A stretch of DNA of 64,000 nt from Woeseia oceani (GTDB taxonomy: Bacteria; Pseudomonadota; Gammaproteobacteria; Steroidobacterales; Woeseiaceae). The position numbers and the translations under genes are program-made. The stretch's first letter is position 1, and every line of letters begins with the position of its first letter. Under the pieces are notes generated by a model that had not been told where the DNA came from, did not search any database, and worked only from the letters and a program-made list of their open reading frames with translations. Shown here one piece after another: positions 1 to 64,000 of this stretch. The stretch is from NCBI RefSeq assembly GCF_001677435.1, contig NZ_CP016268.1, forward strand, positions 2,159,001 through 2,223,000, written 5' to 3'.

Positions 1-42
1 GCATTAATACATTAGAACACAGCAAAGCAGGCGTATTTCCGC

Positions 43-378
43 ATGAAACCCAATCGACAGGACTCCGATACCGAGCGCGAAAGCGCGGAAAACGCGTTGT
101 TTACGGCGTTGAGTTCCTTGCGCGGGCTCGAAGAGTTCCGCTATTTCCTGAAAGACCTGTGCACGCCGGCTGAGCTCCAGGCCCTGGTCGATCGCTGGCA
201 GGTCGTCGGCCTGTTGCAGGAAGATCTGCCCTATCGCCGTATCCACGAGCTTACTGGCGTCAGCGTGACCACCATCGGCCGGGTCGCGCGCTTCCTGAGC
301 GACGGCCATGGCGGTTACCAGACCGCCCTGGAGCGCAGCAAGCAACAAAGCCCTCGCAAAATTAACGTCTCCCACTAG
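43..378 (+). CDS. YerC/YecD-type TrpR-like DNA-binding protein
   Basis: This 111-residue protein resembles the YerC/YecD branch of the Trp repressor superfamily, small all-helical DNA-binding proteins. The helix-turn-helix lies near residues 66-90, with the motif GVSVTTIGRVARFL as recognition helix. The upstream helices (FLKDLCTPAEL, ALVDRWQVV) match the family scaffold. It sits directly before hisG, 10 nt apart and in the same direction, so it probably leads the his operon and may regulate it; similar genes precede his operons in some gammaproteobacteria. The promoter would lie in or before the first 42 bases, so control signals cannot be judged. Family assignment is firm; ligand and target are unknown. 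Confidence 0.85.
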   Translation: MKPNRQDSDTERESAENALFTALSSLRGLEEFRYFLKDLCTPAELQALVDRWQVVGLLQEDLPYRRIHELTGVSVTTIGRVARFLSDGHGGYQTALERSKQQSPRKINVSH

Positions 379-388
379 GACAAATCGA

Positions 389-1291
389 ATGGAAAACCCA
401 GAGCAACGCATCAAGATTGCGGTGCAGAAATCCGGCCGCCTGACCGATCACTCCCTGGATCTTTTGGAGCGCTGCGGCCTCAAATTCACCCAAAGTAAAG
501 ATCAGCTGTTTTGCTACGGCGAGAACATGCCTGTCGACCTGCTGCTGGTTCGTGATGACGACATTCCCGGGCTGGTCAGCGATGATGTTTGCGATCTCGG
601 TATCGTCGGCCTGAACGTGGTCACCGAGAAACGCTACGCGCTGCAGGATGAAGGCCACGAAGCCCTGTTTGACCAGGTTTTTGAACTGGACTTCGGTCAC
701 TGCCGACTTTCTGTAGCCGCACCGGAAGGTACCGATTTCGCCGGACCGCAATCATTGCAAGGCAAGCGCATAGCGACAAGTTACACTGCAACGCTCGGCA
801 ATTATTTGCGTGAGAACAACGTCACCGCCGAGATTGTTTACTTCTCCGGTGCCGTCGAGATAGCGCCAAAACTGGGCCGTGCCGATTTCATCTGCGACCT
901 GGTTTCTACCGGCTCGACGCTCGCTGCCAATCAACTCTGTGAAGTGCAGACCGTTACCCAAAGCGAAGCAGTCATTATCCAGACCCGCGCATCCCTGAGT
1001 CCGTCCAAACAGGAATGGGTCGACAAATTGCTGCAGCGACTGGACGGTGTTTTGCAGGTCCGTGAAAGCAAGTACATCATGCTGCACGCACCGCGTTCCG
1101 CACTGGCGGAAATCCGCCGCCTTTTGCCCGGTTCGGAAGCCCCGACGGTCATGCCGCTCGAAGGTGATGATAACCGGGTCGCCGTGCATGCGGTCTGTCG
1201 CGAGAACGTTTTCTGGGAAACACTGGAGAATCTGAAAGCCGCCGGTGCCAGTGCGATGCTGGTACTGCCCGTGGAAAAAATGCTGGCGTGA
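389..1291 (+). CDS. hisG: ATP phosphoribosyltransferase, long form
   Basis: HisG catalyses the first step of histidine synthesis, joining ATP and PRPP to give phosphoribosyl-ATP, and is the feedback-inhibited enzyme. The product from the ATG at 389 is 300 residues, the long form. The catalytic domains start with IKIAVQKSGRL and include the PRPP-binding segment DLVSTGSTLAANQL. About 75 C-terminal residues (from roughly 225) form the regulatory ACT-like domain, so no HisZ partner is expected. The frame stays open upstream to 308, but the ATG at 389, just after the stop of the preceding gene, fits the family N-terminus. Its stop overlaps the hisD start. Confidence 0.96.
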   Translation: MENPEQRIKIAVQKSGRLTDHSLDLLERCGLKFTQSKDQLFCYGENMPVDLLLVRDDDIPGLVSDDVCDLGIVGLNVVTEKRYALQDEGHEALFDQVFELDFGHCRLSVAAPEGTDFAGPQSLQGKRIATSYTATLGNYLRENNVTAEIVYFSGAVEIAPKLGRADFICDLVSTGSTLAANQLCEVQTVTQSEAVIIQTRASLSPSKQEWVDKLLQRLDGVLQVRESKYIMLHAPRSALAEIRRLLPGSEAPTVMPLEGDDNRVAVHAVCRENVFWETLENLKAAGASAMLVLPVEKMLA

Positions 1292-2625
1292 ATGTGACTA
1301 CTTCAGGCAAAAACATGCAGGTACTTGTATGGCGCGAACTGGACGATGAACAACGTCACAACGTACTGCAGCGACCGGCGCTGTCGATCGGCCCGGACAT
1401 TGCGGAGGCTGCAGCAGCAATCATTCGCCAGGTGCGGACCAATGGCGATGCCGCGCTACTCGAACTGACGGCGCGATTTGATAGCGCCGAATTAACGTCC
1501 TTGCGAGTCAGCGCGGATGATTTTGCCGCAGCGGAACAGGCACTGTCTGCTGAGTCCATCAATGCCATCGACGTCGCCATTGCCAACGTAAGCCGATTTC
1601 ACGAAGCGCAGCGACAGGCGGCTATCGACGTCGAAACCATGCCCGGTGTTCGTTGCGAAAGACTCACCCGACCTATCGATGCGGTGGGACTGTACGTCCC
1701 GGCCGGAACGGCACCCTTACCGTCAGCCGCAATCATGCTTGCCGTACCGGCGCGCATTGCAGGATGCAGTCGCAAGGCACTGTGCACCCCTCCTCGCCCT
1801 GACGGCACTGCCGACCCGGCTGTGCTGATAGCTGCGCAGCGTGCCGGCGTGGATGAAATTTACAAAGTCGGCGGTGCTCAGGCCATTGCCGCATTGGCTT
1901 TCGGCACCGAAAGTATTCAGCCGGTCGACAAGATATTCGGGCCAGGCAACGCGTGGGTTACGGCGGCGAAATCGCAAGTTTCCGGCATAGCGGGGGGCGT
2001 TGCGATCGATATGCCCGCCGGCCCTTCGGAAGTTTTGGTCATTGCTGACGAAGCAGCAAACGCAGCGTTTGTCGCATCCGATCTTCTTTCGCAAGCTGAA
2101 CACGGTGCTGACTCTCAGGTTATTTTGCTCAGTACCAGCGAAAAACTGCTGGCAGACGTGCGAGAGCAACTTGATCAGCAACTGCAAAAACTTGCTCGGC
2201 GCGAGATTGCCGCTGCAGCCCTGTTGAACAGTCGCCTGATTGTCTGTGACGACATAGAGATGGCGATTGCTATTAGCAACACCTATGCGCCTGAGCACTT
2301 GATTTTGCAGTTCGAGAACGCCCGCAGCACGCTCCCGGCGATCAGCAACGCAGGCTCCGTGTTTGTCGGTCCCTGGACACCGGAGTCGGTTGGCGACTAT
2401 TGCAGCGGGACCAACCACGTCCTGCCCACCTATGGCGCAGCGCGAAACTTCAGTGGACTCGGGTTGGAACAGTTTTGCCGGCAAATGACAGTGCAGGAAC
2501 TGACGCCCGATGGCCTCGAACGGCTGGGACCCAGCGTCACGGAACTGGCGCGGCTTGAAGGCCTGGACGCACACGCGGCGGCTGTGGATATACGGATTCG
2601 CAATCTCACGGAGCGCAAGCAGTGA
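1288..2625 (+). CDS. hisD: Histidinol dehydrogenase
   Basis: HisD oxidises L-histidinol to L-histidine in two NAD-dependent steps using a bound zinc ion. The 445-residue product has the expected length and family segments: PVDKIFGPGNAWVTAAK, DMPAGPSEVLVIAD, the substrate-binding stretch SQAEHGADSQ, and the C-terminal HAAAVDIRIRNL. The first possible start is a GTG at 1288 overlapping the hisG stop; a GTG at 1294 and an ATG at 1315 are alternatives, and the first residues are not conserved enough to decide. The 4-nt overlap with hisG indicates translational coupling. Confidence 0.96.
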   Translation: MNVTTSGKNMQVLVWRELDDEQRHNVLQRPALSIGPDIAEAAAAIIRQVRTNGDAALLELTARFDSAELTSLRVSADDFAAAEQALSAESINAIDVAIANVSRFHEAQRQAAIDVETMPGVRCERLTRPIDAVGLYVPAGTAPLPSAAIMLAVPARIAGCSRKALCTPPRPDGTADPAVLIAAQRAGVDEIYKVGGAQAIAALAFGTESIQPVDKIFGPGNAWVTAAKSQVSGIAGGVAIDMPAGPSEVLVIADEAANAAFVASDLLSQAEHGADSQVILLSTSEKLLADVREQLDQQLQKLARREIAAAALLNSRLIVCDDIEMAIAISNTYAPEHLILQFENARSTLPAISNAGSVFVGPWTPESVGDYCSGTNHVLPTYGAARNFSGLGLEQFCRQMTVQELTPDGLERLGPSVTELARLEGLDAHAAAVDIRIRNLTERKQ

Positions 2626-3686
2626 GTATCGAGCAACTGGCGCGGCCAGAAATTGCGCGGCTACAAGCGTATGTCACGGCAGAACAGCAGCCGGACACGA
2701 TCCGCCTGAACGCCAACGAAGCGCCCTGCACACCGGGGCTTGATAATTCGGATTTGAATCGCTATCCGCAGATTCGTCCGGATACGATCATCGAGCGACT
2801 GGCCGGACTGTACGGCGTCACAACGCAGCAGGTCATGGTCACCCGCGGCAGCAGTGAGGCCATAGACATTTTGATTCGCAGCTTTTGCAGGGCGTATACC
2901 GACAACATTGTGACAACGACGCCGTCATTCTCCATGTACCGCGTCTATGCCGAAATGCAGGCAGCCGGGATCGTGCAGGTCCCCTTGTCCCTTCGGCATT
3001 TCGCGCTGGATACGGAGACATTGCTCGCAGCCTGCACCGACAACAGTAAACTGATCTTCCTCTGCTCGCCGAACAACCCGAGTGGAGACTTGCTCGACCA
3101 CGCCAGCATTTTGCAGATTGTCAAAGCCCGCGCCGGTCGTTCGGTAGTGGTTGTTGATGAGGCCTATATCGAATTCAGTGATCGGCCGTCATTACTCAGC
3201 GCACTCGACGATTACGACAATCTAGTGATTCTGCGTACGCTTTCCAAAGCCCACGGCCTTGCGGGCCTGCGCTGCGGCAGCATCCTTGCGCCGCCCGCGA
3301 CGATTCGGCTGTTAAGTGCCATGTTGCCGCCCTACGCGTTTTCGACGCCCACTACACAAACGGTACTGGATGCCTTGACTCCGGAGGCAGTTGCCGCCGC
3401 GAACGCACTCGTTGCAACAACAACGGCCGAACGAGAACGGGTGCGCGGCGCGCTCGAAACACTAAGCCCGGTAGTCAAAATCTGGCCGAGTCAAAGCAAC
3501 TTTCTGCTCGTTCAGTTTCGCGACCTTGCAACAGTCAATCGTGCACTGAATGCAGCACGGGTACTGATCCGCTCCTTCGGCAATGACGAGTTACTCAGCA
3601 ATTGCGCACGGATAACGATCGGGGCAACGGCTGAGAACAATCTGCTGATCGATACCTTGAAGAATTTCACGGAGACTGAATTGTGA
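2622..3686 (+). CDS. hisC: Histidinol-phosphate aminotransferase
   Basis: HisC is a PLP enzyme of the class I/II aminotransferase fold that makes histidinol phosphate from imidazole-acetol phosphate and glutamate. The product is 354 residues. The PLP-binding lysine lies in LRTLSKAHGLAGLR, and the segments LCSPNNPSGD and VVVDEAYIEFS are characteristic. A GTG start overlaps the hisD stop by 4 nt (GTGA). Aromatic aminotransferases share the fold, but the position inside the his operon makes HisC the natural call. Confidence 0.95.
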   Translation: MSIEQLARPEIARLQAYVTAEQQPDTIRLNANEAPCTPGLDNSDLNRYPQIRPDTIIERLAGLYGVTTQQVMVTRGSSEAIDILIRSFCRAYTDNIVTTTPSFSMYRVYAEMQAAGIVQVPLSLRHFALDTETLLAACTDNSKLIFLCSPNNPSGDLLDHASILQIVKARAGRSVVVVDEAYIEFSDRPSLLSALDDYDNLVILRTLSKAHGLAGLRCGSILAPPATIRLLSAMLPPYAFSTPTTQTVLDALTPEAVAAANALVATTTAERERVRGALETLSPVVKIWPSQSNFLLVQFRDLATVNRALNAARVLIRSFGNDELLSNCARITIGATAENNLLIDTLKNFTETEL

Positions 3687-4759
3687 GTTCATCCGTCCTT
3701 TTTGTAGACCGAGACGGCACGCTGGTCGAAGAACCTGAAGACTTCCAGGTCGACAGACTCGATAAGATTAAGCTCCTGCCCGCGGTAATTCCGTCGCTCA
3801 TTCGTCTGGTCAATGCCGGTTACCGCCTGGTGATGGTGAGCAACCAGGATGGCTTGGGTACAGAAACTTTTCCACAAGACGATTTTGAGCGTTGCCAGTC
3901 TCACATCGTTTCCCTGTTCGCAAGTCAGGGCATCAGATTCGATGAGATCCTGATCTGCCCGCACCGGGACGATGACGGCTGCGCCTGTCGCAAGCCGCGT
4001 ACAGGGTTGCTGACCCGCTATTTGGCCAGTACCGATCTCGATATAGATCGCAGCGCCGTCATCGGTGACCGCGAGACGGATATGCAGCTCGCGGAGAATC
4101 TCGGAGTTCGCGGCATCCTGGTCTCGCCAAACGGCACATGGGACCAGTCCTGGCCCGGTATCGCCAGCGCGCTGCTGGATATTGAACGCCAAGCTGATGT
4201 CCGCCGCGAAACCAAGGAGACCCGTATTCGGATACAGGTGAATCTCGACAACGAACAACCTGTGAGCATCGACACCGGCCTCGGCTTTCTCGACCACATG
4301 CTCGAACAAATCGCGCGGCATGGCGGGTTCAGCATGCAAGTGAAATGCGACGGCGATTTGCACATCGACGAGCACCACACGGTTGAAGATATTGCGCTGT
4401 GCCTGGGACAGGCGCTGCGCGAAGCACTCGGCAACAAACTCGGGATCGGTCGTTTCGGTTTCTTGCTGCCGATGGACGAAACAGAAGCCAAAGTATCCAT
4501 CGACTTATCCGGCAGACCCTACTTCGTGTTTGACGGCAACTTCCCCCGAGCTGAAGTTGGCGGTCTGGCAACAGAATTGGTACCGCATTTCTTCCGTTCA
4601 CTGGCCGACGCGCTTGCTGCCTCGCTGCACATCGAAGTTCGCGGTGAAAACACCCACCACATGGTAGAAGCTTGTTTCAAGAGTACCGGTCGCGCACTGC
4701 GTCAGGCTGTGCGCATCGAAGGTGACAGCCTGCCCTCGACGAAAGGCATGTTGGCCTGA
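3683..4759 (+). CDS. hisB: Bifunctional histidinol-phosphatase / imidazoleglycerol-phosphate dehydratase
   Basis: This fusion supplies two steps of the pathway. Residues 1-165 form an HAD-type phosphatase with the nucleophile motif FVDRDGTL, a zinc-binding Cys/His loop (CPHRDDDGCACRK) and the acidic motif GDRETDMQ. Residues from about 170 form the imidazoleglycerol-phosphate dehydratase, with the metal-binding histidine motifs GFLDHMLEQIARH, DEHHTVED and ENTHHMVEACFK. The 358-residue length matches the E. coli-type fusion. The GTG start at 3683 overlaps the hisC stop. All key motifs are present, so both activities are expected. Confidence 0.96.
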   Translation: MSSSVLFVDRDGTLVEEPEDFQVDRLDKIKLLPAVIPSLIRLVNAGYRLVMVSNQDGLGTETFPQDDFERCQSHIVSLFASQGIRFDEILICPHRDDDGCACRKPRTGLLTRYLASTDLDIDRSAVIGDRETDMQLAENLGVRGILVSPNGTWDQSWPGIASALLDIERQADVRRETKETRIRIQVNLDNEQPVSIDTGLGFLDHMLEQIARHGGFSMQVKCDGDLHIDEHHTVEDIALCLGQALREALGNKLGIGRFGFLLPMDETEAKVSIDLSGRPYFVFDGNFPRAEVGGLATELVPHFFRSLADALAASLHIEVRGENTHHMVEACFKSTGRALRQAVRIEGDSLPSTKGMLA

Positions 4760-4760
4760 C

Positions 4761-5360
4761 ATGAAGAACGACGTTGTAATTATTGACAGTGGCGGCGCCA
4801 ACATTGCGTCGTTGATGTTTGCGCTCGAACGGCTTGGGGCGGCCGCAACCCTGACGACCGACAAGGAAATCATCGGCAACGCTCCCAGAGTGATTCTGCC
4901 GGGCGTAGGCGCTGCTGCCGACGCGATGTTGCGACTCGAACAGCATGACCTGCTGGAGCTGATTCCGAACCTTACACAACCGGTTCTGGGCGTATGCCTC
5001 GGCATGCAGTTGTTAGCTCAGCATTCTGCAGAGGGCGATACCCGATGCCTCGGTATTATTCCAGCGACTGCGGCGAAACTGCCGGACGATCAAGGCATCC
5101 CGGTTCCCAACATGGGCTGGTGCCGTATCGAGAACAAGCGCGATCACCCGCTCTTGCACGGCATCGAAAACGGCAGCTGGTTTTATTTCGTACACAGCTA
5201 CGCGTTGCCACCGGGTGACTACAGTTGTGCAAATGCCCGCCATGTTGACGATTTTTGTGCAATCGCGTCGCAGGCCAATTTTTTTGCCGCACAATGCCAT
5301 CCCGAACGCTCCGCGAAAGCCGGTGCACGCTTACTCAAAAACTTCCTGCAGATTTCCTGA
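4761..5360 (+). CDS. hisH: Imidazole glycerol phosphate synthase, glutaminase subunit
   Basis: HisH hydrolyses glutamine and passes ammonia to HisF, forming imidazole glycerol phosphate and AICAR. The 199-residue product is a class I glutamine amidotransferase. The nucleophile Cys79 is in GVCLGMQLL, and the His180/Glu182 pair is in CHPERS. The ATG at 4761 starts one base after the hisB stop and gives the family N-terminus; the longer open frame from 4722 would overlap hisB. The stop overlaps the hisA start. Confidence 0.96.
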   Translation: MKNDVVIIDSGGANIASLMFALERLGAAATLTTDKEIIGNAPRVILPGVGAAADAMLRLEQHDLLELIPNLTQPVLGVCLGMQLLAQHSAEGDTRCLGIIPATAAKLPDDQGIPVPNMGWCRIENKRDHPLLHGIENGSWFYFVHSYALPPGDYSCANARHVDDFCAIASQANFFAAQCHPERSAKAGARLLKNFLQIS

Positions 5361-6100
5361 TGAAAATAATCCCGGCAATTGATCTGAAAGACGGCTGTTG
5401 CGTGCGCCTGTTCAAAGGCGACTTCGCACAGCAAACTCACTACAGTGCCGAGCCGCTGGTCGTTGCTCGCCAGTTTCATGATTACGGTTTTCGCTACCTG
5501 CACGTTGTCGATCTCGACGGAGCCCAAAGTGGCCAGCAGATTAACAGGGACTGCGTCAAGCAACTCGTCGCGGAAAGCGGCTTGTCAGTCCAGCTCGGTG
5601 GCGGAATTCGCGACCTCGAAACCGTCAACGCATGGCTGCAAGCCGGGGTGCAACGGCTGGTTATCGGCAGTCTTGCCGTTACTGAATCCGCCACGGTGCT
5701 GGCATGGATGAAAGAGTTTGGCGCGGACCGTTTCGTACTTGCACTCGATTGCCGCTGCGATGACAACGGCGTTCCCTGGCTCGCGACGCACGGCTGGGTT
5801 CGCCAGTCGGACGTCACGCTGTGGGACTGCATCGCACGTTACGAGGACGCTGGATTGCGTCATGTCCTGTGCACGGATGTCAGTCGCGACGGCGCCATGA
5901 GCGGGCCGTCAGTGGACCTGTACCGCGAGATACGGGAACGCTTTCCGGCCATCGAACTGCAGGCCTCCGGCGGCGTTCGTAACATCAGCGATCTGAAAGA
6001 CCTGCGCAGCCTTGGCGCTGCCGGTGCCATCACCGGTCGCGCCCTGCTCGACGGTTGCATCACGGCACAGGAGATAGCGTCATTCCAGCAAAACGTATAA
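5360..6100 (+). CDS. hisA: ProFAR isomerase
   Basis: HisA is the (beta-alpha)8-barrel isomerase that converts ProFAR to PRFAR, the HisF substrate. The product is 246 residues, starting [12 protein letters not shown] with the catalytic Asp8. Phosphate-binding motifs GGGIRDLE and ASGGVRN are seen in the two half-barrels. The ATG at 5360 overlaps the last base of the hisH stop (TGATG). The open frame upstream to 5255 lies inside hisH and is not used. The 3' end overlaps the likely hisF start by 19 nt. Confidence 0.96.
6069..6084 (+). promoter_or_regulatory. Ribosome-binding site supporting the hisF ATT start
   Basis: AGGAG at 6069-6073 lies 8 nt before the ATT at 6082-6084, inside the hisA 3' end. 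The spacing is near the optimum and the codon falls where HisF proteins usually begin. This is the main argument for a non-canonical start. Confidence 0.55.
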
Positions 6101-6876
6101 TTCCCTGCCTTGATGTCCGCGACGGCAAAGTCGTCAAGGGTGTCCAGTTCCGCAATCACCGGGTTGTTGGCGACATCATCGAACTCGCCGAACGGTATTG
6201 CCGCGAACAGGCCGACGAACTGGTTTTTTACGACATCACCGCCAGCCCGGATGGCCGAACGGTCGACCGGCGCTGGGTCAGCGATGTCGCGCGGGTACTC
6301 GATATTCCGTTCAGTGTTGCCGGCGGCATCCGTAGCATTGCCGACGCCGAGGACGTACTCAATCGCGGCGCCGACAAAATCTCAATTAACTCTCCCGCGC
6401 TGCAGGATCCGTCACTCATCTCAACGCTGGCCAAACGCTTTGGTTCGCAGTGCGTAGTGATCGGCATCGACAGTCGCGAGTCCGATGACGGCTATCACGT
6501 GTACAAGTTTACCGGTGATCCCACCAAGACCGTCGCAGCGGAGTTCGACACACTGGCCTGGATCCGCGAAGTGCAGGATCGTGGCGCAGGCGAAATAGTC
6601 TTGAATTGCATGAATCAGGATGGCGTCCGCGAGGGCTATGACTGCGAGCAATTGAGCCTGGTTCGCGAGCAGTGCCGGGTGCCCTTGATTGCCTCGGGTG
6701 GCGCCGGTGCAATGGAACACTTTGCCAACGTGTTTCGTACCAGCAATGTGGACGGTGCATTGGCAGCCAGCGTTTTTCACAGTGGCGAAATTGCTATTGG
6801 CGCACTGAAAGCCTACCTGCACGAACAACGAATTGATGTGCGACTTCCAGAAACGTCAAACCCGGGAACCGAATGA
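6082..6876 (+). CDS. hisF: Imidazole glycerol phosphate synthase, cyclase subunit (probable ATT start)
   Basis: HisF is the cyclase barrel that pairs with HisH. Its motifs are [10 protein letters not shown] with the catalytic Asp, FYDITAS, the second catalytic Asp in VVIGIDS, and phosphate loops SVAGGIRS and [11 protein letters not shown]. HisF proteins begin at or just before [10 protein letters not shown]. Here that point is reached by an ATT codon at 6082, preceded by AGGAG at 6069-6073 with an 8-nt spacer. The only conventional in-frame start is the ATG at 6055, which adds nine residues, overlaps hisA by 46 nt and has no comparable ribosome-binding site. From ATT the protein is 264 residues. 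Function is certain; the start codon is an inference. Confidence 0.93.
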
Positions 6877-7172
6877 TGAGCAGCAATACAATCGATTTTC
6901 TGAACACCCTTGAAGGCGTGATCAGGGAACGCGCAACGCAGCCAGCCAACGACAGCTACACCGCCAAACTGCTGGCCGCCGGTACCCGTCGTATCGCACA
7001 AAAAGTGGGCGAGGAAGGCGTAGAGGTTGCTCTGGCCGCCACCGCGGGCGAGCGCGCTGAATTGCTGGAAGAAACCGCTGACCTTCTCTACCACCTCCTC
7101 GTCCTGCTGGCAGACAGCGGTGTTCGCCTGTCTGACGCCGTCGCAATTCTTGAAGCACGGCACGGCCGCTGA
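6873..7172 (+). CDS. hisE: Phosphoribosyl-ATP pyrophosphatase (HisE alone, not fused to HisI)
   Basis: HisE removes pyrophosphate from phosphoribosyl-ATP, the second pathway step. The 99-residue all-helical protein carries the MazG-like metal-binding signature [13 protein letters not shown] followed by [14 protein letters not shown]. It is the E domain only; the cyclohydrolase domain (HisI) usually fused in front in enteric bacteria and xanthomonads is absent. Two adjacent ATG codons (6873 and 6876) are possible starts, overlapping the hisF stop. It is the last gene of the operon, and its stop is one base from the stop of the convergent LysC-LysA gene, with no intrinsic terminator between. 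Confidence 0.95.
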
Positions 7173-7173
7173 C

Positions 7174-9810
7174 TCAGATCACCAGTTCATCAGCCGGTTC
7201 CCGCAAGTTGTAGCGCGAACTCATAACACGCCCATAAGCGCCGGCATTGGCGATAGCGATGACATCGTTCTCGCTACTGGGCGGCAACAACCGGTCAGTT
7301 CCCAGTTTATCGCCGGTCTCACATATAGGCCCCACGACGGTAACGGATTCCGTAGCCACTTCATCAGCCCGGCTGAGGTTGACGATCTCGTGCCAGGCGC
7401 CGTACAACGCCGGCCGGATCAGCGAATTCATACCCGTGCTTACACCAACGTATTGCATGCTGCCCTTGCCTTTGACCTGAGTAACGCGGGCGAGCAATAC
7501 GCCCGATTGCGCCACCAGGTACCGGCCCGGCTCCAGCCACAATCGGTATTTCGGGTACGCCTTGCGGATTTCATTAAGCGTTTGATCGAGTGCAGCAATA
7601 TCGAACGCGGAATCGACCGACCGATCGGGCACGCCAAGACCACCGCCAAGATCCAGCACTTCCACGTTCGGAAAGCGATCCGCGACTTGTGCCAGCGTTG
7701 CCGCTACTGAACGCCAGTTATCCGGGTCCAATATCCCGCTGCCACTGTGCGCATGGATGCCAATAACATCGGCACCCGCACGCTGCAACAGCTCTTGCAA
7801 CTCGTCCATTTCGAACAACGGCACGCCGAATTTGGACTGCACGCCACCCGTCTTAACATGTTCGTGGTGACCTCTGCCCTGTCCTGGATCAACTCGGATG
7901 AACAGTTTTACGCCCTTGAATATTTCCGGCCAGGCACGCAGCGGATAGAGATTGTCCAGAGTAAGCTGCAAGCCCTGATCGCGTCCCCAAATGTACTCTT
8001 CCTTCGGGGCAAAATTCGGTGTGAACAGAACCCGACTGTTGTCGAAATTCGGAATGACTTCGTGCAGTTTTTCCACTTCACCTGGAGAGACGCATTCGAA
8101 ATCAACACCAAGGTCGCTGATCAAACGCAAAATCTCCGGGTTGAAATTCGCTTTCATGGCATACAGCACCCGATCAACAGACTGCAAACCAAGCAAGGAT
8201 TTCGCCGCGTCGCGTACCGTGTCACTGTCATAAACATAAGCATGCAGGCGGCCATCCAGCAGATTCAGGAGTTCTTCGCGCTTGCGTATCCACCAGGCAT
8301 TCGGGCTGGCCAGCGTTGGCTCGACATCGTCAAACAGCGCCTCCCAGCTCGGCCCGAACACGCGACTGCCACCGGCACTGCGAATGACCGCATTGTGAAT
8401 TCTGGTAACCAGTTTGCCCAACTGCTCCTGATCAATGACAAAGCTGAAGTTCAGATCGTTGGCGGCCTGCGACACGAGGTGAATTTTCTCTTCATCGAAT
8501 GCGCTCAAAACGGGCGCAATTTTGGGCAGGATGGTGCGAATCTTGCGCCCTACCAGGCTGATCACGGCACACTCCGGAATCACCCTGACCCGGCACAATA
8601 ATTCGAGATCCGTGACCAATGCGCGCTGAACATCGGGGGCAAGCATCTGGTCGTCATTGTCGATTGAAACCGTAACGTTGGTTTGCGATGTCGAGATAAG
8701 ATCGATTGATATGCCGTGCTTTGCAAAGCAACTGAAGGCGTCGGCCAAAAAGCCGACCTCGTGCCACATCGCCGCGCCCTCCATCGAGAACAAGGTGACA
8801 TTGCGGCGCGCAGATACGCCTTTTACCTGTGATTCGTTATCACTCGTTACTGAGGAGATCACCGTACCTGACACTCCAGGCGCATTGGTGCAGCGTATGA
8901 ACAACGGTATGCCGGAGCGGCGCAGTGGACTAATACACCGTGGGTGCAACACGCGACTGCCGGTTGAGGAAAGCTCCTGCGCCTCATCGAAATGCAGTTC
9001 GGCCAGCAACCGGGCGGACGGCACCAATCGCGGATCGGCCGTGAACATTCCCGGCACATCCGTCCAGATTTCCAGCCGGCGGGCCTGAACTTTTGACGCG
9101 AAGTAACCGGCCGATGTGTCAGACCCTTCGCGCCCCAACAACACGGTCTCACCGCGCGGGTTGCTGGCAATGAACCCTTGCGTCAGCACCACGCCAGCAC
9201 GTTCTGACAGTTGCTTTACCAGTGAAGGATCTGGCGAAAAGTCACAGGTCGCCGACAGGTAATTCTGAGCGATCGTGCGCCGTGGAGCATCGCTGCTGAG
9301 CATTAGTTCGCGAGCATCTGCCCAGCTGGTTTCAATGCCGCTGGCATTGAGAAATGCGGCTCCCAACGTCGTTGACATCAGCTCACCCAGCGCCATCATG
9401 CGCACATGCACCCGTGGGCTTACCTCGCGCACCAGCTGCACACCCGCTGCGAGCTGTTCCATTTCGGCAAAGAGCCCCTGCAGCAATGCCCGACCGTCGA
9501 GCCCGAGGTCGTCCGCCAGCGCACAATGTCTGGCTTGCAATGCCGCAATTCCGGCCTGCGCATCACCACGCACAGCACTCCCAAGAATATTTTCAAGTGC
9601 GTTGGATGCGCCGGCAATCGCAGAATGCACTACGAGCGGTCGCAGACCGGCCTGCAGCCGGTTCCGCAGGACGCCAGCGATAATTTGCCAGTTATCGGCT
9701 GTCGCGACACTGCTGCCGCCGAATTTGAGTACGACCCACTCTGACGCTGCTATGTGCGGCTCGGCTCCCAGTTCACTACTGGGGCGAAATTCTGCTTCTT
9801 CGATGTGCAT
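7174..9810 (-). CDS. Bifunctional aspartate kinase / diaminopimelate decarboxylase
   Basis: A fusion of the first and last enzymes of lysine synthesis, as known in Xanthomonas. Numbering is from the upstream ATG at 9816. The N-terminal half is an aspartokinase: KFGGSSVATA (Lys31), the substrate segment GREGSDTSAG, then two ACT regulatory domains at about 330-470. The C-terminal half from about 485 is a fold-type III PLP decarboxylase: the PLP lysine in YAMKANFN (Lys555), HAHSGSGI, the glycine loop LGGGLGVP and the active-site Cys832 in GPICETGDKL. The ATG at 9810 lies 6 nt after AGGA, whereas the ATG at 9816 touches it, so 9810 is preferred (878 residues). The fusion may allow lysine feedback on the first step while tying it to the last. 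Confidence 0.94.
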   Translation of the reverse strand: MHIEEAEFRPSSELGAEPHIAASEWVVLKFGGSSVATADNWQIIAGVLRNRLQAGLRPLVVHSAIAGASNALENILGSAVRGDAQAGIAALQARHCALADDLGLDGRALLQGLFAEMEQLAAGVQLVREVSPRVHVRMMALGELMSTTLGAAFLNASGIETSWADARELMLSSDAPRRTIAQNYLSATCDFSPDPSLVKQLSERAGVVLTQGFIASNPRGETVLLGREGSDTSAGYFASKVQARRLEIWTDVPGMFTADPRLVPSARLLAELHFDEAQELSSTGSRVLHPRCISPLRRSGIPLFIRCTNAPGVSGTVISSVTSDNESQVKGVSARRNVTLFSMEGAAMWHEVGFLADAFSCFAKHGISIDLISTSQTNVTVSIDNDDQMLAPDVQRALVTDLELLCRVRVIPECAVISLVGRKIRTILPKIAPVLSAFDEEKIHLVSQAANDLNFSFVIDQEQLGKLVTRIHNAVIRSAGGSRVFGPSWEALFDDVEPTLASPNAWWIRKREELLNLLDGRLHAYVYDSDTVRDAAKSLLGLQSVDRVLYAMKANFNPEILRLISDLGVDFECVSPGEVEKLHEVIPNFDNSRVLFTPNFAPKEEYIWGRDQGLQLTLDNLYPLRAWPEIFKGVKLFIRVDPGQGRGHHEHVKTGGVQSKFGVPLFEMDELQELLQRAGADVIGIHAHSGSGILDPDNWRSVAATLAQVADRFPNVEVLDLGGGLGVPDRSVDSAFDIAALDQTLNEIRKAYPKYRLWLEPGRYLVAQSGVLLARVTQVKGKGSMQYVGVSTGMNSLIRPALYGAWHEIVNLSRADEVATESVTVVGPICETGDKLGTDRLLPPSSENDVIAIANAGAYGRVMSSRYNLREPADELVI

Positions 9811-9861
9811 TGTCATTCCTGTCGTACTCGCTCGTTATCGATGGTTGTAAATGCTGCGCCC

Positions 9862-9896
9862 AAAAAAAAACCCGCACGGTGCTTCCTTGCGGGTTT
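9862..9896 (-). terminator. Intrinsic terminator, possibly an attenuator before LysC-LysA
   Basis: Read on the minus strand, a 9-bp perfect stem (AAACCCGCA / TGCGGGTTT) with an 11-nt loop ends in a run of nine T. It lies about 195 nt after the ilvD stop and 50 nt before the LysC-LysA start. It could end ilvD transcription or act as an attenuator. No known lysine riboswitch was recognised in the 190 nt before it. Confidence 0.7.
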
Positions 9897-10089
9897 GATG
9901 ACTGCAGCCGGATTTTTTTGTCAGCCGGTTCTGCCGCCTATCACGCCCACGCACCTCTGGCGCGCCGGTTTCTTTATGCGTTTTATTGCAACAAACAAGT
10001 CGTTGATGTGGCACGTTACGCGGGCGGATGAATTTTTCATTGCGGAAGTAGAACCGAGCGCTGCCCCCGCGTCAAGGGTGGCAAGCTTT

Positions 10090-11775
10090 TTAATCCCAAT
10101 CCGGGGCCTCCGTGATGGCGCCCAGCGATGCCGATGATACTTCTGCCCGGTACTTCGCCAGAATACCGGTCTTCACAGTAGACGGCGGTCGACTCCACGC
10201 TTGTCGACGTTGCTCCAGTATCTCTGGAGTCACGTCGAGCAGAATTTGCCGGCGCTCGGCGTCGATTGTGATCCCATCGCCCTCTTCGACCAGCGCAATC
10301 GGACCGCCAACAGCGGCTTCCGGAGAGACGTGCCCGACGACGAAACCGTGGCTACCGCCAGAGAATCTGCCATCCGTAATCAACGCGACCTCGGCTCCCA
10401 GCCCTTTGCCCATGATGGCGCCGGTTGGACTCAACATTTCGCGCATGCCCGGAGCGCCTTTCGGCCCTTCATAGCGAATGACGATGACGTCGCCGGCAAC
10501 AATATCGTTGTCCAGGATGGCCTGCAGGGCTTGCTCTTCAGAGTGGTACACCCGCGCGCGACCGGAAAACTGCAACCCTTCTTTGCCCGAGATTTTTGCC
10601 ACCGCGCCATCCGGTGCCAGATTGCCGTACAGAACGACCAAATGGCTATTCGCTTTGATGGGCTCGGCGAAGTCTTTGACAATATCCTGACCTTCAGGGT
10701 AATCAGCAACGTCGGCGAGATTCTCCGCAACCGTTTTGCCGGACACCGTCAGGCAGTCCCCGTGCAACAGACCCTCATTCAGCAAACGCTTCATCAGGGG
10801 CTGTATGCCGCCAATCGCAATCAATTCCGACATCAGGTACTTGCCGCTCGGCTTGACATCAGCGAGTACCGGCACGTTTTGACCGATGCGGGTGAAGTCA
10901 TCAAGACTAAGCTCTACTGCTGCTTCTCGTGCCATCGCCAGCAAATGCAGCACGGCATTGGTCGAACCGCCCAGTGCAATGACTACAGTAATGGCATTTT
11001 CAAACGCCTTTTTCGTCATGATGTCGCGCGGTTTGATGTCCTGCCTGATCAACTCCAAGACCGCCTCGCCAGCGCGAGTGCAATCATCCACCTTGCTGTC
11101 CGAAACGGCTTCCTGCGCCGAGCTGTTAACCAGGCTCATACCCAACGCTTCGATTGCCGAGGCCATCGTGTTGGCCGTGTACATGCCACCGCAGGCGCCC
11201 GGACCTGGAATTGCCGTTTGCTCTACATCCAGCAATTCGGCATCGTCAATTTTGCCGGCCGAATGCGCACCGACGGCCTCGAATACCGAGACGATATCCC
11301 GTCGGCCACGGCCCGGCTTGATGGTACCGCCGTAAACAAACACCGATGGGCGGTTCAGTCTCGCCATAGCCATGACGCAACCCGGCATGTTTTTGTCGCA
11401 GCCGCCAATGGTCACAACGCCATCGAATCCCTGCGCGCCAACCACGGCTTCGATGGAGTCTGCGATGATCTCTCGCGACACCAGCGAATAGCGCATACCC
11501 GGCGTGCCCATCGAAATACCGTCAGAAACCGAAATGGTGTTGAATATGACGCCTTTACCACCCGCAGCATCGACCCCGGCAGCCGCTTTCACGGCCAATT
11601 TATCGATGTGCATGTTGCACGGCGTAACCATGCTCCATGTGGATGCGATACCGACCTGCGGCCGCTGGAAGTCTTGTTCTTCGAAGCCAACCGCACGCAG
11701 CATGGCTCGGCTCGGTGCCTGCTCAACACCATCAACCACTACTTTCGAGTAGCGGCGCAATTCTTTTTCTGTCAT
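10090..11775 (-). CDS. ilvD: Dihydroxy-acid dehydratase
   Basis: IlvD dehydrates 2,3-dihydroxy-acids to 2-keto acids in valine, isoleucine and pantothenate synthesis using an iron-sulfur cluster. The 561-residue product is full length. Cluster and active-site cysteines are visible in [24 protein letters not shown] and [12 protein letters not shown], and the C-terminal region has [19 protein letters not shown]. It is followed on the minus strand by the LysC-LysA gene. A long open frame on the opposite strand here is a codon-usage shadow. Confidence 0.97.
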
Positions 11776-11859
11776 TGGGGTTCGCTCTGTATACGGATTA
11801 CAATCAACAACGCAAAACGCTTATAAGAACACGTCTGCTCCGGCAATCAACACCGGTAC

Positions 11860-14100
11860 CTAATTCAACAATGAATCGTCGTCCAGAATCGTGACGACAA
11901 CACGGCTTATTGCATTCGACGCCGCGCCGCCCTGTCCCAACTCGATGGCAAACGATTCGTTATCTTCAGCAACGGTATCTTGCACAAGCGGAATCAGCAA
12001 GCGCGCGCTGCGTTGTCCTGGACCGAAGGTGACGAATCGTCGACCCGGAACAAAATAGTCTTCGCCTTCGGTCGCCGTGATATCGCGAATCTCATAGCGC
12101 ACCGACAGCGAACTCTGGTCCGGATTCAATCGCTCCACATCAATCAATGCTGCCGGATCTCGTTCGTTGACCACCACACTACTCGTTGCAAACGCAACTG
12201 TATTCACGGCGTAACTTTCTTCATATCGCCGCTGATCGTCATCCAACAATCGCAATTCGACCCGTCCCAGGGTCGATTCAGGGTTGTAGTAATCACGCAG
12301 TAGCAAGTCAATTTGCCGGTCCGGCTCACGTAGGTCGTCGGCTGTCGGCACGATGGAAATGGAGGCCTGCCGTTGTCCCGGATCGAAATTGACGATGCCG
12401 TCACCGGACAATGAGAACTCCCCGTCTTCCAGTGGCGAACGGGAACCACTGAAGCCAACTTCGTCGATGCGCACCAGCAATGCCTCGGACAAGCCAAACC
12501 AACGATAGAGCTCAAGGACAACCTCGCCACCGTCTTCCGCCAGATTCAGCACCAGCGCATCGCTGCTTTCGCCCGGAGCGGCAAGTACCAGACTGTGGCC
12601 GTCAGCGGCCGCCAACGGCGATGACTCGAGCGCCGCCTCGTCCGTTGGGTAGCCTGTGAATACGTCTTCGGGCACCGATGCCGTACGAGCAGCGGCGTCA
12701 TTCTCCAAATCCGACACCGGCGACAACGGCTCGGCGTCTGCGGGTGCGGAGTCAGAATCCGCCTCAGATTCGTCATCATTGCGAGCCGTAGCGGCAACAT
12801 TGGTCGAGGTTGCCGGGAGCGGTACAGCGACAGACGGTTCGCTGGCAGGCGTACTGTTCGGCACGGCCGGCTCAGTCGCTGCAGGCGCCGACAGCAATGG
12901 CGCGGGTCCCGCAGCTTCCTGAAACTTCATTGCAGGCGGCAATGAGGCAAGCAGCGTGGCCCGCCAATCCGGCCGGACTGCCAGGCCCAGGCCCGCGATA
13001 ACCACTGCCAGCAGGACGATATAGGGCCAACGTGTGGGTGAGGTCGCGAACCGCCGTTCGAGCAATGCATCCGGCGGGATGCGTAACTCATCAATTGGGC
13101 CTGCCTCAGTGTTCGGCACCTCTGCCGTAAGCTCGTTGACGAACTCAAGTGGTGTCCGCTGTCGTCCCACCCGGGAGTACGCCAGCCCTTTGCGTAACGC
13201 CTTCCACTGGCTGTCGGTCAGACCCTGCGGTCGTTGCGGTTCCATACCCGCCTCGGCAGCCTCCGCCGCATTCCGCGGACCGAAGACGCGATGACCGGCA
13301 ATGAGCCGGTACGCAAGGCAAGCCAGCGAGAAAACGTCATCGGCGGCGTTCGGCTCGTCGCCGGTCAGGACCTGCATACTCGAATACGCGGGCGTAGCCG
13401 CACGCAATACGTCAGGGTTTGAGGTATTGCTGCCGCGGCGACGCTGTTGTACGCGTGCGATTCCGAAATCAACCAGCTTCACGGATCCGTCTGGCAGCAG
13501 CATGATGTTGCCGGGTTTTACATCCGCATGAATAACGCCGCAACGATGCGCGAAATCCAGCGCGCCGCCGATTTGCCGGATAATTTCAAGCGCACGCGGA
13601 ATGTCAGCTCGCAATGTACCGTTGTCCAGCGCATTGGCAAGTGATTCACCTTCGAGCCACTCCATGATCAGGAAATACAAGTCGTCTTCGCGATCAAGGT
13701 CGATAAAACGGACGATGTGCGGATGATTCAGGCAACGCCCCTTCGCCGCTTCCTGTTGCAAGGCACGTAAGGCATCCGGATTGCCTGACAGTTGCGGCGA
13801 CAGAACCTTGATCGCCACCGCCGAATCGCTGCCATCCACGTTGGCAAGATGGCGATCGTACGCTTTGTAAACAACGCCCATGCTACCGGCAGCCACTTTG
13901 TCGTGCAGGAGGTAGCGATCGCGCAATACCGAGCCAGTCTGCAATCGCTTATCCGGTTCGGTTTCGACCAGGGGCGGCGTGTCAATGACCATCGTGCGGC
14001 TGAACTCATCCTCCCCGCCGTCGAACCCCGCCAGCGGCGAGGTGCCGTCGCCGGCATCACCCGTTGTCAGTCCGGGTTCTGTTTTGTGATCTTCGGTCAC
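11860..14100 (-). CDS. Membrane-anchored Ser/Thr protein kinase with C-terminal Calx-beta-like repeats
   Basis: This 746-residue protein starts with a Hanks-type kinase domain (about 62-330). The glycine loop is VAAGSMGVVY with the first Gly replaced by Ala; the ATP lysine is in VAIKV; the catalytic loop is HADVKPGN, with Ala where most kinases have Arg; DFG is intact and the APE motif is degenerate. Catalytic Lys, Asp and Asn are kept, so activity is plausible. A single membrane helix follows at about 352-372 (YIVLLAVVIAGLGLAV), then a Pro/Ala/Ser/acidic linker. The final 250 residues contain two Calx-beta-like units; the last has EGEDYFVP, FGPGQRSARL and EDNESFAIEL and ends VTILDDD. The expected topology is a cytoplasmic kinase with a periplasmic sensor. 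Substrates and ligand are unknown. Confidence 0.85.
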   Translation of the reverse strand: MTEDHKTEPGLTTGDAGDGTSPLAGFDGGEDEFSRTMVIDTPPLVETEPDKRLQTGSVLRDRYLLHDKVAAGSMGVVYKAYDRHLANVDGSDSAVAIKVLSPQLSGNPDALRALQQEAAKGRCLNHPHIVRFIDLDREDDLYFLIMEWLEGESLANALDNGTLRADIPRALEIIRQIGGALDFAHRCGVIHADVKPGNIMLLPDGSVKLVDFGIARVQQRRRGSNTSNPDVLRAATPAYSSMQVLTGDEPNAADDVFSLACLAYRLIAGHRVFGPRNAAEAAEAGMEPQRPQGLTDSQWKALRKGLAYSRVGRQRTPLEFVNELTAEVPNTEAGPIDELRIPPDALLERRFATSPTRWPYIVLLAVVIAGLGLAVRPDWRATLLASLPPAMKFQEAAGPAPLLSAPAATEPAVPNSTPASEPSVAVPLPATSTNVAATARNDDESEADSDSAPADAEPLSPVSDLENDAAARTASVPEDVFTGYPTDEAALESSPLAAADGHSLVLAAPGESSDALVLNLAEDGGEVVLELYRWFGLSEALLVRIDEVGFSGSRSPLEDGEFSLSGDGIVNFDPGQRQASISIVPTADDLREPDRQIDLLLRDYYNPESTLGRVELRLLDDDQRRYEESYAVNTVAFATSSVVVNERDPAALIDVERLNPDQSSLSVRYEIRDITATEGEDYFVPGRRFVTFGPGQRSARLLIPLVQDTVAEDNESFAIELGQGGAASNAISRVVVTILDDDSLLN

Positions 14101-14237
14101 GCCTGTCTCCAGATACGCCGCACAGAATCGAGCAGCGATTCACAATGCCCGATACGGCCAATGACCATGTTAGCGCGATCTCGCCGTGAGTCTGTGGGAA
14201 CTGTGTATCGAAACGTAAGCGCAAATTTGTCGTACGA

Positions 14238-15626
14238 TCAAAGTACTTTTCCCGGATTCATGATGTTACGTGGATCGAGCGCCGCCTTGATGGTGCGCAT
14301 CAACTCAATTTCTGCACCGCTCCGGTAGTGCGCCAGCGTAGTCCGTTTGAGTACGCCAACGCCGTGCTCGGCGCTGAAACTGCCGTCAAACTCAGCGACT
14401 ACGTCATACACGATACCGGCCATCGCGGCGCGCTCAGCGTAGAACCGCTCTGCCGTCCAGTCGATTGGCTGAGACACGTTGAAGTGCACATTGCCATCGC
14501 CGACATGCCCGAAGGCCATAACCCGCGAGCCAGGGCAGAATCGTTCGACAGCCAGGGTCGCGCTGTCGATAAATTGTCCGACGACCCCGACCGGCACCGA
14601 TACATCGTGCTTGAGACTGGCGCCTTCGTGCTTTTGCGCTTCCGATATTGAATGCCGCAGATGCCAAAAGCCGTTTCGCTCGGCTTCATTCTTCGCTATG
14701 GCCGCGTCAGTAACGAGGCCCTGCTCGAACGCGCGCATCACTTCGTCCTGAAATTCAGTCCCATCATCAACCAAGGCGGATTCGAGCAGGACATACCACG
14801 GTGCCGCGATTTCAAACGGCATCCGGACATTTTGTATGTGCTTCTCGGCCAGTCCTGCCGCCGGCGCTGAAATCAGTTCAAACGCCAACAACTGATCGTG
14901 CAGGCGCCCGCGCAACTCGGCCAGCAATGCCACTGCTTGTTCAGCACTGGCCAATGCCAGCAACGCGGTACCGCGCTGCCGTACCTTGGGGAATAGCCGC
15001 AGGCTAGCCGCCGTGATGACACCCAGTGTGCCCTCGGCGCCGATGAACAGCTGTTTGAGATCGTAGCCCGCAGTGTCCTTTCGAAGCGTTCGCAGGCTGT
15101 TCAGCACCGTGCCGTCGGCCAGGACGACTTCCAGTCCCAGGGCCTGTTCGCGAGCGGTTCCGTAGCGCAGGACATTGACGCCACCCGCATCGGTCGACAA
15201 ATTACCGCCTATCTGGCAACTGCCCTCGGCCGCAAGACTCAACGCGAAAGTCCGGTCAATATCATCAGCGGCCCGTTGCAGGTCGGCCAGAATGCAGCCG
15301 GCTTCCGCGACCATCGAATAGTTCTCGGCCGAAATCGAGCGAATCCTGTTCATCCGGCGCATCGACAGCAGGACCTGTGTGCCGCTCGTATCGGGAATCG
15401 CGCCACCGCACAAGCCGGTATTGCCACCCTGTGGCACAACAGCCGTGCCGCTGGCATTGCACTCAGCAAGAATACGGGAGACCTGTTCGGTCGTTTCCGG
15501 CATCAACATGACCGGTGTTGCGCCGTGCCAGCTGCCACGCCATTCCTGAAGGTACGGAGCGAGATCCTCGGCGTCGCTCAACCACCCTTTCTCGCCAACA
15601 ATCTTTTTCAGTTGTTCGATTATCAC
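14238..15626 (-). CDS. FAD-binding oxidoreductase, D-2-hydroxyglutarate dehydrogenase / D-lactate dehydrogenase-like
   Basis: A 462-residue flavoprotein of the GlcD/FAD-linked oxidase family. The FAD-binding PCMH domain fills the first half: VVPQGGNTGLCGGA, CQIGGNLSTDAGGVNVLRYG and FIGAEGTLGVIT. The C-terminal half has the family histidines in AFGHVGDGNVHFN and the ending SAEHGVGVLKR. It resembles D-2-hydroxyglutarate dehydrogenases, which recycle the by-product of SerA; serA is elsewhere in this window. D-lactate or glycolate are other possible substrates. The ATG overlaps the stop of the threonine dehydratase gene by 4 nt, so the two are probably co-transcribed. Confidence 0.85.
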   Translation of the reverse strand: MIIEQLKKIVGEKGWLSDAEDLAPYLQEWRGSWHGATPVMLMPETTEQVSRILAECNASGTAVVPQGGNTGLCGGAIPDTSGTQVLLSMRRMNRIRSISAENYSMVAEAGCILADLQRAADDIDRTFALSLAAEGSCQIGGNLSTDAGGVNVLRYGTAREQALGLEVVLADGTVLNSLRTLRKDTAGYDLKQLFIGAEGTLGVITAASLRLFPKVRQRGTALLALASAEQAVALLAELRGRLHDQLLAFELISAPAAGLAEKHIQNVRMPFEIAAPWYVLLESALVDDGTEFQDEVMRAFEQGLVTDAAIAKNEAERNGFWHLRHSISEAQKHEGASLKHDVSVPVGVVGQFIDSATLAVERFCPGSRVMAFGHVGDGNVHFNVSQPIDWTAERFYAERAAMAGIVYDVVAEFDGSFSAEHGVGVLKRTTLAHYRSGAEIELMRTIKAALDPRNIMNPGKVL

Positions 15627-16597
15627 CCGGTCTCCAATTCGGCATGTCGTTCGTACATTGCCCAGTCAATATTGCTGCCGCACATCACGATGACCACAGG
15701 GCGACCACGCACGGTTTCCAGCAACGGCCCAAGCAATGCTGCCGTGCTTGCCGCACAGGCCGCTTCGACCGCCAGCTTCACTTCATGAAACAGAAAGCGC
15801 ATCGCATTACGTAACTCGCCATCACTAACGCGCACCAGCCGGTCCGTATGCGCGCGACACAAGGCATAGGAGTAAGGCAAAGCGAATGGCGCACCGAGGC
15901 TGTCTGCGATGGTGTTCACCTTGTCGATCGCCTGCGGGCTGCCTTTGGCAAAACTGCGGTGCATCGTATCGGCACCAACGGGTTCAACGCCATAAACCTG
16001 TACGCCGGGCCGCATCAGCTTGACGGCAGTAGCGATGCCAGAGCACAAGCCACCACCGCCGATCGGCACTATGACCGCGTCGAACTGTCCTACTTGTTCG
16101 CAGATTTCCATGCCGAGCGTTGCCGTGCCCAACGACGTCCGTGGCCCTTCAAACGGGTGCACCAGATAGCGACCTTCCTCGCGGACGATCCGCTCAGCCA
16201 GCGCAAATGCCTGATGGGCATCGGCTGCCGTCAAGATCTCCGCGCCGTAATGGCGGCAACGCTCTACGCGTGCCGGGCTGGACGAGTCCGGCATGACCAC
16301 TTTGGCGGAAATGCCGAGTTCGCTGGCGGCATAGGCCGTCGCAATGGCGTGGTTTCCGGCACTGACAGCGACCACGCCAGCCGCTCGCTGCCTGTCGTCC
16401 AGCTCCAGCATGACCGCCAAAGCACCGCGGGGTTTGAAGGTGGACGTGCGCTGCAGGAACTCGAGCTTTGCGTGCACTGGTGCAGCGGTCACGGCTTCAA
16501 GCGCGGGACATCGCACTACAGGGGTATTAACCAGCCAACGCGCCAGTACAAGACGCAAGGCACGAATCTCGGCAAGGCCGGGTGACGGGGCAAGCAA
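15623..16597 (-). CDS. Threonine/serine ammonia-lyase (PLP-dependent)
   Basis: A fold-type II PLP enzyme that deaminates threonine or serine to a 2-keto acid. The PLP lysine is in STFKPRGA, the phosphate-binding glycine loop is PIGGGGLCSG and a conserved asparagine follows in VSAGNHAIA. There is no C-terminal ACT-like regulatory domain, so it resembles the short catabolic form rather than IlvA. The start is uncertain: the frame is open from a GTG at 16660, but a TTG at 16597 has CGGAG 7 nt upstream and gives an N-terminus (LAEIRALRLVLARWLVNTP) that lines up with the family, for 324 residues. Confidence 0.85.
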   Translation of the reverse strand: MLAPSPGLAEIRALRLVLARWLVNTPVVRCPALEAVTAAPVHAKLEFLQRTSTFKPRGALAVMLELDDRQRAAGVVAVSAGNHAIATAYAASELGISAKVVMPDSSSPARVERCRHYGAEILTAADAHQAFALAERIVREEGRYLVHPFEGPRTSLGTATLGMEICEQVGQFDAVIVPIGGGGLCSGIATAVKLMRPGVQVYGVEPVGADTMHRSFAKGSPQAIDKVNTIADSLGAPFALPYSYALCRAHTDRLVRVSDGELRNAMRFLFHEVKLAVEAACAASTAALLGPLLETVRGRPVVIVMCGSNIDWAMYERHAELETG

Positions 16598-16902
16598 GCA
16601 ACAACTCCGGAGCAAGTGAAAGGCTGCCCGGATGATACCCTCCCCGGAGCCCGCAGGCACCCGGCAGTGCGTTTCAGCGGAACCATCAATGCATGGAATT
16701 TTAAATACCTACGGCTGACTCTTAATAAAACTTGCACTGTGCAGCAGAGTTGATTAATTTCCTTGCACAGTACCGATGCCAAATATGCGATGCCAGGTGG
16801 GGACCTGCGGAGCGGCAATCGGTCATCGCCGCGCATTGAGTGTTGCGAACTGCGCAGGGGGACGGGGCTCAGGCTACCGACTCCCCAGGCTGGACCAAAT
16901 AC

Positions 16903-18162
16903 ATGGATTATGATGACCTGTCGCCGTCAGGCATTCACCGGATCGCAGGATACTCACCGTACCTCGACCAACTGGCCGGCTACGCCAGCAATATGGGTTT
17001 GCGGCAACGTAGCAACCTGGTTCAGCTTGAACGCTCCCTCAACGAACTCTGGGCACTGGGCCAGAACAGCATCCTCAGCTGGACACCGTTGGATGACGGT
17101 CTGCTGGTACTCGTGGTCCCTCACTACGCGATCGCCGAATACATCGCCGGTATTCCGCGCAGCGGCAATGTCGCCCAAAACGTTTCATCCAGATTCATCA
17201 TCGAGCTCATATCCGGTGAGCGTGAGCTGACCCTGGCTCAAATGCAGAAAGTATCCACACTGATGAACGTGGAACCCAAGCACCTTCGACTCCGGCAACC
17301 ATTAAGCAGCCACCCGGTCGAAACCAAGATTATCGAAAAGATGATTCGCCGATACGGCATTAATTTCGTCGCCAGTCGCGCCGTTACCCTGTTTGATATC
17401 GTGGGCTTCAGCCTGCTAACACCTTTTGAACAAATGACCCAGCTCAACAGTCTTTCGTATTCGCTGAATTCGGCTCACGCCAAAATGCTCGAACAAGACG
17501 TGAAAATTAATTTTGCACGTTCGACAACGGGCGACGGATTCTATATTTGGAACAGGGACAACGGCCTTGAAGCCAACGTAAACCTGTATCACTTCATGCA
17601 TATCGTGCTGGCCGACAATGCCATCGCGCGCAGCAAATCAGCCTCGAAAATCGTGCCCCGACTGCGCGCGTGTTTTCATGTCGGCAGCTGTTATGAATTT
17701 CATCAGGCCGAAGGTTTGAACCCGACTATTCACGACTTCATCGTCGGTGACGTCACCATTGACCTGGCACGCATGATCGACGCTGCATCGCCCGGACAAA
17801 TTTTGGTTGGCGATTTCCACGCTGAGTTGATCGGCGATACCCACGACCATGAACAATCGCAGGTCCATCTCGACGCGGCCACGTTTCTAGAGCGAGCACA
17901 AGGTAACCTGTCAAAGCTCAGCGGCCTCGTGCTGTCCGGCGAAAGGGTAACGGCAATCAAGTGCTACCTTACGGGCGAGCGGCTGGAAAGTGGTGATTTC
18001 GACATTCGCAAATTGGAAATACGGGACAAGCACGGTCTGACACGAACGGCCTACAATGCGAAGGTCAACATCTACCGCGAACTCGCCGAACCGATACTGC
18101 TCGGCATCGAAGATCGCAAGCTGCAACTCGAACACTTTCCGGAAGTTGCGCCGTCGTTCTAG
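16903..18162 (+). CDS. Nucleotidyl cyclase-like (class III adenylate/guanylate cyclase fold) protein
   Basis: About 419 residues from the ATG at 16903; a GTG at 16840 would add 21 residues and neither has a clear ribosome-binding site. The N-terminal 150 residues have no domain I recognise. From about residue 160 the segment VTLFDIVGFSLLTPFEQ carries the metal-binding Asp-Ile-Val-Gly-Phe-Ser pattern of class III cyclases. The later STTGDGFYIW matches the second metal-binding motif, and VGDVTIDLARMI fits the last part of the domain. Substrate-defining residues cannot be assigned by eye, so cAMP, cGMP or loss of activity are all possible. No signal peptide or membrane helix is seen. It is a lone plus-strand gene converging on tRNA-Pro. 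Confidence 0.7.
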   Translation: MDYDDLSPSGIHRIAGYSPYLDQLAGYASNMGLRQRSNLVQLERSLNELWALGQNSILSWTPLDDGLLVLVVPHYAIAEYIAGIPRSGNVAQNVSSRFIIELISGERELTLAQMQKVSTLMNVEPKHLRLRQPLSSHPVETKIIEKMIRRYGINFVASRAVTLFDIVGFSLLTPFEQMTQLNSLSYSLNSAHAKMLEQDVKINFARSTTGDGFYIWNRDNGLEANVNLYHFMHIVLADNAIARSKSASKIVPRLRACFHVGSCYEFHQAEGLNPTIHDFIVGDVTIDLARMIDAASPGQILVGDFHAELIGDTHDHEQSQVHLDAATFLERAQGNLSKLSGLVLSGERVTAIKCYLTGERLESGDFDIRKLEIRDKHGLTRTAYNAKVNIYRELAEPILLGIEDRKLQLEHFPEVAPSF

Positions 18163-18204
18163 ACTGTCGCTGATTCCCGGGGACTCGCAATCGGGGCGCC
18201 CCCC

Positions 18205-18241
18205 AAAAAAAACGCCTGACCGCAAACCGTGGCAGGCGTTT
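18205..18241 (-). terminator. Intrinsic terminator after tRNA-Pro
   Basis: A 9-bp stem (AAACGCCTG / CAGGCGTTT) with a 14-nt loop is followed on the minus strand by eight T. It ends the infC-to-tRNA-Pro transcript. On the plus strand the tail is a weaker T-rich stretch, so it may also serve the convergent cyclase-like gene. Confidence 0.85.
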
Positions 18242-18254
18242 CCTTATTACTAAT

Positions 18255-18331
18255 TGGTCGGGGCGAGAAGATTCGAACTTCCGACCCCCACAACCCCATT
18301 GTGGTGCGCTACCAGGCTGCGCTACGCCCCG
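18255..18331 (-). tRNA. tRNA-Pro (anticodon GGG)
   Basis: On the minus strand a 77-nt cloverleaf begins CGGGGCG and ends CGCCCCG, discriminator A and an encoded CCA. The D arm is GCGCAGCCTGGTAGCGC. The anticodon stem CCACA/TGTGG encloses the loop ATGGGGT, giving anticodon GGG. The T loop is TTCGAAT. It reads CCC and CCU. Confidence 0.97.
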
Positions 18332-18361
18332 ACCGAAACTGGCATACCCATAAGGCCGGCA

Positions 18362-18390
18362 ATAATACGTGCCGGCCGGGCGAGATTAAA
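18362..18390 (-). promoter_or_regulatory. Possible promoter of tRNA-Pro
   Basis: On the minus strand TATTAT (18362-18367) is a good -10 box, with a weak -35 TTTAAT (18385-18390) 17 bp upstream. A GC-rich discriminator follows, as at stringently controlled tRNA promoters. It lies between the MerR gene and the tRNA; cotranscription with the upstream operon is equally possible. Confidence 0.3.
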
Positions 18391-18398
18391 GGCTTTTG

Positions 18399-18755
18399 TC
18401 AGCGGCGCAGAATCTTAAGAACTTGTTCAAGTTCTACGCGCAACTGCTTGATTATTTGTTGACTTTGACTAACGTCCGTTTTCGCTTGATCCCCCATCAG
18501 GCGCTGCCGGGCACCGCCGATGGTGAAGCCGTCTTCGTACAGCAATGCACGAATTTGGCGAATGATCAGCACGTCCTGACGCTGGTAATAACGTCGATTA
18601 CCACGACGTTTCACCGGCTTCAGTTGTGGAAATTCCTGTTCCCAATAGCGAAGCACGTGTGGCTTCACAGCACAAAGGTCGCTCACCTCACCAATGGTGA
18701 AGTAGCGTTTACCAGGAATTGGAGGTAGTTCGTCGTTATTCCCCGGTTCCAGCAT
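18399..18755 (-). CDS. MerR-family regulator encoded downstream of ihfA
   Basis: A 118-residue protein with a MerR winged helix-turn-helix at about residues 17-85: [20 protein letters not shown], then the wing KRRGNRRYY and [18 protein letters not shown] short helical tail follows, with no cysteine or drug-binding effector domain. A MerR-like gene after ihfA is conserved in many gammaproteobacteria. The start overlaps the ihfA 3' end by 20 nt, so the two are coupled. Targets are unknown. Confidence 0.9.
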
Positions 18756-19035
18756 AGGCCTCTACTCGGGCTTTTAGTTTTTGTCCAGGCCGAAAGGTCA
18801 CCACACGGCGCGCCGTAATGGGTATTTCCTCTCCAGTTTTTGGATTCCTGCCTGGACGTTCATTTTTATCCCGAAGATCAAAATTTCCGAAGCCAGAAAG
18901 TTTGACCTGTTCGCCAACGGCAAGCGACGCTCGCAGTTCCTCGAAATACAGATCAACCAGTTCACGTGCTTCACGTTTGTTGAGCCCTAATTCATTGAAC
19001 AACGATTCCGCCATGTCGGCTTTTGTCAGTGCCAT
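18736..19035 (-). CDS. ihfA: Integration host factor, alpha subunit
   Basis: IHF-alpha pairs with IHF-beta to bend DNA sharply at specific sites. The 99-residue product begins [13 protein letters not shown] and has the HU/IHF signature [23 protein letters not shown], with the intercalating proline in the beta arm. It lies 4 nt after pheT, in the standard pheST-ihfA order. The partner ihfB is at 32.2 kb. Confidence 0.97.
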
Positions 19036-19039
19036 AGGG

Positions 19040-21418
19040 TTATTCTCTCAGTTCCGCGCCGAATTCTTGTTGCAGTTTGGTGACCGCTGCGGCCGTTACA
19101 GAATCAGCATCAGCGTCAGTAAGGGTGCGGGATGTTTCCTGTAAAATCAAGCCTAAAGCTACGCTTTTTAGCCCAGCTTCTATGCCGGGGCCGCGATACA
19201 CATCGAAGATCCGCACGGCCCGCACCAGGGCCGGAGCGGCGGCCGCAACGGCGGCCTGAATTTGCGCAGCCGAAACCTGTTCCGCAACCACTATCGCGAG
19301 ATCGCGGCGGATCGCTGGATATCGCGAAATGGCGGCTGCGGACGGCAATCGAGCAGCAAATGCCGCATCGGCATCCAGTTCGAAAGCGTATATGTCTTTT
19401 TTGATGTCGAAGTGCTTGGCGACGGCTGGATGAATCTTGCCCAGGACACCAACCTGCTCGCCGTTGCGACGCAGCACAGCCGCCTGCCCCGGCTGCAATG
19501 CCGGGTGCTGCAATACGTCAAAGGTGAAGCTTTCGCGATCACCGGTGGTCGAAAGCAAGGCTTCGACGTCGCCCTTAACAGCAAAAAAATCAACAGGTTG
19601 TGGCTTAATACTCCACTGTTCCGGAAGTAATGGCCCGAGCACAAGGCCGGAAATTCGCCGCACTTCCCGCGTATTTTCCAGCGTGCCGTGATACGACTTA
19701 CCTGTCTCGAACAAACGAACCCGATCCTGTTGCCGGGCTACATTGTTCGCGGCCGCCTGTAACATGCCAGTCCACAATGACCCGCGCATGACAGACATTG
19801 CCGATGAGATTGGATTGCTCAAAACCAGGGGCGTCACATTGCCGGTCACCAATTGATCGGCTGCCGCGTCAACAAAACTCCAGGTGATGACTTCCTGATA
19901 GTCGCGGGCAACCAGCGCATCGGCCACTCGATCCGGTTTGATTTGGGTTTCGCTGACCGCCCGCAATGGCGTCGTCGTAATGGCCGTCGCTTCATCTATG
20001 CGATCGTAACCGTATACCCGGGCAACCTCTTCAATGAGGTCTTCCTCTATGACTATGTCAAATCGAAAACTGGGTGGCGTCACTGACCAGCCGCTATCCA
20101 CTGCCGTAACATTAAGGTGCAAATCACGCAGGATCTGCGTCACCGTATCGTCGTTCAGCTCAACACCCAGAACTTGCCGCAGACGCTTGCGTCGCAGCAT
20201 TACCTCCGGTCGTTGTGGCAGCAAGTCCCGTTGCACCTCATCCTGCAGAGGGCCCGCGGCGCCACCGGTGATCGCGAGCAGCAATTCGCTCGCCCGCTCA
20301 ATTGCACGAGGCGCTAATTCGGGATCTACGCCACGTTCAAAGCGCATGGATGCGTCTGTGTGCATTCCGTAGCTGCGAGCGCGACCCGCCATCACGTCTT
20401 GCGGCCAGAACGCTGCCTCGAAAAATACGTTTTGCGTGTTGTCTGAGACCGCCGTGCTTAGTCCGCCCATAATGCCCGCAAGACCGATGGGGCCGGAATC
20501 GTCGGTCACCACTACCGTGTCCGGATTCAGCGCAAGCTCACGCTCGTCGAGCAAGACCAAGCGTTCGCCGGGCTTCGCAAAACGGGGCCTGATGGGTCCC
20601 TGCAGCTTATCGAGATCGTAGGCGTGCAGCGGTTGGCCAAGCTCCAGCATGACGTAGTTGGTGATATCGACAACCGGGTGGATCGCGCGGACACCGCTCT
20701 TGCGCAACCGCTCGGTCAACCACAAGGGTGACTTCGCGCTGGTATCAATGCCGCGAATGACTCGCCCGGCAAACCGCGGACACGCCTCCGGCTCAATCTG
20801 TTCAACGGGGTAGCCGGCATCGCTGGATGCCGCAATGCTGACAATCGACGGTCCCTGCAATTCAGTGCCGGTTTGCGCCGAAAGGTCTCGTGCAAGCCCA
20901 AGGATACTGAAGCAATCGCCTCGGTTAGGCGTCAGATCCACGTCGAACACCGCGTCCGGCAAACCCAGATACTCATTGAGCGATTGCCCGACAAGCGCAT
21001 CAGCGGGCAATTCGATTATGCCGTCCGACTCGTCACCGAGGCCCAGTTCAATTGCTGAACACAACATACCCATCGATTCGACGCCGCGGATTTTCGCTTT
21101 ACGCAGTTTCACGCCGTTCGGCAGGGTCGTGCCCGGACTGGCAAGCGGGCTCTTGATTCCGGCGCGGGCATTGGGCGCACCACAGACAATTTGCACCGGC
21201 GCGCCTGTGCCAAGCGATACAGTACATACTCGCAAACGATCTGCGTCGGGGTGCGGTACCGCCTCAAGCACTTCTGCGACAACCACACCGTCCAGCCCCT
21301 GCCCCTCGATGGTCAGGCTATCCAGTTCATGGCCGGCCATGGTCAGGCGCTCGCCTATACCCTGAGCATCCAGATCCGGATTGACCCACTCCCGTAACCA
21401 GCTTTCTGCAAACTTCAT
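19040..21418 (-). CDS. pheT: Phenylalanyl-tRNA synthetase, beta subunit
   Basis: PheT forms the alpha2-beta2 synthetase with PheS. The 792-residue product has the N-terminal tRNA-binding (EMAP-like) domain at about 40-150, the B3/B4 editing domain around 210-380, the B5 domain, the inactive synthetase-like core, and the C-terminal ferredoxin-fold anticodon domain (about 700-792, [14 protein letters not shown]). It starts [12 protein letters not shown], 16 nt after pheS. No abnormality was seen. Confidence 0.97.
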
Positions 21419-21434
21419 CGTCTGGAGTCCCGGG

Positions 21435-22430
<996 letters not shown>

Positions 22431-22443
22431 TTAGGTCAGGCAA

Positions 22444-22806
22444 TCAGGAATCGGCAAGTGCGGCTTTGGCTTGCTCCGCAATTGCACCGAATGCCTCCAG
22501 ATCGTGCACCGCGATATCAGCCAGCACCTTGCGGTCGATGTCCACTTCCGCACGGCTCAAACCATTGATCAGGCGGCTGTAGGACAAACCATGAATGCGG
22601 GCAGCGGCGTTGATACGCGCGATCCACAATGCACGGAACTGACGTTTGCGTTGACGACGGTCACGGTACTCGTACTGACCGGCTTTGATAACAGCCTGCT
22701 TGGCCGTCTTGAATAATTTACTGCGAGCGCCGTAATAGCCCTTGGCTTTGCCAAGTACCTTTTTATGACGCGCTTTGGCGGTTACGCCACGTTTAACTCT
22801 TGCCAT
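22444..22806 (-). CDS. rplT: 50S ribosomal protein L20
   Basis: L20 is an assembly protein of the large subunit and, in enteric bacteria, a translational repressor of its own operon. The 120-residue basic product starts [16 protein letters not shown] and contains the helix [22 protein letters not shown]. It sits 14 nt after rpmI in the infC-rpmI-rplT cluster. Confidence 0.98.
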
Positions 22807-22820
22807 GACTCAATCGCTCC

Positions 22821-23018
22821 TCAGCTATACGGCAGCATGCGACGCACGCTTTTAACGTCGCACTCGGCAACCTGCAGGGTCAGACCCAGCTGGCGCTTAC
22901 GCTTCGACTTCTTTTTCGTAAGGATGTGATTGAGATGGGACTGAGCGCGTTTGAAGCCACCCTTACCCGTCCGGCGGAAGCGCTTGGCCGCGCCCCGGTT
23001 CGTTTTCATCTTCGACAT
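22821..23018 (-). CDS. rpmI: 50S ribosomal protein L35
   Basis: L35 is a small basic protein of the large subunit. The ATG at 23018 is preceded by AGGAAA with good spacing and gives 65 residues beginning [14 protein letters not shown], the family N-terminus. The longer open frame up to 23126 is upstream noise. Confidence 0.97.
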
Positions 23019-23138
23019 TGTCTTTTCCTGTTTTCTAGCCCTGCAACGTACGTCACCGCAACATGCGATGCGCCGCGACAGGCGGGGTTCAGGCAGTGAC
23101 CCGTTACCGGGTGTACCCGTACTCACTTTTTCTTGGTC

Positions 23139-23657
23139 TTACTTTTTCTTTGGTGACATCACCATAATCATCTGCCGCCCTTCCATCTGCGGCATCTGTT
23201 CAACGACACTCAGCTCTTTCAGGTCGTCTCGGACCCTGGCCAGCAGCTTCGCACCCAATTCCTGGTGCGCCATCTCCCGACCTCTGAACCTCAAGGTGAC
23301 TTTGGTCTTGTCGCCGTTCTCAAGGAACGCCGTCAGCTTCTTCAGCTTGATCTTGTAGTCACCCTCGTCCGTGCCCGGACGAAATTTGATTTCCTTAACA
23401 TGGACCTGTTTTTGCTTGCGTTTCGCCGTTTGCGCCTTCTTATTCAGCTCAAACAGGTACTTGCCAAAGTCCATCACCCGACATACGGGCGGTTTCGCTG
23501 TGGGAGAGACCTCTACAAGGTCCAATCCCTGTTCTTTCGCGATTACCAGCGCTTCTCTCAAAGGCATTACACCGGCTTGTTCACCATCCTGATCAATTAC
23601 CCGAACTTCCGATGCCTCGATTTCTTCATTGCGCCTGACGCGCTTAGTGGCTGCGAT
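23139..23657 (-). CDS. infC: Translation initiation factor IF-3 (probable ATC start)
   Basis: IF-3 binds the 30S subunit and rejects non-canonical start codons. The N-terminal domain reads [18 protein letters not shown]..., the linker is lysine-rich, and the C-terminal domain includes [14 protein letters not shown] and [13 protein letters not shown]. The first ATG in frame (23567) would remove the conserved first 30 residues. The frame continues upstream to an ATC codon at 23655-23657, 7 nt after a strong GGGAGGA, giving 172 residues. Non-canonical infC starts are known (AUU in E. coli) and underlie autoregulation by IF-3; AUC would work the same way. thrS, often next to infC, is absent here. 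Confidence 0.95.
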
Positions 23658-23671
23658 AAGCCGATCCTCCC
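23655..23671 (-). promoter_or_regulatory. Shine-Dalgarno and AUC start codon of infC
   Basis: On the minus strand GGGAGGA (23665-23671) is followed by 7 nt and ATC (23655-23657). No ATG, GTG or TTG gives the expected N-terminus. An ATT six codons upstream lies before the Shine-Dalgarno sequence and is not favoured. Confidence 0.75.
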
Positions 23672-23735
23672 AAATACCATGAATGTCTCCGCCTGCAACC
23701 GGTCTACTACCGGCACCTGCAAGACGGGGACGCGA

Positions 23736-23764
23736 ATTTTATAGCCGCCGTGAGTACGACACAA
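23736..23764 (-). promoter_or_regulatory. Candidate promoter of infC
   Basis: On the minus strand a TAAAAT -10 box (23736-23741), inside TATAAAAT, has TTGTGT (23759-23764) 17 bp upstream. The transcript would have a leader of about 70 nt before the AUC start. Confidence 0.4.
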
Positions 23765-23770
23765 GCGCCA

Positions 23771-23801
23771 CAGGGCCTGAATAGCAACAAATTCAGGCCT
23801 G
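23771..23801. repeat. Inverted repeat between tRNA-Val and infC
   Basis: CAGGGCCTGAAT and ATTCAGGCCTG form a stem of about 11 bp with one bulged base. It is followed by no T-run on either strand, so it is not a typical terminator. It may be a processing site after tRNA-Val. Confidence 0.5.
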
Positions 23802-23853
23802 TTACGCAAGTTTGACGGTTTTTTGTCGCAGATCTACAACAAGCCACCGGGTC

Positions 23854-23928
23854 TGGTGGGCGATGGTGGTCTCGAACCACCGACCTCCACGATGTCAACG
23901 TGGCGCTCTACCCCTGAGCTAATCGCCC
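23854..23928 (-). tRNA. tRNA-Val (anticodon GAC)
   Basis: A 75-nt minus-strand cloverleaf begins GGGCGAT and ends ATCGCCC, discriminator A and encoded CCA. The anticodon stem CCACG/CGTGG encloses TTGACAT, giving anticodon GAC. The T loop is TTCGAGA. It lies between uvrB and infC. Confidence 0.97.
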
Positions 23929-23963
23929 GCACGGTGTGCGGTGGGTCCCGCAAAACGGCGCCC

Positions 23964-23992
23964 AAGATACTCAAGGAGCTGGTCCTTAGCAA
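23964..23992 (-). promoter_or_regulatory. Candidate promoter of tRNA-Val
   Basis: On the minus strand TTGCTA (23987-23992) and TATCTT (23964-23969) are 17 bp apart and followed by the GC-rich discriminator GGGCGCC. The predicted start lies about 30 nt before the tRNA. Confidence 0.5.
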
Positions 23993-24026
23993 GCACTCTC
24001 GGCGCCTTTTTGGCAGAAACTTCAAT

Positions 24027-26054
24027 CTAGCCAACCAGACGGTCCGAAAGCCCCAATGCCGCTTCCCGCAAGGCATGGATTTCGTCCCGCAAACGAGCCG
24101 CTTCTTCGAATTCAAGCTCCCGCGCGTGTTTCAGCATCCGCTTTTCCAACTTCTGCGCTTTTTGCAGCAGCTGTTCCGGAGTCATCGCGGCGTACGAGGC
24201 GGAGTCCTCGGCGGCCCGCTTGCGGCCGCGAACCGGGGCCGTTTGCCCCGCTTCCATGATATCGGCGACACTCTTGATGATGCTGGCGGGCACGATGCCG
24301 TGCAGCGCATTGTGCGCAAGCTGCCGTTCCCGTCGGCGGTTGGTTTCGCCGATCGCCCGTTCCATGGAACCGGTCATACGATCCGCGTACAGAATCGCTT
24401 TGCCGTTCAGGTTGCGGGCCGCCCGGCCGATCGTCTGTATCAGCGAACGCTCGGAGCGCAGGAAGCCTTCTTTGTCCGCATCGAGGATCGCCACCAGCGA
24501 GACTTCCGGCATATCCAGCCCCTCGCGCAGCAAGTTGATTCCTATCAACACGTCGAACTCGCCCAGGCGCAAATCACGAATGATCTCCATCCGCTCGACG
24601 GTACCGATGTCCGAATGCAGATAGCGAACACTCACACCGTGTTCCTGGACGTACTCGGTCAGATCTTCGGCCATGCGCTTGGTGAGCGTGGTAATCAGTA
24701 CCCGCTCGCCTGCTGCCGTGCGCAGGCGAATTTCACTCAAGACGTCATCGACCTGGGTCAGGGCTGGGCGCACTTCCACTTCCGGATCAATCAGTCCGGT
24801 GGGCCGTACCAGCTGCTCGACAATATTGTCCGAGCGCTCGCGTTCATAATCACCCGGTGTCGCCGAAACGTAGACGGTTTGCGGTGACAGATTTTCAAAC
24901 TCGTCAAAGCGCAAAGGCCGATTGTCCAACGCTGACGGTAAACGAAAGCCGTACTCGACCAGCGTTTCTTTGCGTGAGCGGTCGCCTTTGTACATTCCGC
25001 CCAACTGCGGGACCGTAACGTGGCTCTCGTCGACAACCAGCAAGGCATTGGTCGGCAAGTAATCGAACAGACACGGGGGCGGCTCACCGGGCTCACGTCC
25101 GGACAAATAACGGGAATAGTTCTCAATGCCCTGGCAGTAGCCGAGTTCCTTGATCATCTCCATGTCAAACAGCGTGCGCTGTTCAAGCCGCTGTGCCTCG
25201 AGCAATTTTTCGTGTTTGCGCAAGTATTCAAGTCGCGGCCGCAACTCAGCTTCAATCTGCTCAACGGCCGCCATCATTTTCTCGCGCGGCGTAACGTAGT
25301 GCGACTTGGGAAACACGGTCAGCCGTGGCACCCGGCGAACGACCTCCCCCGTCAACGGATCGAAGTACGACAACGCCTCAATTTCGTCATCGAACAACTC
25401 GATGCGCACTGCATCACGCTCGGATTCCGCTGGAAAGATGTCTATGACATCGCCGCGGACCCGGTAGGTGCCTTGCGACAACTCAATCTCATTCCTGGTG
25501 TACTGCATCTCGGCCAAACGGCTCAGAATGCTTCGTTGCTCCACTGATTCGCCGCGTGCCAGGTGCAACACCATGCTGAAATACGCTTCCGGATCACCAA
25601 GACCGTAGATGGCGGAAACCGTGGCAACAATAATGGTATCGGGACGCTCAATCAGAGCTTTGGTGGCCGACAACCGCATCTGTTCGATGTGCTGATTGAT
25701 TGACGCATCTTTCTCGATATAGGTGTCAGAGCTGGCGACGTAGGCTTCCGGCTGATAGTAGTCATAGTAGGAAACGAAGTACTCGACAGAATTGCGCGGA
25801 AAATACTCACGCATCTCACCGTACAACTGTGCGGCAAGGGTCTTGTTCGGTGCCAGAATTATCGCAGGACGCTGCACTTCGGCGATCACACTGGCCATCG
25901 TAAAGGTCTTGCCGGACCCCGTGACCCCAAGCAAGGTTTGGCGTGCCAGGCCGTCCCGCAACCCGCTCACCAGACCACTGATTGCCGCTTCCTGATCACC
26001 TGCAGGACTGTACTTGGAAACGAGCTCTAGTCGATGGGGTTCAGTGTCTGACAT
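24027..26054 (-). CDS. uvrB: Excinuclease ABC subunit B
   Basis: UvrB is the helicase-like damage-verification subunit of nucleotide excision repair. Motifs seen: Walker [11 protein letters not shown], the beta-hairpin region [20 protein letters not shown], helicase motif [11 protein letters not shown] and a C-terminal UVR domain ([24 protein letters not shown]) for UvrC contact. The ATG at 26054 gives the family N-terminus and 675 residues; the ATG at 26087 would add an unrelated 11 residues. No LexA box of the CTGT-N8-ACAG type is seen upstream. Confidence 0.97.
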
Positions 26055-26114
26055 TATCTTGGGTGCCTCGCAGGAATCGCGTACCATTGCGGCGGCTTTA
26101 TAGGAGAAAAGCGA

Positions 26115-27296
26115 GTGAGTCTAACAGTTTCGGAACGAATGAGTCGTGTGATGCCGTCGGCCACCAGCGCTGTCCTTGGCCTCGCTGCCCGCCTGCGTGA
26201 AGAAGGCAAGAATGTCATCAGCCTCGGCGCTGGCGAGCCGGATTTTGACACACCCCTGCACATCAAAGAGGCGGCGATACGCGCCATCCACGACGGCCAG
26301 ACCAAGTACACGGCAATCGATGGCACCACGAGCCTGAAGCAGGCTATTCAGCGCAAGTTCGAGCGTGACAACGCACTTGATTACGGACTGGAACAGATTC
26401 TGGTCTCAGTCGGTGCCAAGCACACGCTCTTCAATCTCTGCATGGGTGTACTGAGTGCCGGCGACGAAGCCATCATTCCGGCACCCGCCTGGGTCTCCTA
26501 CCCCGACATGGTTCGGGTAGCTGACGGCATCCCCGTATCGATCATGACCGGTATCGACAGTGACTTTAAAATCCTGCCGGAACAGCTCGAAGCTGCGATA
26601 ACGAAGCGCACACGGCTGTTGTTCCTCAACAGCCCGTCCAATCCCAGTGGCAGCTGCTACACCCGCAAGGAACTGGAAGCGTTGGGCGCCGTGCTTCTGC
26701 GCCACCCCAACGTCGTTGTAGCCGCCGACGACATTTACGAACATATCCATTGGGGTGCTGAACCATTTTGCAGCCTCGTGACTGCGGTGCCTGAGCTAAA
26801 GAATCAGGTTGTCACAATTAATGGCGTCTCCAAGTGTTACGCCATGACCGGCTGGAGAATTGGTTACGCGGGCGGTCCGGCGGAAGTCATCAAAGCGATG
26901 AAAACCATTCAAAGCCAATGCACTTCCAACCCCTGCAGTATCTCCCAAGTGGCTGCTACGGCCGCCCTTGACGGCGACCAGACCTGCATCGCTGAGATGA
27001 ATGCCGCCTATAAAGCGCGCAGCGACTACATCGTCGAAGCCCTGAATGGCATACCGGGCTTCGAATGCCGGCGCGGTGAAGGTGCGTTTTACGCGTATCC
27101 GCGCGTAACCGGCGCGCTGGAAGCTCGTGGCCTGAAAGACGATTTCGAGCTGGTCGAGTTGCTCTTGCAGGAGGCTGTGGTTGTTATGGTACCTGGCAGT
27201 CCGTTCGGCACGCCCGGCTACGTGCGACTCTCTTTCGCCTGTTCAATCGAGGACTTACAAGAGTCTGTGCGCCGAATTCGCAGCGTTCTGGCCTGA
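26115..27296 (+). CDS. Class I aminotransferase, aspartate aminotransferase-like
   Basis: A 393-residue PLP enzyme of the I-gamma subgroup. The cofactor lysine lies in [19 protein letters not shown], the substrate arginine region is PGYVRLSFA, and [12 protein letters not shown] is the typical N-terminal substrate loop. Aspartate:2-oxoglutarate transamination is likely, but some relatives also use aromatic or prephenate substrates. A GTG start at 26115 is preceded by TAGGAG with an 8-nt spacer. It diverges from uvrB with a 60-bp gap. Confidence 0.9.
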
Positions 27297-27311
27297 CCTC
27301 GACCCGTAGCC

Positions 27312-27340
27312 TTGACTTGCGCATGGCTCTGAACGAGAAT
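27312..27340 (+). promoter_or_regulatory. Promoter of tRNA-Asn
   Basis: TTGACT (27312-27317) and GAGAAT (27335-27340) are separated by 17 bp. The GC-rich discriminator GCCGGCCC follows, typical of stringently controlled stable-RNA promoters. The leader contains a short hairpin (TGCGTG/CACGCA, 27349-27366) before the tRNA. Confidence 0.6.
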
Positions 27341-27371
27341 GCCGGCCCTGCGTGTCTAGGCACGCAACAAT

Positions 27372-27447
27372 TCCTCGGTAGCTCAGTTGGTAGAGCGATT
27401 GACTGTTAATCAATTGGTCGCTGGTTCGAGTCCGGCCCGAGGAGCCA
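27372..27447 (+). tRNA. tRNA-Asn (anticodon GTT)
   Basis: A 76-nt cloverleaf begins TCCTCGG and ends CCGAGGA, discriminator G and encoded CCA. The anticodon stem ATTGA/TCAAT encloses CTGTTAA, giving anticodon GTT. The T arm is GCTGG-TTCGAGT-CCGGC. The last 25 nt (27423-27447) recur four more times downstream in a 179-bp tandem array. Confidence 0.98.
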
Positions 27448-28201
27448 ATTATAGAAAGGGGTACCCGTTGGGTGCCCCTTTTTTTTGCTTGCAGAGCGGT
27501 CCGGACTCACCAGCCAGAATTCTGCGCCTTTCCCTTCAGAAGACACTGAAGATCAATCGGCACCAAACTACGGGCATTCACGAATCAAGGCGGGCCGATT
27601 GGGTTCGAGTCCGGCCCGAGGAGCCAATTATAGAAAGGGGTACCCGTTGGGTGCCCCTTTTTTTTGCTTGCAGAGCGGTCCGGACTCACCAGCCAGAATT
27701 CTGCGCCTTTCCCTTCAGAAGACACTGAAGATCAATCGGCACCAAACTACGGGCATTCACGAATCAAGGCGGGCCGATTGGGTTCGAGTCCGGCCCGAGG
27801 AGCCAATTATAGAAAGGGGTACCCGTTGGGTGCCCCTTTTTTTTGCTTGCAGAGCGGTCCGGACTCACCAGCCAGAATTCTGCGCCTTTCCCTTCAGAAG
27901 ACACTGAAGATCAATCGGCACCAAACTACGGGCATTCACGAATCAAGGCGGGCCGATTGGGTTCGAGTCCGGCCCGAGGAGCCAATTTTAGAAAGGGGTA
28001 CCCGTTGGGTGCCCCTTTTTTTTGCTTGCAGAGCGATCCGGACTCACCAGCGAGAATTCTGCGCCTTGTCCTTCAGAAGACACTGAAGATCAATCGGCAC
28101 CAAACTACGGGCATCCACGAATCAAGGCGGGCCGATTGGGTTCGAGTCCGGCCCGAGGAGCCAATTATGGAAAGGGGTACCCGTGGGTGCCCCTTTCTTT
28201 T
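27423..28201 (+). repeat. Tandem array of 179-bp units, each starting with the 3' end of tRNA-Asn
   Basis: Four full units start at 27423, 27602, 27781 and 27960 and a partial fifth at 28139. Each begins with the same 25 nt that end tRNA-Asn, including CCA, then a terminator hairpin with a T-run, then about 115 bp of spacer. The spacer contains a perfect CTTCAG/CTGAAG hairpin and CCGGACTCACCAGC, which is complementary to the tRNA T arm apart from two skipped bases. Units 1-3 are almost identical; unit 4 has scattered changes and unit 5 is truncated after its terminator. The layout is like the distal repeats of E. coli tyrT. Open frames across the array shift between units (179 is not a multiple of 3) and are not called as genes. 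Confidence 0.95.
27455..27486 (+). terminator. Intrinsic terminator after tRNA-Asn (first of five)
   Basis: AAAGGGGTACCC / GGGTGCCCCTTT forms a 12-bp stem with one G-U pair and a 3-nt loop, ending in eight T. Equivalent hairpins lie at 27634-27665, 27813-27844, 27992-28023 and, slightly altered, 28171-28201. Confidence 0.9.
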
Positions 28202-28220
28202 GCCTGCTCCAGTGACCCGA

Positions 28221-28844
28221 TTAGGGTTTGAGCAACAGGTACAGCCCGACCCCACTCATCAGCGCCGCCGCAAGCCCTCTGATTGCCCGTTCCATCTTGC
28301 CACTCAGGAGCCCGGTCGTCCTGCTCGCCAGGTACGCATAGCCGAGTTTGGCGCTACCGACGGACAATGTCGCCAGAATCACGATTATGCCAACGTCGAC
28401 CGAATTGATGGAAGTCAGGTCCACAAATGCGGGGAAAAAGACGAGATAAAACAAGACGGCCTTTTGATCCGTCATCGTCAATAACAACCCGGCCAAAAAG
28501 CTGCTCCAAATTGACGACCGTGCAACCGTACTCACATTTTCAGGTTTGGAGCCGGATCGCCAGGTCTGCACGCCCAACCAGAGCAGATACACACCGCCAG
28601 CGTATTGCAACACGGTGGGCAAACCCGCAACAGATTCGATCATCACAATCGAGCCCAGAACGGCAATGAGAATGAACACTATGTCGCCGACAACCACGCC
28701 AACCGTAGCCGCCACTCCGTGCGCGAACCCATACGACACTGAGCGAGCGCAGACTGTGATCACACTCATGCTGGGGACCAATGCGAGGATCAGCATAGAG
28801 CCGAATATCGCGGCGCTGGCGATGAACGTTAGCGATGATTCCAT
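28221..28844 (-). CDS. LysE/RhtB-family amino-acid exporter
   Basis: A 207-residue inner-membrane protein with about six hydrophobic helices. It has the LysE-type pattern at the N-terminus (LALVPSMSVITVCARSVSYGFAHGVAATVG) and the middle segment LGVQTWRSG followed by FLAGLLLTMTDQKAVLFYL. The ATG at 28844 starts the first membrane helix directly; the upstream frame to 28913 is arginine-rich and unlikely. Relatives export amino acids or small metabolites; the substrate here cannot be told. It is the last gene of the minus-strand series after galU, with a gap of 316 bp. Confidence 0.85.
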   Translation of the reverse strand: MESSLTFIASAAIFGSMLILALVPSMSVITVCARSVSYGFAHGVAATVGVVVGDIVFILIAVLGSIVMIESVAGLPTVLQYAGGVYLLWLGVQTWRSGSKPENVSTVARSSIWSSFLAGLLLTMTDQKAVLFYLVFFPAFVDLTSINSVDVGIIVILATLSVGSAKLGYAYLASRTTGLLSGKMERAIRGLAAALMSGVGLYLLLKP

Positions 28845-29160
28845 GAAGCGATTCTGGCACGACAGGCGGCGTTGGTGAACGGCACAACGCCTGCGTCGGG
28901 TACTACCTGACAAGAGTCAAAGGACGGCATCGGGCCTCGCGCTACGTTAACCATCTGACCTTCGACCGGGCGCAAACCCGTTGCGCAGTCAGATGCCGTT
29001 TACCTTAAGAGCTATTGTTGCCCAGGCCCATTGGTCGTCAAACCTCTTGTCAGACGACAGGATGAGGCCCTTAGCGCGAACGTTACCGACCGCCCAGCTG
29101 ACTTGTCGCTGGGCAATGCACCTGTCGAACTGACACGCCGCGCACCCGGAACGATCGGTG
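28845..29160. other. Intergenic region between galU and the exporter
   Basis: About 316 bp without a supported gene. No RNA gene, terminator with T-run or strong promoter was recognised; it presumably holds the exporter promoter. Confidence 0.5.
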
Positions 29161-30030
29161 CTATTTCAGATCGATCTCTCGCAAATGCTCACGAAACCCC
29201 ACGCTTAGCTCGGGATGGTCCAGTGCGTAGGCCACCGTCGCCTTGAGGTAACCAAGTTTACTACCGCAATCGAAGCGCTCGCCATGGAAGGAATGCGCAT
29301 ACACCGGCAGTTCATTCAGCAAATCGGAAATCGCATCGGTCAATTGAATCTCCCCACCCGCCCCTCGGCCTGTGGTCTCGAGTTTGCCGAAAATGCGGGA
29401 ATCCAACAGGTAGCGACCGACCACCGCCATGTTGGACGGTGCAACTTCCGGCTTTGGTTTTTCGACAATTCGCGTAATGCGGTTGTCGTTGTCATGATCG
29501 ATTGCGACGATGCCGTAGCTCGAGGTCCGATGGGGTGGCACTTCCTCCACGGCCACGACACTTCCACCATGGCGACTGTATTCGCCGGCCATTTGTGCCA
29601 GGCAGCCCGGCTCGCCCCGTATCAAGTCATCCGCAAGATGCACGAAAAACGGTTCGTCACCCACGGCGCTGCGTGCGCAGAGTACCGCGTGCCCCAGACC
29701 CAGCGGCTCGCCCTGACGTATGTAAATGCAGGAGACGCCCTTCGGCACGATGTTCCGGATCAGCGCCAGCAAATCATCCTTGCCGGACTCCACCAACGCC
29801 CGCTCGAGCTCCGCGTCTGTGTCGAAATGGTCTTCGATCGCCCGCTTTGAGCTCCCCGTCACGAATATCAGCCGGGTTGCACCCGCCGCAACAGCCTCTT
29901 CCACCGCGTACTGGATTAACGGCTTGTCGACTATGGGCAGCATTTCCTTGGGGCTGGCTTTGGTCGCCGGTAGGAATCGGGTTCCCCGACCGGCAACCGG
30001 GAATACAACGGCTCGAATTGGTTTGGACAA
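29161..30030 (-). CDS. galU: UTP-glucose-1-phosphate uridylyltransferase
   Basis: GalU makes UDP-glucose for surface polysaccharides. Motifs: the nucleotide-binding [39 protein letters not shown] and VGRYLLD. The N-terminus is set by a TTG at 30030: GGAG lies 7 nt upstream and the protein then starts just before the nucleotide-binding strand, giving 289 residues. The open frame to 30105 has no family similarity. It lies downstream of the ComEA-like gene on the same strand. Confidence 0.95.
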
Positions 30031-30127
30031 CAGGGCTCTCCAGTGATACACGTCCGCTGCATGATAACCAATACGGTGGGTCCGCGATAACGCTGCAGGT
30101 CTCAAAAGCTGATCTGTCTGCTGATCC

Positions 30128-30160
30128 CATTCCCGCTGCAGCTTTGCTGCAGCGGGAATG
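30128..30160. repeat. Perfect 15-bp inverted repeat
   Basis: Two 15-nt arms (CATTCCCGCTGCAGC and its complement) flank a 3-nt loop, 7 bp after the stop of the ComEA-like gene. Neither side has a T-run, so it is a stable hairpin that might stabilise the mRNA 3' end or act with Rho. Its PstI-like centre is symmetrical on both strands. Confidence 0.8.
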
Positions 30161-30167
30161 TTGCCGG

Positions 30168-30458
30168 CTACTTGCGCGGATTGGCGGCAGCACCTTCGAG
30201 CAGTATGTCCGCCCGATTAATTTCCAGAGTACGCTCGCCGATGCCCTTGACCAGCGCCAGGTCATCGACGGTCTTGAACGGACCGTTCTCGGCTCGCCAG
30301 GCGACAATGGCCTGCGCTTTGCTCATGCCTATGCCCCGCAGCTCAGCCGAGATCGTCTCGGCGTCTGCCGTATTCACGTTAACCGGGCCGGCAAAAGCCA
30401 GCATTGGCATCAGTGCAACGCCCAGCGCAGCCAGGCAATGATGAGTGATTTTTCTCAT
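30168..30458 (-). CDS. ComEA-like helix-hairpin-helix protein, exported
   Basis: A 96-residue protein with a signal peptide (about 1-23, ending LAFA) and one ComEA-type DNA-binding unit: [27 protein letters not shown], then [13 protein letters not shown], two helix-hairpin-helix motifs. Periplasmic ComEA proteins bind incoming DNA in transformation, though many short homologues have no tested role. The ATG at 30458 has CAGGAG upstream; the frame to 30533 is not needed. It follows lapB by 132 bp. Confidence 0.88.
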
Positions 30459-30590
30459 GTCGAACTCCTGCAAGAATGGATGACAACCAGCTGGCCGAGG
30501 GTTCCCCAGCAGCCCGTCTGGTGATCGAAGCATAATTACAGGAGTAGCAGGTTGCTGCGCCCGAATCTCGGCACAACGTGGGAAAATGTA

Positions 30591-31796
30591 CTAGGCAGTT
30601 GCGGCGCTTCGTTGCAGCAGTGTGTCAAATTGGACCCGCGTAAACGGCCGCTGCGTTTCCCAGTTTTTGCAACTGGGGCACTGCCAAAGCAATCGCTGGC
30701 TGGAAAAGCCGCATTCATGACACTGGTAGCGCGGTGTTGCTGCCGCCATCTTGCTGAGCGCAGCCCGGACCCGGTCAAGCGCCATCTTTCTGGCACCGTC
30801 ATCGCCCGCCGCAAACTGGCGCAAGTCAACAAATTCGAGCAACGTCGGCTCGTTCAGCATGTAGTGCTCAACACAGTCGTCAATGACAGCTATGCCGCCG
30901 ATATTGTTAACGATAGCGGTGTAAGCGACGTCCTTGCCGCTTTCCGGGAGCTTGTCGAGCATCGCCTGCAAGGTTTTTTGCAATTGCTCGACCGTGCCTT
31001 CTTCCCTGTGAATATCGACCATCCTCGGCAACGCCTCGGTGATCAGGTAGTTACTCTCGTCCATGACGCGGTGGTAAAGCTTGAGCGCCAGTTTGAAGTC
31101 GCCGGTTTCCCTGGCTATGTTGGCCCGCGTCAGTGCACCGCGAAACGTTCTGGGACGTCCGCTTTGCGCCTTTTTCACAAAAGCTCGCGCCGCTGGGTAA
31201 TCCTTGGCAAGTGCCGATTTTTCGGCCAGTTCGCAGTAATAATGGGCTATCTGCAACGCCAGAGACTTGCCGCTCAGAATCTCCAACTTCTGACTGCAGT
31301 CGATCGCACGTTGCCACTCACGTTCCTGTTCGTAAATGCGGCAAAGGCGTTCCAGAGCCTCCACCTGATGCCGCGATCCCTCCGCGAGACGCACAAACAT
31401 TTTCTCGGCTCGATCCAGCAGGCCAGCCCGTAAATAGTCTTTAGCAAGGGAGAGCAGCGCCAGGTCTCGCTGCTCCGCGGCCAGATCGGGACGCGCAATG
31501 ATGTTTTGATGTATCCGGATTGCCCGGTCAACTTCGCCCCGACGACGGAACAGGCTGCCCAGCGCAAAGTGGGTTTCTATGGTCTTGTCGTCGACCCGGA
31601 CCATTTTGAGAAAATGTTCCAATGCCTGATCTGTCTGCTCGTTCAACAGAAAATTCAGGCCTTTCAGGTAATCGGTATTAATGGGCGGAGCGACCTCGTC
31701 CTGCTCGTCGCGCTCACCGAAACGGCCCAGCGCCCAGCCTGCTGCGACCAGCAGCAGGAACAGACCGGCCAGTAAGAAAGTCGATTCAGTCGGCAT
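30591..31796 (-). CDS. lapB: Lipopolysaccharide assembly protein B (TPR protein)
   Basis: LapB (YciM) is an inner-membrane-anchored TPR protein that, in E. coli, presents LpxC to FtsH and so limits lipopolysaccharide synthesis. The 401-residue product has one N-terminal membrane helix (about 6-23), about nine TPR-like helical pairs, and a C-terminal rubredoxin-type metal knuckle (YQCHECGFSSQ ... WQCPSCKNW). The ATG at 31796 lies inside the lapA 3' end (11-nt overlap), as in the E. coli lapAB operon. Confidence 0.95.
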   Translation of the reverse strand: MPTESTFLLAGLFLLLVAAGWALGRFGERDEQDEVAPPINTDYLKGLNFLLNEQTDQALEHFLKMVRVDDKTIETHFALGSLFRRRGEVDRAIRIHQNIIARPDLAAEQRDLALLSLAKDYLRAGLLDRAEKMFVRLAEGSRHQVEALERLCRIYEQEREWQRAIDCSQKLEILSGKSLALQIAHYYCELAEKSALAKDYPAARAFVKKAQSGRPRTFRGALTRANIARETGDFKLALKLYHRVMDESNYLITEALPRMVDIHREEGTVEQLQKTLQAMLDKLPESGKDVAYTAIVNNIGGIAVIDDCVEHYMLNEPTLLEFVDLRQFAAGDDGARKMALDRVRAALSKMAAATPRYQCHECGFSSQRLLWQCPSCKNWETQRPFTRVQFDTLLQRSAATA

Positions 31797-32082
31797 CGGC
31801 AATCGGCATGTTGCGCAAACGGCTGACTTCGGACTCCGTCTGGCGCAGCGCGCTGCGCAGACGTCGTCGGTCATTCACCAGACGCATGATAAACAGGCAA
31901 GTGCACAACAGGCCAAAGACCCAGCCCGCCACGAAGGTCAGAGAAATCGCCAACACAATTGACGGCTCGACAACGCCAAAGGCAAGGTCCAGCGGCAATT
32001 GCCCGGGATTGCGGTCAGTAAATACGACCATGACGGCAATGATAATCAGTACAACGAAAATTACCGCGATTTTTTTGAACAT
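31786..32082 (-). CDS. lapA: Lipopolysaccharide assembly protein A
   Basis: A 98-residue inner-membrane protein with two transmembrane helices (about 4-22 and 39-66), followed by a basic, coiled-coil-like tail (RLVNDRRRLRSALRQ). Size, topology and position directly before lapB identify LapA, which in E. coli works with LapB. It follows ihfB by 111 bp. Confidence 0.92.
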   Translation of the reverse strand: MFKKIAVIFVVLIIIAVMVVFTDRNPGQLPLDLAFGVVEPSIVLAISLTFVAGWVFGLLCTCLFIMRLVNDRRRLRSALRQTESEVSRLRNMPIADAD

Positions 32083-32193
32083 GCGCCCGCTCCCGCCGTA
32101 TGCCGGCGGCTCCTATGCGATTCGCACAGTGTATTGGTTTCGCTGATCGATGGTAAGCCGCACGGCAAAAGTAAACTGCCGTGACGGGGTCAA

Positions 32194-32496
32194 TCAGGAC
32201 TTGATCGGAAACTCCCGACTCTCATTGACCCGCTCACGCAGATCCTTGCCGGGCTTAAAGTGAGGAACGTACTTACCGGACAAAGCGACAGCTTCGCCCG
32301 TCTTGGGATTGCGACCGATGCGTGGTGGACGAAAATGCAGCGAGAAACTGCCGAAGCCACGAATCTCTATCCGCTGGCCGGTAGCCAGTGAGTCGCTCAT
32401 CAGATCGAGCAGGTGCTTGACGGCCAACTCAACGTCTTTGGCGGGCAAGTGCTTTTGTTTTTTTGAGATTATTTCGATCAGTTCAGACTTTGTCAT
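32194..32496 (-). CDS. ihfB: Integration host factor, beta subunit
   Basis: The partner of IhfA in the DNA-bending heterodimer. The product is 100 residues from the ATG at 32496 ([13 protein letters not shown]); the frame to 32583 is upstream noise. Signature [22 protein letters not shown] with the intercalating proline is intact. It lies downstream of rpsA in the widely conserved rpsA-ihfB order. Confidence 0.97.
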
Positions 32497-32558
32497 AACA
32501 CGCTTCGCTTGATTCCCGGTGTCGTTCCGCCTAAGCCGCCGATTATAAAGGAAATATA

Positions 32559-32580
32559 GCCCGGACCGTGAGGCCCGGGC
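32559..32580 (-). terminator. Weak hairpin between rpsA and ihfB
   Basis: GCCCGG/CCGGGC form a 6-bp stem with a 10-nt loop on the minus strand, 13 nt after the rpsA stop, followed by a U-rich but interrupted stretch (TATATTTCCTTTAT). It could partly terminate rpsA transcription; the TATAAT-like sequence just after it might start ihfB. Confidence 0.4.
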
Positions 32581-32592
32581 CAATCTTTTTTC

Positions 32593-34275
32593 TTAATTGC
32601 TCTCGCCGGACATTTTTTCTTTGAGAAGCTCGCCCAGTGTGGTACCGGTCGGGGCACTGCCCGAGTCGGAGTTGTAGCTGCTGAGCGCCTCTGCTTCTTC
32701 GTGAACCTCTTTGGCTTTGATCGACAGAGCAACACTGCGATTCTTGCGGTCCACATTCGTGAACTTCGCTTCAATCTCATCGCCAATCTTGATCATTGTG
32801 CGGGCATCTTCCACCCGGCCACGGGCCAATTCAGAGGAGCGCAAGGAGCCGGTCACACCGTCACCCAGGTCAACGATTACATAGCGTGCGTCCACTTCCG
32901 TGACCGTACCCTTAACAACCGTGTTCTTCGGATGATCGGCAAGCCAGGCCGAGAACGGGTCTTTGTCCAGCTGCTTGATACCCAGCGAGATACGCTCACG
33001 CTCTGCATCAATTGCGAGTACAGCTGCTTCGATCTCCTGCCCTTTCTTGTAGTTATGCACGGCTTCTTCGCCGGTCATATCCCAGGAAATATCGGACAAG
33101 TGAACGAGACCGTCGATGCCGCCGTCCAGACCGATGAAGATACCGAAATCGGTGATCGACTTGATCTGACCGCTGACCTTGTCGCCGCGATTAATGGTCG
33201 CTGCAAACTCGGCCCACGGATTCGACTGACACTGTTTGATACCCAGTGAGATGCGGCGGCGCTCTTCATCAATCTCAAGCACCATCACTTCAACATCGTC
33301 ACCGATGTTCACAACCTTGGACGGATTGACGTTCTTGTTGGTCCAATCCATTTCCGAGACGTGCACAAGGCCTTCAACGCCTTCTTCGATTTCCACGAAG
33401 CAGCCGTAGTCAGCAATGTTGGTTACCTTGCCGAACAGACGTGTCTGCGGCGGGTAACGACGTGCGAGGTCATGCCACGGATCGTCGCCCAGCTGCTTGA
33501 TACCGAGTGATACGCGTTGACGTTCACGATCAAACTTCAGGATCTTGACGTCGATTTCATCACCAACATTGACGACTTCCGACGGATGCTTGACCCGCTT
33601 CCACGCCATATCGGTAATGTGCAACAGGCCATCGATGCCGCCGAGATCGACGAATGCACCGTAGTCGGTCAGGTTCTTGACGATACCCTTGACGACATTG
33701 CCTTCCTGCAAGGATTCCAGCAGCGCTTCGCGCTCTGCACTGTATTCCTGTTCGACAACGGCGCGACGCGATACAACGACGTTGTTGCGACGCTGATCGA
33801 GCTTGATAACCTTGAATTCAAGGCTCTTGCCTTCGAGGTACGCAGGGTCACGCACGGGACGTACATCCACGAGCGAACCAGGCAAGAAGGCGCGAACGTT
33901 GTCGATTTCAACGGTAAAGCCGCCCTTAACGCGACCATTGATAATTCCGATGACAACTTCATTTTTCTCAAACGCTTTTTCGAGCTGCGTCCAGGTACGG
34001 GCACGTATAGCTTTCTCGCGCGAGAGTTTGGTTTCGCCAAAGCCGTCTTCAACAGCATCAAGTGCTACTTCGATTTCATCGCCGACATTGACGTCGGTTT
34101 CGCCCTTATCATTGCGAAATTGTTCGATGGGAATAACGGCCTCAGACTTGAGACCTGCACTGACGATGACGACGTCATTATTGATGTCAACTACGGTGCC
34201 GGTGATGATGGCGCCTGGCTTTATATGTTGACTGGCAAAACTCTGTTCAAATAATTCAGCAAAACTTTCAGACAT
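32593..34275 (-). CDS. rpsA: 30S ribosomal protein S1
   Basis: S1 binds mRNA on the 30S subunit. The 560-residue acidic product has six S1 (OB-fold) repeats. The first two are ribosome-binding domains (from about 20); the later ones carry the typical [11 protein letters not shown]-type and [16 protein letters not shown] segments. It starts [13 protein letters not shown]. It lies 145 bp after cmk; no specific autoregulatory structure could be identified in that leader. Confidence 0.98.
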
Positions 34276-34420
34276 TAGAATAAACCAGAGAATCGTTAAC
34301 CGACTCTCAACCCAATCGCCCAGCTACTTCCTTTAGCCGACGGTTACTTTAAGAAAAGACACGACGATCCTGTCGTATCGGTGTACTACCGGGTTTACCG
34401 ACCCAACTTGCAAGTCGGAT

Positions 34421-35110
34421 TTATTTCGCGAGCTGCCCTTGTCGCGCCCATCCGAGAATCTTGTCGCTGACTTCGTTAATCGTCAGGTCACTGGAATCCA
34501 GAATTCGGGCATCGGCTGCGGGTCGTAACGGGGCCACCGATCGCTCGGAATCCCGCCTGTCACGGTCCTCAATGTCCCGCGAAAGGGCGGCAAGGCTAAC
34601 ACCAAGTCCCTTTTCTTTCAACTGCTTATAGCGCCTATTCGCGCGCTCAGCGGCACTGGCGGTGAGGAACACTTTGAGGGCCGCGGCCGGGAACACCACC
34701 GTGCCCATGTCGCGGCCATCGGCGACCAGACCCGGCGGGACCTGAAAGCTGCGCTGCCTCTCCAGCAGGGCCTCGCGCACCGCAGGCAGGACCGCGACCG
34801 CGGAGGCTCGGAGACCGCACTCCTCCGTGCGGATATCCAGGGTCACGTCTTGGTCGCCCAGCCGGATCTGTTCGCTGCCGTCGGCCCTCACGGCGAACAC
34901 CACGGGCAATTCCACCGCCAACTCTCTCAGGCGTGGCTCGTCCGTAGCGTCAACGCCCGCACGCAAGGAGGCCAGCGCCACCAGCCGGTAGAGTGCGCCA
35001 CTGTCCAACAGGTGCCAGCCCAACGTTTGCGCAACTCGCCTTGCGACCGTGCCTTTACCCGACCCGCTGGGCCCGTCGATCGTAATGACCGGCGCTGCCG
35101 CACTGCTCAT
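34421..35110 (-). CDS. cmk: Cytidylate kinase
   Basis: Cmk phosphorylates CMP and dCMP. The 229-residue product has the P-loop [15 protein letters not shown], the substrate segment [22 protein letters not shown] and the lid [12 protein letters not shown]. The ATG overlaps the aroA stop by 4 nt. Order aroA-cmk-rpsA is standard in gammaproteobacteria. Confidence 0.97.
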
Positions 35111-36417
35111 GACCCTGCGACCCCGCCCTGTATTATGTCAACTCCGATCGACTGCAGCTGGTCGACAAATCCCGGGAATGAGGTATTCACATTGGCCACG
35201 TCTTCGATCCGCACGGTGTCGTTGGCTCGACTTGCGGCCACCGCAAATGCCATGGCAATCCGGTGGTCGCTGTGACTTTGGACGGTGCCACTCCCGATCG
35301 GGCCGCCGCTGATGCGAATGCCGTCCGGCTGCTCTTCGAGCCGAATGCCGAGCACCCGCAAGCCATCCGCCATCGCGCTGATGCGATCACTCTCTTTGAC
35401 CCGCAACTCTGCGAGACCGCTGAATTCTGTCGTCCCTTCGGCGCAGGCTGCCGCCACGAACAAGGCTGGAAACTCATCGATCGCAAGTGGCACCAGCGCC
35501 GGGTCCAGCGTGATGGCCCGCAGCTTCGACGAGCGAATTTCCAGATCGGCAACCGGCTCATCGCCACAACGACGCTCGTTATGAAGGCGTATATCCGCTC
35601 CCATCTGCCGCAGGATAGTGATGACCCCTGCCCGGGTAGGATTCACCCCCACATTCTCCAACATGACGCAGCTGTTGTCGGCGATCAGTGCGGCCAGCAT
35701 GGGGAACGTGGCTGACGACAAATCGCCCGGCACCACAATATCAATCCCGCGCATTGCTGAGCCCGGCAGGATTGATACCCGCTCCGCGTCACGATATACG
35801 GTAGCGCCCATCGCGGTAAGCATGCGCTCGGTATGATCACGCGATACCGCCGGCTCCAGCACACTGGTCGCGCCATGCGCGTACAAACCGGCAAGCAGAA
35901 TTGCTGATTTTACTTGCGCGCTTGCGACCGGCATTGCGTAATCGATACCGGTCAGCTGGTTACCGCCCACAATCTTAAGTGGCGGTCGCCCGTCCGCACT
36001 GTGAATTTCCGCGCCCATCCGCATCAGCGGTTCGACTACGCGCCCCATGGGCCGACCCGAGAGTGACTCATCGCCGCACAGTGTTGAGGAGAAGCTCTGG
36101 CCTGCGAGTAAACCGCAAAACAGGCGCATCGCCGTTCCCGAATTACCCAGGTCAAGGTCGATGGCCGGCGCCCTCATACCGTGCAATCCGACGCCGGTAA
36201 TGACCACCGAATGGTCAGCCGATTCCTCAATATTCACGCCCAGCGAACGCAGTGCCGCCAGTGTCGCCAGGCAATCTGCGCCGTTGAGAAAGCCGCTGGC
36301 GCGCGTTTGCCCTTCCGCAATAGCACCAAACATGAGCGCCCGGTGCGAGATGGATTTGTCACCCGGTACCCGCAGCGAGCCATTGCCGACGGCGGAAGGA
36401 GAAACGAGATAATGCAT
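35107..36417 (-). CDS. aroA: 3-phosphoshikimate 1-carboxyvinyltransferase (EPSP synthase)
   Basis: AroA makes EPSP from shikimate-3-phosphate and PEP. Motifs: the N-terminal [15 protein letters not shown], the PEP-loop region [19 protein letters not shown], and C-terminal [16 protein letters not shown] and [14 protein letters not shown]. The PEP-loop reads GNSGTAMR as in class I-like sensitive enzymes. The ATG at 36417 starts 7 nt after the pheA stop and gives 436 residues; an in-frame start at 36459 would overlap pheA. The stop overlaps cmk. Confidence 0.96.
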
Positions 36418-36424
36418 GCCCGGC

Positions 36425-37540
36425 CTAACTGATGGCACGCGGGTACGCGCCAAGTACACGAAACAGCGAACTTAGCTCGCGCAATTCGGCCAAGGCTTCA
36501 GACACCGGTGATTGCTCGGCATGCCCGTCGATATCCAGAAAAAAGACGTAGTCCCAGTTGCGTCGCCGCGATGGTCTCGACTCAATCCGGGTAATGTTCA
36601 CGCCATGCGTGGCAAACGGCTGCAGTAAGGAATGCAGTACGCCCGCGCCTGCCGCCGTACCGCTGGTGGATACCATGATGGTCGTCTTGTCCAGCCCACT
36701 CGCCGCCAGCAGGTTGCGGCCTATCACGAGAAACCGGGTCGCGTTGTCCGCGCTGTCCTCGATGTTATTGACCATGATTCTCAGATCGTAGACCTCGGCC
36801 GCTGCATCACTGCCAATGGCCGCCGTACCTGACTCGTCGCGGGCGCGGCGTGCACCAACGGCATTGCTACTGACGCCAATAAGCTCCACCTGCGGCAAAT
36901 ACTCCCGCAACCAGCCGCGGCATTGTGCCAACGCCTGCTCATGCGCACACACACGCTCAACCTTTTCGAGACTCTGCATGGTGCCGAGCAGGTGCTGTTC
37001 GATTCGTAATTCAATTTCACCGCCGATCTTCAGCGGCGATGTAAGAAACATGTCGAGCGTGTTGTTGACTGTGCCCTCCGTAGAGTTTTCGATAGGCACG
37101 ACGCCGAAATCGGCAACACCACTCTCAACTTCCTGGAAAACCTCGTCGATCGTGCCGAATGGCAAGGCGCGCACCGAGTGCCCGAAGTGCTTGTAAACAG
37201 CCGCTTGTGTAAAAGTCCCTTCCGGCCCAAGAAAGCCGACCTTGAGGGGCTCCTGTTGCGCGAGGCAAGCTGACATGATCTCGCGAAAAAGCCGTAACAT
37301 TTCTTCGTCACGCAAAGGCCCTTCATTGCGCGCAAGCACCTTGCGCAGGACTTCCGCCTCGCGTTCCGGACGGTAATAGTCCACCGCTGCCGCCAGGTCG
37401 CCTTTGCTTATGCCCACCTGCTGGGCAAAGCGGGCCCGTTCATTGATCAGCGCCTGTATTTGCTGATCAACCTCATCAATACGCTTGCGCATTGCGGGCA
37501 GATCAACGGCTGCTTCTGAATCCTTACTGGCTTTGGACAT
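36425..37540 (-). CDS. pheA: Bifunctional chorismate mutase / prephenate dehydratase (P-protein)
   Basis: PheA makes phenylpyruvate from chorismate in two steps. The 371-residue product has an AroQ-type chorismate mutase at about 14-95 (MRKRIDEVDQQIQALINERARFA), the prephenate dehydratase domain from about 100 (VGFLGPEGTFTQAA ... VPIENSTEGTVNNTLD ... TRFLVIGR) and a C-terminal ACT domain with the ESRPSRR phenylalanine-binding motif. No tyrA-like gene is found next to it. Confidence 0.97.
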   Translation of the reverse strand: MSKASKDSEAAVDLPAMRKRIDEVDQQIQALINERARFAQQVGISKGDLAAAVDYYRPEREAEVLRKVLARNEGPLRDEEMLRLFREIMSACLAQQEPLKVGFLGPEGTFTQAAVYKHFGHSVRALPFGTIDEVFQEVESGVADFGVVPIENSTEGTVNNTLDMFLTSPLKIGGEIELRIEQHLLGTMQSLEKVERVCAHEQALAQCRGWLREYLPQVELIGVSSNAVGARRARDESGTAAIGSDAAAEVYDLRIMVNNIEDSADNATRFLVIGRNLLAASGLDKTTIMVSTSGTAAGAGVLHSLLQPFATHGVNITRIESRPSRRRNWDYVFFLDIDGHAEQSPVSEALAELRELSSLFRVLGAYPRAIS

Positions 37541-37620
37541 GCGTTTGCCTGCTGACGGTCATCAAGCGAAAATGCCGTGACAAGTGGCCGCCTTGCAGAC
37601 GGCTTTCCAAGTCAAGGCTG

Positions 37621-38799
37621 TCAGGATATCGGCTTACCAAGATTACGCAATCTCAGCACGCCCTTAATTCCACGGATCGCCTGCATCGTTTCCTCGGATA
37701 CCGGACCATCGAGATCGACGATCGTGTACGCGATATCCCCCATGGACTTGTTCAGAAGGTCAGCAATGTTCAGGCCAGCCTGAGCCAGGCAGGTCGAAAT
37801 CTGGCCAACCATGTTCGGCACGTTCGCGTTCGCAATGGTTATACGCCACGCGTCGGCACGGGGAATGACCGCCTCTGGAAAGTTGACTGAAGAACGAACA
37901 TTGCCGTTTTCCAGGTATTCTTTGACATTCTCGGCGACCATTACGGCGCAGTTTTCTTCCGCTTCGGTCGTTGATGCTCCCAAATGCGGCAGCGCGATAA
38001 CTTTGGGGTGCGCAATCAGTTCCGGTGTAGGGAAGTCGCAAACGTAAGCATGCAGCTTGCCGCTGTTGAGTGCTTGCAACGCAGCCTTTGAATCGACCAC
38101 CCCACCGCGGGCAAAGTTGATGATTACACTGCCATCTTTCATCAAGCTCAGTCGATCGGCACTGACCAGACCTTTCGTGCCATCGACGAGAGGCACGTGA
38201 ACGGAAACCACATCCGATGCTTTGAACAAGCGATCCAGAGTCTCTACCTGCTTGACGCCGGACGACAACTGCCACGCGCGCTTGACGGTAATCTTGGGAT
38301 CGAAGCCGACGACTTTCATGCCCAGTGCCAAAGCAACATTGGCCACTTCGACGCCAATGGCGCCAAGGCCAATCACGCCGAGGGTACGTCCGGGCAATTC
38401 GAAGCCAACAAACTTCTTCTTGCCGTTTTCAACGTCCTTGGCAAGCTCATCGCCAGTCGAGGTCAACGATTTGACGTACTCGCGGGCATCGCAAATATTT
38501 CGTGCAGCGAGCAAGAGACCGGCGACCGCCAGCTCTTTGACAGCGTTCGCATTGGCGCCAGGCGCGTTAAAGACCGGTACGCCGCGGTCGCTCATGGCAG
38601 ATACCGGGATGTTGTTGACACCAGCGCCTGCGCGCCCAATGGCGGCAACCGATTCCGGAATCGTCATGTCATGCATGTTATGCGACCGCAGAATGACAGC
38701 GTCCGGCGAGGAGGACTCCGAACTGACTTCATAGCGGTCACGAGGTAAGCGGCGCAAGCCGGCCACGGCGATGTTATTCAGTGTTAATACTTTGTACAT
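37621..38799 (-). CDS. serA: D-3-phosphoglycerate dehydrogenase
   Basis: SerA oxidises 3-phosphoglycerate in the first step of serine synthesis. The 392-residue product has the NAD-binding GLGAIGVEVANVA motif, the catalytic Arg in INFARGGVV, Glu and His in the LPHLGASTTEAEENCA region, and a short C-terminal ACT domain (YTIVDLDGPV). There is no long intervening domain. It lies between serC and pheA on the same strand, 38 nt after serC. E. coli SerA also reduces 2-ketoglutarate to D-2-hydroxyglutarate; a matching dehydrogenase candidate is at 14.2 kb. Confidence 0.96.
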   Translation of the reverse strand: MYKVLTLNNIAVAGLRRLPRDRYEVSSESSSPDAVILRSHNMHDMTIPESVAAIGRAGAGVNNIPVSAMSDRGVPVFNAPGANANAVKELAVAGLLLAARNICDAREYVKSLTSTGDELAKDVENGKKKFVGFELPGRTLGVIGLGAIGVEVANVALALGMKVVGFDPKITVKRAWQLSSGVKQVETLDRLFKASDVVSVHVPLVDGTKGLVSADRLSLMKDGSVIINFARGGVVDSKAALQALNSGKLHAYVCDFPTPELIAHPKVIALPHLGASTTEAEENCAVMVAENVKEYLENGNVRSSVNFPEAVIPRADAWRITIANANVPNMVGQISTCLAQAGLNIADLLNKSMGDIAYTIVDLDGPVSEETMQAIRGIKGVLRLRNLGKPIS

Positions 38800-38837
38800 G
38801 ATGTCGTTTGTCTGGCTCAGGTAATTCGGTAAAGGAA

Positions 38838-39920
38838 TCAGGACTGCGATTTCTCGAAATCTTGCATGAACTGGATCAGAGCATCGACCGCCGCTTCAGA
38901 AACGGCATTGTAGATCGAAGCACGCATGCCACCGACTGAACGATGGCCTTTGAGATTGGTTAGACCTGCGGCATCCGCCTGAGCGAGAAACTCGCCGTCC
39001 AGACCGGAATCAGCAAGGATAAAGGGGACGTTCATCCAGGACCGGGCATCCACAGCAACCGGATTCGTATAAAACCCGGAGGCATCTATTGCCGCGTACA
39101 GTTTCTTCGCCTTGCGTTCATTGACGGCAGCGACCGATTCCAGACCGCCCTGTTCCAGCAGGTAATCGAACACCAGGCCAGCGGCGTACCAGGCAAACGT
39201 CGGCGGCGTGTTGGTCATGGAGCCTGATTCCGCAAACGCTTTGTAGGTCAGCAAGGTCGGCAGACCTGGCCGGGCACGCTCGAGAAGGTCATTACGAACG
39301 ATCACCACCGTGATTCCGGCGGGACCGATGTTCTTCTGCGCCCCGGCGTAGATCAGACCGAATTTGCTGACGTCCACCGGCCGCGACAGTATCGTGCTGG
39401 ACATGTCAGCCACCAATGGCGTGTCCCCTGCGTTGGGCACGAAATGAAACTCGACACCGCCAATAGTCTCATTGGGTGTGTAGTGCAGATAGGCGGCATC
39501 TTTCGTGCGGCGCCACTCATCTTCGGGCGGAATATGGCAATGCCCACTGTCTTCGCTGCTGGCCGCCACGTTGACCTTGCAGTGCAAAGCAGCCTCCTTC
39601 AGCGCCTTTTTCGACCAACTGCCCGTTTGCACGTAATCAGCCGTATCACCCGGGCCAGCGAGATTGAGGGCCGTCATGGCAAATTGCAGGGTAGCCCCTC
39701 CCTGCAAAAACAGCACACTGTAGTCCGAACTGATTCCGAGCAGTTTGCGCAGATCGGCCTCTGCTTTTTCAGCGACGGCGATAAACGGTTTGCTGCGATG
39801 ACTGACTTCCATGACGGACATTCCCGAGCCTTGCCAGTCCGGGATGTCGTTACGAATACGGTCTAATACGGGTTCTGGCAATGCAGCTGGGCCAGCGCTG
39901 AAGTTGAATACGCGGGACAT
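38838..39920 (-). CDS. serC: Phosphoserine aminotransferase
   Basis: SerC converts 3-phosphohydroxypyruvate to phosphoserine and also works in pyridoxal phosphate synthesis. The 360-residue class V aminotransferase starts MSRVFNFSAGPAALPEPVL; the PLP lysine is in YAGAQKNIGPAG, and FLQGGATLQFAM and the C-terminal GHRSVGGMRASIYNA are diagnostic. It follows gyrA by 72 bp. Confidence 0.97.
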   Translation of the reverse strand: MSRVFNFSAGPAALPEPVLDRIRNDIPDWQGSGMSVMEVSHRSKPFIAVAEKAEADLRKLLGISSDYSVLFLQGGATLQFAMTALNLAGPGDTADYVQTGSWSKKALKEAALHCKVNVAASSEDSGHCHIPPEDEWRRTKDAAYLHYTPNETIGGVEFHFVPNAGDTPLVADMSSTILSRPVDVSKFGLIYAGAQKNIGPAGITVVIVRNDLLERARPGLPTLLTYKAFAESGSMTNTPPTFAWYAAGLVFDYLLEQGGLESVAAVNERKAKKLYAAIDASGFYTNPVAVDARSWMNVPFILADSGLDGEFLAQADAAGLTNLKGHRSVGGMRASIYNAVSEAAVDALIQFMQDFEKSQS

Positions 39921-39992
39921 GCGATTTCCTGTAGAGATTGAGTTAATTCGAGAGGCAGGTGAACAACACTATAGGGGCTGACTGTGACCGAT

Positions 39993-42539
39993 TTATTCGG
40001 CGTCGGCTTCATCCTCACCCATGAGTTCGATTCGCGCCAGACCAACGAGCCGCTGGCCCGACTCCAGACGAATCAGTCGAACGCCCTGCGTGTTACGGCC
40101 GATGATCGAAATATCGCTGACCGGTGTTCGCACCAAGGTGCCACTGGAGCTGATCAGCATGATTTCGTCGTCGTCCGCCACCTGCAATGCGCCCACCGTA
40201 CGGCCATTCCGGTCCGTCGTCTGTATGGCAATAACACCCTGACCGCCACGTCCCTGGACCGGGAAATCGTCGATCTCCGTGCGCTTGCCGTAACCGTTTT
40301 CTGTCGCGGTGAGAATCATGCCACCGCTAAGAATAGACAGCCCGATAACCTCGTGACCGTCACTGAGTTTGATGCCGCGAACGCCGGCGGCACCGCGGCC
40401 CATCGGCCGTACATCGCCCTCATTAAACCGGATCGCCTTGCCATTGCTGGCCACCAGCAAAATTTCCTGCTGGCCATCCGTCAGGGCCACATTGACCAGC
40501 CGATCATCACGCAAATCTATCGCTATGATGCCGTTTGCCCGCGGCCGCGAGAACTGACTCAGCGGTGTTTTCTTAATGGTTCCGCCGCTGGTCACCATGA
40601 CCACGAACTTCTCGTCGTCAAATTCCTGGATGGGCAGAATGGCGCTGATACGCTCGTCGGCACTGAGCGGCAGGAGATTGACTATCGGCTTGCCGCGCGA
40701 GCCGCGACTCGCTTGCGGAACCTGATAAACCTTGAGCCAGTACATCTTGCCGAAGCTTGAGAAACACAACAGCGTGTCATGGGTATTGGCAATGAACAAA
40801 CTGTCGATGAAGTCTTCATCTTTCACTTTGGCCGCTGACCGGCCACGGCCGCCGCGCTTTTGCGCCTGGTAGTCATCAATCGGCTGGGCCTTGGCGTAAC
40901 CGCCGTGTGACAAGGTCACCACGACTTCTTCCTGCGGAATCAGGTCCTCGGCAACGAGGTCACTGTGGTCCTGCACGATTTCTGTCCGGCGCTCATCACC
41001 GTAGGTATCACGAATCACCGTCAGCTCTTCGCGAATGACCCGCAGCAGTTCATCCGGGTCCGAAAGAATAATAGAGTACTCATTAATTTTATCGAGCAAC
41101 TCTTTGTATTCATTTAATATTTTGTCCTGCTCCAGACCCGTGAGCCGGTGCAGGCGCAAATCGAGGATGGCCTGTGCCTGAACCGGCGAGAGCCGGTATT
41201 CCGCACCGTGCAGGCCGAACTCTTCTTCAAGACCATCCGGCCGGGTATCGGTTGCACCGGCCCGTTCCAGCATCTCGCTAACCGAACCTGATGACCAAAC
41301 CCGTGCGACCAGTTGTTCTTTTGCTTCAGCAGGCGACGGTGAAGCTTTGATCAATGCGATCACTTCGTCGATGTTCGCCAGCGCAACCGACTGCCCTTCC
41401 AGTACGTGGGCCCGGTCACGCGCTTTGCGCAGATCGAAAATCGTCCGGCGGGTGACCACTTCGCGCCTGTGGGACAGAAACGCTTCCAGAATCTGCTTGA
41501 GGTTAAGCAGCTTCGGCTGGCCCTCGTGCAACGCCACCATGTTAATGCCGAAGACACTTTGCATCGGCGTTTGTTTGTAAAGGTTATTGAGCACAACATC
41601 CGACACTTCGCCGCGGCGCAGCTCAATAACGACACGCATGCCGTCCTTGTCAGACTCGTCCCGCAACTCCGTGATGCCCTCGATACGTTTTTCCCGCACG
41701 AGATCAGCTATTTTCTCAATCAGCCGCGCCTTGTTGACCTGGTACGGCAACTCGGTCACTACGATTGCTTCTTTGCCACGCTTATCAATAACTTCGATGA
41801 TGGTTCGGGCGCGGATGTGCACGCGCCCCCGGCCGGTCCGGTAGGCCGAATAAATGCCCGCGGCGCCGTTGATGATGCCGGCGGTCGGGAAGTCCGGACC
41901 CGGAATGATCTCCATCAACTCCGGCAGATCAATCGCCGGATTATCGATCGTCGCCAGGCACGCGTTGATCACTTCAGTGAGGTTATGCGGCGCTATGTTG
42001 GTGGCCATACCAACGGCGATTCCCGAGGACCCATTGACCAGCAGGTTCGGAAACCGGGTCGGCATGACCGACGGCTCGGACTCGGAACCGTCGTAGTTTT
42101 CGACGAAATTGACGGTTTCTTTTTCGATGTCCGCGAGAATTTCATGCGCGATCTTGGCCATGCGCACTTCGGTGTAACGCATGGCAGCAGGCGCGTCACC
42201 GTCGACGGAGCCGAAGTTGCCCTGCCCGTCAACCAGCATGTAGCGCATCGAAAAGGGCTGCGCCATGCGAACGATGGTGTCATAGACTGCCGAATCACCA
42301 TGCGGGTGATATTTACCAATGACATCACCGACAACGCGGGCCGATTTCTTGTAAGGCTTGTTAAAGTCGTTGCCCAGCTCGCGCATGGCGTGCAGGACAC
42401 GGCGGTGAACCGGTTTCAGACCGTCCCGGACATCCGGTAAAGCGCGGCCCACGATGACACTCATGGCGTAATCGAGGTAAGACTGCTGCATCTCCTCTTC
42501 GAGGCTTACAGACAAAATCTCCTTAGCTACTTCAGACAT
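39993..42539 (-). CDS. gyrA: DNA gyrase subunit A
   Basis: GyrA is the breakage-reunion subunit of gyrase. The 848-residue product has the winged-helix region with [18 protein letters not shown], where Ser and Asp occupy the quinolone-sensitive positions; the catalytic Tyr is in MRYTEVRM; and a C-terminal beta-pinwheel carries the GyrA box (QKRGGRG). The C-terminus is acidic. It heads the minus-strand series gyrA-serC-serA-pheA-aroA-cmk-rpsA. Confidence 0.98.
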
Positions 42540-42879
42540 CCTTACTCACACGTTATGAGCGGCCCCGTTCGAAGGAACGGAATCGCGACCTTCATTGACT
42601 TGGAATTGGTTGAGATTAATTCTGCTTTGCCGGGCCCGGATCGAGGGCTGAGAAGCATCAAATCCGTAGGCGGCATGATAGCACAGCAGGCCGCAGAACC
42701 ACACGGTTATGAGCCATTCTCAAGGGAGCCTAATCGACCTTGGGATTTGCTGGCATGCCATAGGCTGACGGTTATACTAGCGACCCTTTGCGGCACCGGC
42801 AGGAAGCGACCGAATCCGGTCCACGCAGCCCGATAGCGGCCTTGACCGCGCCATCATTAGCAGACAAGAGCAGGTATTC
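42540..42879. other. Divergent control region between gyrA and the deaminase gene
   Basis: About 340 bp without a gene. A plus-strand promoter is proposed at 42750-42778. On the minus strand TATCAT near 42687 could be a -10 box for gyrA but has no convincing -35. The ribosome-binding site of gyrA (TAAGG directly before ATG) is weak. Confidence 0.4.
42750..42778 (+). promoter_or_regulatory. Candidate promoter of the deaminase-ubiG-gph-rmuC series
   Basis: CTGGCA (42750-42755) and TATACT (42773-42778) are 17 bp apart, four and five matches of six to the sigma-70 consensus. The leader would be about 95 nt. Confidence 0.45.
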
Positions 42880-44199
42880 ATGCAGCAATGCGACACACTG
42901 ATAGTGGCCGGGTGGTGTCTGCCGGTCAGTGGCGACGGCGGCGCACTGCAAGACCACGCCATTGCTATCCACGATGGCCGGATACTCGACGTCCTGCCCG
43001 CAACAATCGCGCGTGAACGCTATTCGCCGGGCGCGTTGATTGAACGCCCCCGGCACGTCCTGATGCCAGGTCTGATTAACACCCATACCCATGCTGCAAT
43101 GACCCTTTTTCGCGGCTACGGCGACGATCTGCCCCTGGAACGCTGGCTGAAAGACCGTATCTGGCCGGCCGAGCACCGCTCTGTCAGCGCCGAAATGGTG
43201 CGTGACGGCACCCGTCATGCCATCGCCGAAATGCTGCTGTCTGGCGTAACCTGCTTCAGTGACCAGTACTTTTTCCCGGAAGTCGTCGCTGAAACCGCCG
43301 AAGCCATGCACATGCGTGCCGTGGTTGCGACGCCGGTCGTCGAGTTCTCCACGCCGTGGGCCGAAAATGCCGCCCAATGCCTGAGCAAAGGTGCCGAGCT
43401 GGTCCACGATCGCTACGCCGATCACCCACTGATCTCAGCGGCCTTCGCACCCCATTCCACCGCCTGCGTTGCCGATGAGTCATTCGCCCAGCTACGCATT
43501 CTGTGCGACCAGCTGGACAGTCGCGTGCAAATTCACCTGCACGAATCCGCACAGGAAATCGTCGACGAACAGAACAGCAGCGGACTAAGGCCCTTTGCCC
43601 GCCTGCAAAAATTGAACATGGTGAATGCCACACTGATGCTGGTGCATGCCGTTCACCTCAACGATGACGAGATCGCGCTCTGCGCGGATCGTGGCGTTGC
43701 CATTGCACACTGTCCCCGCTCCAACCTGAAGCTCGCGAGCGGCATGGCCCGGGTAGAAGCTCTCCGCAAGGCAGGCATCGTCGTTGGTCTCGGCACCGAC
43801 GGAGCTGCCAGCAACAACGAACTGGAGATGCTGGGCGAAATGCGTACCGCGGCACTGCTGGCCAAAGCGGTGGCCGGGGACGCGGCCGCCTTGCCCGCCA
43901 GTGCAGCGCTGCGTATGGCCACGCTGGACGGGGCCCGGGCACTGGGCATCAATGAACTGACCGGCTCACTGGAGCCCGGCAAATGGGCAGACATCGCCTG
44001 CGTTGATCTCGGCACCCTGAACAGCCAACCGCTGTACGATCCGACCTCGCAGCTCGTATACACTGCGCACTCGCAGCAGGTCAGCGACGTCTGGGTTGCT
44101 GGCCGACACCAGGTCGAAGACGGCCAGTTGATGCACGTGGATATTGACGACATTCTGACGCGTAGCGCCGAATGGCGAGATCGCATAAGCGCTGCCTGA
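42880..44199 (+). CDS. TRZ/ATZ-family amidohydrolase, probable S-adenosylhomocysteine / methylthioadenosine deaminase
   Basis: A 439-residue metal-dependent hydrolase of the cytosine-deaminase-like superfamily. Metal ligands are seen in GLINTHTHAAMTLFRG, the histidine of IHLHESAQE, the histidine of HAVHLNDDE and the Asp of GLGTDGAASNN. Members encoded before ubiG are usually annotated as methylthioadenosine/S-adenosylhomocysteine deaminases. Linkage to a SAM-dependent methyltransferase fits a role in removing the methylation by-product, but the substrate is an inference. Confidence 0.85.
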   Translation: MQQCDTLIVAGWCLPVSGDGGALQDHAIAIHDGRILDVLPATIARERYSPGALIERPRHVLMPGLINTHTHAAMTLFRGYGDDLPLERWLKDRIWPAEHRSVSAEMVRDGTRHAIAEMLLSGVTCFSDQYFFPEVVAETAEAMHMRAVVATPVVEFSTPWAENAAQCLSKGAELVHDRYADHPLISAAFAPHSTACVADESFAQLRILCDQLDSRVQIHLHESAQEIVDEQNSSGLRPFARLQKLNMVNATLMLVHAVHLNDDEIALCADRGVAIAHCPRSNLKLASGMARVEALRKAGIVVGLGTDGAASNNELEMLGEMRTAALLAKAVAGDAAALPASAALRMATLDGARALGINELTGSLEPGKWADIACVDLGTLNSQPLYDPTSQLVYTAHSQQVSDVWVAGRHQVEDGQLMHVDIDDILTRSAEWRDRISAA

Positions 44200-44220
44200 A
44201 CACGCCAAGAGAACTGAATT

Positions 44221-44937
44221 GTGAGCACAACAAACGACAACGTCGATGCGGCCGAGATTGCGAAATTTGACGCCCTTGCCGCGCGCTGGTGGGACCCGAA
44301 CGGCGAATTCCGCCCGTTACACCAGATCAATCCGCTGCGCCTCGATTACATTCGGCAACGCGCGCCGTTACAGGGACTTCGAGTCCTCGACATCGGCTGT
44401 GGCGGCGGAATTCTGGCGGAGTCGATGGCCGCTGCAGGTGCCGTCGTGACCGGCATCGACATGGCTGAAGGTCCGCTAACCGTCGCTCGCCTGCATCAGG
44501 CTGAAACGGGCATATCGGTGGACTACCAGCAAAGCACGGCAGAAGCCTTTGCGGAAGCGCACCCAGCAAGCTTCGACGTCGTCACCTGCCTCGAGATGCT
44601 GGAACATGTGCCCGCCCCGGATGCGGTAATCAATGCCTGTGCGACACTGGTCAAGCCTGGCGGCCACGTATTCTTGTCGACGATCAATCGCAATCCGAAA
44701 GCGTTTCTTTTTGCCATCGTCGGGGCGGAACACCTGTTACGCCTGCTACCTGCCGGCACCCACGAGTACCAGAAATTCATCAAACCATCGGAACTCGACT
44801 CATGGGCGCGTGACGCAATGCTGGAATTGCAGAGCAGCATCGGCCTGCACTACAACCCGTTGACTCATGAATACTCACTGGGGCCGAACGTGGACGTGAA
44901 TTACCTGATGCACTTCACTCGCCCTGAGTCGGCATGA
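44221..44937 (+). CDS. ubiG: Ubiquinone biosynthesis O-methyltransferase
   Basis: UbiG carries out both O-methylations in ubiquinone synthesis using SAM. The 238-residue product has [26 protein letters not shown], the SAM-binding [16 protein letters not shown], and [16 protein letters not shown] start at 44221 follows AGAGAA-type purines. It overlaps gph by 4 nt (ATGA), the common ubiG-gph order. Confidence 0.96.
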
Positions 44938-45623
44938 CCGCAAAGTCGCTGGGCATGGACTGCCACGCCGTACTCTTCGATCTCGATGGCACCCTGGTGG
45001 ATACCGCACCGGACATGGTTGCCGCACTGCATCGTCTGCAGACAGAGATGGGAGTTGCCCAAACCGACTACAAACTGGCCCGAACCTGTGTCTCCAACGG
45101 CTCAGCCGGACTGGTGCGGATCGGCTTCCCGGATGCTGATGCTGATGCTGATCTGCAGACCGGGTTGCAGCAGCGGTTTCTACGAACCTATGAACAGCAA
45201 GTCTGTGCGAGCTCTGCCGTATTTCCGGGTTTGGACGAACTACTGCTGACCCTTGAAGCACAAGGCCGGCCGTGGGGTGTAGTGACCAACAAGCCGCAAG
45301 CTATGACCGACGCCATCATGATTACCCTGCGGCTACACCAGCGCATGGGCTGCGCGATCAGCGGTGACACACTGCCGAAACGCAAGCCAGACCCGGCGCC
45401 GATGTTGCTCGCGAGCAGAATCCTCAACGTCGAGCCGCAACACATCGTTTACGTGGGCGATGCCAGACGCGACATTGAAGCCGGGCGCGCGGCAGGCATG
45501 GCCACGGTCGCCGCCGCCTGGGGTTACATCACGGCCGATGATGACCCGGAGCGATGGCAAGCGCACACAGTGGCTGCCAGCCCGGCGGAACTCACGCAAC
45601 TAGTGGCTAAAGAGTTAGGCTAA
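44934..45623 (+). CDS. gph: Phosphoglycolate phosphatase-like HAD hydrolase
   Basis: A 229-residue HAD phosphatase: nucleophile motif [16 protein letters not shown], cap domain, motif II VVTNKP, lysine in KRKPDPAPM and motif [18 protein letters not shown]. It probably detoxifies 2-phosphoglycolate from DNA-end repair. A short microsatellite (GATGCT repeated) gives Asp-Ala-Asp-Ala-Asp-Ala near residue 67. It is coupled to ubiG. Confidence 0.92.
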
Positions 45624-45629
45624 GCAGCC

Positions 45630-46949
45630 ATGGCAACACTGACACTGCACCCCGCTCTGATCGACATCGGCCTACCCATGCTGCTGGCAGGTCTGGTACT
45701 CGGCGCCCTGATTTGCTGGTTCGTGTTGCGCTCGCGACTGCGGGCACATCAGCAAACGGCCCTCGAGCTGCAAGCTCGCATCAAGGATCAGGAGGACTTG
45801 CAAAAAGAACGTGAACTGGCGTTCGAAGCGGCAAACAGCAAACTGACCGCGGCGTTTTCAGAGCTTGCCAATCAATCACTGAAAGCGAACAGCGAGAATT
45901 TCCTGCGGTTGGCAGAGCAGAATCTGAACACCCACCAGGAGCGCGCCAAGCGTGAACTCGGCGAACGTGAGCAGGCGGTGGAAAACCTGGTCAAACCGAT
46001 TCGCGATGCATTGCAGCAATCGCAGAGACAAATTTCGGAACTGGAGAAGTCCCGCAGCGAAGCGTACGGCAGCATTCGTTCGCAGCTGGAAACCATGCAG
46101 TTGAACCAGCGGGCACTGACCGAGGAAACGCAAAACCTGGTCAAGGCGTTGCGACGGCCGGAAGTCCGCGGTCGCTGGGGAGAGATCACTTTGCGGCGAC
46201 TCGTCGAGCTGGCCGGCATGGTTGAGCATTGCGATTTTCAGGAGCAGGTACACAACGTCGACGGTGACAAAATCATGCGCCCCGACATGATTGTCAGCAT
46301 GCCTGATCAACGCGAGCTGATCGTGGACGTCAAGACACCGCTGGATGCTTACCTCGCCGCCGCCGAAGCGAAGGACGACGCGCAACGCGACCTGCATCTG
46401 AAGCGGCATGCGCGCAATCTTCGTGACCACATCCGCAAACTGGCCAGCAAAGGCTACTGGGACCAGTTCTCCAAGAGCCCGGAGTTTGTGATTTTGTTCA
46501 TACCCGGCGATCAGTTTCTGAGCGCCGCGCTGAGTGAAGATCCCGAGCTGATTGAGTTTGCCCTGTCACAGCAAATCATCCTGGCAACGCCGACCAGTTT
46601 AGTCGCATTGCTGAAAGCCGTTGCTTACGGCTGGCGTCAGTTGGCCCTGGCCGAGAACGCCGAAGAAATTCGTCGCCTCGCTGAAGACCTCTATGCAAGG
46701 TTGGGCACGTTTGTCACCCACCTCAACAAGGTCGGCAGGAACCTCGCGAGCAGCGTGGAGCATTACAATCGCGCGGTCGGCTCACTGGAGCGCAAAGTCC
46801 TGCCCGGAGCGCGGAAGTTCGTCGAACTGGGTATCCGGCCCAAGAAAGAGATTGAGTTGGCGGAGCCGCTCGAATCCCTGCCGCGAAAGATCGTCGAAAT
46901 GAGCAGCGACGAAACACATAACGAACCGGATCAGCCGGCCTTGAAATAA
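45630..46949 (+). CDS. rmuC: DNA recombination protein RmuC
   Basis: RmuC proteins limit inversions at short inverted repeats and carry a nuclease-like fold. The 439-residue product has an N-terminal membrane helix (about 14-35), a long coiled coil (about 40-165), and the conserved domain with RGRWGEITLRRLVELAGM, LIVDVKTPLDAY and VILFIPGDQFLSAAL. It starts 6 nt after gph. Confidence 0.94.
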   Translation: MATLTLHPALIDIGLPMLLAGLVLGALICWFVLRSRLRAHQQTALELQARIKDQEDLQKERELAFEAANSKLTAAFSELANQSLKANSENFLRLAEQNLNTHQERAKRELGEREQAVENLVKPIRDALQQSQRQISELEKSRSEAYGSIRSQLETMQLNQRALTEETQNLVKALRRPEVRGRWGEITLRRLVELAGMVEHCDFQEQVHNVDGDKIMRPDMIVSMPDQRELIVDVKTPLDAYLAAAEAKDDAQRDLHLKRHARNLRDHIRKLASKGYWDQFSKSPEFVILFIPGDQFLSAALSEDPELIEFALSQQIILATPTSLVALLKAVAYGWRQLALAENAEEIRRLAEDLYARLGTFVTHLNKVGRNLASSVEHYNRAVGSLERKVLPGARKFVELGIRPKKEIELAEPLESLPRKIVEMSSDETHNEPDQPALK

Positions 46950-46996
46950 ACCACGCTGCCGTATCGCTGGCAGCCGCAAACTCTGGAAATGAAACA

Positions 46997-47749
46997 TTGA
47001 CTATCGACCACAAAAATTACGACGCCCCCACTGGCCTGCTTCGTGACAAGGTTATCCTTATCACCGGCGCCAGCGACGGCATTGGCCGCGCACTCGCTAT
47101 CGAGACAGCGCGTCTCGGGGCGCGCGTAATTCTGCACGGCCGGAATGCCGCTAAGCTGGAAAAGGTCTACGACGCCATTGAAGCGATTGAAGGTAGCGAG
47201 AGACCGTCCATTGCCGTCATGGACCTCGCGACCGCAGACGGCACGTCGTATTCAACGCTGGCCGAAAGTTTGCTGGAAGAATTCGGGCGGCTGGACGGGC
47301 TGGTCCACAATGCCGGCATTCTTGGCAATCGGCAGCCCATCGAGCAATACGATGCCGGCGAATGGCAGAAAGTATTGCACGTGAACCTGACCGCCGCGTT
47401 CGCCCTGACTCAAGTACTTCTGCCACTGCTGCACCAAGCTGAGCAACCGTCGGTAATATTCACCAGCAGCGGTGTCGGGCGTGTAGGCAAGCCGTTCTGG
47501 GGCGCCTACTCCGTGTCCAAGTTTGGTACCGAGGCGCTGTCGCAAATTCTCGCCGCCGAACAGGAGCACACCGGGATGCGGGTGAATTGCATCAATCCAG
47601 GCGCTGTACGCACAGGGATGCGGCTGGCCGCGTACCCGGCCGAAGACAGGGATGCGTTGAAAACACCGGAACAAGTACTCGCGAGCTACCTGTACCTGCT
47701 GGGACCGGACAGTAAAGAAATAACCGGCCAAAGCCTGGACGCACAATAG
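46997..47749 (+). CDS. Short-chain dehydrogenase/reductase, YciK-like
   Basis: A 250-residue SDR with the NAD(P)-binding motif ITGASDGIGRALA, the HNAGILG segment, catalytic Ser in FTSSGVGR and YSVSK (Tyr and Lys). It resembles E. coli YciK, whose physiological substrate is unknown. The start is a TTG at 46997, with GGAA 8 nt upstream; no ATG gives the expected N-terminus. It converges with rluB, 16 bp between stops. Confidence 0.9.
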   Translation: MTIDHKNYDAPTGLLRDKVILITGASDGIGRALAIETARLGARVILHGRNAAKLEKVYDAIEAIEGSERPSIAVMDLATADGTSYSTLAESLLEEFGRLDGLVHNAGILGNRQPIEQYDAGEWQKVLHVNLTAAFALTQVLLPLLHQAEQPSVIFTSSGVGRVGKPFWGAYSVSKFGTEALSQILAAEQEHTGMRVNCINPGAVRTGMRLAAYPAEDRDALKTPEQVLASYLYLLGPDSKEITGQSLDAQ

Positions 47750-47765
47750 TTTTCACATCAAGAAA

Positions 47766-48563
47766 CTATCGTTTCTTTTTGTTTTTATTATACTTTTTCT
47801 TTCTTATAGGTGCCATCACTGCGCGCGGAACGGGCATACCGGCCGCTGTGTAGAGCGCCCGCACCTCGGGGGGCGCCAATAAGCGGTGCTTGCCGCGGCG
47901 CAAGCTGCGAGGCAATTCAATCGGCCCGTAAGCGACCCGCATCAGCCGACTGACCTCGAAACCGAGTGCTTCCCACAAGCGTCGAACCTCGCGGTTCCGA
48001 CCTTCCCGCAAGGTCACGTTGAACCAGCGATTTGCACCATCGCCGCCGGCCTCGTTAATCGAGTCGAATGATGCCGTGCCATCGTCCAGCTCTACGCCAC
48101 TGGCCAGGCGAGCAATATCATCATCACTGGGTTGACCGTGAACCCGAACAGCGTAGCGCCGCACGAGACCCTGCGCAGGGTGCATGAGCTGATTAGCGAG
48201 CGTGCCATCCGTGGTAAACAACAACAGCCCGGTTGTCGTCATGTCCAGCCGCCCAACAGCGACCCAGCGACTGCCTTTCAGGCGCGGAATTGACGCGAAA
48301 ACAACTCTACGCCCTTCTGGATCCTTTCGACTGACCAGCTCATCGCCGGGCTTGTGGTACATCAAGTGCTGGTGGGGGATCGCCTTCTGACGTACCTGAA
48401 TACGGCGACCATCGAGCGCAAAGCTTTCGCCGCCCTCAACGCTGCTGCCGAGTTCCGCAAGCTTGCCATCGATGGTCAGACGACCTTCGCGTATCCAGCC
48501 TTCGATCTCACGCCGGGAGCCGTGACCGGCTGCCGCCAGAAACTTGTGTACGCGCTCAGCCAT
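47766..48563 (-). CDS. rluB: Pseudouridine synthase RluB-like
   Basis: RluB isomerises one uridine (2605 in E. coli 23S rRNA). The 265-residue product has an N-terminal S4 domain ([19 protein letters not shown]), the catalytic Asp in [14 protein letters not shown], and [16 protein letters not shown]. It ends in a lysine/asparagine-rich tail ([13 protein letters not shown]) likely to bind RNA. It lies 9 nt after scpB, in the conserved scpA-scpB-rluB order. RluE or RluF specificity cannot be excluded by eye. Confidence 0.92.
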
Positions 48564-48572
48564 CAGACCGGC

Positions 48573-49601
48573 TCAGCCATTACTTGCTGAGTTGCTTGCC
48601 CGCTCGTCCAGCTCTTCGATGACATCTTCCGCGTCGTCTTCAGTATCGGCTTCGGCTTCGGCTTCGGCTTCGGCTTCGGCTTCGGCTTCGGCTTCGGCTT
48701 CGGCTTCGGCTTCGGCTTCGGCTTCGGCTTCGGCTTCGGCTTCGGCTTCGGCTTCGGCTTCGGCTTCGGCGGCTTCGGCTTCGGCTTCGGCTTCGGCTTC
48801 GGCTTCGGTAAAGTCACTATCGTCGACCGAATCGTCCGAACCGGACTCCGCGTCTTGCCCGTCACCGGCTTCTACATCCGCATCATCGTCGACATCAGCG
48901 TCATCACTATCTGCAAATGCACTTTCGCCATCGTCGCTGTCTTCGAAATTACCGTCGTCGTCGGAGTCATCCGAGTTCTCGGGTTTGGCAGCCGAATCCT
49001 CAAACTCAGGATCTTCGCCAGTGTCAACCGTGTCGCCCTCAACAGCCGGCAAATTGAGCTGGACCCGCAGACTCTCCCAATCCGAAAGGTCGGCAAGCGG
49101 CGGCAAGTCGTCAAGCTTCTTCAGGCCAAAGTAATCCAGAAACTGCCGGGTTGTACCGAACATCGACGGTCTCCCGGGCACATCACGATGCCCAACAACC
49201 CGTATCCAGTCGCGCTCCAGCAAACTGCGAATAATGTTTGAACTCACCGCGACGCCACGAATTTCTTCGATTTCCCCGCGCGTCATCGGCTGCCGATACG
49301 CAATCAATGCCAACGTTTCGAACAGCGCACGTGAATAGCGCGGTGGTCGCTCCTCCCAGAGCCGCTCAAGCCGCTCGGCCATAGTGGCCTTGACCTGCAT
49401 GCGGAAGCCGGAAGCGACCTCCGTCACTTCTATACCGCGCGGCTTGTACTCCTCCTGCAACTCCGTCAGCGCTTCACGTATGTCGGATTTTTCCGGCGAG
49501 GATGACTCGTCGAATAAGCCCTTGATCTGATCGATAGAAAGCGGTTTAGCAGCTGCCAGCAGTGCCGCCTCTACAAAATACTTGATTTCCGTAACTTCCA
49601 T
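48573..49601 (-). CDS. scpB: Segregation and condensation protein B with a long acidic Glu-Ala repeat tail
   Basis: ScpB is a tandem winged-helix partner of the SMC complex. Residues 1-170 are the normal ScpB core (EALTELQEEY, ETLALIAYRQPMTRGEIEEIRG, FGTTRQFLDYFGL). After it comes an unusual tail of about 150 residues: first an Asp/Ser/Glu-rich stretch, then 26 Glu-Ala dipeptides encoded by a GAAGCC hexamer microsatellite (20 and 6 copies split by one extra GCC). ScpB proteins are usually about 180-250 residues, so the tail nearly doubles it. Hexamer changes would alter tail length without shifting the frame. Confidence 0.95.
   Translation of the reverse strand: MEVTEIKYFVEAALLAAAKPLSIDQIKGLFDESSSPEKSDIREALTELQEEYKPRGIEVTEVASGFRMQVKATMAERLERLWEERPPRYSRALFETLALIAYRQPMTRGEIEEIRGVAVSSNIIRSLLERDWIRVVGHRDVPGRPSMFGTTRQFLDYFGLKKLDDLPPLADLSDWESLRVQLNLPAVEGDTVDTGEDPEFEDSAAKPENSDDSDDDGNFEDSDDGESAFADSDDADVDDDADVEAGDGQDAESGSDDSVDDSDFTEAEAEAEAEAEAAEAEAEAEAEAEAEAEAEAEAEAEAEAEAEAEAEAEAEAEADTEDDAEDVIEELDERASNSASNG
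48648..48806 (-). repeat. Hexanucleotide microsatellite in scpB
   Basis: On the plus strand GGCTTC is repeated 20 times without error (48648-48767), then one extra GGC (48768-48770), then six more copies (48771-48806). It encodes the Glu-Ala tail of ScpB. Confidence 0.98.
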
Positions 49602-49648
49602 TTAAGGCTCAGTAGTGTTCAGTAATGAGGGAACGGTCGCGCCCGAGA

Positions 49649-50572
49649 CTAGCCGTTTGCTTCCGCATCGTCAGGGGCGTCTACCGGGTTTTCCGGGGAA
49701 TTCGAATCGACCAGGCGCACGGACGACGCAGCGCGAATATGCAGTGGCGCAAACGCTTCCGCTTGTACGACTTCAATCGTTGACGCACGCAGTAATTCGA
49801 GAATCGCGATGAACGTCACCGCGACGCCCATTCGACCTTCTTCGGGATCGAACAAGTCTGCAAAACTGCTGAATGCATTTGACTTGATACGCGACAGAAT
49901 CTCCGACATTCGTTGCCGCACGGACAAAGGTTCGCGCTGCATATGCAGGTTGGAAAACATCTCTGCCCGTTTGAGCACATCATGAAACGCCAGCAGCAAT
50001 TCCTTGAGGGTGACATCCGGCAAGATCTGCGTAACTTTCCGTTCTGGCACATCCGCCGCTACCGGGAACACGTCCCTTTCAAGTCGCGGCAAATCGTCGA
50101 GATCCTCTGCCGCCTTCTTGAAACGTTCATACTCCTGCAAGCGACGTACAAGTTCCGCGCGCGGGTCTTCTTCCTCATCCTCTTCGGTCGGAGGCCTTGG
50201 CAGCAACATCCGTGATTTGATCTCGGCCAGCATTGCCGCCATGAGCAGGTATTCACCGGCCAGCTCGAGCTGCATTTCCTTCATCAACTCAATGTACTGA
50301 ACGTACTGCCGGGTGATCTCGGCAATCGGAATATCAAGAATGTCGATATTCTGGCGTCGAATCAGGTACAGCAGCAGATCCAGCGGCCCCTCGAAGGCTT
50401 CGAGAAACACCTGCAAGGCATGCGGCGGGATGTACAGATCCTGGGGGAGCTGAGTCAATGGCTCGCCGTCAACTACGGCAAACGGCATTTCCCCCTGCGT
50501 GGGCCGTACTGGCGATTCTTGCACGGGCTTTGGCGCGTCCTTGCTGGTAACGACTGTCAATTCAGGTTTCAT
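49649..50572 (-). CDS. scpA: Segregation and condensation protein A
   Basis: ScpA is the kleisin that bridges SMC heads and binds ScpB. The 307-residue product has the N-terminal kleisin motif FEGPLDLLLYLIRRQNIDILDIPI, YLLMAAMLAEIKSRMLLP, and a C-terminal winged helix (VAVTFIAILELLRASTIEVVQ). The 40 residues before the first motif are variable and the start is the first ATG. A 47-bp gap separates it from scpB. The Smc gene is at 60.4 kb, so all three subunits are in this window. Confidence 0.96.
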   Translation of the reverse strand: MKPELTVVTSKDAPKPVQESPVRPTQGEMPFAVVDGEPLTQLPQDLYIPPHALQVFLEAFEGPLDLLLYLIRRQNIDILDIPIAEITRQYVQYIELMKEMQLELAGEYLLMAAMLAEIKSRMLLPRPPTEEDEEEDPRAELVRRLQEYERFKKAAEDLDDLPRLERDVFPVAADVPERKVTQILPDVTLKELLLAFHDVLKRAEMFSNLHMQREPLSVRQRMSEILSRIKSNAFSSFADLFDPEEGRMGVAVTFIAILELLRASTIEVVQAEAFAPLHIRAASSVRLVDSNSPENPVDAPDDAEANG

Positions 50573-50662
50573 GGGATATCCGGGCGGGGTCGGTGCATTT
50601 TAGCGTAATAAGCGCTGCCCACTGCAAGCCAACATTCGCACACCGCGCCATGCCTGCGGAGT

Positions 50663-51283
50663 TCAATCGAGAAAGCTCAAATCGCCGCGCCCTACCCGCA
50701 AGACTTCCGCAGAATCGCCGGTCAGATCCAGCACACTCGTAGGCTCGATACCCGTGGATCCGGATGAAACTATGATTTCGATATCGTGGCCGATCCGCCG
50801 TTCTATCTCTTCGACGTCCGTCAACGGCATATCGTCTCCAGGAAGCGACAGTGTAGAACTCATGATCGGCTCGCCGAGCGCATTCAGCATGGCCCGCACA
50901 ACCGCATGATCCGGAACACGCAGGCCGATCGTCCGGCGGCGCGCGTGTTGCAGCCTTTTTGGCACCTCCCGCGTGGCAGGCAGGATGAAGGTGTAAGGAC
51001 CCGGTGTTAATGCCTTTATCAGGCGGTAAGCCCAATTGTCCACACGAGCGTATATGCCAATCTCGGAAAGATCGGAGCAAACCAAGGTGAAATTATGATC
51101 CTTGTCAGTTCGCCGAATCCGCCGAATCCGGTCCATGGCTCGCTTGTCGCCCAGATGGCAGCCCAACGCATAGCTGGAGTCAGTGGGATAAGCCACCAGC
51201 CCACCACTGCGGATTGCCGCGACAACCTCTGCAATAGTGCGTGGCTGAGGGTCGACCGGGTGAAGTTCTACTAGACGCGCCAT
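50663..51283 (-). CDS. YciO-like member of the YrdC/Sua5 family
   Basis: A 206-residue YrdC-fold protein with GGLVAYPTDSSYALGCHL, KRAMDRIRRIRRTDKDHNFTLVC and STLSLPGDD. It matches the YciO branch rather than TsaC, whose members make threonylcarbamoyl-AMP. YciO function is not settled. It heads the minus-strand yciO-scpA-scpB-rluB group, 90 bp before scpA. Confidence 0.9.
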   Translation of the reverse strand: MARLVELHPVDPQPRTIAEVVAAIRSGGLVAYPTDSSYALGCHLGDKRAMDRIRRIRRTDKDHNFTLVCSDLSEIGIYARVDNWAYRLIKALTPGPYTFILPATREVPKRLQHARRRTIGLRVPDHAVVRAMLNALGEPIMSSTLSLPGDDMPLTDVEEIERRIGHDIEIIVSSGSTGIEPTSVLDLTGDSAEVLRVGRGDLSFLD

Positions 51284-51402
51284 AGCGGGATTGTAACGAT
51301 ACGAACCCGTCCGCGTCGCGCTAAGTTTTTCGCGTTTCGATCACCGGCTCGAGTGCGCTATCATTCGCCCCTTTCGCCCTTCACCATCAAGACAATACCC
51401 TC

Positions 51403-51960
51403 ATGCAGCTACTTGTAGACTATATCCCCATAGTCGTATTTATCGTCGCGTACTTCCTCAAAGACATCTATTTTGCGACGGCGGTCCTAATGGGCACCAT
51501 GCCATTAATACTGTTAGTCCAATGGGCGTTGACGAAAAAGCTAAACCGCATTTACGCCGCATCGACTGTATTGGTTCTGATACTGGGAACCGCCACATTA
51601 TTCTTTCACAATCCATTGTTTTTGTTCTGGAAACCGACGGTGCTCAATTGGGTAATTGGCCTCGTTTTCCTGGGCAGTCTGTGGATTGGCGACAAGCCCA
51701 TTATCCAGCGAATGCTCGGTAACGCAGCCACGCTCAGCGCCCCTCAATGGCGAACGCTTAACTTGATTTGGGTGGGCTTCTTCATCTTCGTCGGCGTTGT
51801 GAATATCTACGTTGCCTACAATTTCAGCGAAGCCTTCTGGGTAAACTTCAAGCTCTTCGGCATGCTTGGGCTGACCCTGGTTTTCATCATCATTCAAAGC
51901 CTGTGGCTTTCATCGGCGATGAAGAACGATGAGACACTAGACAACAATACGGAGAATTAG
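51403..51960 (+). CDS. Inner-membrane septation protein YciB/IspZ family
   Basis: A 185-residue integral membrane protein with five to six predicted helices and the family pattern [24 protein letters not shown] near the N-terminus, [12 protein letters not shown] in the middle and [16 protein letters not shown] toward the end. E. coli YciB affects envelope integrity and septation. It is followed after 1 nt by the YciI-like gene. Confidence 0.94.
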
Positions 51961-51961
51961 A

Positions 51962-52261
51962 ATGTGGTACGCCATAATCAGCGAAGATGTGGAGAACAGC
52001 CTCGAACGGCGACTCAAAGTGCGTGCGGACCATATGCAACGCCTTAACGAGCTCCGGGATGCCGGGCGCCTGTTGATCGCCGGGCCACATCCAGCTATTG
52101 ATTCGGAAGACCCGGGTCCGGCCGGATTCACAGGAAGCCTCGTAGTCGCCGATTTCGCCTCCCTGGAAGATGCGCAGACCTGGGCTGATGCCGACCCGTA
52201 CGTCGCTGCCGGCGTCTACGCCGGGGTCACTATCAAGCCTTTTAAACTGGTCCTGCCTTGA
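51962..52261 (+). CDS. YciI-family protein
   Basis: A 99-residue ferredoxin-like-fold protein of the YciI family, with the conserved histidine in [21 protein letters not shown] and the Asp in [17 protein letters not shown] 7 nt before the ATG supports the start. Family members have no agreed function. It follows yciB, as in E. coli, and overlaps the next gene. Confidence 0.92.
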
Positions 52262-52530
52262 GCACCAGTAGAATCAATGAGATAGAGGCACTGCTTCGGG
52301 AGGCCTTTGAACCGCAGGAACTATTGGTCAAAGATCAGAGTCATCTTCACATTGGCCATGCAGGCGCAAAAGACGGCCGTGGTCATTTTGATGTGAAAAT
52401 TATTGCCGCTGGCTTCGAGGGACGCAGTCAATTGCAGCGACATCGCATGGTTTATGATGCGCTGGGAGTGCTGATGCAGACCGATATACACGCTTTGCGA
52501 ATACAGGCGAAAACCCCGGACGAACGCTGA
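52258..52530 (+). CDS. BolA-family protein
   Basis: A 90-residue BolA-fold protein: [37 protein letters not shown] with the conserved histidine, then [16 protein letters not shown]. BolA proteins work with monothiol glutaredoxins in iron-sulfur handling and stress response. The start is TTG at 52258, overlapping the YciI stop (TTGA). It is close to the short BolA/IbaG type but cannot be separated by eye. Confidence 0.9.
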
Positions 52531-52572
52531 TTCGCGCCCCCCTTTTTATTTGACAATCACAAGGACTTCTAG

Positions 52573-53385
52573 ATGGAACAAATGATCGGCACAAACCGCG
52601 CCGTAAGAATGCTGCCAGCGCTGTTGGCAAGCCTGCTCGGCGTATCCGCTTCGTATACGGCGGTGGCGGAAACGGTAAAGACCGTAAACGGCGTGGATAT
52701 CGACAGCTCCGTGCTTGAGTTCTATATGCAAAGCCGAACAAGTCGTCCTTCAGCTCAGGTTGCTGCGAACGAACGTGAGACGTTGCTGGATGAACTCACG
52801 GACATTTACCTGCTGACGACTCAGAAAGACATTGAGTCCATCGAAAAAGAGCCGCAGATCGCAGCGCAGATCGAATTGCAACGCCGCGGAATTCTGGCTC
52901 AGGCCGTAGCTGGTCGTTTCTTTGCGGGAGCAACCGTCACTGATGAGCAGATCAAGGCTGAGTACGAGGCACAACGTGCACTGGCTCCACCGCTGCAGTT
53001 CCGGGCCCGGCACATCCTTGTTGAAAGCCAGGGCGAAGCGACAGAAATTATTGGGAGCCTTGACGACGGTGAAGACTTCGTCGAGCTCGCGAAATCTCGC
53101 TCAACGGGCCCTTCAGGACCGAATGGCGGCGATCTCGGCTGGTTCTCGCCCAATCAAATGGTGGCTCCCTTCTCTGATGCTGTCGCCGCACTGGAAGATG
53201 GCGCCTACACGAAATCGCCGGTTCAGACAGAGTTTGGCTGGCACGTAATCAAACGTGAGGAATCTCGGGAAGCCGAAGCTCCACCGCTTGAAACAGTTCG
53301 AGGCGAGATTCAGCAAGTCGTCCAGCAACGCATGTTCCAAAAGCACCTGGAAGAGCTTCGCAGCACGAGCGATATCAGCAACTAG
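52573..53385 (+). CDS. Exported parvulin-type peptidyl-prolyl isomerase
   Basis: A 270-residue protein with a signal peptide (about 1-32, ending YTAVAE). A SurA/PrsA-like N-terminal helical domain (35-130) precedes one parvulin domain (about 142-235): RARHILVES, FVELAKSRSTGPSGPNGGDLGWFSPNQMV and VQTEFGWHVIKR. It is probably a periplasmic folding helper. AGGA 8 nt upstream of the ATG supports the start. A strong intrinsic terminator follows 29 nt after the stop. Confidence 0.92.
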   Translation: MEQMIGTNRAVRMLPALLASLLGVSASYTAVAETVKTVNGVDIDSSVLEFYMQSRTSRPSAQVAANERETLLDELTDIYLLTTQKDIESIEKEPQIAAQIELQRRGILAQAVAGRFFAGATVTDEQIKAEYEAQRALAPPLQFRARHILVESQGEATEIIGSLDDGEDFVELAKSRSTGPSGPNGGDLGWFSPNQMVAPFSDAVAALEDGAYTKSPVQTEFGWHVIKREESREAEAPPLETVRGEIQQVVQQRMFQKHLEELRSTSDISN

Positions 53386-53413
53386 TTAACTTAATCCATA
53401 GAATGCGGACAAG

Positions 53414-53445
53414 AAAAAGGGCGCTTACAGCGCCCTTTTTCTTTT
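53414..53445 (+). terminator. Intrinsic terminator of the yciB-to-isomerase transcript
   Basis: AAAAAGGGCGC / GCGCCCTTTTT forms an 11-bp perfect stem with a 5-nt loop and a T-rich tail (TTTTTCTTTT). Confidence 0.92.
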
Positions 53446-53456
53446 GCCGATTTTTC

Positions 53457-53472
53457 TGTGAGACGGATCACA
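53457..53472. promoter_or_regulatory. Perfect CRP-type site
   Basis: TGTGA-N6-TCACA, the full consensus core of the E. coli CRP (and Pseudomonas Vfr-like) site. A -10-like TATAGC at 53496-53501 puts the site centre about 43 nt before the expected transcript start, as at class II activated promoters. No protein gene follows on the plus strand. Confidence 0.65.
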
Positions 53473-53506
53473 GCATTAATTGCTCATGATGCCATTATAG
53501 CTCGCA

Positions 53507-53603
53507 AGTCGCCTCTTAATCGCTCAGGGGTGGCTTCTCCAACTCTCGAATCTCCTTCAAGTTGATACGAGAACTAAGTCGGCAAGGACGCCGACTTTTT
53601 TTT
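53507..53603 (+). ncRNA. Candidate small RNA gene
   Basis: A plus-strand transcript of about 97 nt would start after the CRP site and TATAGC box and end at a strong terminator. It contains no open frame with a ribosome-binding site. A 5-bp stem (TCTCG/CGAGA) exposes a loop containing TCTCCTTC, complementary to Shine-Dalgarno sequences, as in many Hfq-type RNAs. It is isolated from the upstream gene by another terminator. Start and expression are inferred. Confidence 0.5.
53576..53603 (+). terminator. Intrinsic terminator of the candidate small RNA
   Basis: AAGTCGGC / GCCGACTT makes an 8-bp perfect stem with a 6-nt loop and ends in eight T on the plus strand. On the minus strand there is no T-run, so it does not obviously serve the convergent repeat-protein gene. 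Confidence 0.88.
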
Positions 53604-53620
53604 GCCCCCGACTTTCGTCG

Positions 53621-54940
53621 TTACCTCAACTCCGCAGTCATGTCTGGATCGGCAACCAGCAAGCCAAGACCACGATAGTTACGTCCGGTCACGGCGATAC
53701 GCTCACCCACTGCCGGAGCAATGCCCCTGGACAGCAGTGCGGTGTAATCAACCGTAATACCGCTAACGACAGCACGCCCCAAGGTCGCATTGACCTCATC
53801 GACCGTGCCACGCAAGAAAGACGGCATGCCCGAATCGATACCGGTTGGAGATACCGAAACGATTCGTGTATCAACAAAACCGCCGGTAACGGTATCGATC
53901 GAGCCAAAGACCGCAATGGTCTCTCCGGTACTGATCCCTGCGAAATCGCTTTCAGCACCGAATACCGTCTGTCCTAACACTGAGATAAAGCCGTCGCCGA
54001 CTGCATCGACACTTCCGAGGGCAAGGAGGTCTGTGCCGTCGATGGCCCGAGCGTCCGTTCCGTCAATTGCAAAACCGTCGGTGCCGTCGATGGCCCAAGC
54101 ATCCGTTCCGTCAATTGCGAAACCGTCGGTGCCGTCGATGGCCCGAGCGTCCGTTCCGTCAATTGCGAAACCGTCGGTGCCGTCGATGGCCCGAACGTCC
54201 GTTCCGTCAATTGCGAAACCGTCGGTGCCGTCGATGGCCCGAACGTCCGTTCCGTCAATTGCGAAACCGTCGGTGCCGTCGATGGCCCGAGCGTCCGTTC
54301 CGTCAATTGCGAAACCGTCGGTGCCGTCGATGGCCCGAGCGTCCGTTCCGTCAATTGCGAAACCGTCGGTGCCGTCGATGGCCCAAGCGTCCGTTCCGTC
54401 AATTGCGAAACCGTCGGTGCCGTCGATGGCCCGAGCGTCCGTTCCGTCAATTGCGAAACCGTCGGTGCCGTCGATGGCCCGAGCGTCCGTTCCGTCAATT
54501 GCGAAACCGTCGGTGCCGTCGATGGCCCGAGCGTCCGTTCCGTCAATTGCGAAACCGTCGGTGCCGTCGATGGCCCGAGCGTCCGTTCCGTCAATTGCGA
54601 AACCGTCGGTGCCGTCGATGGCCCGAGCGTCCGTTCCGTCAATTGCGAAACCGTCGGTGCCGTCGATGGCCCGAGCGTCCGTTCCGTCAATTGCGAAACC
54701 GTCGGTGCCGTCGATGGCCCGAGCGTCCGTTCCGTCAATTGCGAAACCGTCGGTGCCGTCGATGGCCCGAGCGTCCGTTCCGTCAATTGCGAAACCGTCG
54801 GTGCCGTCGATGGCCCGAGCGTCCGTTCCGTCAATTGCTGCTAATGCAGTTCCATTCGCGCAAAAGATGCACGCCGTAATCAAACTTAACGCGCGCAATC
54901 TATGATTGTGGCGCTGGTTAAACTTTGCAATTTCGCTCAT
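53621..54940 (-). CDS. Secreted protein with 34 tandem AIDGTD octapeptides and a DUF5666-like C-terminus
   Basis: A 439-residue protein. Residues 1-34 look like a signal peptide (positive start, hydrophobic ALSLITACIFCANG, ending ALA). Residues 35-306 are exactly 34 octapeptides alternating AIDGTDAR and AIDGTDGF, with only a few Trp, Val or Leu changes. The last 133 residues contain two short beta-rich segments (GSVDAVGDGFISVLGQ and RGTVDEVNATLGRAVVSG, each followed by a VG/TGE-type turn) that resemble the DUF5666 family. The repeat carries a net negative charge and may form a solenoid or bind cations; this is inference. The two genes upstream on the same strand are DUF6502-like. Function is unknown. 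Confidence 0.8.
   Translation of the reverse strand: MSEIAKFNQRHNHRLRALSLITACIFCANGTALAAIDGTDARAIDGTDGFAIDGTDARAIDGTDGFAIDGTDARAIDGTDGFAIDGTDARAIDGTDGFAIDGTDARAIDGTDGFAIDGTDARAIDGTDGFAIDGTDARAIDGTDGFAIDGTDARAIDGTDGFAIDGTDARAIDGTDGFAIDGTDAWAIDGTDGFAIDGTDARAIDGTDGFAIDGTDARAIDGTDGFAIDGTDVRAIDGTDGFAIDGTDVRAIDGTDGFAIDGTDARAIDGTDGFAIDGTDAWAIDGTDGFAIDGTDARAIDGTDLLALGSVDAVGDGFISVLGQTVFGAESDFAGISTGETIAVFGSIDTVTGGFVDTRIVSVSPTGIDSGMPSFLRGTVDEVNATLGRAVVSGITVDYTALLSRGIAPAVGERIAVTGRNYRGLGLLVADPDMTAELR
54023..54838 (-). repeat. 17 tandem copies of a 48-bp unit
   Basis: Seventeen near-identical 48-bp units in frame encode the AIDGTD octapeptide pairs. Because 48 is a multiple of 3 and no unit has a stop in several frames, long open frames appear on both strands here; only the minus-strand frame with the signal peptide is called. 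Confidence 0.97.
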
Positions 54941-55040
54941 TTGAATTAGATCTCCAACAATCTAGTTCTAAAGGTTGATACGCCTCTTCCCTTTGGCTGC
55001 ATCTTTTAACTGTGTCGGGCGAAACGTCACTGTTTCACCC

Positions 55041-55916
55041 TCAGTCTTGGCGTTTCCGTTCGTCCAAGATCTCACTTACTTGCCGTCCAGAGTTTTCGTC
55101 GTGCACAACGTAGTGGTAAATTCCCACGCCGGTCTGCACTACCTCGTCTCCTTTCCCTTCGTCAGGCGCTTCAAGCTTTGATAACCAGTTATCAATGTCA
55201 TCGAGTAGTGCCTGACATCTATCCCTAACAAACTGATTGAATATTCCAAGATCAGCCTTCTTTATACCTCCCGGGCGCCACACGCTTCGCTCAAAGCGGC
55301 CTTTGCCTGGTCCTTCTTTTTGCATATTGGTTTCGATTGTGTGTACAAAGTTATGAATACCTGTGCCGACACGTTCGAGAAAATTCGGTGCCAATAAGTT
55401 TGGAACGTACTCTCGCCGAATCACCTTGAACCAATTTTGATCTGTCTCTACAACTGCCCCGACTCGAATAAGCTCATCAAGCATCGCTCGCGGCGTCATA
55501 TCCCCACTGAATCGCTGAACAAGTCGTACAAACGTGACATCGTCCGCGTTGTCAGAGTCATACCGCAGCTCCAAAGGCATACCGTACGGACCCGTAAAAT
55601 CAGGGTCAGTGTGCCAACCGGATAGAACTCGTCCGATTCGGCTCATATTGGTCTTTGTCGCAAATCGACCTTCTGCGCCGATACTCGACAAACGCTGCAC
55701 TTCCTTTCTTGTCAAGCCGGTGACAATCGCAATTCGAGCTTTCGACATTTTCTTGCCGGGCACTCTGAATTCCTGAGCGGCTATCTCCACAAAAACTGTC
55801 TTAACAACCTCCGACAATTCCGCGTAAGTAATTCCATGCCGAAGCAGAATCCTGACTAGTGGGCGGAGAAGTTTTGCGTAGGCGGCTAGGAGCCCGGTTT
55901 TTACAGAATCTGTCAT
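55041..55916 (-). CDS. DUF6502-like protein, copy 1
   Basis: A 291-residue protein. The N-terminal 90 residues look DNA-binding: RPLVRILLRHGITYAELSEV, then KARIAIVTGLTRKEVQRL, a helix-turn-helix pattern. The middle (RVLSGWHTDPDF ... FVRLVQRFSGDMTPRAMLDEL) and the end (GVGIYHYVVHDEN) are shared with the second copy at 56.6 kb. I assign it to DUF6502 from memory of the family pattern. It lies 100 bp upstream of the AIDGTD-repeat gene on the same strand and probably acts with it. There is no clear ribosome-binding site; an 18-bp palindrome lies just upstream. The DNA here is more AT-rich than around it, suggesting acquisition. Confidence 0.7.
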   Translation of the reverse strand: MTDSVKTGLLAAYAKLLRPLVRILLRHGITYAELSEVVKTVFVEIAAQEFRVPGKKMSKARIAIVTGLTRKEVQRLSSIGAEGRFATKTNMSRIGRVLSGWHTDPDFTGPYGMPLELRYDSDNADDVTFVRLVQRFSGDMTPRAMLDELIRVGAVVETDQNWFKVIRREYVPNLLAPNFLERVGTGIHNFVHTIETNMQKEGPGKGRFERSVWRPGGIKKADLGIFNQFVRDRCQALLDDIDNWLSKLEAPDEGKGDEVVQTGVGIYHYVVHDENSGRQVSEILDERKRQD

Positions 55917-55937
55917 ATATCAACATAATAACCATAG

Positions 55938-55955
55938 TCGGGAATTTATTCCCGA
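55938..55955. promoter_or_regulatory. Palindromic operator-like site before DUF6502 copy 1
   Basis: TCGGGAAT and ATTCCCGA are perfect 8-bp arms with a 2-bp spacer, 22 bp upstream of the start codon. The size and position fit a repressor site. A TATTAT box lies between it and the ATG, only 9 nt from the start, so the transcript could be almost leaderless. Confidence 0.45.
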
Positions 55956-56613
55956 ACTACATCACAGTCAACATTAACTTGGGAAGGGAGATGCGCTTAG
56001 ATAGGAAGAGAATCTTCAATATGCTGGAGATTGATTTTTGAGCGGAAGATTGGCCGAGCAAACTAGAACAAATGTCATTAGTTGCAATTGACTCTAAATA
56101 ACTAATTTATTTACTTTCAATGAGTTACTGAGACGACCGGTAAGCGCCGCTTGAGATGATGAATATGGTCGAAATTTTCCGAAGCCTGGCAAGCTTGGCA
56201 GTCAGGCGGAATGATCCGATGCGCTACAAATAGGGCGTGAGAATGAATTTTTGGAATTTAGCTCACATTCGCGCAGCTTAAATACTGCTAGCCACGGCTA
56301 ATGCCGCACTATGAGCATGGTTTCGGAGGGTCGTCGTTAAGACCGACTGACCAATTAAGCTCTTCCCGCACCGCGAGCCCGCAATGCGCTAAGGCGAAGA
56401 TATTGGTCCAACGCTAGAAATGGTGAATTGGTGAATCTCTTGGCTAGTTAAAGGCAAACTAGTACTGCAAGTGCGCTAGAAAAGACATCAAAGGATGTTG
56501 CAACCAAGTTAGCCTACAAATTAGTTAATCTACTGGAAAATCTAAATGTAAGCCTTCTGAATAGTAGTTCAGTTTAGGAGGAGCGCATACTTAAAATTGG
56601 CGAAGTCCCAAAA
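55956..56613. other. AT-rich gene-free region between the DUF6502 copies
   Basis: About 660 bp with many stops in all frames. I see no tRNA, terminator or convincing small gene. AGGAGG near 56576 is not followed by a plausible open frame. It could be decayed coding sequence or hold an unrecognised RNA. Confidence 0.5.
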
Positions 56614-57453
56614 TCACCATGTAATTTCGTCATTCTCATCAGAATGCTCAAAATAAAACACGCCGATACCGATAGCGGTTTCACTTTCGTTACTTGTTGG
56701 GTCTTCACCATGCAATGTTTCGTATGCCATGAATAGATCGTCCACTGAGTCTGTGAATTCTACAAGTCGATCACGACTTATTCGGCGAATTCTCGAGATA
56801 TCCTCATTCCTAACGTGTTTGGTCGCAGCTGTTCGTTGAGTCCAAGGCTCCCCAACAATATTCGGGTTCGTGTTATAGGCAATTGCAGATGCCATTGGGT
56901 ATAGCCCATGAACCAAGCCCGTTATTAGTTTGTCCGTAGTTTCATGTGGAAGCACGTCACGTTTTACGGCTTCTAATAGTCCGTTTCCGTCTTCGACTAT
57001 TGCCTTGACTCGCTTTAGTTCAGTGCGCATAGCCCCAGGTGGTATATCGCCACCGAATCGTCGAACAAGCCCTGTGAACGACGGTCCCGCGCCATCAAAG
57101 GGTAATTTCAATGGAGTGCCATTTGCCGACAAAAATTCAGGAGTCGAAAACCAGCGATGGAGAACCTCACTTAACGGGTTGGACTTCACTACTAAGTCCT
57201 CGTCACCAGACGATATCTTATCTCTGATCCGCCTCACTTCTTTGCGGGTAAGGCCTGTCATTACAGCTACTCGCGATATATTTGTCGGTCGACCTCTAAG
57301 TCCGTATTCGTTTGTTGAGACGTCAACAAATGCTGATTTTGCTATTTCAGCGAATTCTCTAAAGCCAATACCGTTTCGCAAAAGCATCTTTGCGATCGGC
57401 TTGAGCGCCACCAATAAGGCCCGGAGTACGTTTCTCTGTGCTGTTGCTTGCAT
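56614..57453 (-). CDS. DUF6502-like protein, copy 2
   Basis: A 279-residue paralogue of the protein at 55.0 kb. Shared features in order: KPIAKMLLRNGIGFREFAEIAKSAFVDVS, SRVAVMTGLTRKEVRRI, a HRWFSTPEF segment, FTGLVRRFGGDIPPGAM and the ending GIGVFYFEHSDEN. Identity is moderate, so the duplication is old or the copies came separately. The start is taken at the ATG at 57453; a TTG at 57477 is possible. No repeat-protein or DUF5666-like gene is beside this copy on its downstream side. Function unknown; helix-turn-helix-like N-terminus suggests regulation. Confidence 0.7.
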   Translation of the reverse strand: MQATAQRNVLRALLVALKPIAKMLLRNGIGFREFAEIAKSAFVDVSTNEYGLRGRPTNISRVAVMTGLTRKEVRRIRDKISSGDEDLVVKSNPLSEVLHRWFSTPEFLSANGTPLKLPFDGAGPSFTGLVRRFGGDIPPGAMRTELKRVKAIVEDGNGLLEAVKRDVLPHETTDKLITGLVHGLYPMASAIAYNTNPNIVGEPWTQRTAATKHVRNEDISRIRRISRDRLVEFTDSVDDLFMAYETLHGEDPTSNESETAIGIGVFYFEHSDENDEITW

Positions 57454-57501
57454 GGTCGCGAAATATAGGAGCGCCAATTTTTTCGGTCAATGAAATTAGG
57501 C

Positions 57502-57547
57502 ACTTGGGAAAAATGGCCCAAGTCTCCTCTCCATTTCGCAGGCGAAA
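57502..57547. promoter_or_regulatory. Two inverted repeats upstream of DUF6502 copy 2
   Basis: ACTTGGG/CCCAAGT (57502-57523, 8-nt spacer) and TTTCGC/GCGAAA (57534-57547, 2-nt spacer) lie 50-95 bp before the start codon in an AT-rich stretch. They may be operators; their sequences differ from the palindrome before copy 1. Confidence 0.35.
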
Positions 57548-57633
57548 CCATTGATATTTCTAGCTGACTTGATAACTTTTAGGACTTGATTTTATTGAAC
57601 ATTTTTCCCATTTCCCCCCTTGCCAATTGTTAA

Positions 57634-59670
<2,037 letters not shown>

Positions 59671-59683
59671 TTAGTTTTGCTGT

Positions 59684-60367
59684 TCAGGCGACTCGGATGC
59701 CGTGCTGATATTGAATAATTTCTTCTCGCAGATAGCGTTCGCGTTGAATACTGAGCGTACTGCCAGATTCATCCAGCAATTCGCCTTGCAGTGATTTCGC
59801 GAGAGATCGCGCGGCATCCATCATCATGTCGAATGCCTCGGCGCCTTCAAGCGGTCCCGGCAAGACCATGAACAGGCTGATGCCCGGGAGTCTCTGCTCC
59901 TTCAGGTTGGCCAGATCGAAACTGCCGGGCTCAACGAGGCTCGCTGCACTGTAAACAACCCGATTCTCATCATCACCTACGTAGCGATGAAAGATACCAA
60001 AACGGCCGTGTCGCATGCCGACCGCACGCATGCCCAGTGCAAGTTCATCACCGGCAAATGTTTTTGCCTGGCGGCGCGCCACCAAACGCAAGGTGACAAT
60101 TTTTTCGCGAGGCTTCTCGACTACGCCGACGGAATCCTCAACTTCGATCTCCGAAGCGTCATCGTCAACGTCGAAGTCTTCTGAAAACTCGTCATTCGCC
60201 AGCTGTTCGGCATCACCTTCCAGCTCGGCAGAGTCTCCCAGCGAGGGCTCCAGCCGCGAGGATGGCTCAGGTCCGCTCGCACGACTGGCCTCGCGCCGGC
60301 TGTACCAATAGACAGCGGCAACGACCAGAAGACCAACTACCAACAGCAACCAACGAAGCCCGTCCAT
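59684..60367 (-). CDS. zipA: Cell division protein ZipA
   Basis: ZipA tethers FtsZ to the inner membrane. The 227-residue product has an N-terminal membrane helix (about 5-22), a short acidic linker (45-80) and the C-terminal FtsZ-binding domain from about 90 (VTLRLVARRQAKTFAGDELALGMRAVGMRHGRFGIFHRY). It is shorter than E. coli ZipA, which has a long Pro/Gln linker, as in other gammaproteobacteria. Position between smc and ligA is conserved. Confidence 0.92.
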   Translation of the reverse strand: MDGLRWLLLVVGLLVVAAVYWYSRREASRASGPEPSSRLEPSLGDSAELEGDAEQLANDEFSEDFDVDDDASEIEVEDSVGVVEKPREKIVTLRLVARRQAKTFAGDELALGMRAVGMRHGRFGIFHRYVGDDENRVVYSAASLVEPGSFDLANLKEQRLPGISLFMVLPGPLEGAEAFDMMMDAARSLAKSLQGELLDESGSTLSIQRERYLREEIIQYQHGIRVA

Positions 60368-60391
60368 ACAGATTCTCGTTCGTGTTCAAAA

Positions 60392-63300
60392 TCAACTGGC
60401 CGCCATCTTGACAGCTTCGTCCAGATCCACAGAAACCATTCGGGAAACACCTGGCTCCTGCATTGTGACACCCGTCAACTGGCGAGCCAATTCCATAGTC
60501 ACTTTGTTATGTGTGATGAAAACAAACTGCACCTTCTCAGACATCTCACGCACGATATCGCAGAAGCGGTTTACGTTCGCATCATCAAGCGGTGCATCGA
60601 CCTCGTCAAGCATACAGAACGGCGCCGGGTTCAACTCGAAAATTGCGAAAACCAGTGCAACCGCTGTGAGGGCCTTTTCACCACCCGACAAGAGATGGAT
60701 AGTGCTGTTACGTTTGCCGGGCGGCCGCGCCATAACGGTCACACCGGTCGACAACAAATCATCGCCCGTTAATTCCATGTAGGCATGTCCACCACCGAAC
60801 AAACGCGGGAACAGACGTTTGAAACCGCTGTCAATGCGCTCAAAAGTCTCACGAAAACGTGTGCGGGTTTCGCGGTCAATTTTGCGTATTGCACCCTCCA
60901 GCGTATCGAGCGCATCTGTCAAATCCTTTAACTGAGAATCCAGATACTCTTTTCGCTCGGACTGTTCCTTGAATTCGTCGATGGCCGCCAGGTTGATGGG
61001 GCCCAGACGTTCTATGCGCCGTCGCACCTTTTCAAGTTTCTCTTCCCAGCTATCCGGCGCTGCCGCAGGATCCATTTCCGCAAGCAAAGACTCGAGCTCG
61101 TGCTTGGTTTGTGCAAATTGCTCCGCGACTCCTTCCCGTCGCACCCTCACTTCCTGGGCAGCCATCTTCGCTTCGCTAACCTGAGTGCGGGCATCGTCGA
61201 CATTTTGGTCAATCTGCATGCGCTTTTGGTCGAGTTCGCGTAGATCATTCTCTGAGTTTTCTACAAGCTTCCGCGCGGCCGACAGTGATGACTCTATGGT
61301 GATCCGAGCCTCGAGCAGTCCTTCCAACTCTTTCTTTTTGTCACTGAGCGGCTCTTCGCCCTGCTCCAACTGCTGGCGAATTTCCTGTTCGCGGTGCTTG
61401 AACTGTTCGAGCTGCTTTTGCATGCGCTCCAGACCTTGCGCAGCAGACTCCTTGCTCGAACGGCGACTCTCAAACTGAATGGCCATGTCTTGAGCGACCC
61501 GGCGATCTTGATCCGCTTGGGCACGAACCCGATCGAGTTCAGCTCGCAACTCTTCACGCCGCGACTCCAATGCCGTGCGTTCTTCCTCAAGCTCGGTCAA
61601 CGCGCTATCGGCCGTTGAAAAACGCTTGCGCGACTCGGCAAGCTGCTCAGTCGCCGCACGTTTCTCATCCTCAAGCTCACGCTGCTCTTCCGCTATCGCA
61701 GCGGCCCGCGCAGTTGCCTGGTCCATACGGTATCGAGCGGAATCAAGACTGGATTTGGTCTCCGAGTATTCACTCATTCCGGCTGCCGCTTGACGTTGCG
61801 ACGCCTCGCGACTCTCTTCCAGTTGAGTAAGCCGGTTGCGACCGTCCTTCAGCAGATTTTTGGCGCTCTCAGCACGGGCTCGCAACTCCTGCACTTCGTC
61901 TTTCAGGCTGCGCATTTCTTGCTCGCGGGCAAGAATGCCAGCCTGCTGATCCTTGTCACGGCTCACACGCAACCAGTTTTGACTCAACCAGATTCCGTCT
62001 TTCGTTATCACGGACTCATCGGCGGCCAGTTGCGCTTGCAATACCATTGCATCGCTAAGCGTCTCTGCAGTCTTCACCGAGTTGAGCAGGCTCTGCAACG
62101 CAGCAGGCGCCTTGCCGACCTTCGACGCCAATGAACCGGCGTTGTGAGTTGCCTGGGCATAGTCGTTGGCTGTGCGCGCGAGCAGCGTTACCGTGCCATT
62201 CTTCAGTTGGCTGATATTCTGGATTGCATGGGTTACGTCATTGACGCAGACGGCTTGCAGGTAGTCGCCCAATACTGTTTCAGCAGCTCGCTCCCAACCG
62301 TTTTCTACATCGATAGATCTTGCGACGCGCTCATTTTGATCGAGCCCGCTGGCTTCGAGCCAACCTCTTACGGATTCATCGCTTTGGCCTAAGGCGGCTT
62401 TTTGGACCGCTTCAAGAGAGGCATACCGCGATTGCGCCTCCTGCAAAGCCGCTGTGCGTTCGTCCGCGAGCTTGGCAAGCTTTATATCCTGCTCCCGCAG
62501 TTTGCGAATTTCGTCAGCCAGCTCAGCAACCTTGCGCGCAAACTCATCCCGCGCCTGGCGTTTCTGCAATTCTTGCGCAGTCAGTTGTTCGAACAGGCTC
62601 TTGAGTTCTCCCAAATTGGCCGCTTGGCCAGCTTCTCCCAGCTTACGCAAGCGATCGCCAAAGCTCTGGAGTCGAGACTCAATTTGTTCAATCCGTGTTT
62701 TCTCGATGTTCCGAATCTGTTCTGACTCGTTCGCCTTGCCAGAGTATTCGTTCCAACGCTCCTGCCACGCAGCCAACGCTTGTTCTGCTGTTTGCAGAGA
62801 CTGACTGGACAAGCGCTCGCTCTCGCGCGCTTGCTTCAACCCTGGCATCAACTCACTGAGCGTGTGTTCCAGCTGCTCAATTTCAGTTTGGTCCTGATTG
62901 ATGTGCGCGGCGATCTCCGTCGCACCCTTGATGGCTTGTTCAAGGTCGCGGGACTGACGCTCACGCAAGTCATGCGCATGTTCAATGGTTTGCTCCAGCC
63001 GTGCAATTTCGGAACCGGCTTTGTAAAAGCGCGCCTGAACCTCGTTGAATGCATCGCTGCGTTCACTTTGCTGTGCGCGACACCGCTCCAGCTCAGCCTC
63101 CAGCTTCCGCTGTTCAGCAATCGCTCCCTGCAACGCCGTTTCTTTCTCGGCCAGACGCGCCTCGGACTCGCTCGCGACCTGGTCGAGATCGCGCAGGCGC
63201 AATGCAAGCAACTCCGCGACAGTGCGGCGCTCTTCGGTCTTGAGTTTGCCGTAGCGTTCGGCGGTCTTTGCCTGTCGATCAAGGTGCTTGAGTTGCTTCT

Positions 63301-63904
63301 CAACTTCCTCGAGCAAGTCCATCAGTCGATCAAGATTTTCTTTGGTGTGCTTAATCCGGTTCGAGGTTTCTCGGCGGCGCTCCTTGTATTTGGAGATTCC
63401 GGCCGCCTCTTCGATGAACACACGCATCTCTTCGGGCTTGGCTTCAATCAAACGCGAAATCATGCCCTGCTCGATGATGGAGTAGCTTCGAGGCCCGAGT
63501 CCCGTACCCAGAAACACACCCGTGATGTCTTTGCGCCGACAGCGAGTACCGTTCAGGTAATAGTTTGAGACACCGTCCCGCGAAACTTCACGGCGAATGC
63601 CGATTTCAGCATAGTTCGCGTACTGCCCTTCGAGCGTGGTTTCGGTATTGTCAAACAACAGTTCAACCGACGCAGCACCAATAGGTTTACGTGAGCTCGA
63701 ACCATTGAAAATTACATCAGTAAGTGAATCGCCACGAAGGCGGCTCGCCGAACTTTCTCCCATTACCCAACGCACAGCATCAATCACATTGGATTTGCCG
63801 CATCCATTCGGACCAACAACCCCAACGAGGTTACTGGGAAACGGAATGGTGGTGGGATCTACAAAAGATTTGAAGCCGGCGAGCTTAATCTTGCTTAATC
63901 GCAT
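60392..63904 (-). CDS. smc: Chromosome segregation protein SMC
   Basis: The ATPase of the SMC-ScpAB condensin. The 1170-residue product has Walker A GPNGCGKSNVIDAVRW near residue 32, a first coiled coil (about 165-480), the hinge (about 500-660), a second coiled coil (about 670-1000), the ABC signature LLSGGEKALTAVAL and Walker B FCMLDEVDAPLDDANV. ScpA and ScpB are at 48.6-50.6 kb. It starts MRLSKIKLAGFKSF and heads smc-zipA-ligA. Confidence 0.98.
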   Translation of the reverse strand: MRLSKIKLAGFKSFVDPTTIPFPSNLVGVVGPNGCGKSNVIDAVRWVMGESSASRLRGDSLTDVIFNGSSSRKPIGAASVELLFDNTETTLEGQYANYAEIGIRREVSRDGVSNYYLNGTRCRRKDITGVFLGTGLGPRSYSIIEQGMISRLIEAKPEEMRVFIEEAAGISKYKERRRETSNRIKHTKENLDRLMDLLEEVEKQLKHLDRQAKTAERYGKLKTEERRTVAELLALRLRDLDQVASESEARLAEKETALQGAIAEQRKLEAELERCRAQQSERSDAFNEVQARFYKAGSEIARLEQTIEHAHDLRERQSRDLEQAIKGATEIAAHINQDQTEIEQLEHTLSELMPGLKQARESERLSSQSLQTAEQALAAWQERWNEYSGKANESEQIRNIEKTRIEQIESRLQSFGDRLRKLGEAGQAANLGELKSLFEQLTAQELQKRQARDEFARKVAELADEIRKLREQDIKLAKLADERTAALQEAQSRYASLEAVQKAALGQSDESVRGWLEASGLDQNERVARSIDVENGWERAAETVLGDYLQAVCVNDVTHAIQNISQLKNGTVTLLARTANDYAQATHNAGSLASKVGKAPAALQSLLNSVKTAETLSDAMVLQAQLAADESVITKDGIWLSQNWLRVSRDKDQQAGILAREQEMRSLKDEVQELRARAESAKNLLKDGRNRLTQLEESREASQRQAAAGMSEYSETKSSLDSARYRMDQATARAAAIAEEQRELEDEKRAATEQLAESRKRFSTADSALTELEEERTALESRREELRAELDRVRAQADQDRRVAQDMAIQFESRRSSKESAAQGLERMQKQLEQFKHREQEIRQQLEQGEEPLSDKKKELEGLLEARITIESSLSAARKLVENSENDLRELDQKRMQIDQNVDDARTQVSEAKMAAQEVRVRREGVAEQFAQTKHELESLLAEMDPAAAPDSWEEKLEKVRRRIERLGPINLAAIDEFKEQSERKEYLDSQLKDLTDALDTLEGAIRKIDRETRTRFRETFERIDSGFKRLFPRLFGGGHAYMELTGDDLLSTGVTVMARPPGKRNSTIHLLSGGEKALTAVALVFAIFELNPAPFCMLDEVDAPLDDANVNRFCDIVREMSEKVQFVFITHNKVTMELARQLTGVTMQEPGVSRMVSVDLDEAVKMAAS

Positions 63905-64000
63905 TTGCTGAAATTACGCCAATTAGCCCGTCAAATCCGGCTAGTGTAATGGAATTGGTCAGATAAAACGATTGTCGTCTACCAACGACAGACAGCGCGC

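What the first reader, a model, noticed from the sequence alone, without database searches (positions are those of the whole stretch)
27372..28201. tRNA-Asn followed by a 179-bp tandem array that repeats its own 3' end
Seen: five copies at exact 179-bp spacing of the last 25 nt of tRNA-Asn (T arm, acceptor and CCA), each with a perfect terminator and T-run, then a conserved spacer. Known: the E. coli tyrT locus has about three 178-bp repeats after its tRNA-Tyr, each containing 19 nt of the tRNA 3' end, giving the rtT RNA and the small basic Tpr protein. The same architecture at a different tRNA, almost the same period, looks convergent or anciently related. Inference: readthrough transcripts release small RNAs during tRNA processing, or the array sets copy-dependent readthrough.
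Basis: partly seen in the sequence, partly recalled or inferred. Interest (0 to 1): 0.85.

Follow-up and report, generated by a model that had tools for sequence, protein, structure and literature searches.

The report
Hairpin repeat that copies tRNA tails
Behind a tRNA gene of a marine bacterium lies a row of copies of the gene's own tail, each joined to a small hairpin-shaped DNA repeat that is scattered through its bacterial family and sits unusually often just behind tRNA and other stable-RNA genes.

Summary
In detail: five tails of tRNA-Asn at exact 179-bp spacing. The spacer is not anonymous: each of four complete units ends in a 59-nt palindromic element ("E": ACTRAAGAT, stem CAATCSGC/GCSGATTG, variable loop), then GG and the tail. 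E is a dispersed repeat of the Woeseiaceae: 39 of 107 family genomes, up to 37-38 copies, with only weak hits outside the family in a class-wide sample. The ten E copies the model finds in this genome all lie behind stable RNAs: tRNA-Asn, two tRNA-Met, 5S rRNA. In other genomes it also stands behind tRNA-Leu, tRNA-Thr, tmRNA, terminators and a protein gene; in 37 of 80 loci it is flanked by copies of local sequence, joined at GG in 25. Units behind several stable-RNA genes carry an antisense copy of the gene's T arm; so do the E. coli units after tyrT and tyrV. Best reading: a palindromic repeat without a known transposase that joins at HGG and duplicates gene 3' ends, then local amplification. 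Enzyme and RNA function are unknown.

The parts
27372..27447 (+). tRNA-Asn (GTT); its last 23 nt (27425-27447) are the native tail, preceded by GG at 27423-27424
27453..27486 (+). intrinsic terminator of unit 1 (repeated at 27632, 27811, 27990; degenerate fifth copy about 28171-28203)
27497..27514 (+). antisense copy of the tRNA-Asn T arm (CGGTCCGGACTC--ACCAGC, lacks GA opposite the T loop), repeated at +179, +358, +537
27545..27603 (+). E copy 1: stem 27554-27561 / 27594-27601, then GG 27602-27603
27604..27626 (+). tail copy 2
27724..27782 (+). E copy 2
27783..27805 (+). tail copy 3
27903..27961 (+). E copy 3
27962..27984 (+). tail copy 4
28082..28140 (+). E copy 4
28141..28203 (+). last tail copy with degenerate terminator, no E after it

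Best explanation
The array is the product of a small palindromic repeat element (E, about 59 nt) of the bacterial family Woeseiaceae, comparable in kind to REP/BIME repeats. E's right end (foot of its 8-bp stem, ...GATTG) is joined to a GG that lies in the T arm of the neighbouring tRNA gene (H-GG-TTCGA), so that E stands between two copies of the gene's 3' part: the complete gene on the left and a tail copy on the right. Step 1 (inferred): insertion or template switching of E behind the gene, with joining at HGG, duplicates tail and terminator, and the gene stays intact. Step 2 (shown by identity, mechanism inferred): in this genome the 179-bp unit [tail-terminator-antisense T arm-E-GG] was recently multiplied locally (three identical units), by unequal exchange or renewed joining of E to the same GG. 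At several stable-RNA genes the unit also holds an antisense T-arm copy about 48 nt before E, so unit DNA or RNA can fold with antisense paired to tail and E at the tip. Shown: E, its covarying stem, dispersal, family restriction, tRNA enrichment, duplicated flanks, GG junction. Inferred: that E moves, and that joining is enzymatic. Unknown: the enzyme.
For: E stem: 25 representatives 97.2% paired, one pair C-G in 16 and G-C in 9; over 96 distinct matches 95.5% paired, 8 of 10 pairs with two-sided changes (alignment fitted to the model). Dispersed and patchy: 39 of 107 family genomes, 10 of 12 genera, 37 and 38 copies in two genomes. Restricted: 6 of 274 class genomes at E<=0.01, of which only this genome strongly; G010 of the same family and 4 others have one weak hit each (E 0.0016-0.009; chance would give about 3). 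tRNA/tmRNA within 300 nt of 25 of 92 E against 165 of 20,140 control positions in the same loci (24 of 90 when identical E are counted once). In this genome 10 of 10 model matches lie behind stable RNAs. Right flank repeated upstream in 65 of 125 E at a score exceeded by 1% of 1464 mismatched pairs. GG directly before the native copy in 25 of 37 loci, background 6.6%. Duplication also at other places: the end of a 147-aa ORF (L067) and the 3' arm of terminator-like hairpins (L202, L204, L217).
Against: No enzyme found: Y1 (REP-type) transposase is absent from G000, G009 and G125, and 0 of 14 Y1 loci have a convincing E match; IS110 transposase is in 3 of 10 E-bearing (G000, G012, G125) and 2 of 6 E-less genomes tested. 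Loops of E differ between loci, so recent copying from one source is not shown; conserved arms with free loops could equally mean selection for a binding site. No empty site was demonstrated. 60 of 125 E lack a duplicated flank. 12 of 37 junctions do not have GG, 5S among them, and many of the 25 GG loci are tRNA T arms, which carry GG anyway, so they are not independent. GG after the stem foot (125 of 151; 76 of 94 without the pattern-scan loci) is biased, because pattern and model were made from GG-ending copies. The loci were chosen from the best hits.
Confidence: 0.58

Rival explanations
1. The units are rtT-like RNA genes: readthrough past the tRNA terminator gives RNAs in which the antisense T arm pairs either with the tRNA's own T arm or with the tail copy, so that unit number tunes tRNA maturation or releases small RNAs.
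For: Antisense T arm at a constant place (about 48 nt before E) in several tRNA-Asn, both tRNA-Met and one tRNA-Thr units; stronger in E-bearing (7 distinct loci, median score 16) than E-less (24, median 12) tRNA-Asn loci, p=0.003 (one search had counted three loci twice). Very stable fold of a unit, z=-4.35, terminator included. Architecture kept in tRNA-Leu units that are only 62% alike outside E. The E. coli units after tyrT and tyrV show the same antisense copy.
Against: Four terminators, no sigma-70-like site in the units. E occurs far from tRNAs without clear strand preference. In the 8-bp E stem 41 cells changed on both sides, 2 became G-U and 15 are unpaired, so G-U intermediates are rare, which suits a DNA palindrome better than an RNA stem. 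Antisense copy not detected by the strict test in tRNA-Leu x2, tRNA-Thr TGT, tmRNA, Asn of G074 and a G004 locus.
Confidence: 0.2
2. Plain replication slippage or microhomology-mediated tandem duplication: an old E next to the tRNA, and a polymerase that slips between GGG at its end and GG in the T arm; no dedicated system.
For: Exactly 2 shared bases at 26 of 37 junctions; identical units in the window; hairpins promote slippage (recalled).
Against: Same dinucleotide with a non-G before it in 24 of 25 GG junctions across many genomes and gene types; chance microhomology should vary in length and position. It does not explain why E is placed behind stable RNAs.
Confidence: 0.17
3. Degenerate attachment sites: repeated integration of integrase-borne elements at the T loop, leaving miniature remnants.
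For: Tail starts at the T loop and runs to the gene's 3' end, as for T-loop integrases such as that of phage Ms6 (abstract start of PMC1762012 in the listing); units of different sequence stacked behind one tRNA-Leu.
Against: One and the same E core at tRNAs, tmRNA, 5S, terminators and a protein gene; no integrase recognised by eye in the ORF lists of two stretches between E copies (L251, L254; no family search); 0 exact-pattern hits in viral contigs.
Confidence: 0.05

Closest known systems
E. coli tyrT operon repeats (rtT / RttR RNA, Tpr)
   Same: Units of about 178-179 bp behind a tRNA, each with the tRNA 3' end; an antisense T-arm copy in the units after tyrT and tyrV; inner palindromic part related to dispersed repeats: PMC2965389 (passages read) says several BIME-cluster members resemble rtT; unit number variable in Salmonella (table row 'rtT RNA 175 bp VNTR', PMC2658671, passage read).
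   Different: No E in tyrT; the E. coli tail copy starts at ATCC, without GGTTCG, here at GG-TTC; no Tpr-like peptide was looked for beyond an ORF list; here the same unit type is found at many RNA genes.
REP / BIME palindromic repeats (GTAG and CGTC super-families)
   Same: Short, dispersed palindromes, singly or in clusters, restricted in distribution, some without a dedicated transposase (PMC3733652, passages read).
   Different: E ends in neither GTAG nor CGTC, its loop is about 30 nt (2-20 and 4-5 in the paper's table), it is enriched at tRNAs and flanked by duplicated gene ends joined at GG.
IS110 family with bridge RNA
   Same: Dinucleotide junction and a sequence complementary to the target beside the element (recalled features).
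   Different: Transposase does not track E: 3 of 10 E-bearing and 2 of 6 E-less genomes; both target halves are matched on the same strand, unlike a bridge RNA (recalled).
Integron attC sites
   Same: Imperfect hairpin with an unpaired base and variable tip at the 3' end of a unit, arrays of unit+hairpin (recalled features).
   Different: No GTTRRRY/RYYYAAC core (recalled motif) in the E alignment; integrase not searched.

Membership tests
tyrT/rtT repeats | tandem units of about 175-180 bp carrying the tRNA 3' end | tested here: met
tyrT/rtT repeats | antisense T-arm copy in the unit | tested here: met
   (window and the E. coli units after tyrT and tyrV)
tyrT/rtT repeats | sequence homology to RtT (Rfam) | tested here: not met
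   no RtT row among 30 rows up to E=10
tyrT/rtT repeats | a discrete RNA product | not testable with these tools
   no RNA data
GTAG REP with RAYT | GTAG tag at one end | tested here: not met
   conserved ends are ACTRAAGAT and GG; a GTAGGAGC hairpin lies upstream at some copies but is not part of E
GTAG REP with RAYT | flanks a Y1 transposase gene | tested here: not met
   0 of 14 Y1 loci; no Y1 in G000, G009, G125
REP-like dispersed palindrome in the wide sense | many dispersed, mostly intergenic, covarying palindromes | tested here: met
   (18 of 90 fall in an ORF by a crude ORF choice)
IS110/bridge RNA | DEDD transposase in carriers | tested here: not met
   5 of 16 genomes; 3 of the 10 E-bearing ones
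integron cassette (attC) | GTTRRRY core and integron integrase | tested here: inconclusive
   core not seen in the alignment; integrase not searched
tRNA-integrated mobile island | integrase gene inside the repeated unit | tested here: not met
   the unit is 179 bp, too short for one; ORFs crossing the units start with TTG or GTG and were not studied

The most novel reading that the evidence does not exclude
A transposase-less class of hairpin element that is directed to structured-RNA genes by base pairing: an antisense copy of the target placed a fixed distance before the hairpin acts as a guide, the hairpin foot is joined at HGG in the T loop, and the element carries the 3' end that restores the gene. 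E. coli rtT would be a distant functional parallel with another hairpin core.
Probability: 0.15. Interest if true: 0.92.

Novelty: new variant of a known kind. Interest (0 to 1): 0.68.

Why it matters
The tyrT repeats of E. coli have long looked like an oddity of one locus (my view from recall). Here the same layout (tRNA tail, terminator, antisense T arm, palindromic core, tail again) recurs behind several tRNAs and, in part, behind tmRNA and 5S rRNA in a bacterial family, with an identifiable dispersed core element and a defined junction. That makes origin and mechanism testable: a sequence to pull proteins with, a junction to look for, and dozens of natural copies. If the antisense copy is a guide, it would be a new way of targeting DNA to structured-RNA genes.

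Tried and rejected
Rfam: in the array only the tRNA is above its gathering score; weaker rows judged chance. Phage and plasmid records: the best listed places cover 9-14% of the query, around the tRNA-Asn gene. Viral contigs: the fused motif GCCGATTGGGTTCGARTCC hits two contigs but the E model gives no row there; the full E pattern gives 0. REP transposase and IS110 rejected as the carrier enzyme. Genes between neighbouring E copies: ORF lists of L251 and L254 only, no transposase recognised by eye, no family search made; L252, L253 and L255-L259 were fetched but not examined. Outer stem as a general rule: duplex energy of right flank with upstream sequence only slightly better than mismatched pairs (median -22.9 against -21.1, p=0.003; 11 of 123 below the 5% level and 1 below the 1% level), so the antisense copy is a feature of part of the loci, not of all; position test 47 of 151 against a control mean of 21.3 (maximum 33), with raised counts further upstream too. 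Empty-site search for the second tRNA-Met locus gave mainly tRNA-level matches, no clean empty site. Class-wide search for three T-loop motifs at 163-192-nt spacing: 8 of 369 genomes, 7 of them tandem tRNA genes, only this genome a tail array; the pattern needs three exact copies, so two-unit arrays and tyrT-type tails are missed. Papers; by title and abstract start none describes these arrays; the library holds open-licence papers only.

Full report
What is there. tRNA-Asn lies at 27372-27447. Its last 23 nt recur at 27604, 27783, 27962 and 28141, each exactly 179 bp on. Units 1-3 are identical and unit 4 is 95% alike outside the tail. Each unit reads: tail with CCA, intrinsic terminator, an antisense copy of the T arm (27497-27514 in unit 1), about 30 nt, then a 59-nt element that I call E (27545-27603 and its copies), then the next tail. 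The last tail has a degenerate terminator and no E.

E is a defined element. Twenty-five representatives share ACTRAAGAT (with a few changes at the first and fourth base) and an 8-bp stem CAATCSGC/GCSGATTG with a mostly unpaired R and two weaker pairs, around a loop of about 30 nt that differs from place to place. They were gathered with a pattern that asked for much of the arms. The S:S pair is C-G in 16 and G-C in 9. On 96 distinct matches, 8 of 10 pairs show two-sided changes and 95.5% of cells are paired; that alignment was fitted to the model. In the 8-bp stem 41 cells changed on both sides, 2 became G-U and 15 are unpaired, so G-U intermediates are rare; this suits a constraint on the DNA palindrome more than on an RNA stem (inference).

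Where it occurs. The model finds E in 39 of 107 genomes of the family, in 10 of 12 genera; the search used strict filters and scored at most 51 candidates per genome, so these are lower bounds. Two genomes have 37 and 38 copies. In 274 genomes drawn from the class, six had a match at E<=0.01: this genome strongly, one other of the family (E 0.004) and four others with one weak hit each, near what chance gives. The congener contig G001:C189 has the same length, 8919 bp, as one titled Woeseia sp..

Stable-RNA genes. In this genome all ten model matches are behind stable RNAs: four behind tRNA-Asn, three and two behind two tRNA-Met genes, one behind 5S rRNA, where the 5S 3' end is itself repeated at 212 nt. 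In other genomes E with a tail copy stands behind tRNA-Leu, two tRNA-Thr and tmRNA. In the 80 pattern-scan loci, 25 of 92 E lie within 300 nt of a tRNA or tmRNA (24 of 90 distinct), against 165 of 20,140 positions more than 1 kb from E in the same loci. Tail copies follow their own gene: for tRNA-Asn GGCCCGAGGAGCCA here and GGGTCGGGGAGCCA in the congener.

Not only RNA genes. E is also flanked by copies of the end of a 147-aa ORF (L067), of the 3' arm of terminator-like hairpins (L202, L204, L217; only the L204 hairpin is listed by the scan as a terminator on that strand, the T-runs of the other two are seen) and of other sequence (L064, L192, L207). Overall the 30 nt right of E recur upstream in 65 of 125 E at a score that 1% of 1464 mismatched pairs exceed. 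In the 37 of 80 loci where the native copy could be placed, GG stands directly before it in 25 (background 6.6%), and the base before GG is not G in 24 of these 25. After the stem foot, GG follows in 125 of 151 non-redundant E, 76 of 94 without the pattern-scan loci; model and pattern were made from GG-ending copies, so this count is biased. So E is joined at its stem foot to HGG followed by the copied sequence; in tRNAs this is the T arm at GG-TTC. About half of these E copies have no duplicated flank, and 12 of 37 junctions lack GG, among them 5S.

The antisense T arm. A local alignment of the 85 nt before E with the reverse complement of the gene's own T-arm region beats nearly all shuffles for tRNA-Asn of this genome (0 of 500 as high), G001 (6), G017 (13) and G023 (2), both tRNA-Met of this genome (0 and 1), tRNA-Thr CGT (2) and 5S (0, at another offset). 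It does not for tRNA-Leu of G012 and G017 (195, 224), tRNA-Thr TGT (321), tmRNA (73), tRNA-Asn of G074 (122) and a G004 locus (244); tRNA-Asn of G115 is marginal (42). It is stronger in 7 E-bearing than in 24 E-less distinct tRNA-Asn loci (median 16 against 12, p=0.003), so it tends to come with E. As a general rule over all E an outer stem is not supported.

Relation to tyrT. I read E. coli MG1655 tyrT/tyrV. The units after both genes hold an antisense T-arm copy, 22 nt, score 29, 0 of 500 shuffles as high. E is absent. PMC2965389 says that members of a BIME cluster resemble rtT (passage), so there too the core may be a dispersed palindrome. PMC2658671 lists rtT RNA as a 175-bp VNTR (passage). 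The works-like claim is therefore good; membership by sequence is not met.

Enzyme. REP-type Y1 transposase is missing in this one-contig genome, in G009 and in G125, and none of 14 Y1 loci carries a convincing E. IS110 transposase is in 3 of 10 E-bearing and 2 of 6 E-less genomes tested. CGTC REPs are described as lacking a dedicated transposase (PMC3733652, passages), so a REP-like repeat without one would not be unique. Other enzyme families were not searched.

How it most likely works. I think E is a REP-like palindrome that was placed behind the gene and joined at HGG, leaving a copy of the gene's tail on its right, and that the 179-bp unit then multiplied. The first part rests on dispersal, patchiness, junction and duplicated flanks; movement itself and an enzyme are not shown, since loops differ between copies and no empty site was found. 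RNA function remains possible, but the row of terminators, no sigma-70-like site in the units and no clear strand preference elsewhere speak against it as the general explanation.

Rarity. Among 369 class genomes, three exact T-loop motifs at this spacing occur in eight; in the seven others they fall in tandem tRNA genes. The search misses two-unit and tyrT-type arrays.

Novelty. I found no description in the searches (titles and abstract starts; open-licence papers only). I file it as a new variant of a known kind: a REP-like repeat with tail duplication at stable-RNA genes.

Noticed in passing
54029-54838: About 17 copies of a 48-bp unit, 98% alike, inside a 439-aa minus-strand ORF (53621-54940), which would give a 16-residue protein repeat.
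   Followed up: no
48646-48808: About 28 copies of TCGGCT inside a 342-aa minus-strand ORF (48573-49601), which would give a dipeptide repeat.
   Followed up: no
27585-27725 and 27406-27546, minus strand: A 46-aa GTG-start ORF recurs on the minus strand of the units (the first copy differs at its end); not tested for conservation in other arrays.
   Followed up: no
L060 470-1315 (G012 tRNA-Asn): Another type of tail repeat: a copy reaching further into the tRNA (from TAAATCAATTGG) lies about 770 nt downstream; looks like a mini-island with ordinary attachment-site repeats, no E.
   Followed up: partly
L079 (E. coli tyrT/tyrV): The units after both genes contain an antisense copy of the tRNA-Tyr T arm; I saw no mention of it in the passages read.
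   Followed up: partly
L191 (G009:C4:6800-9000): A tRNA cluster (Leu, Lys, His, Arg, Pro) with seven E copies in both orientations, two of them ending at the 3' end of a tRNA gene in the opposite sense.
   Followed up: partly
L071, L227, L228, L229: E stands 46 nt after the start of a GTAGGA-type REP-like hairpin and is followed by what looks like part of an inverted one: composite elements (distance counted by eye).
   Followed up: partly
L056, L057 (viral contigs): GCCGATTGGGTTCGAGTCC occurs in two near-identical viral stretches in a T-arm-like sequence, but ARAGORN finds no tRNA and the E model gives no match.
   Followed up: partly
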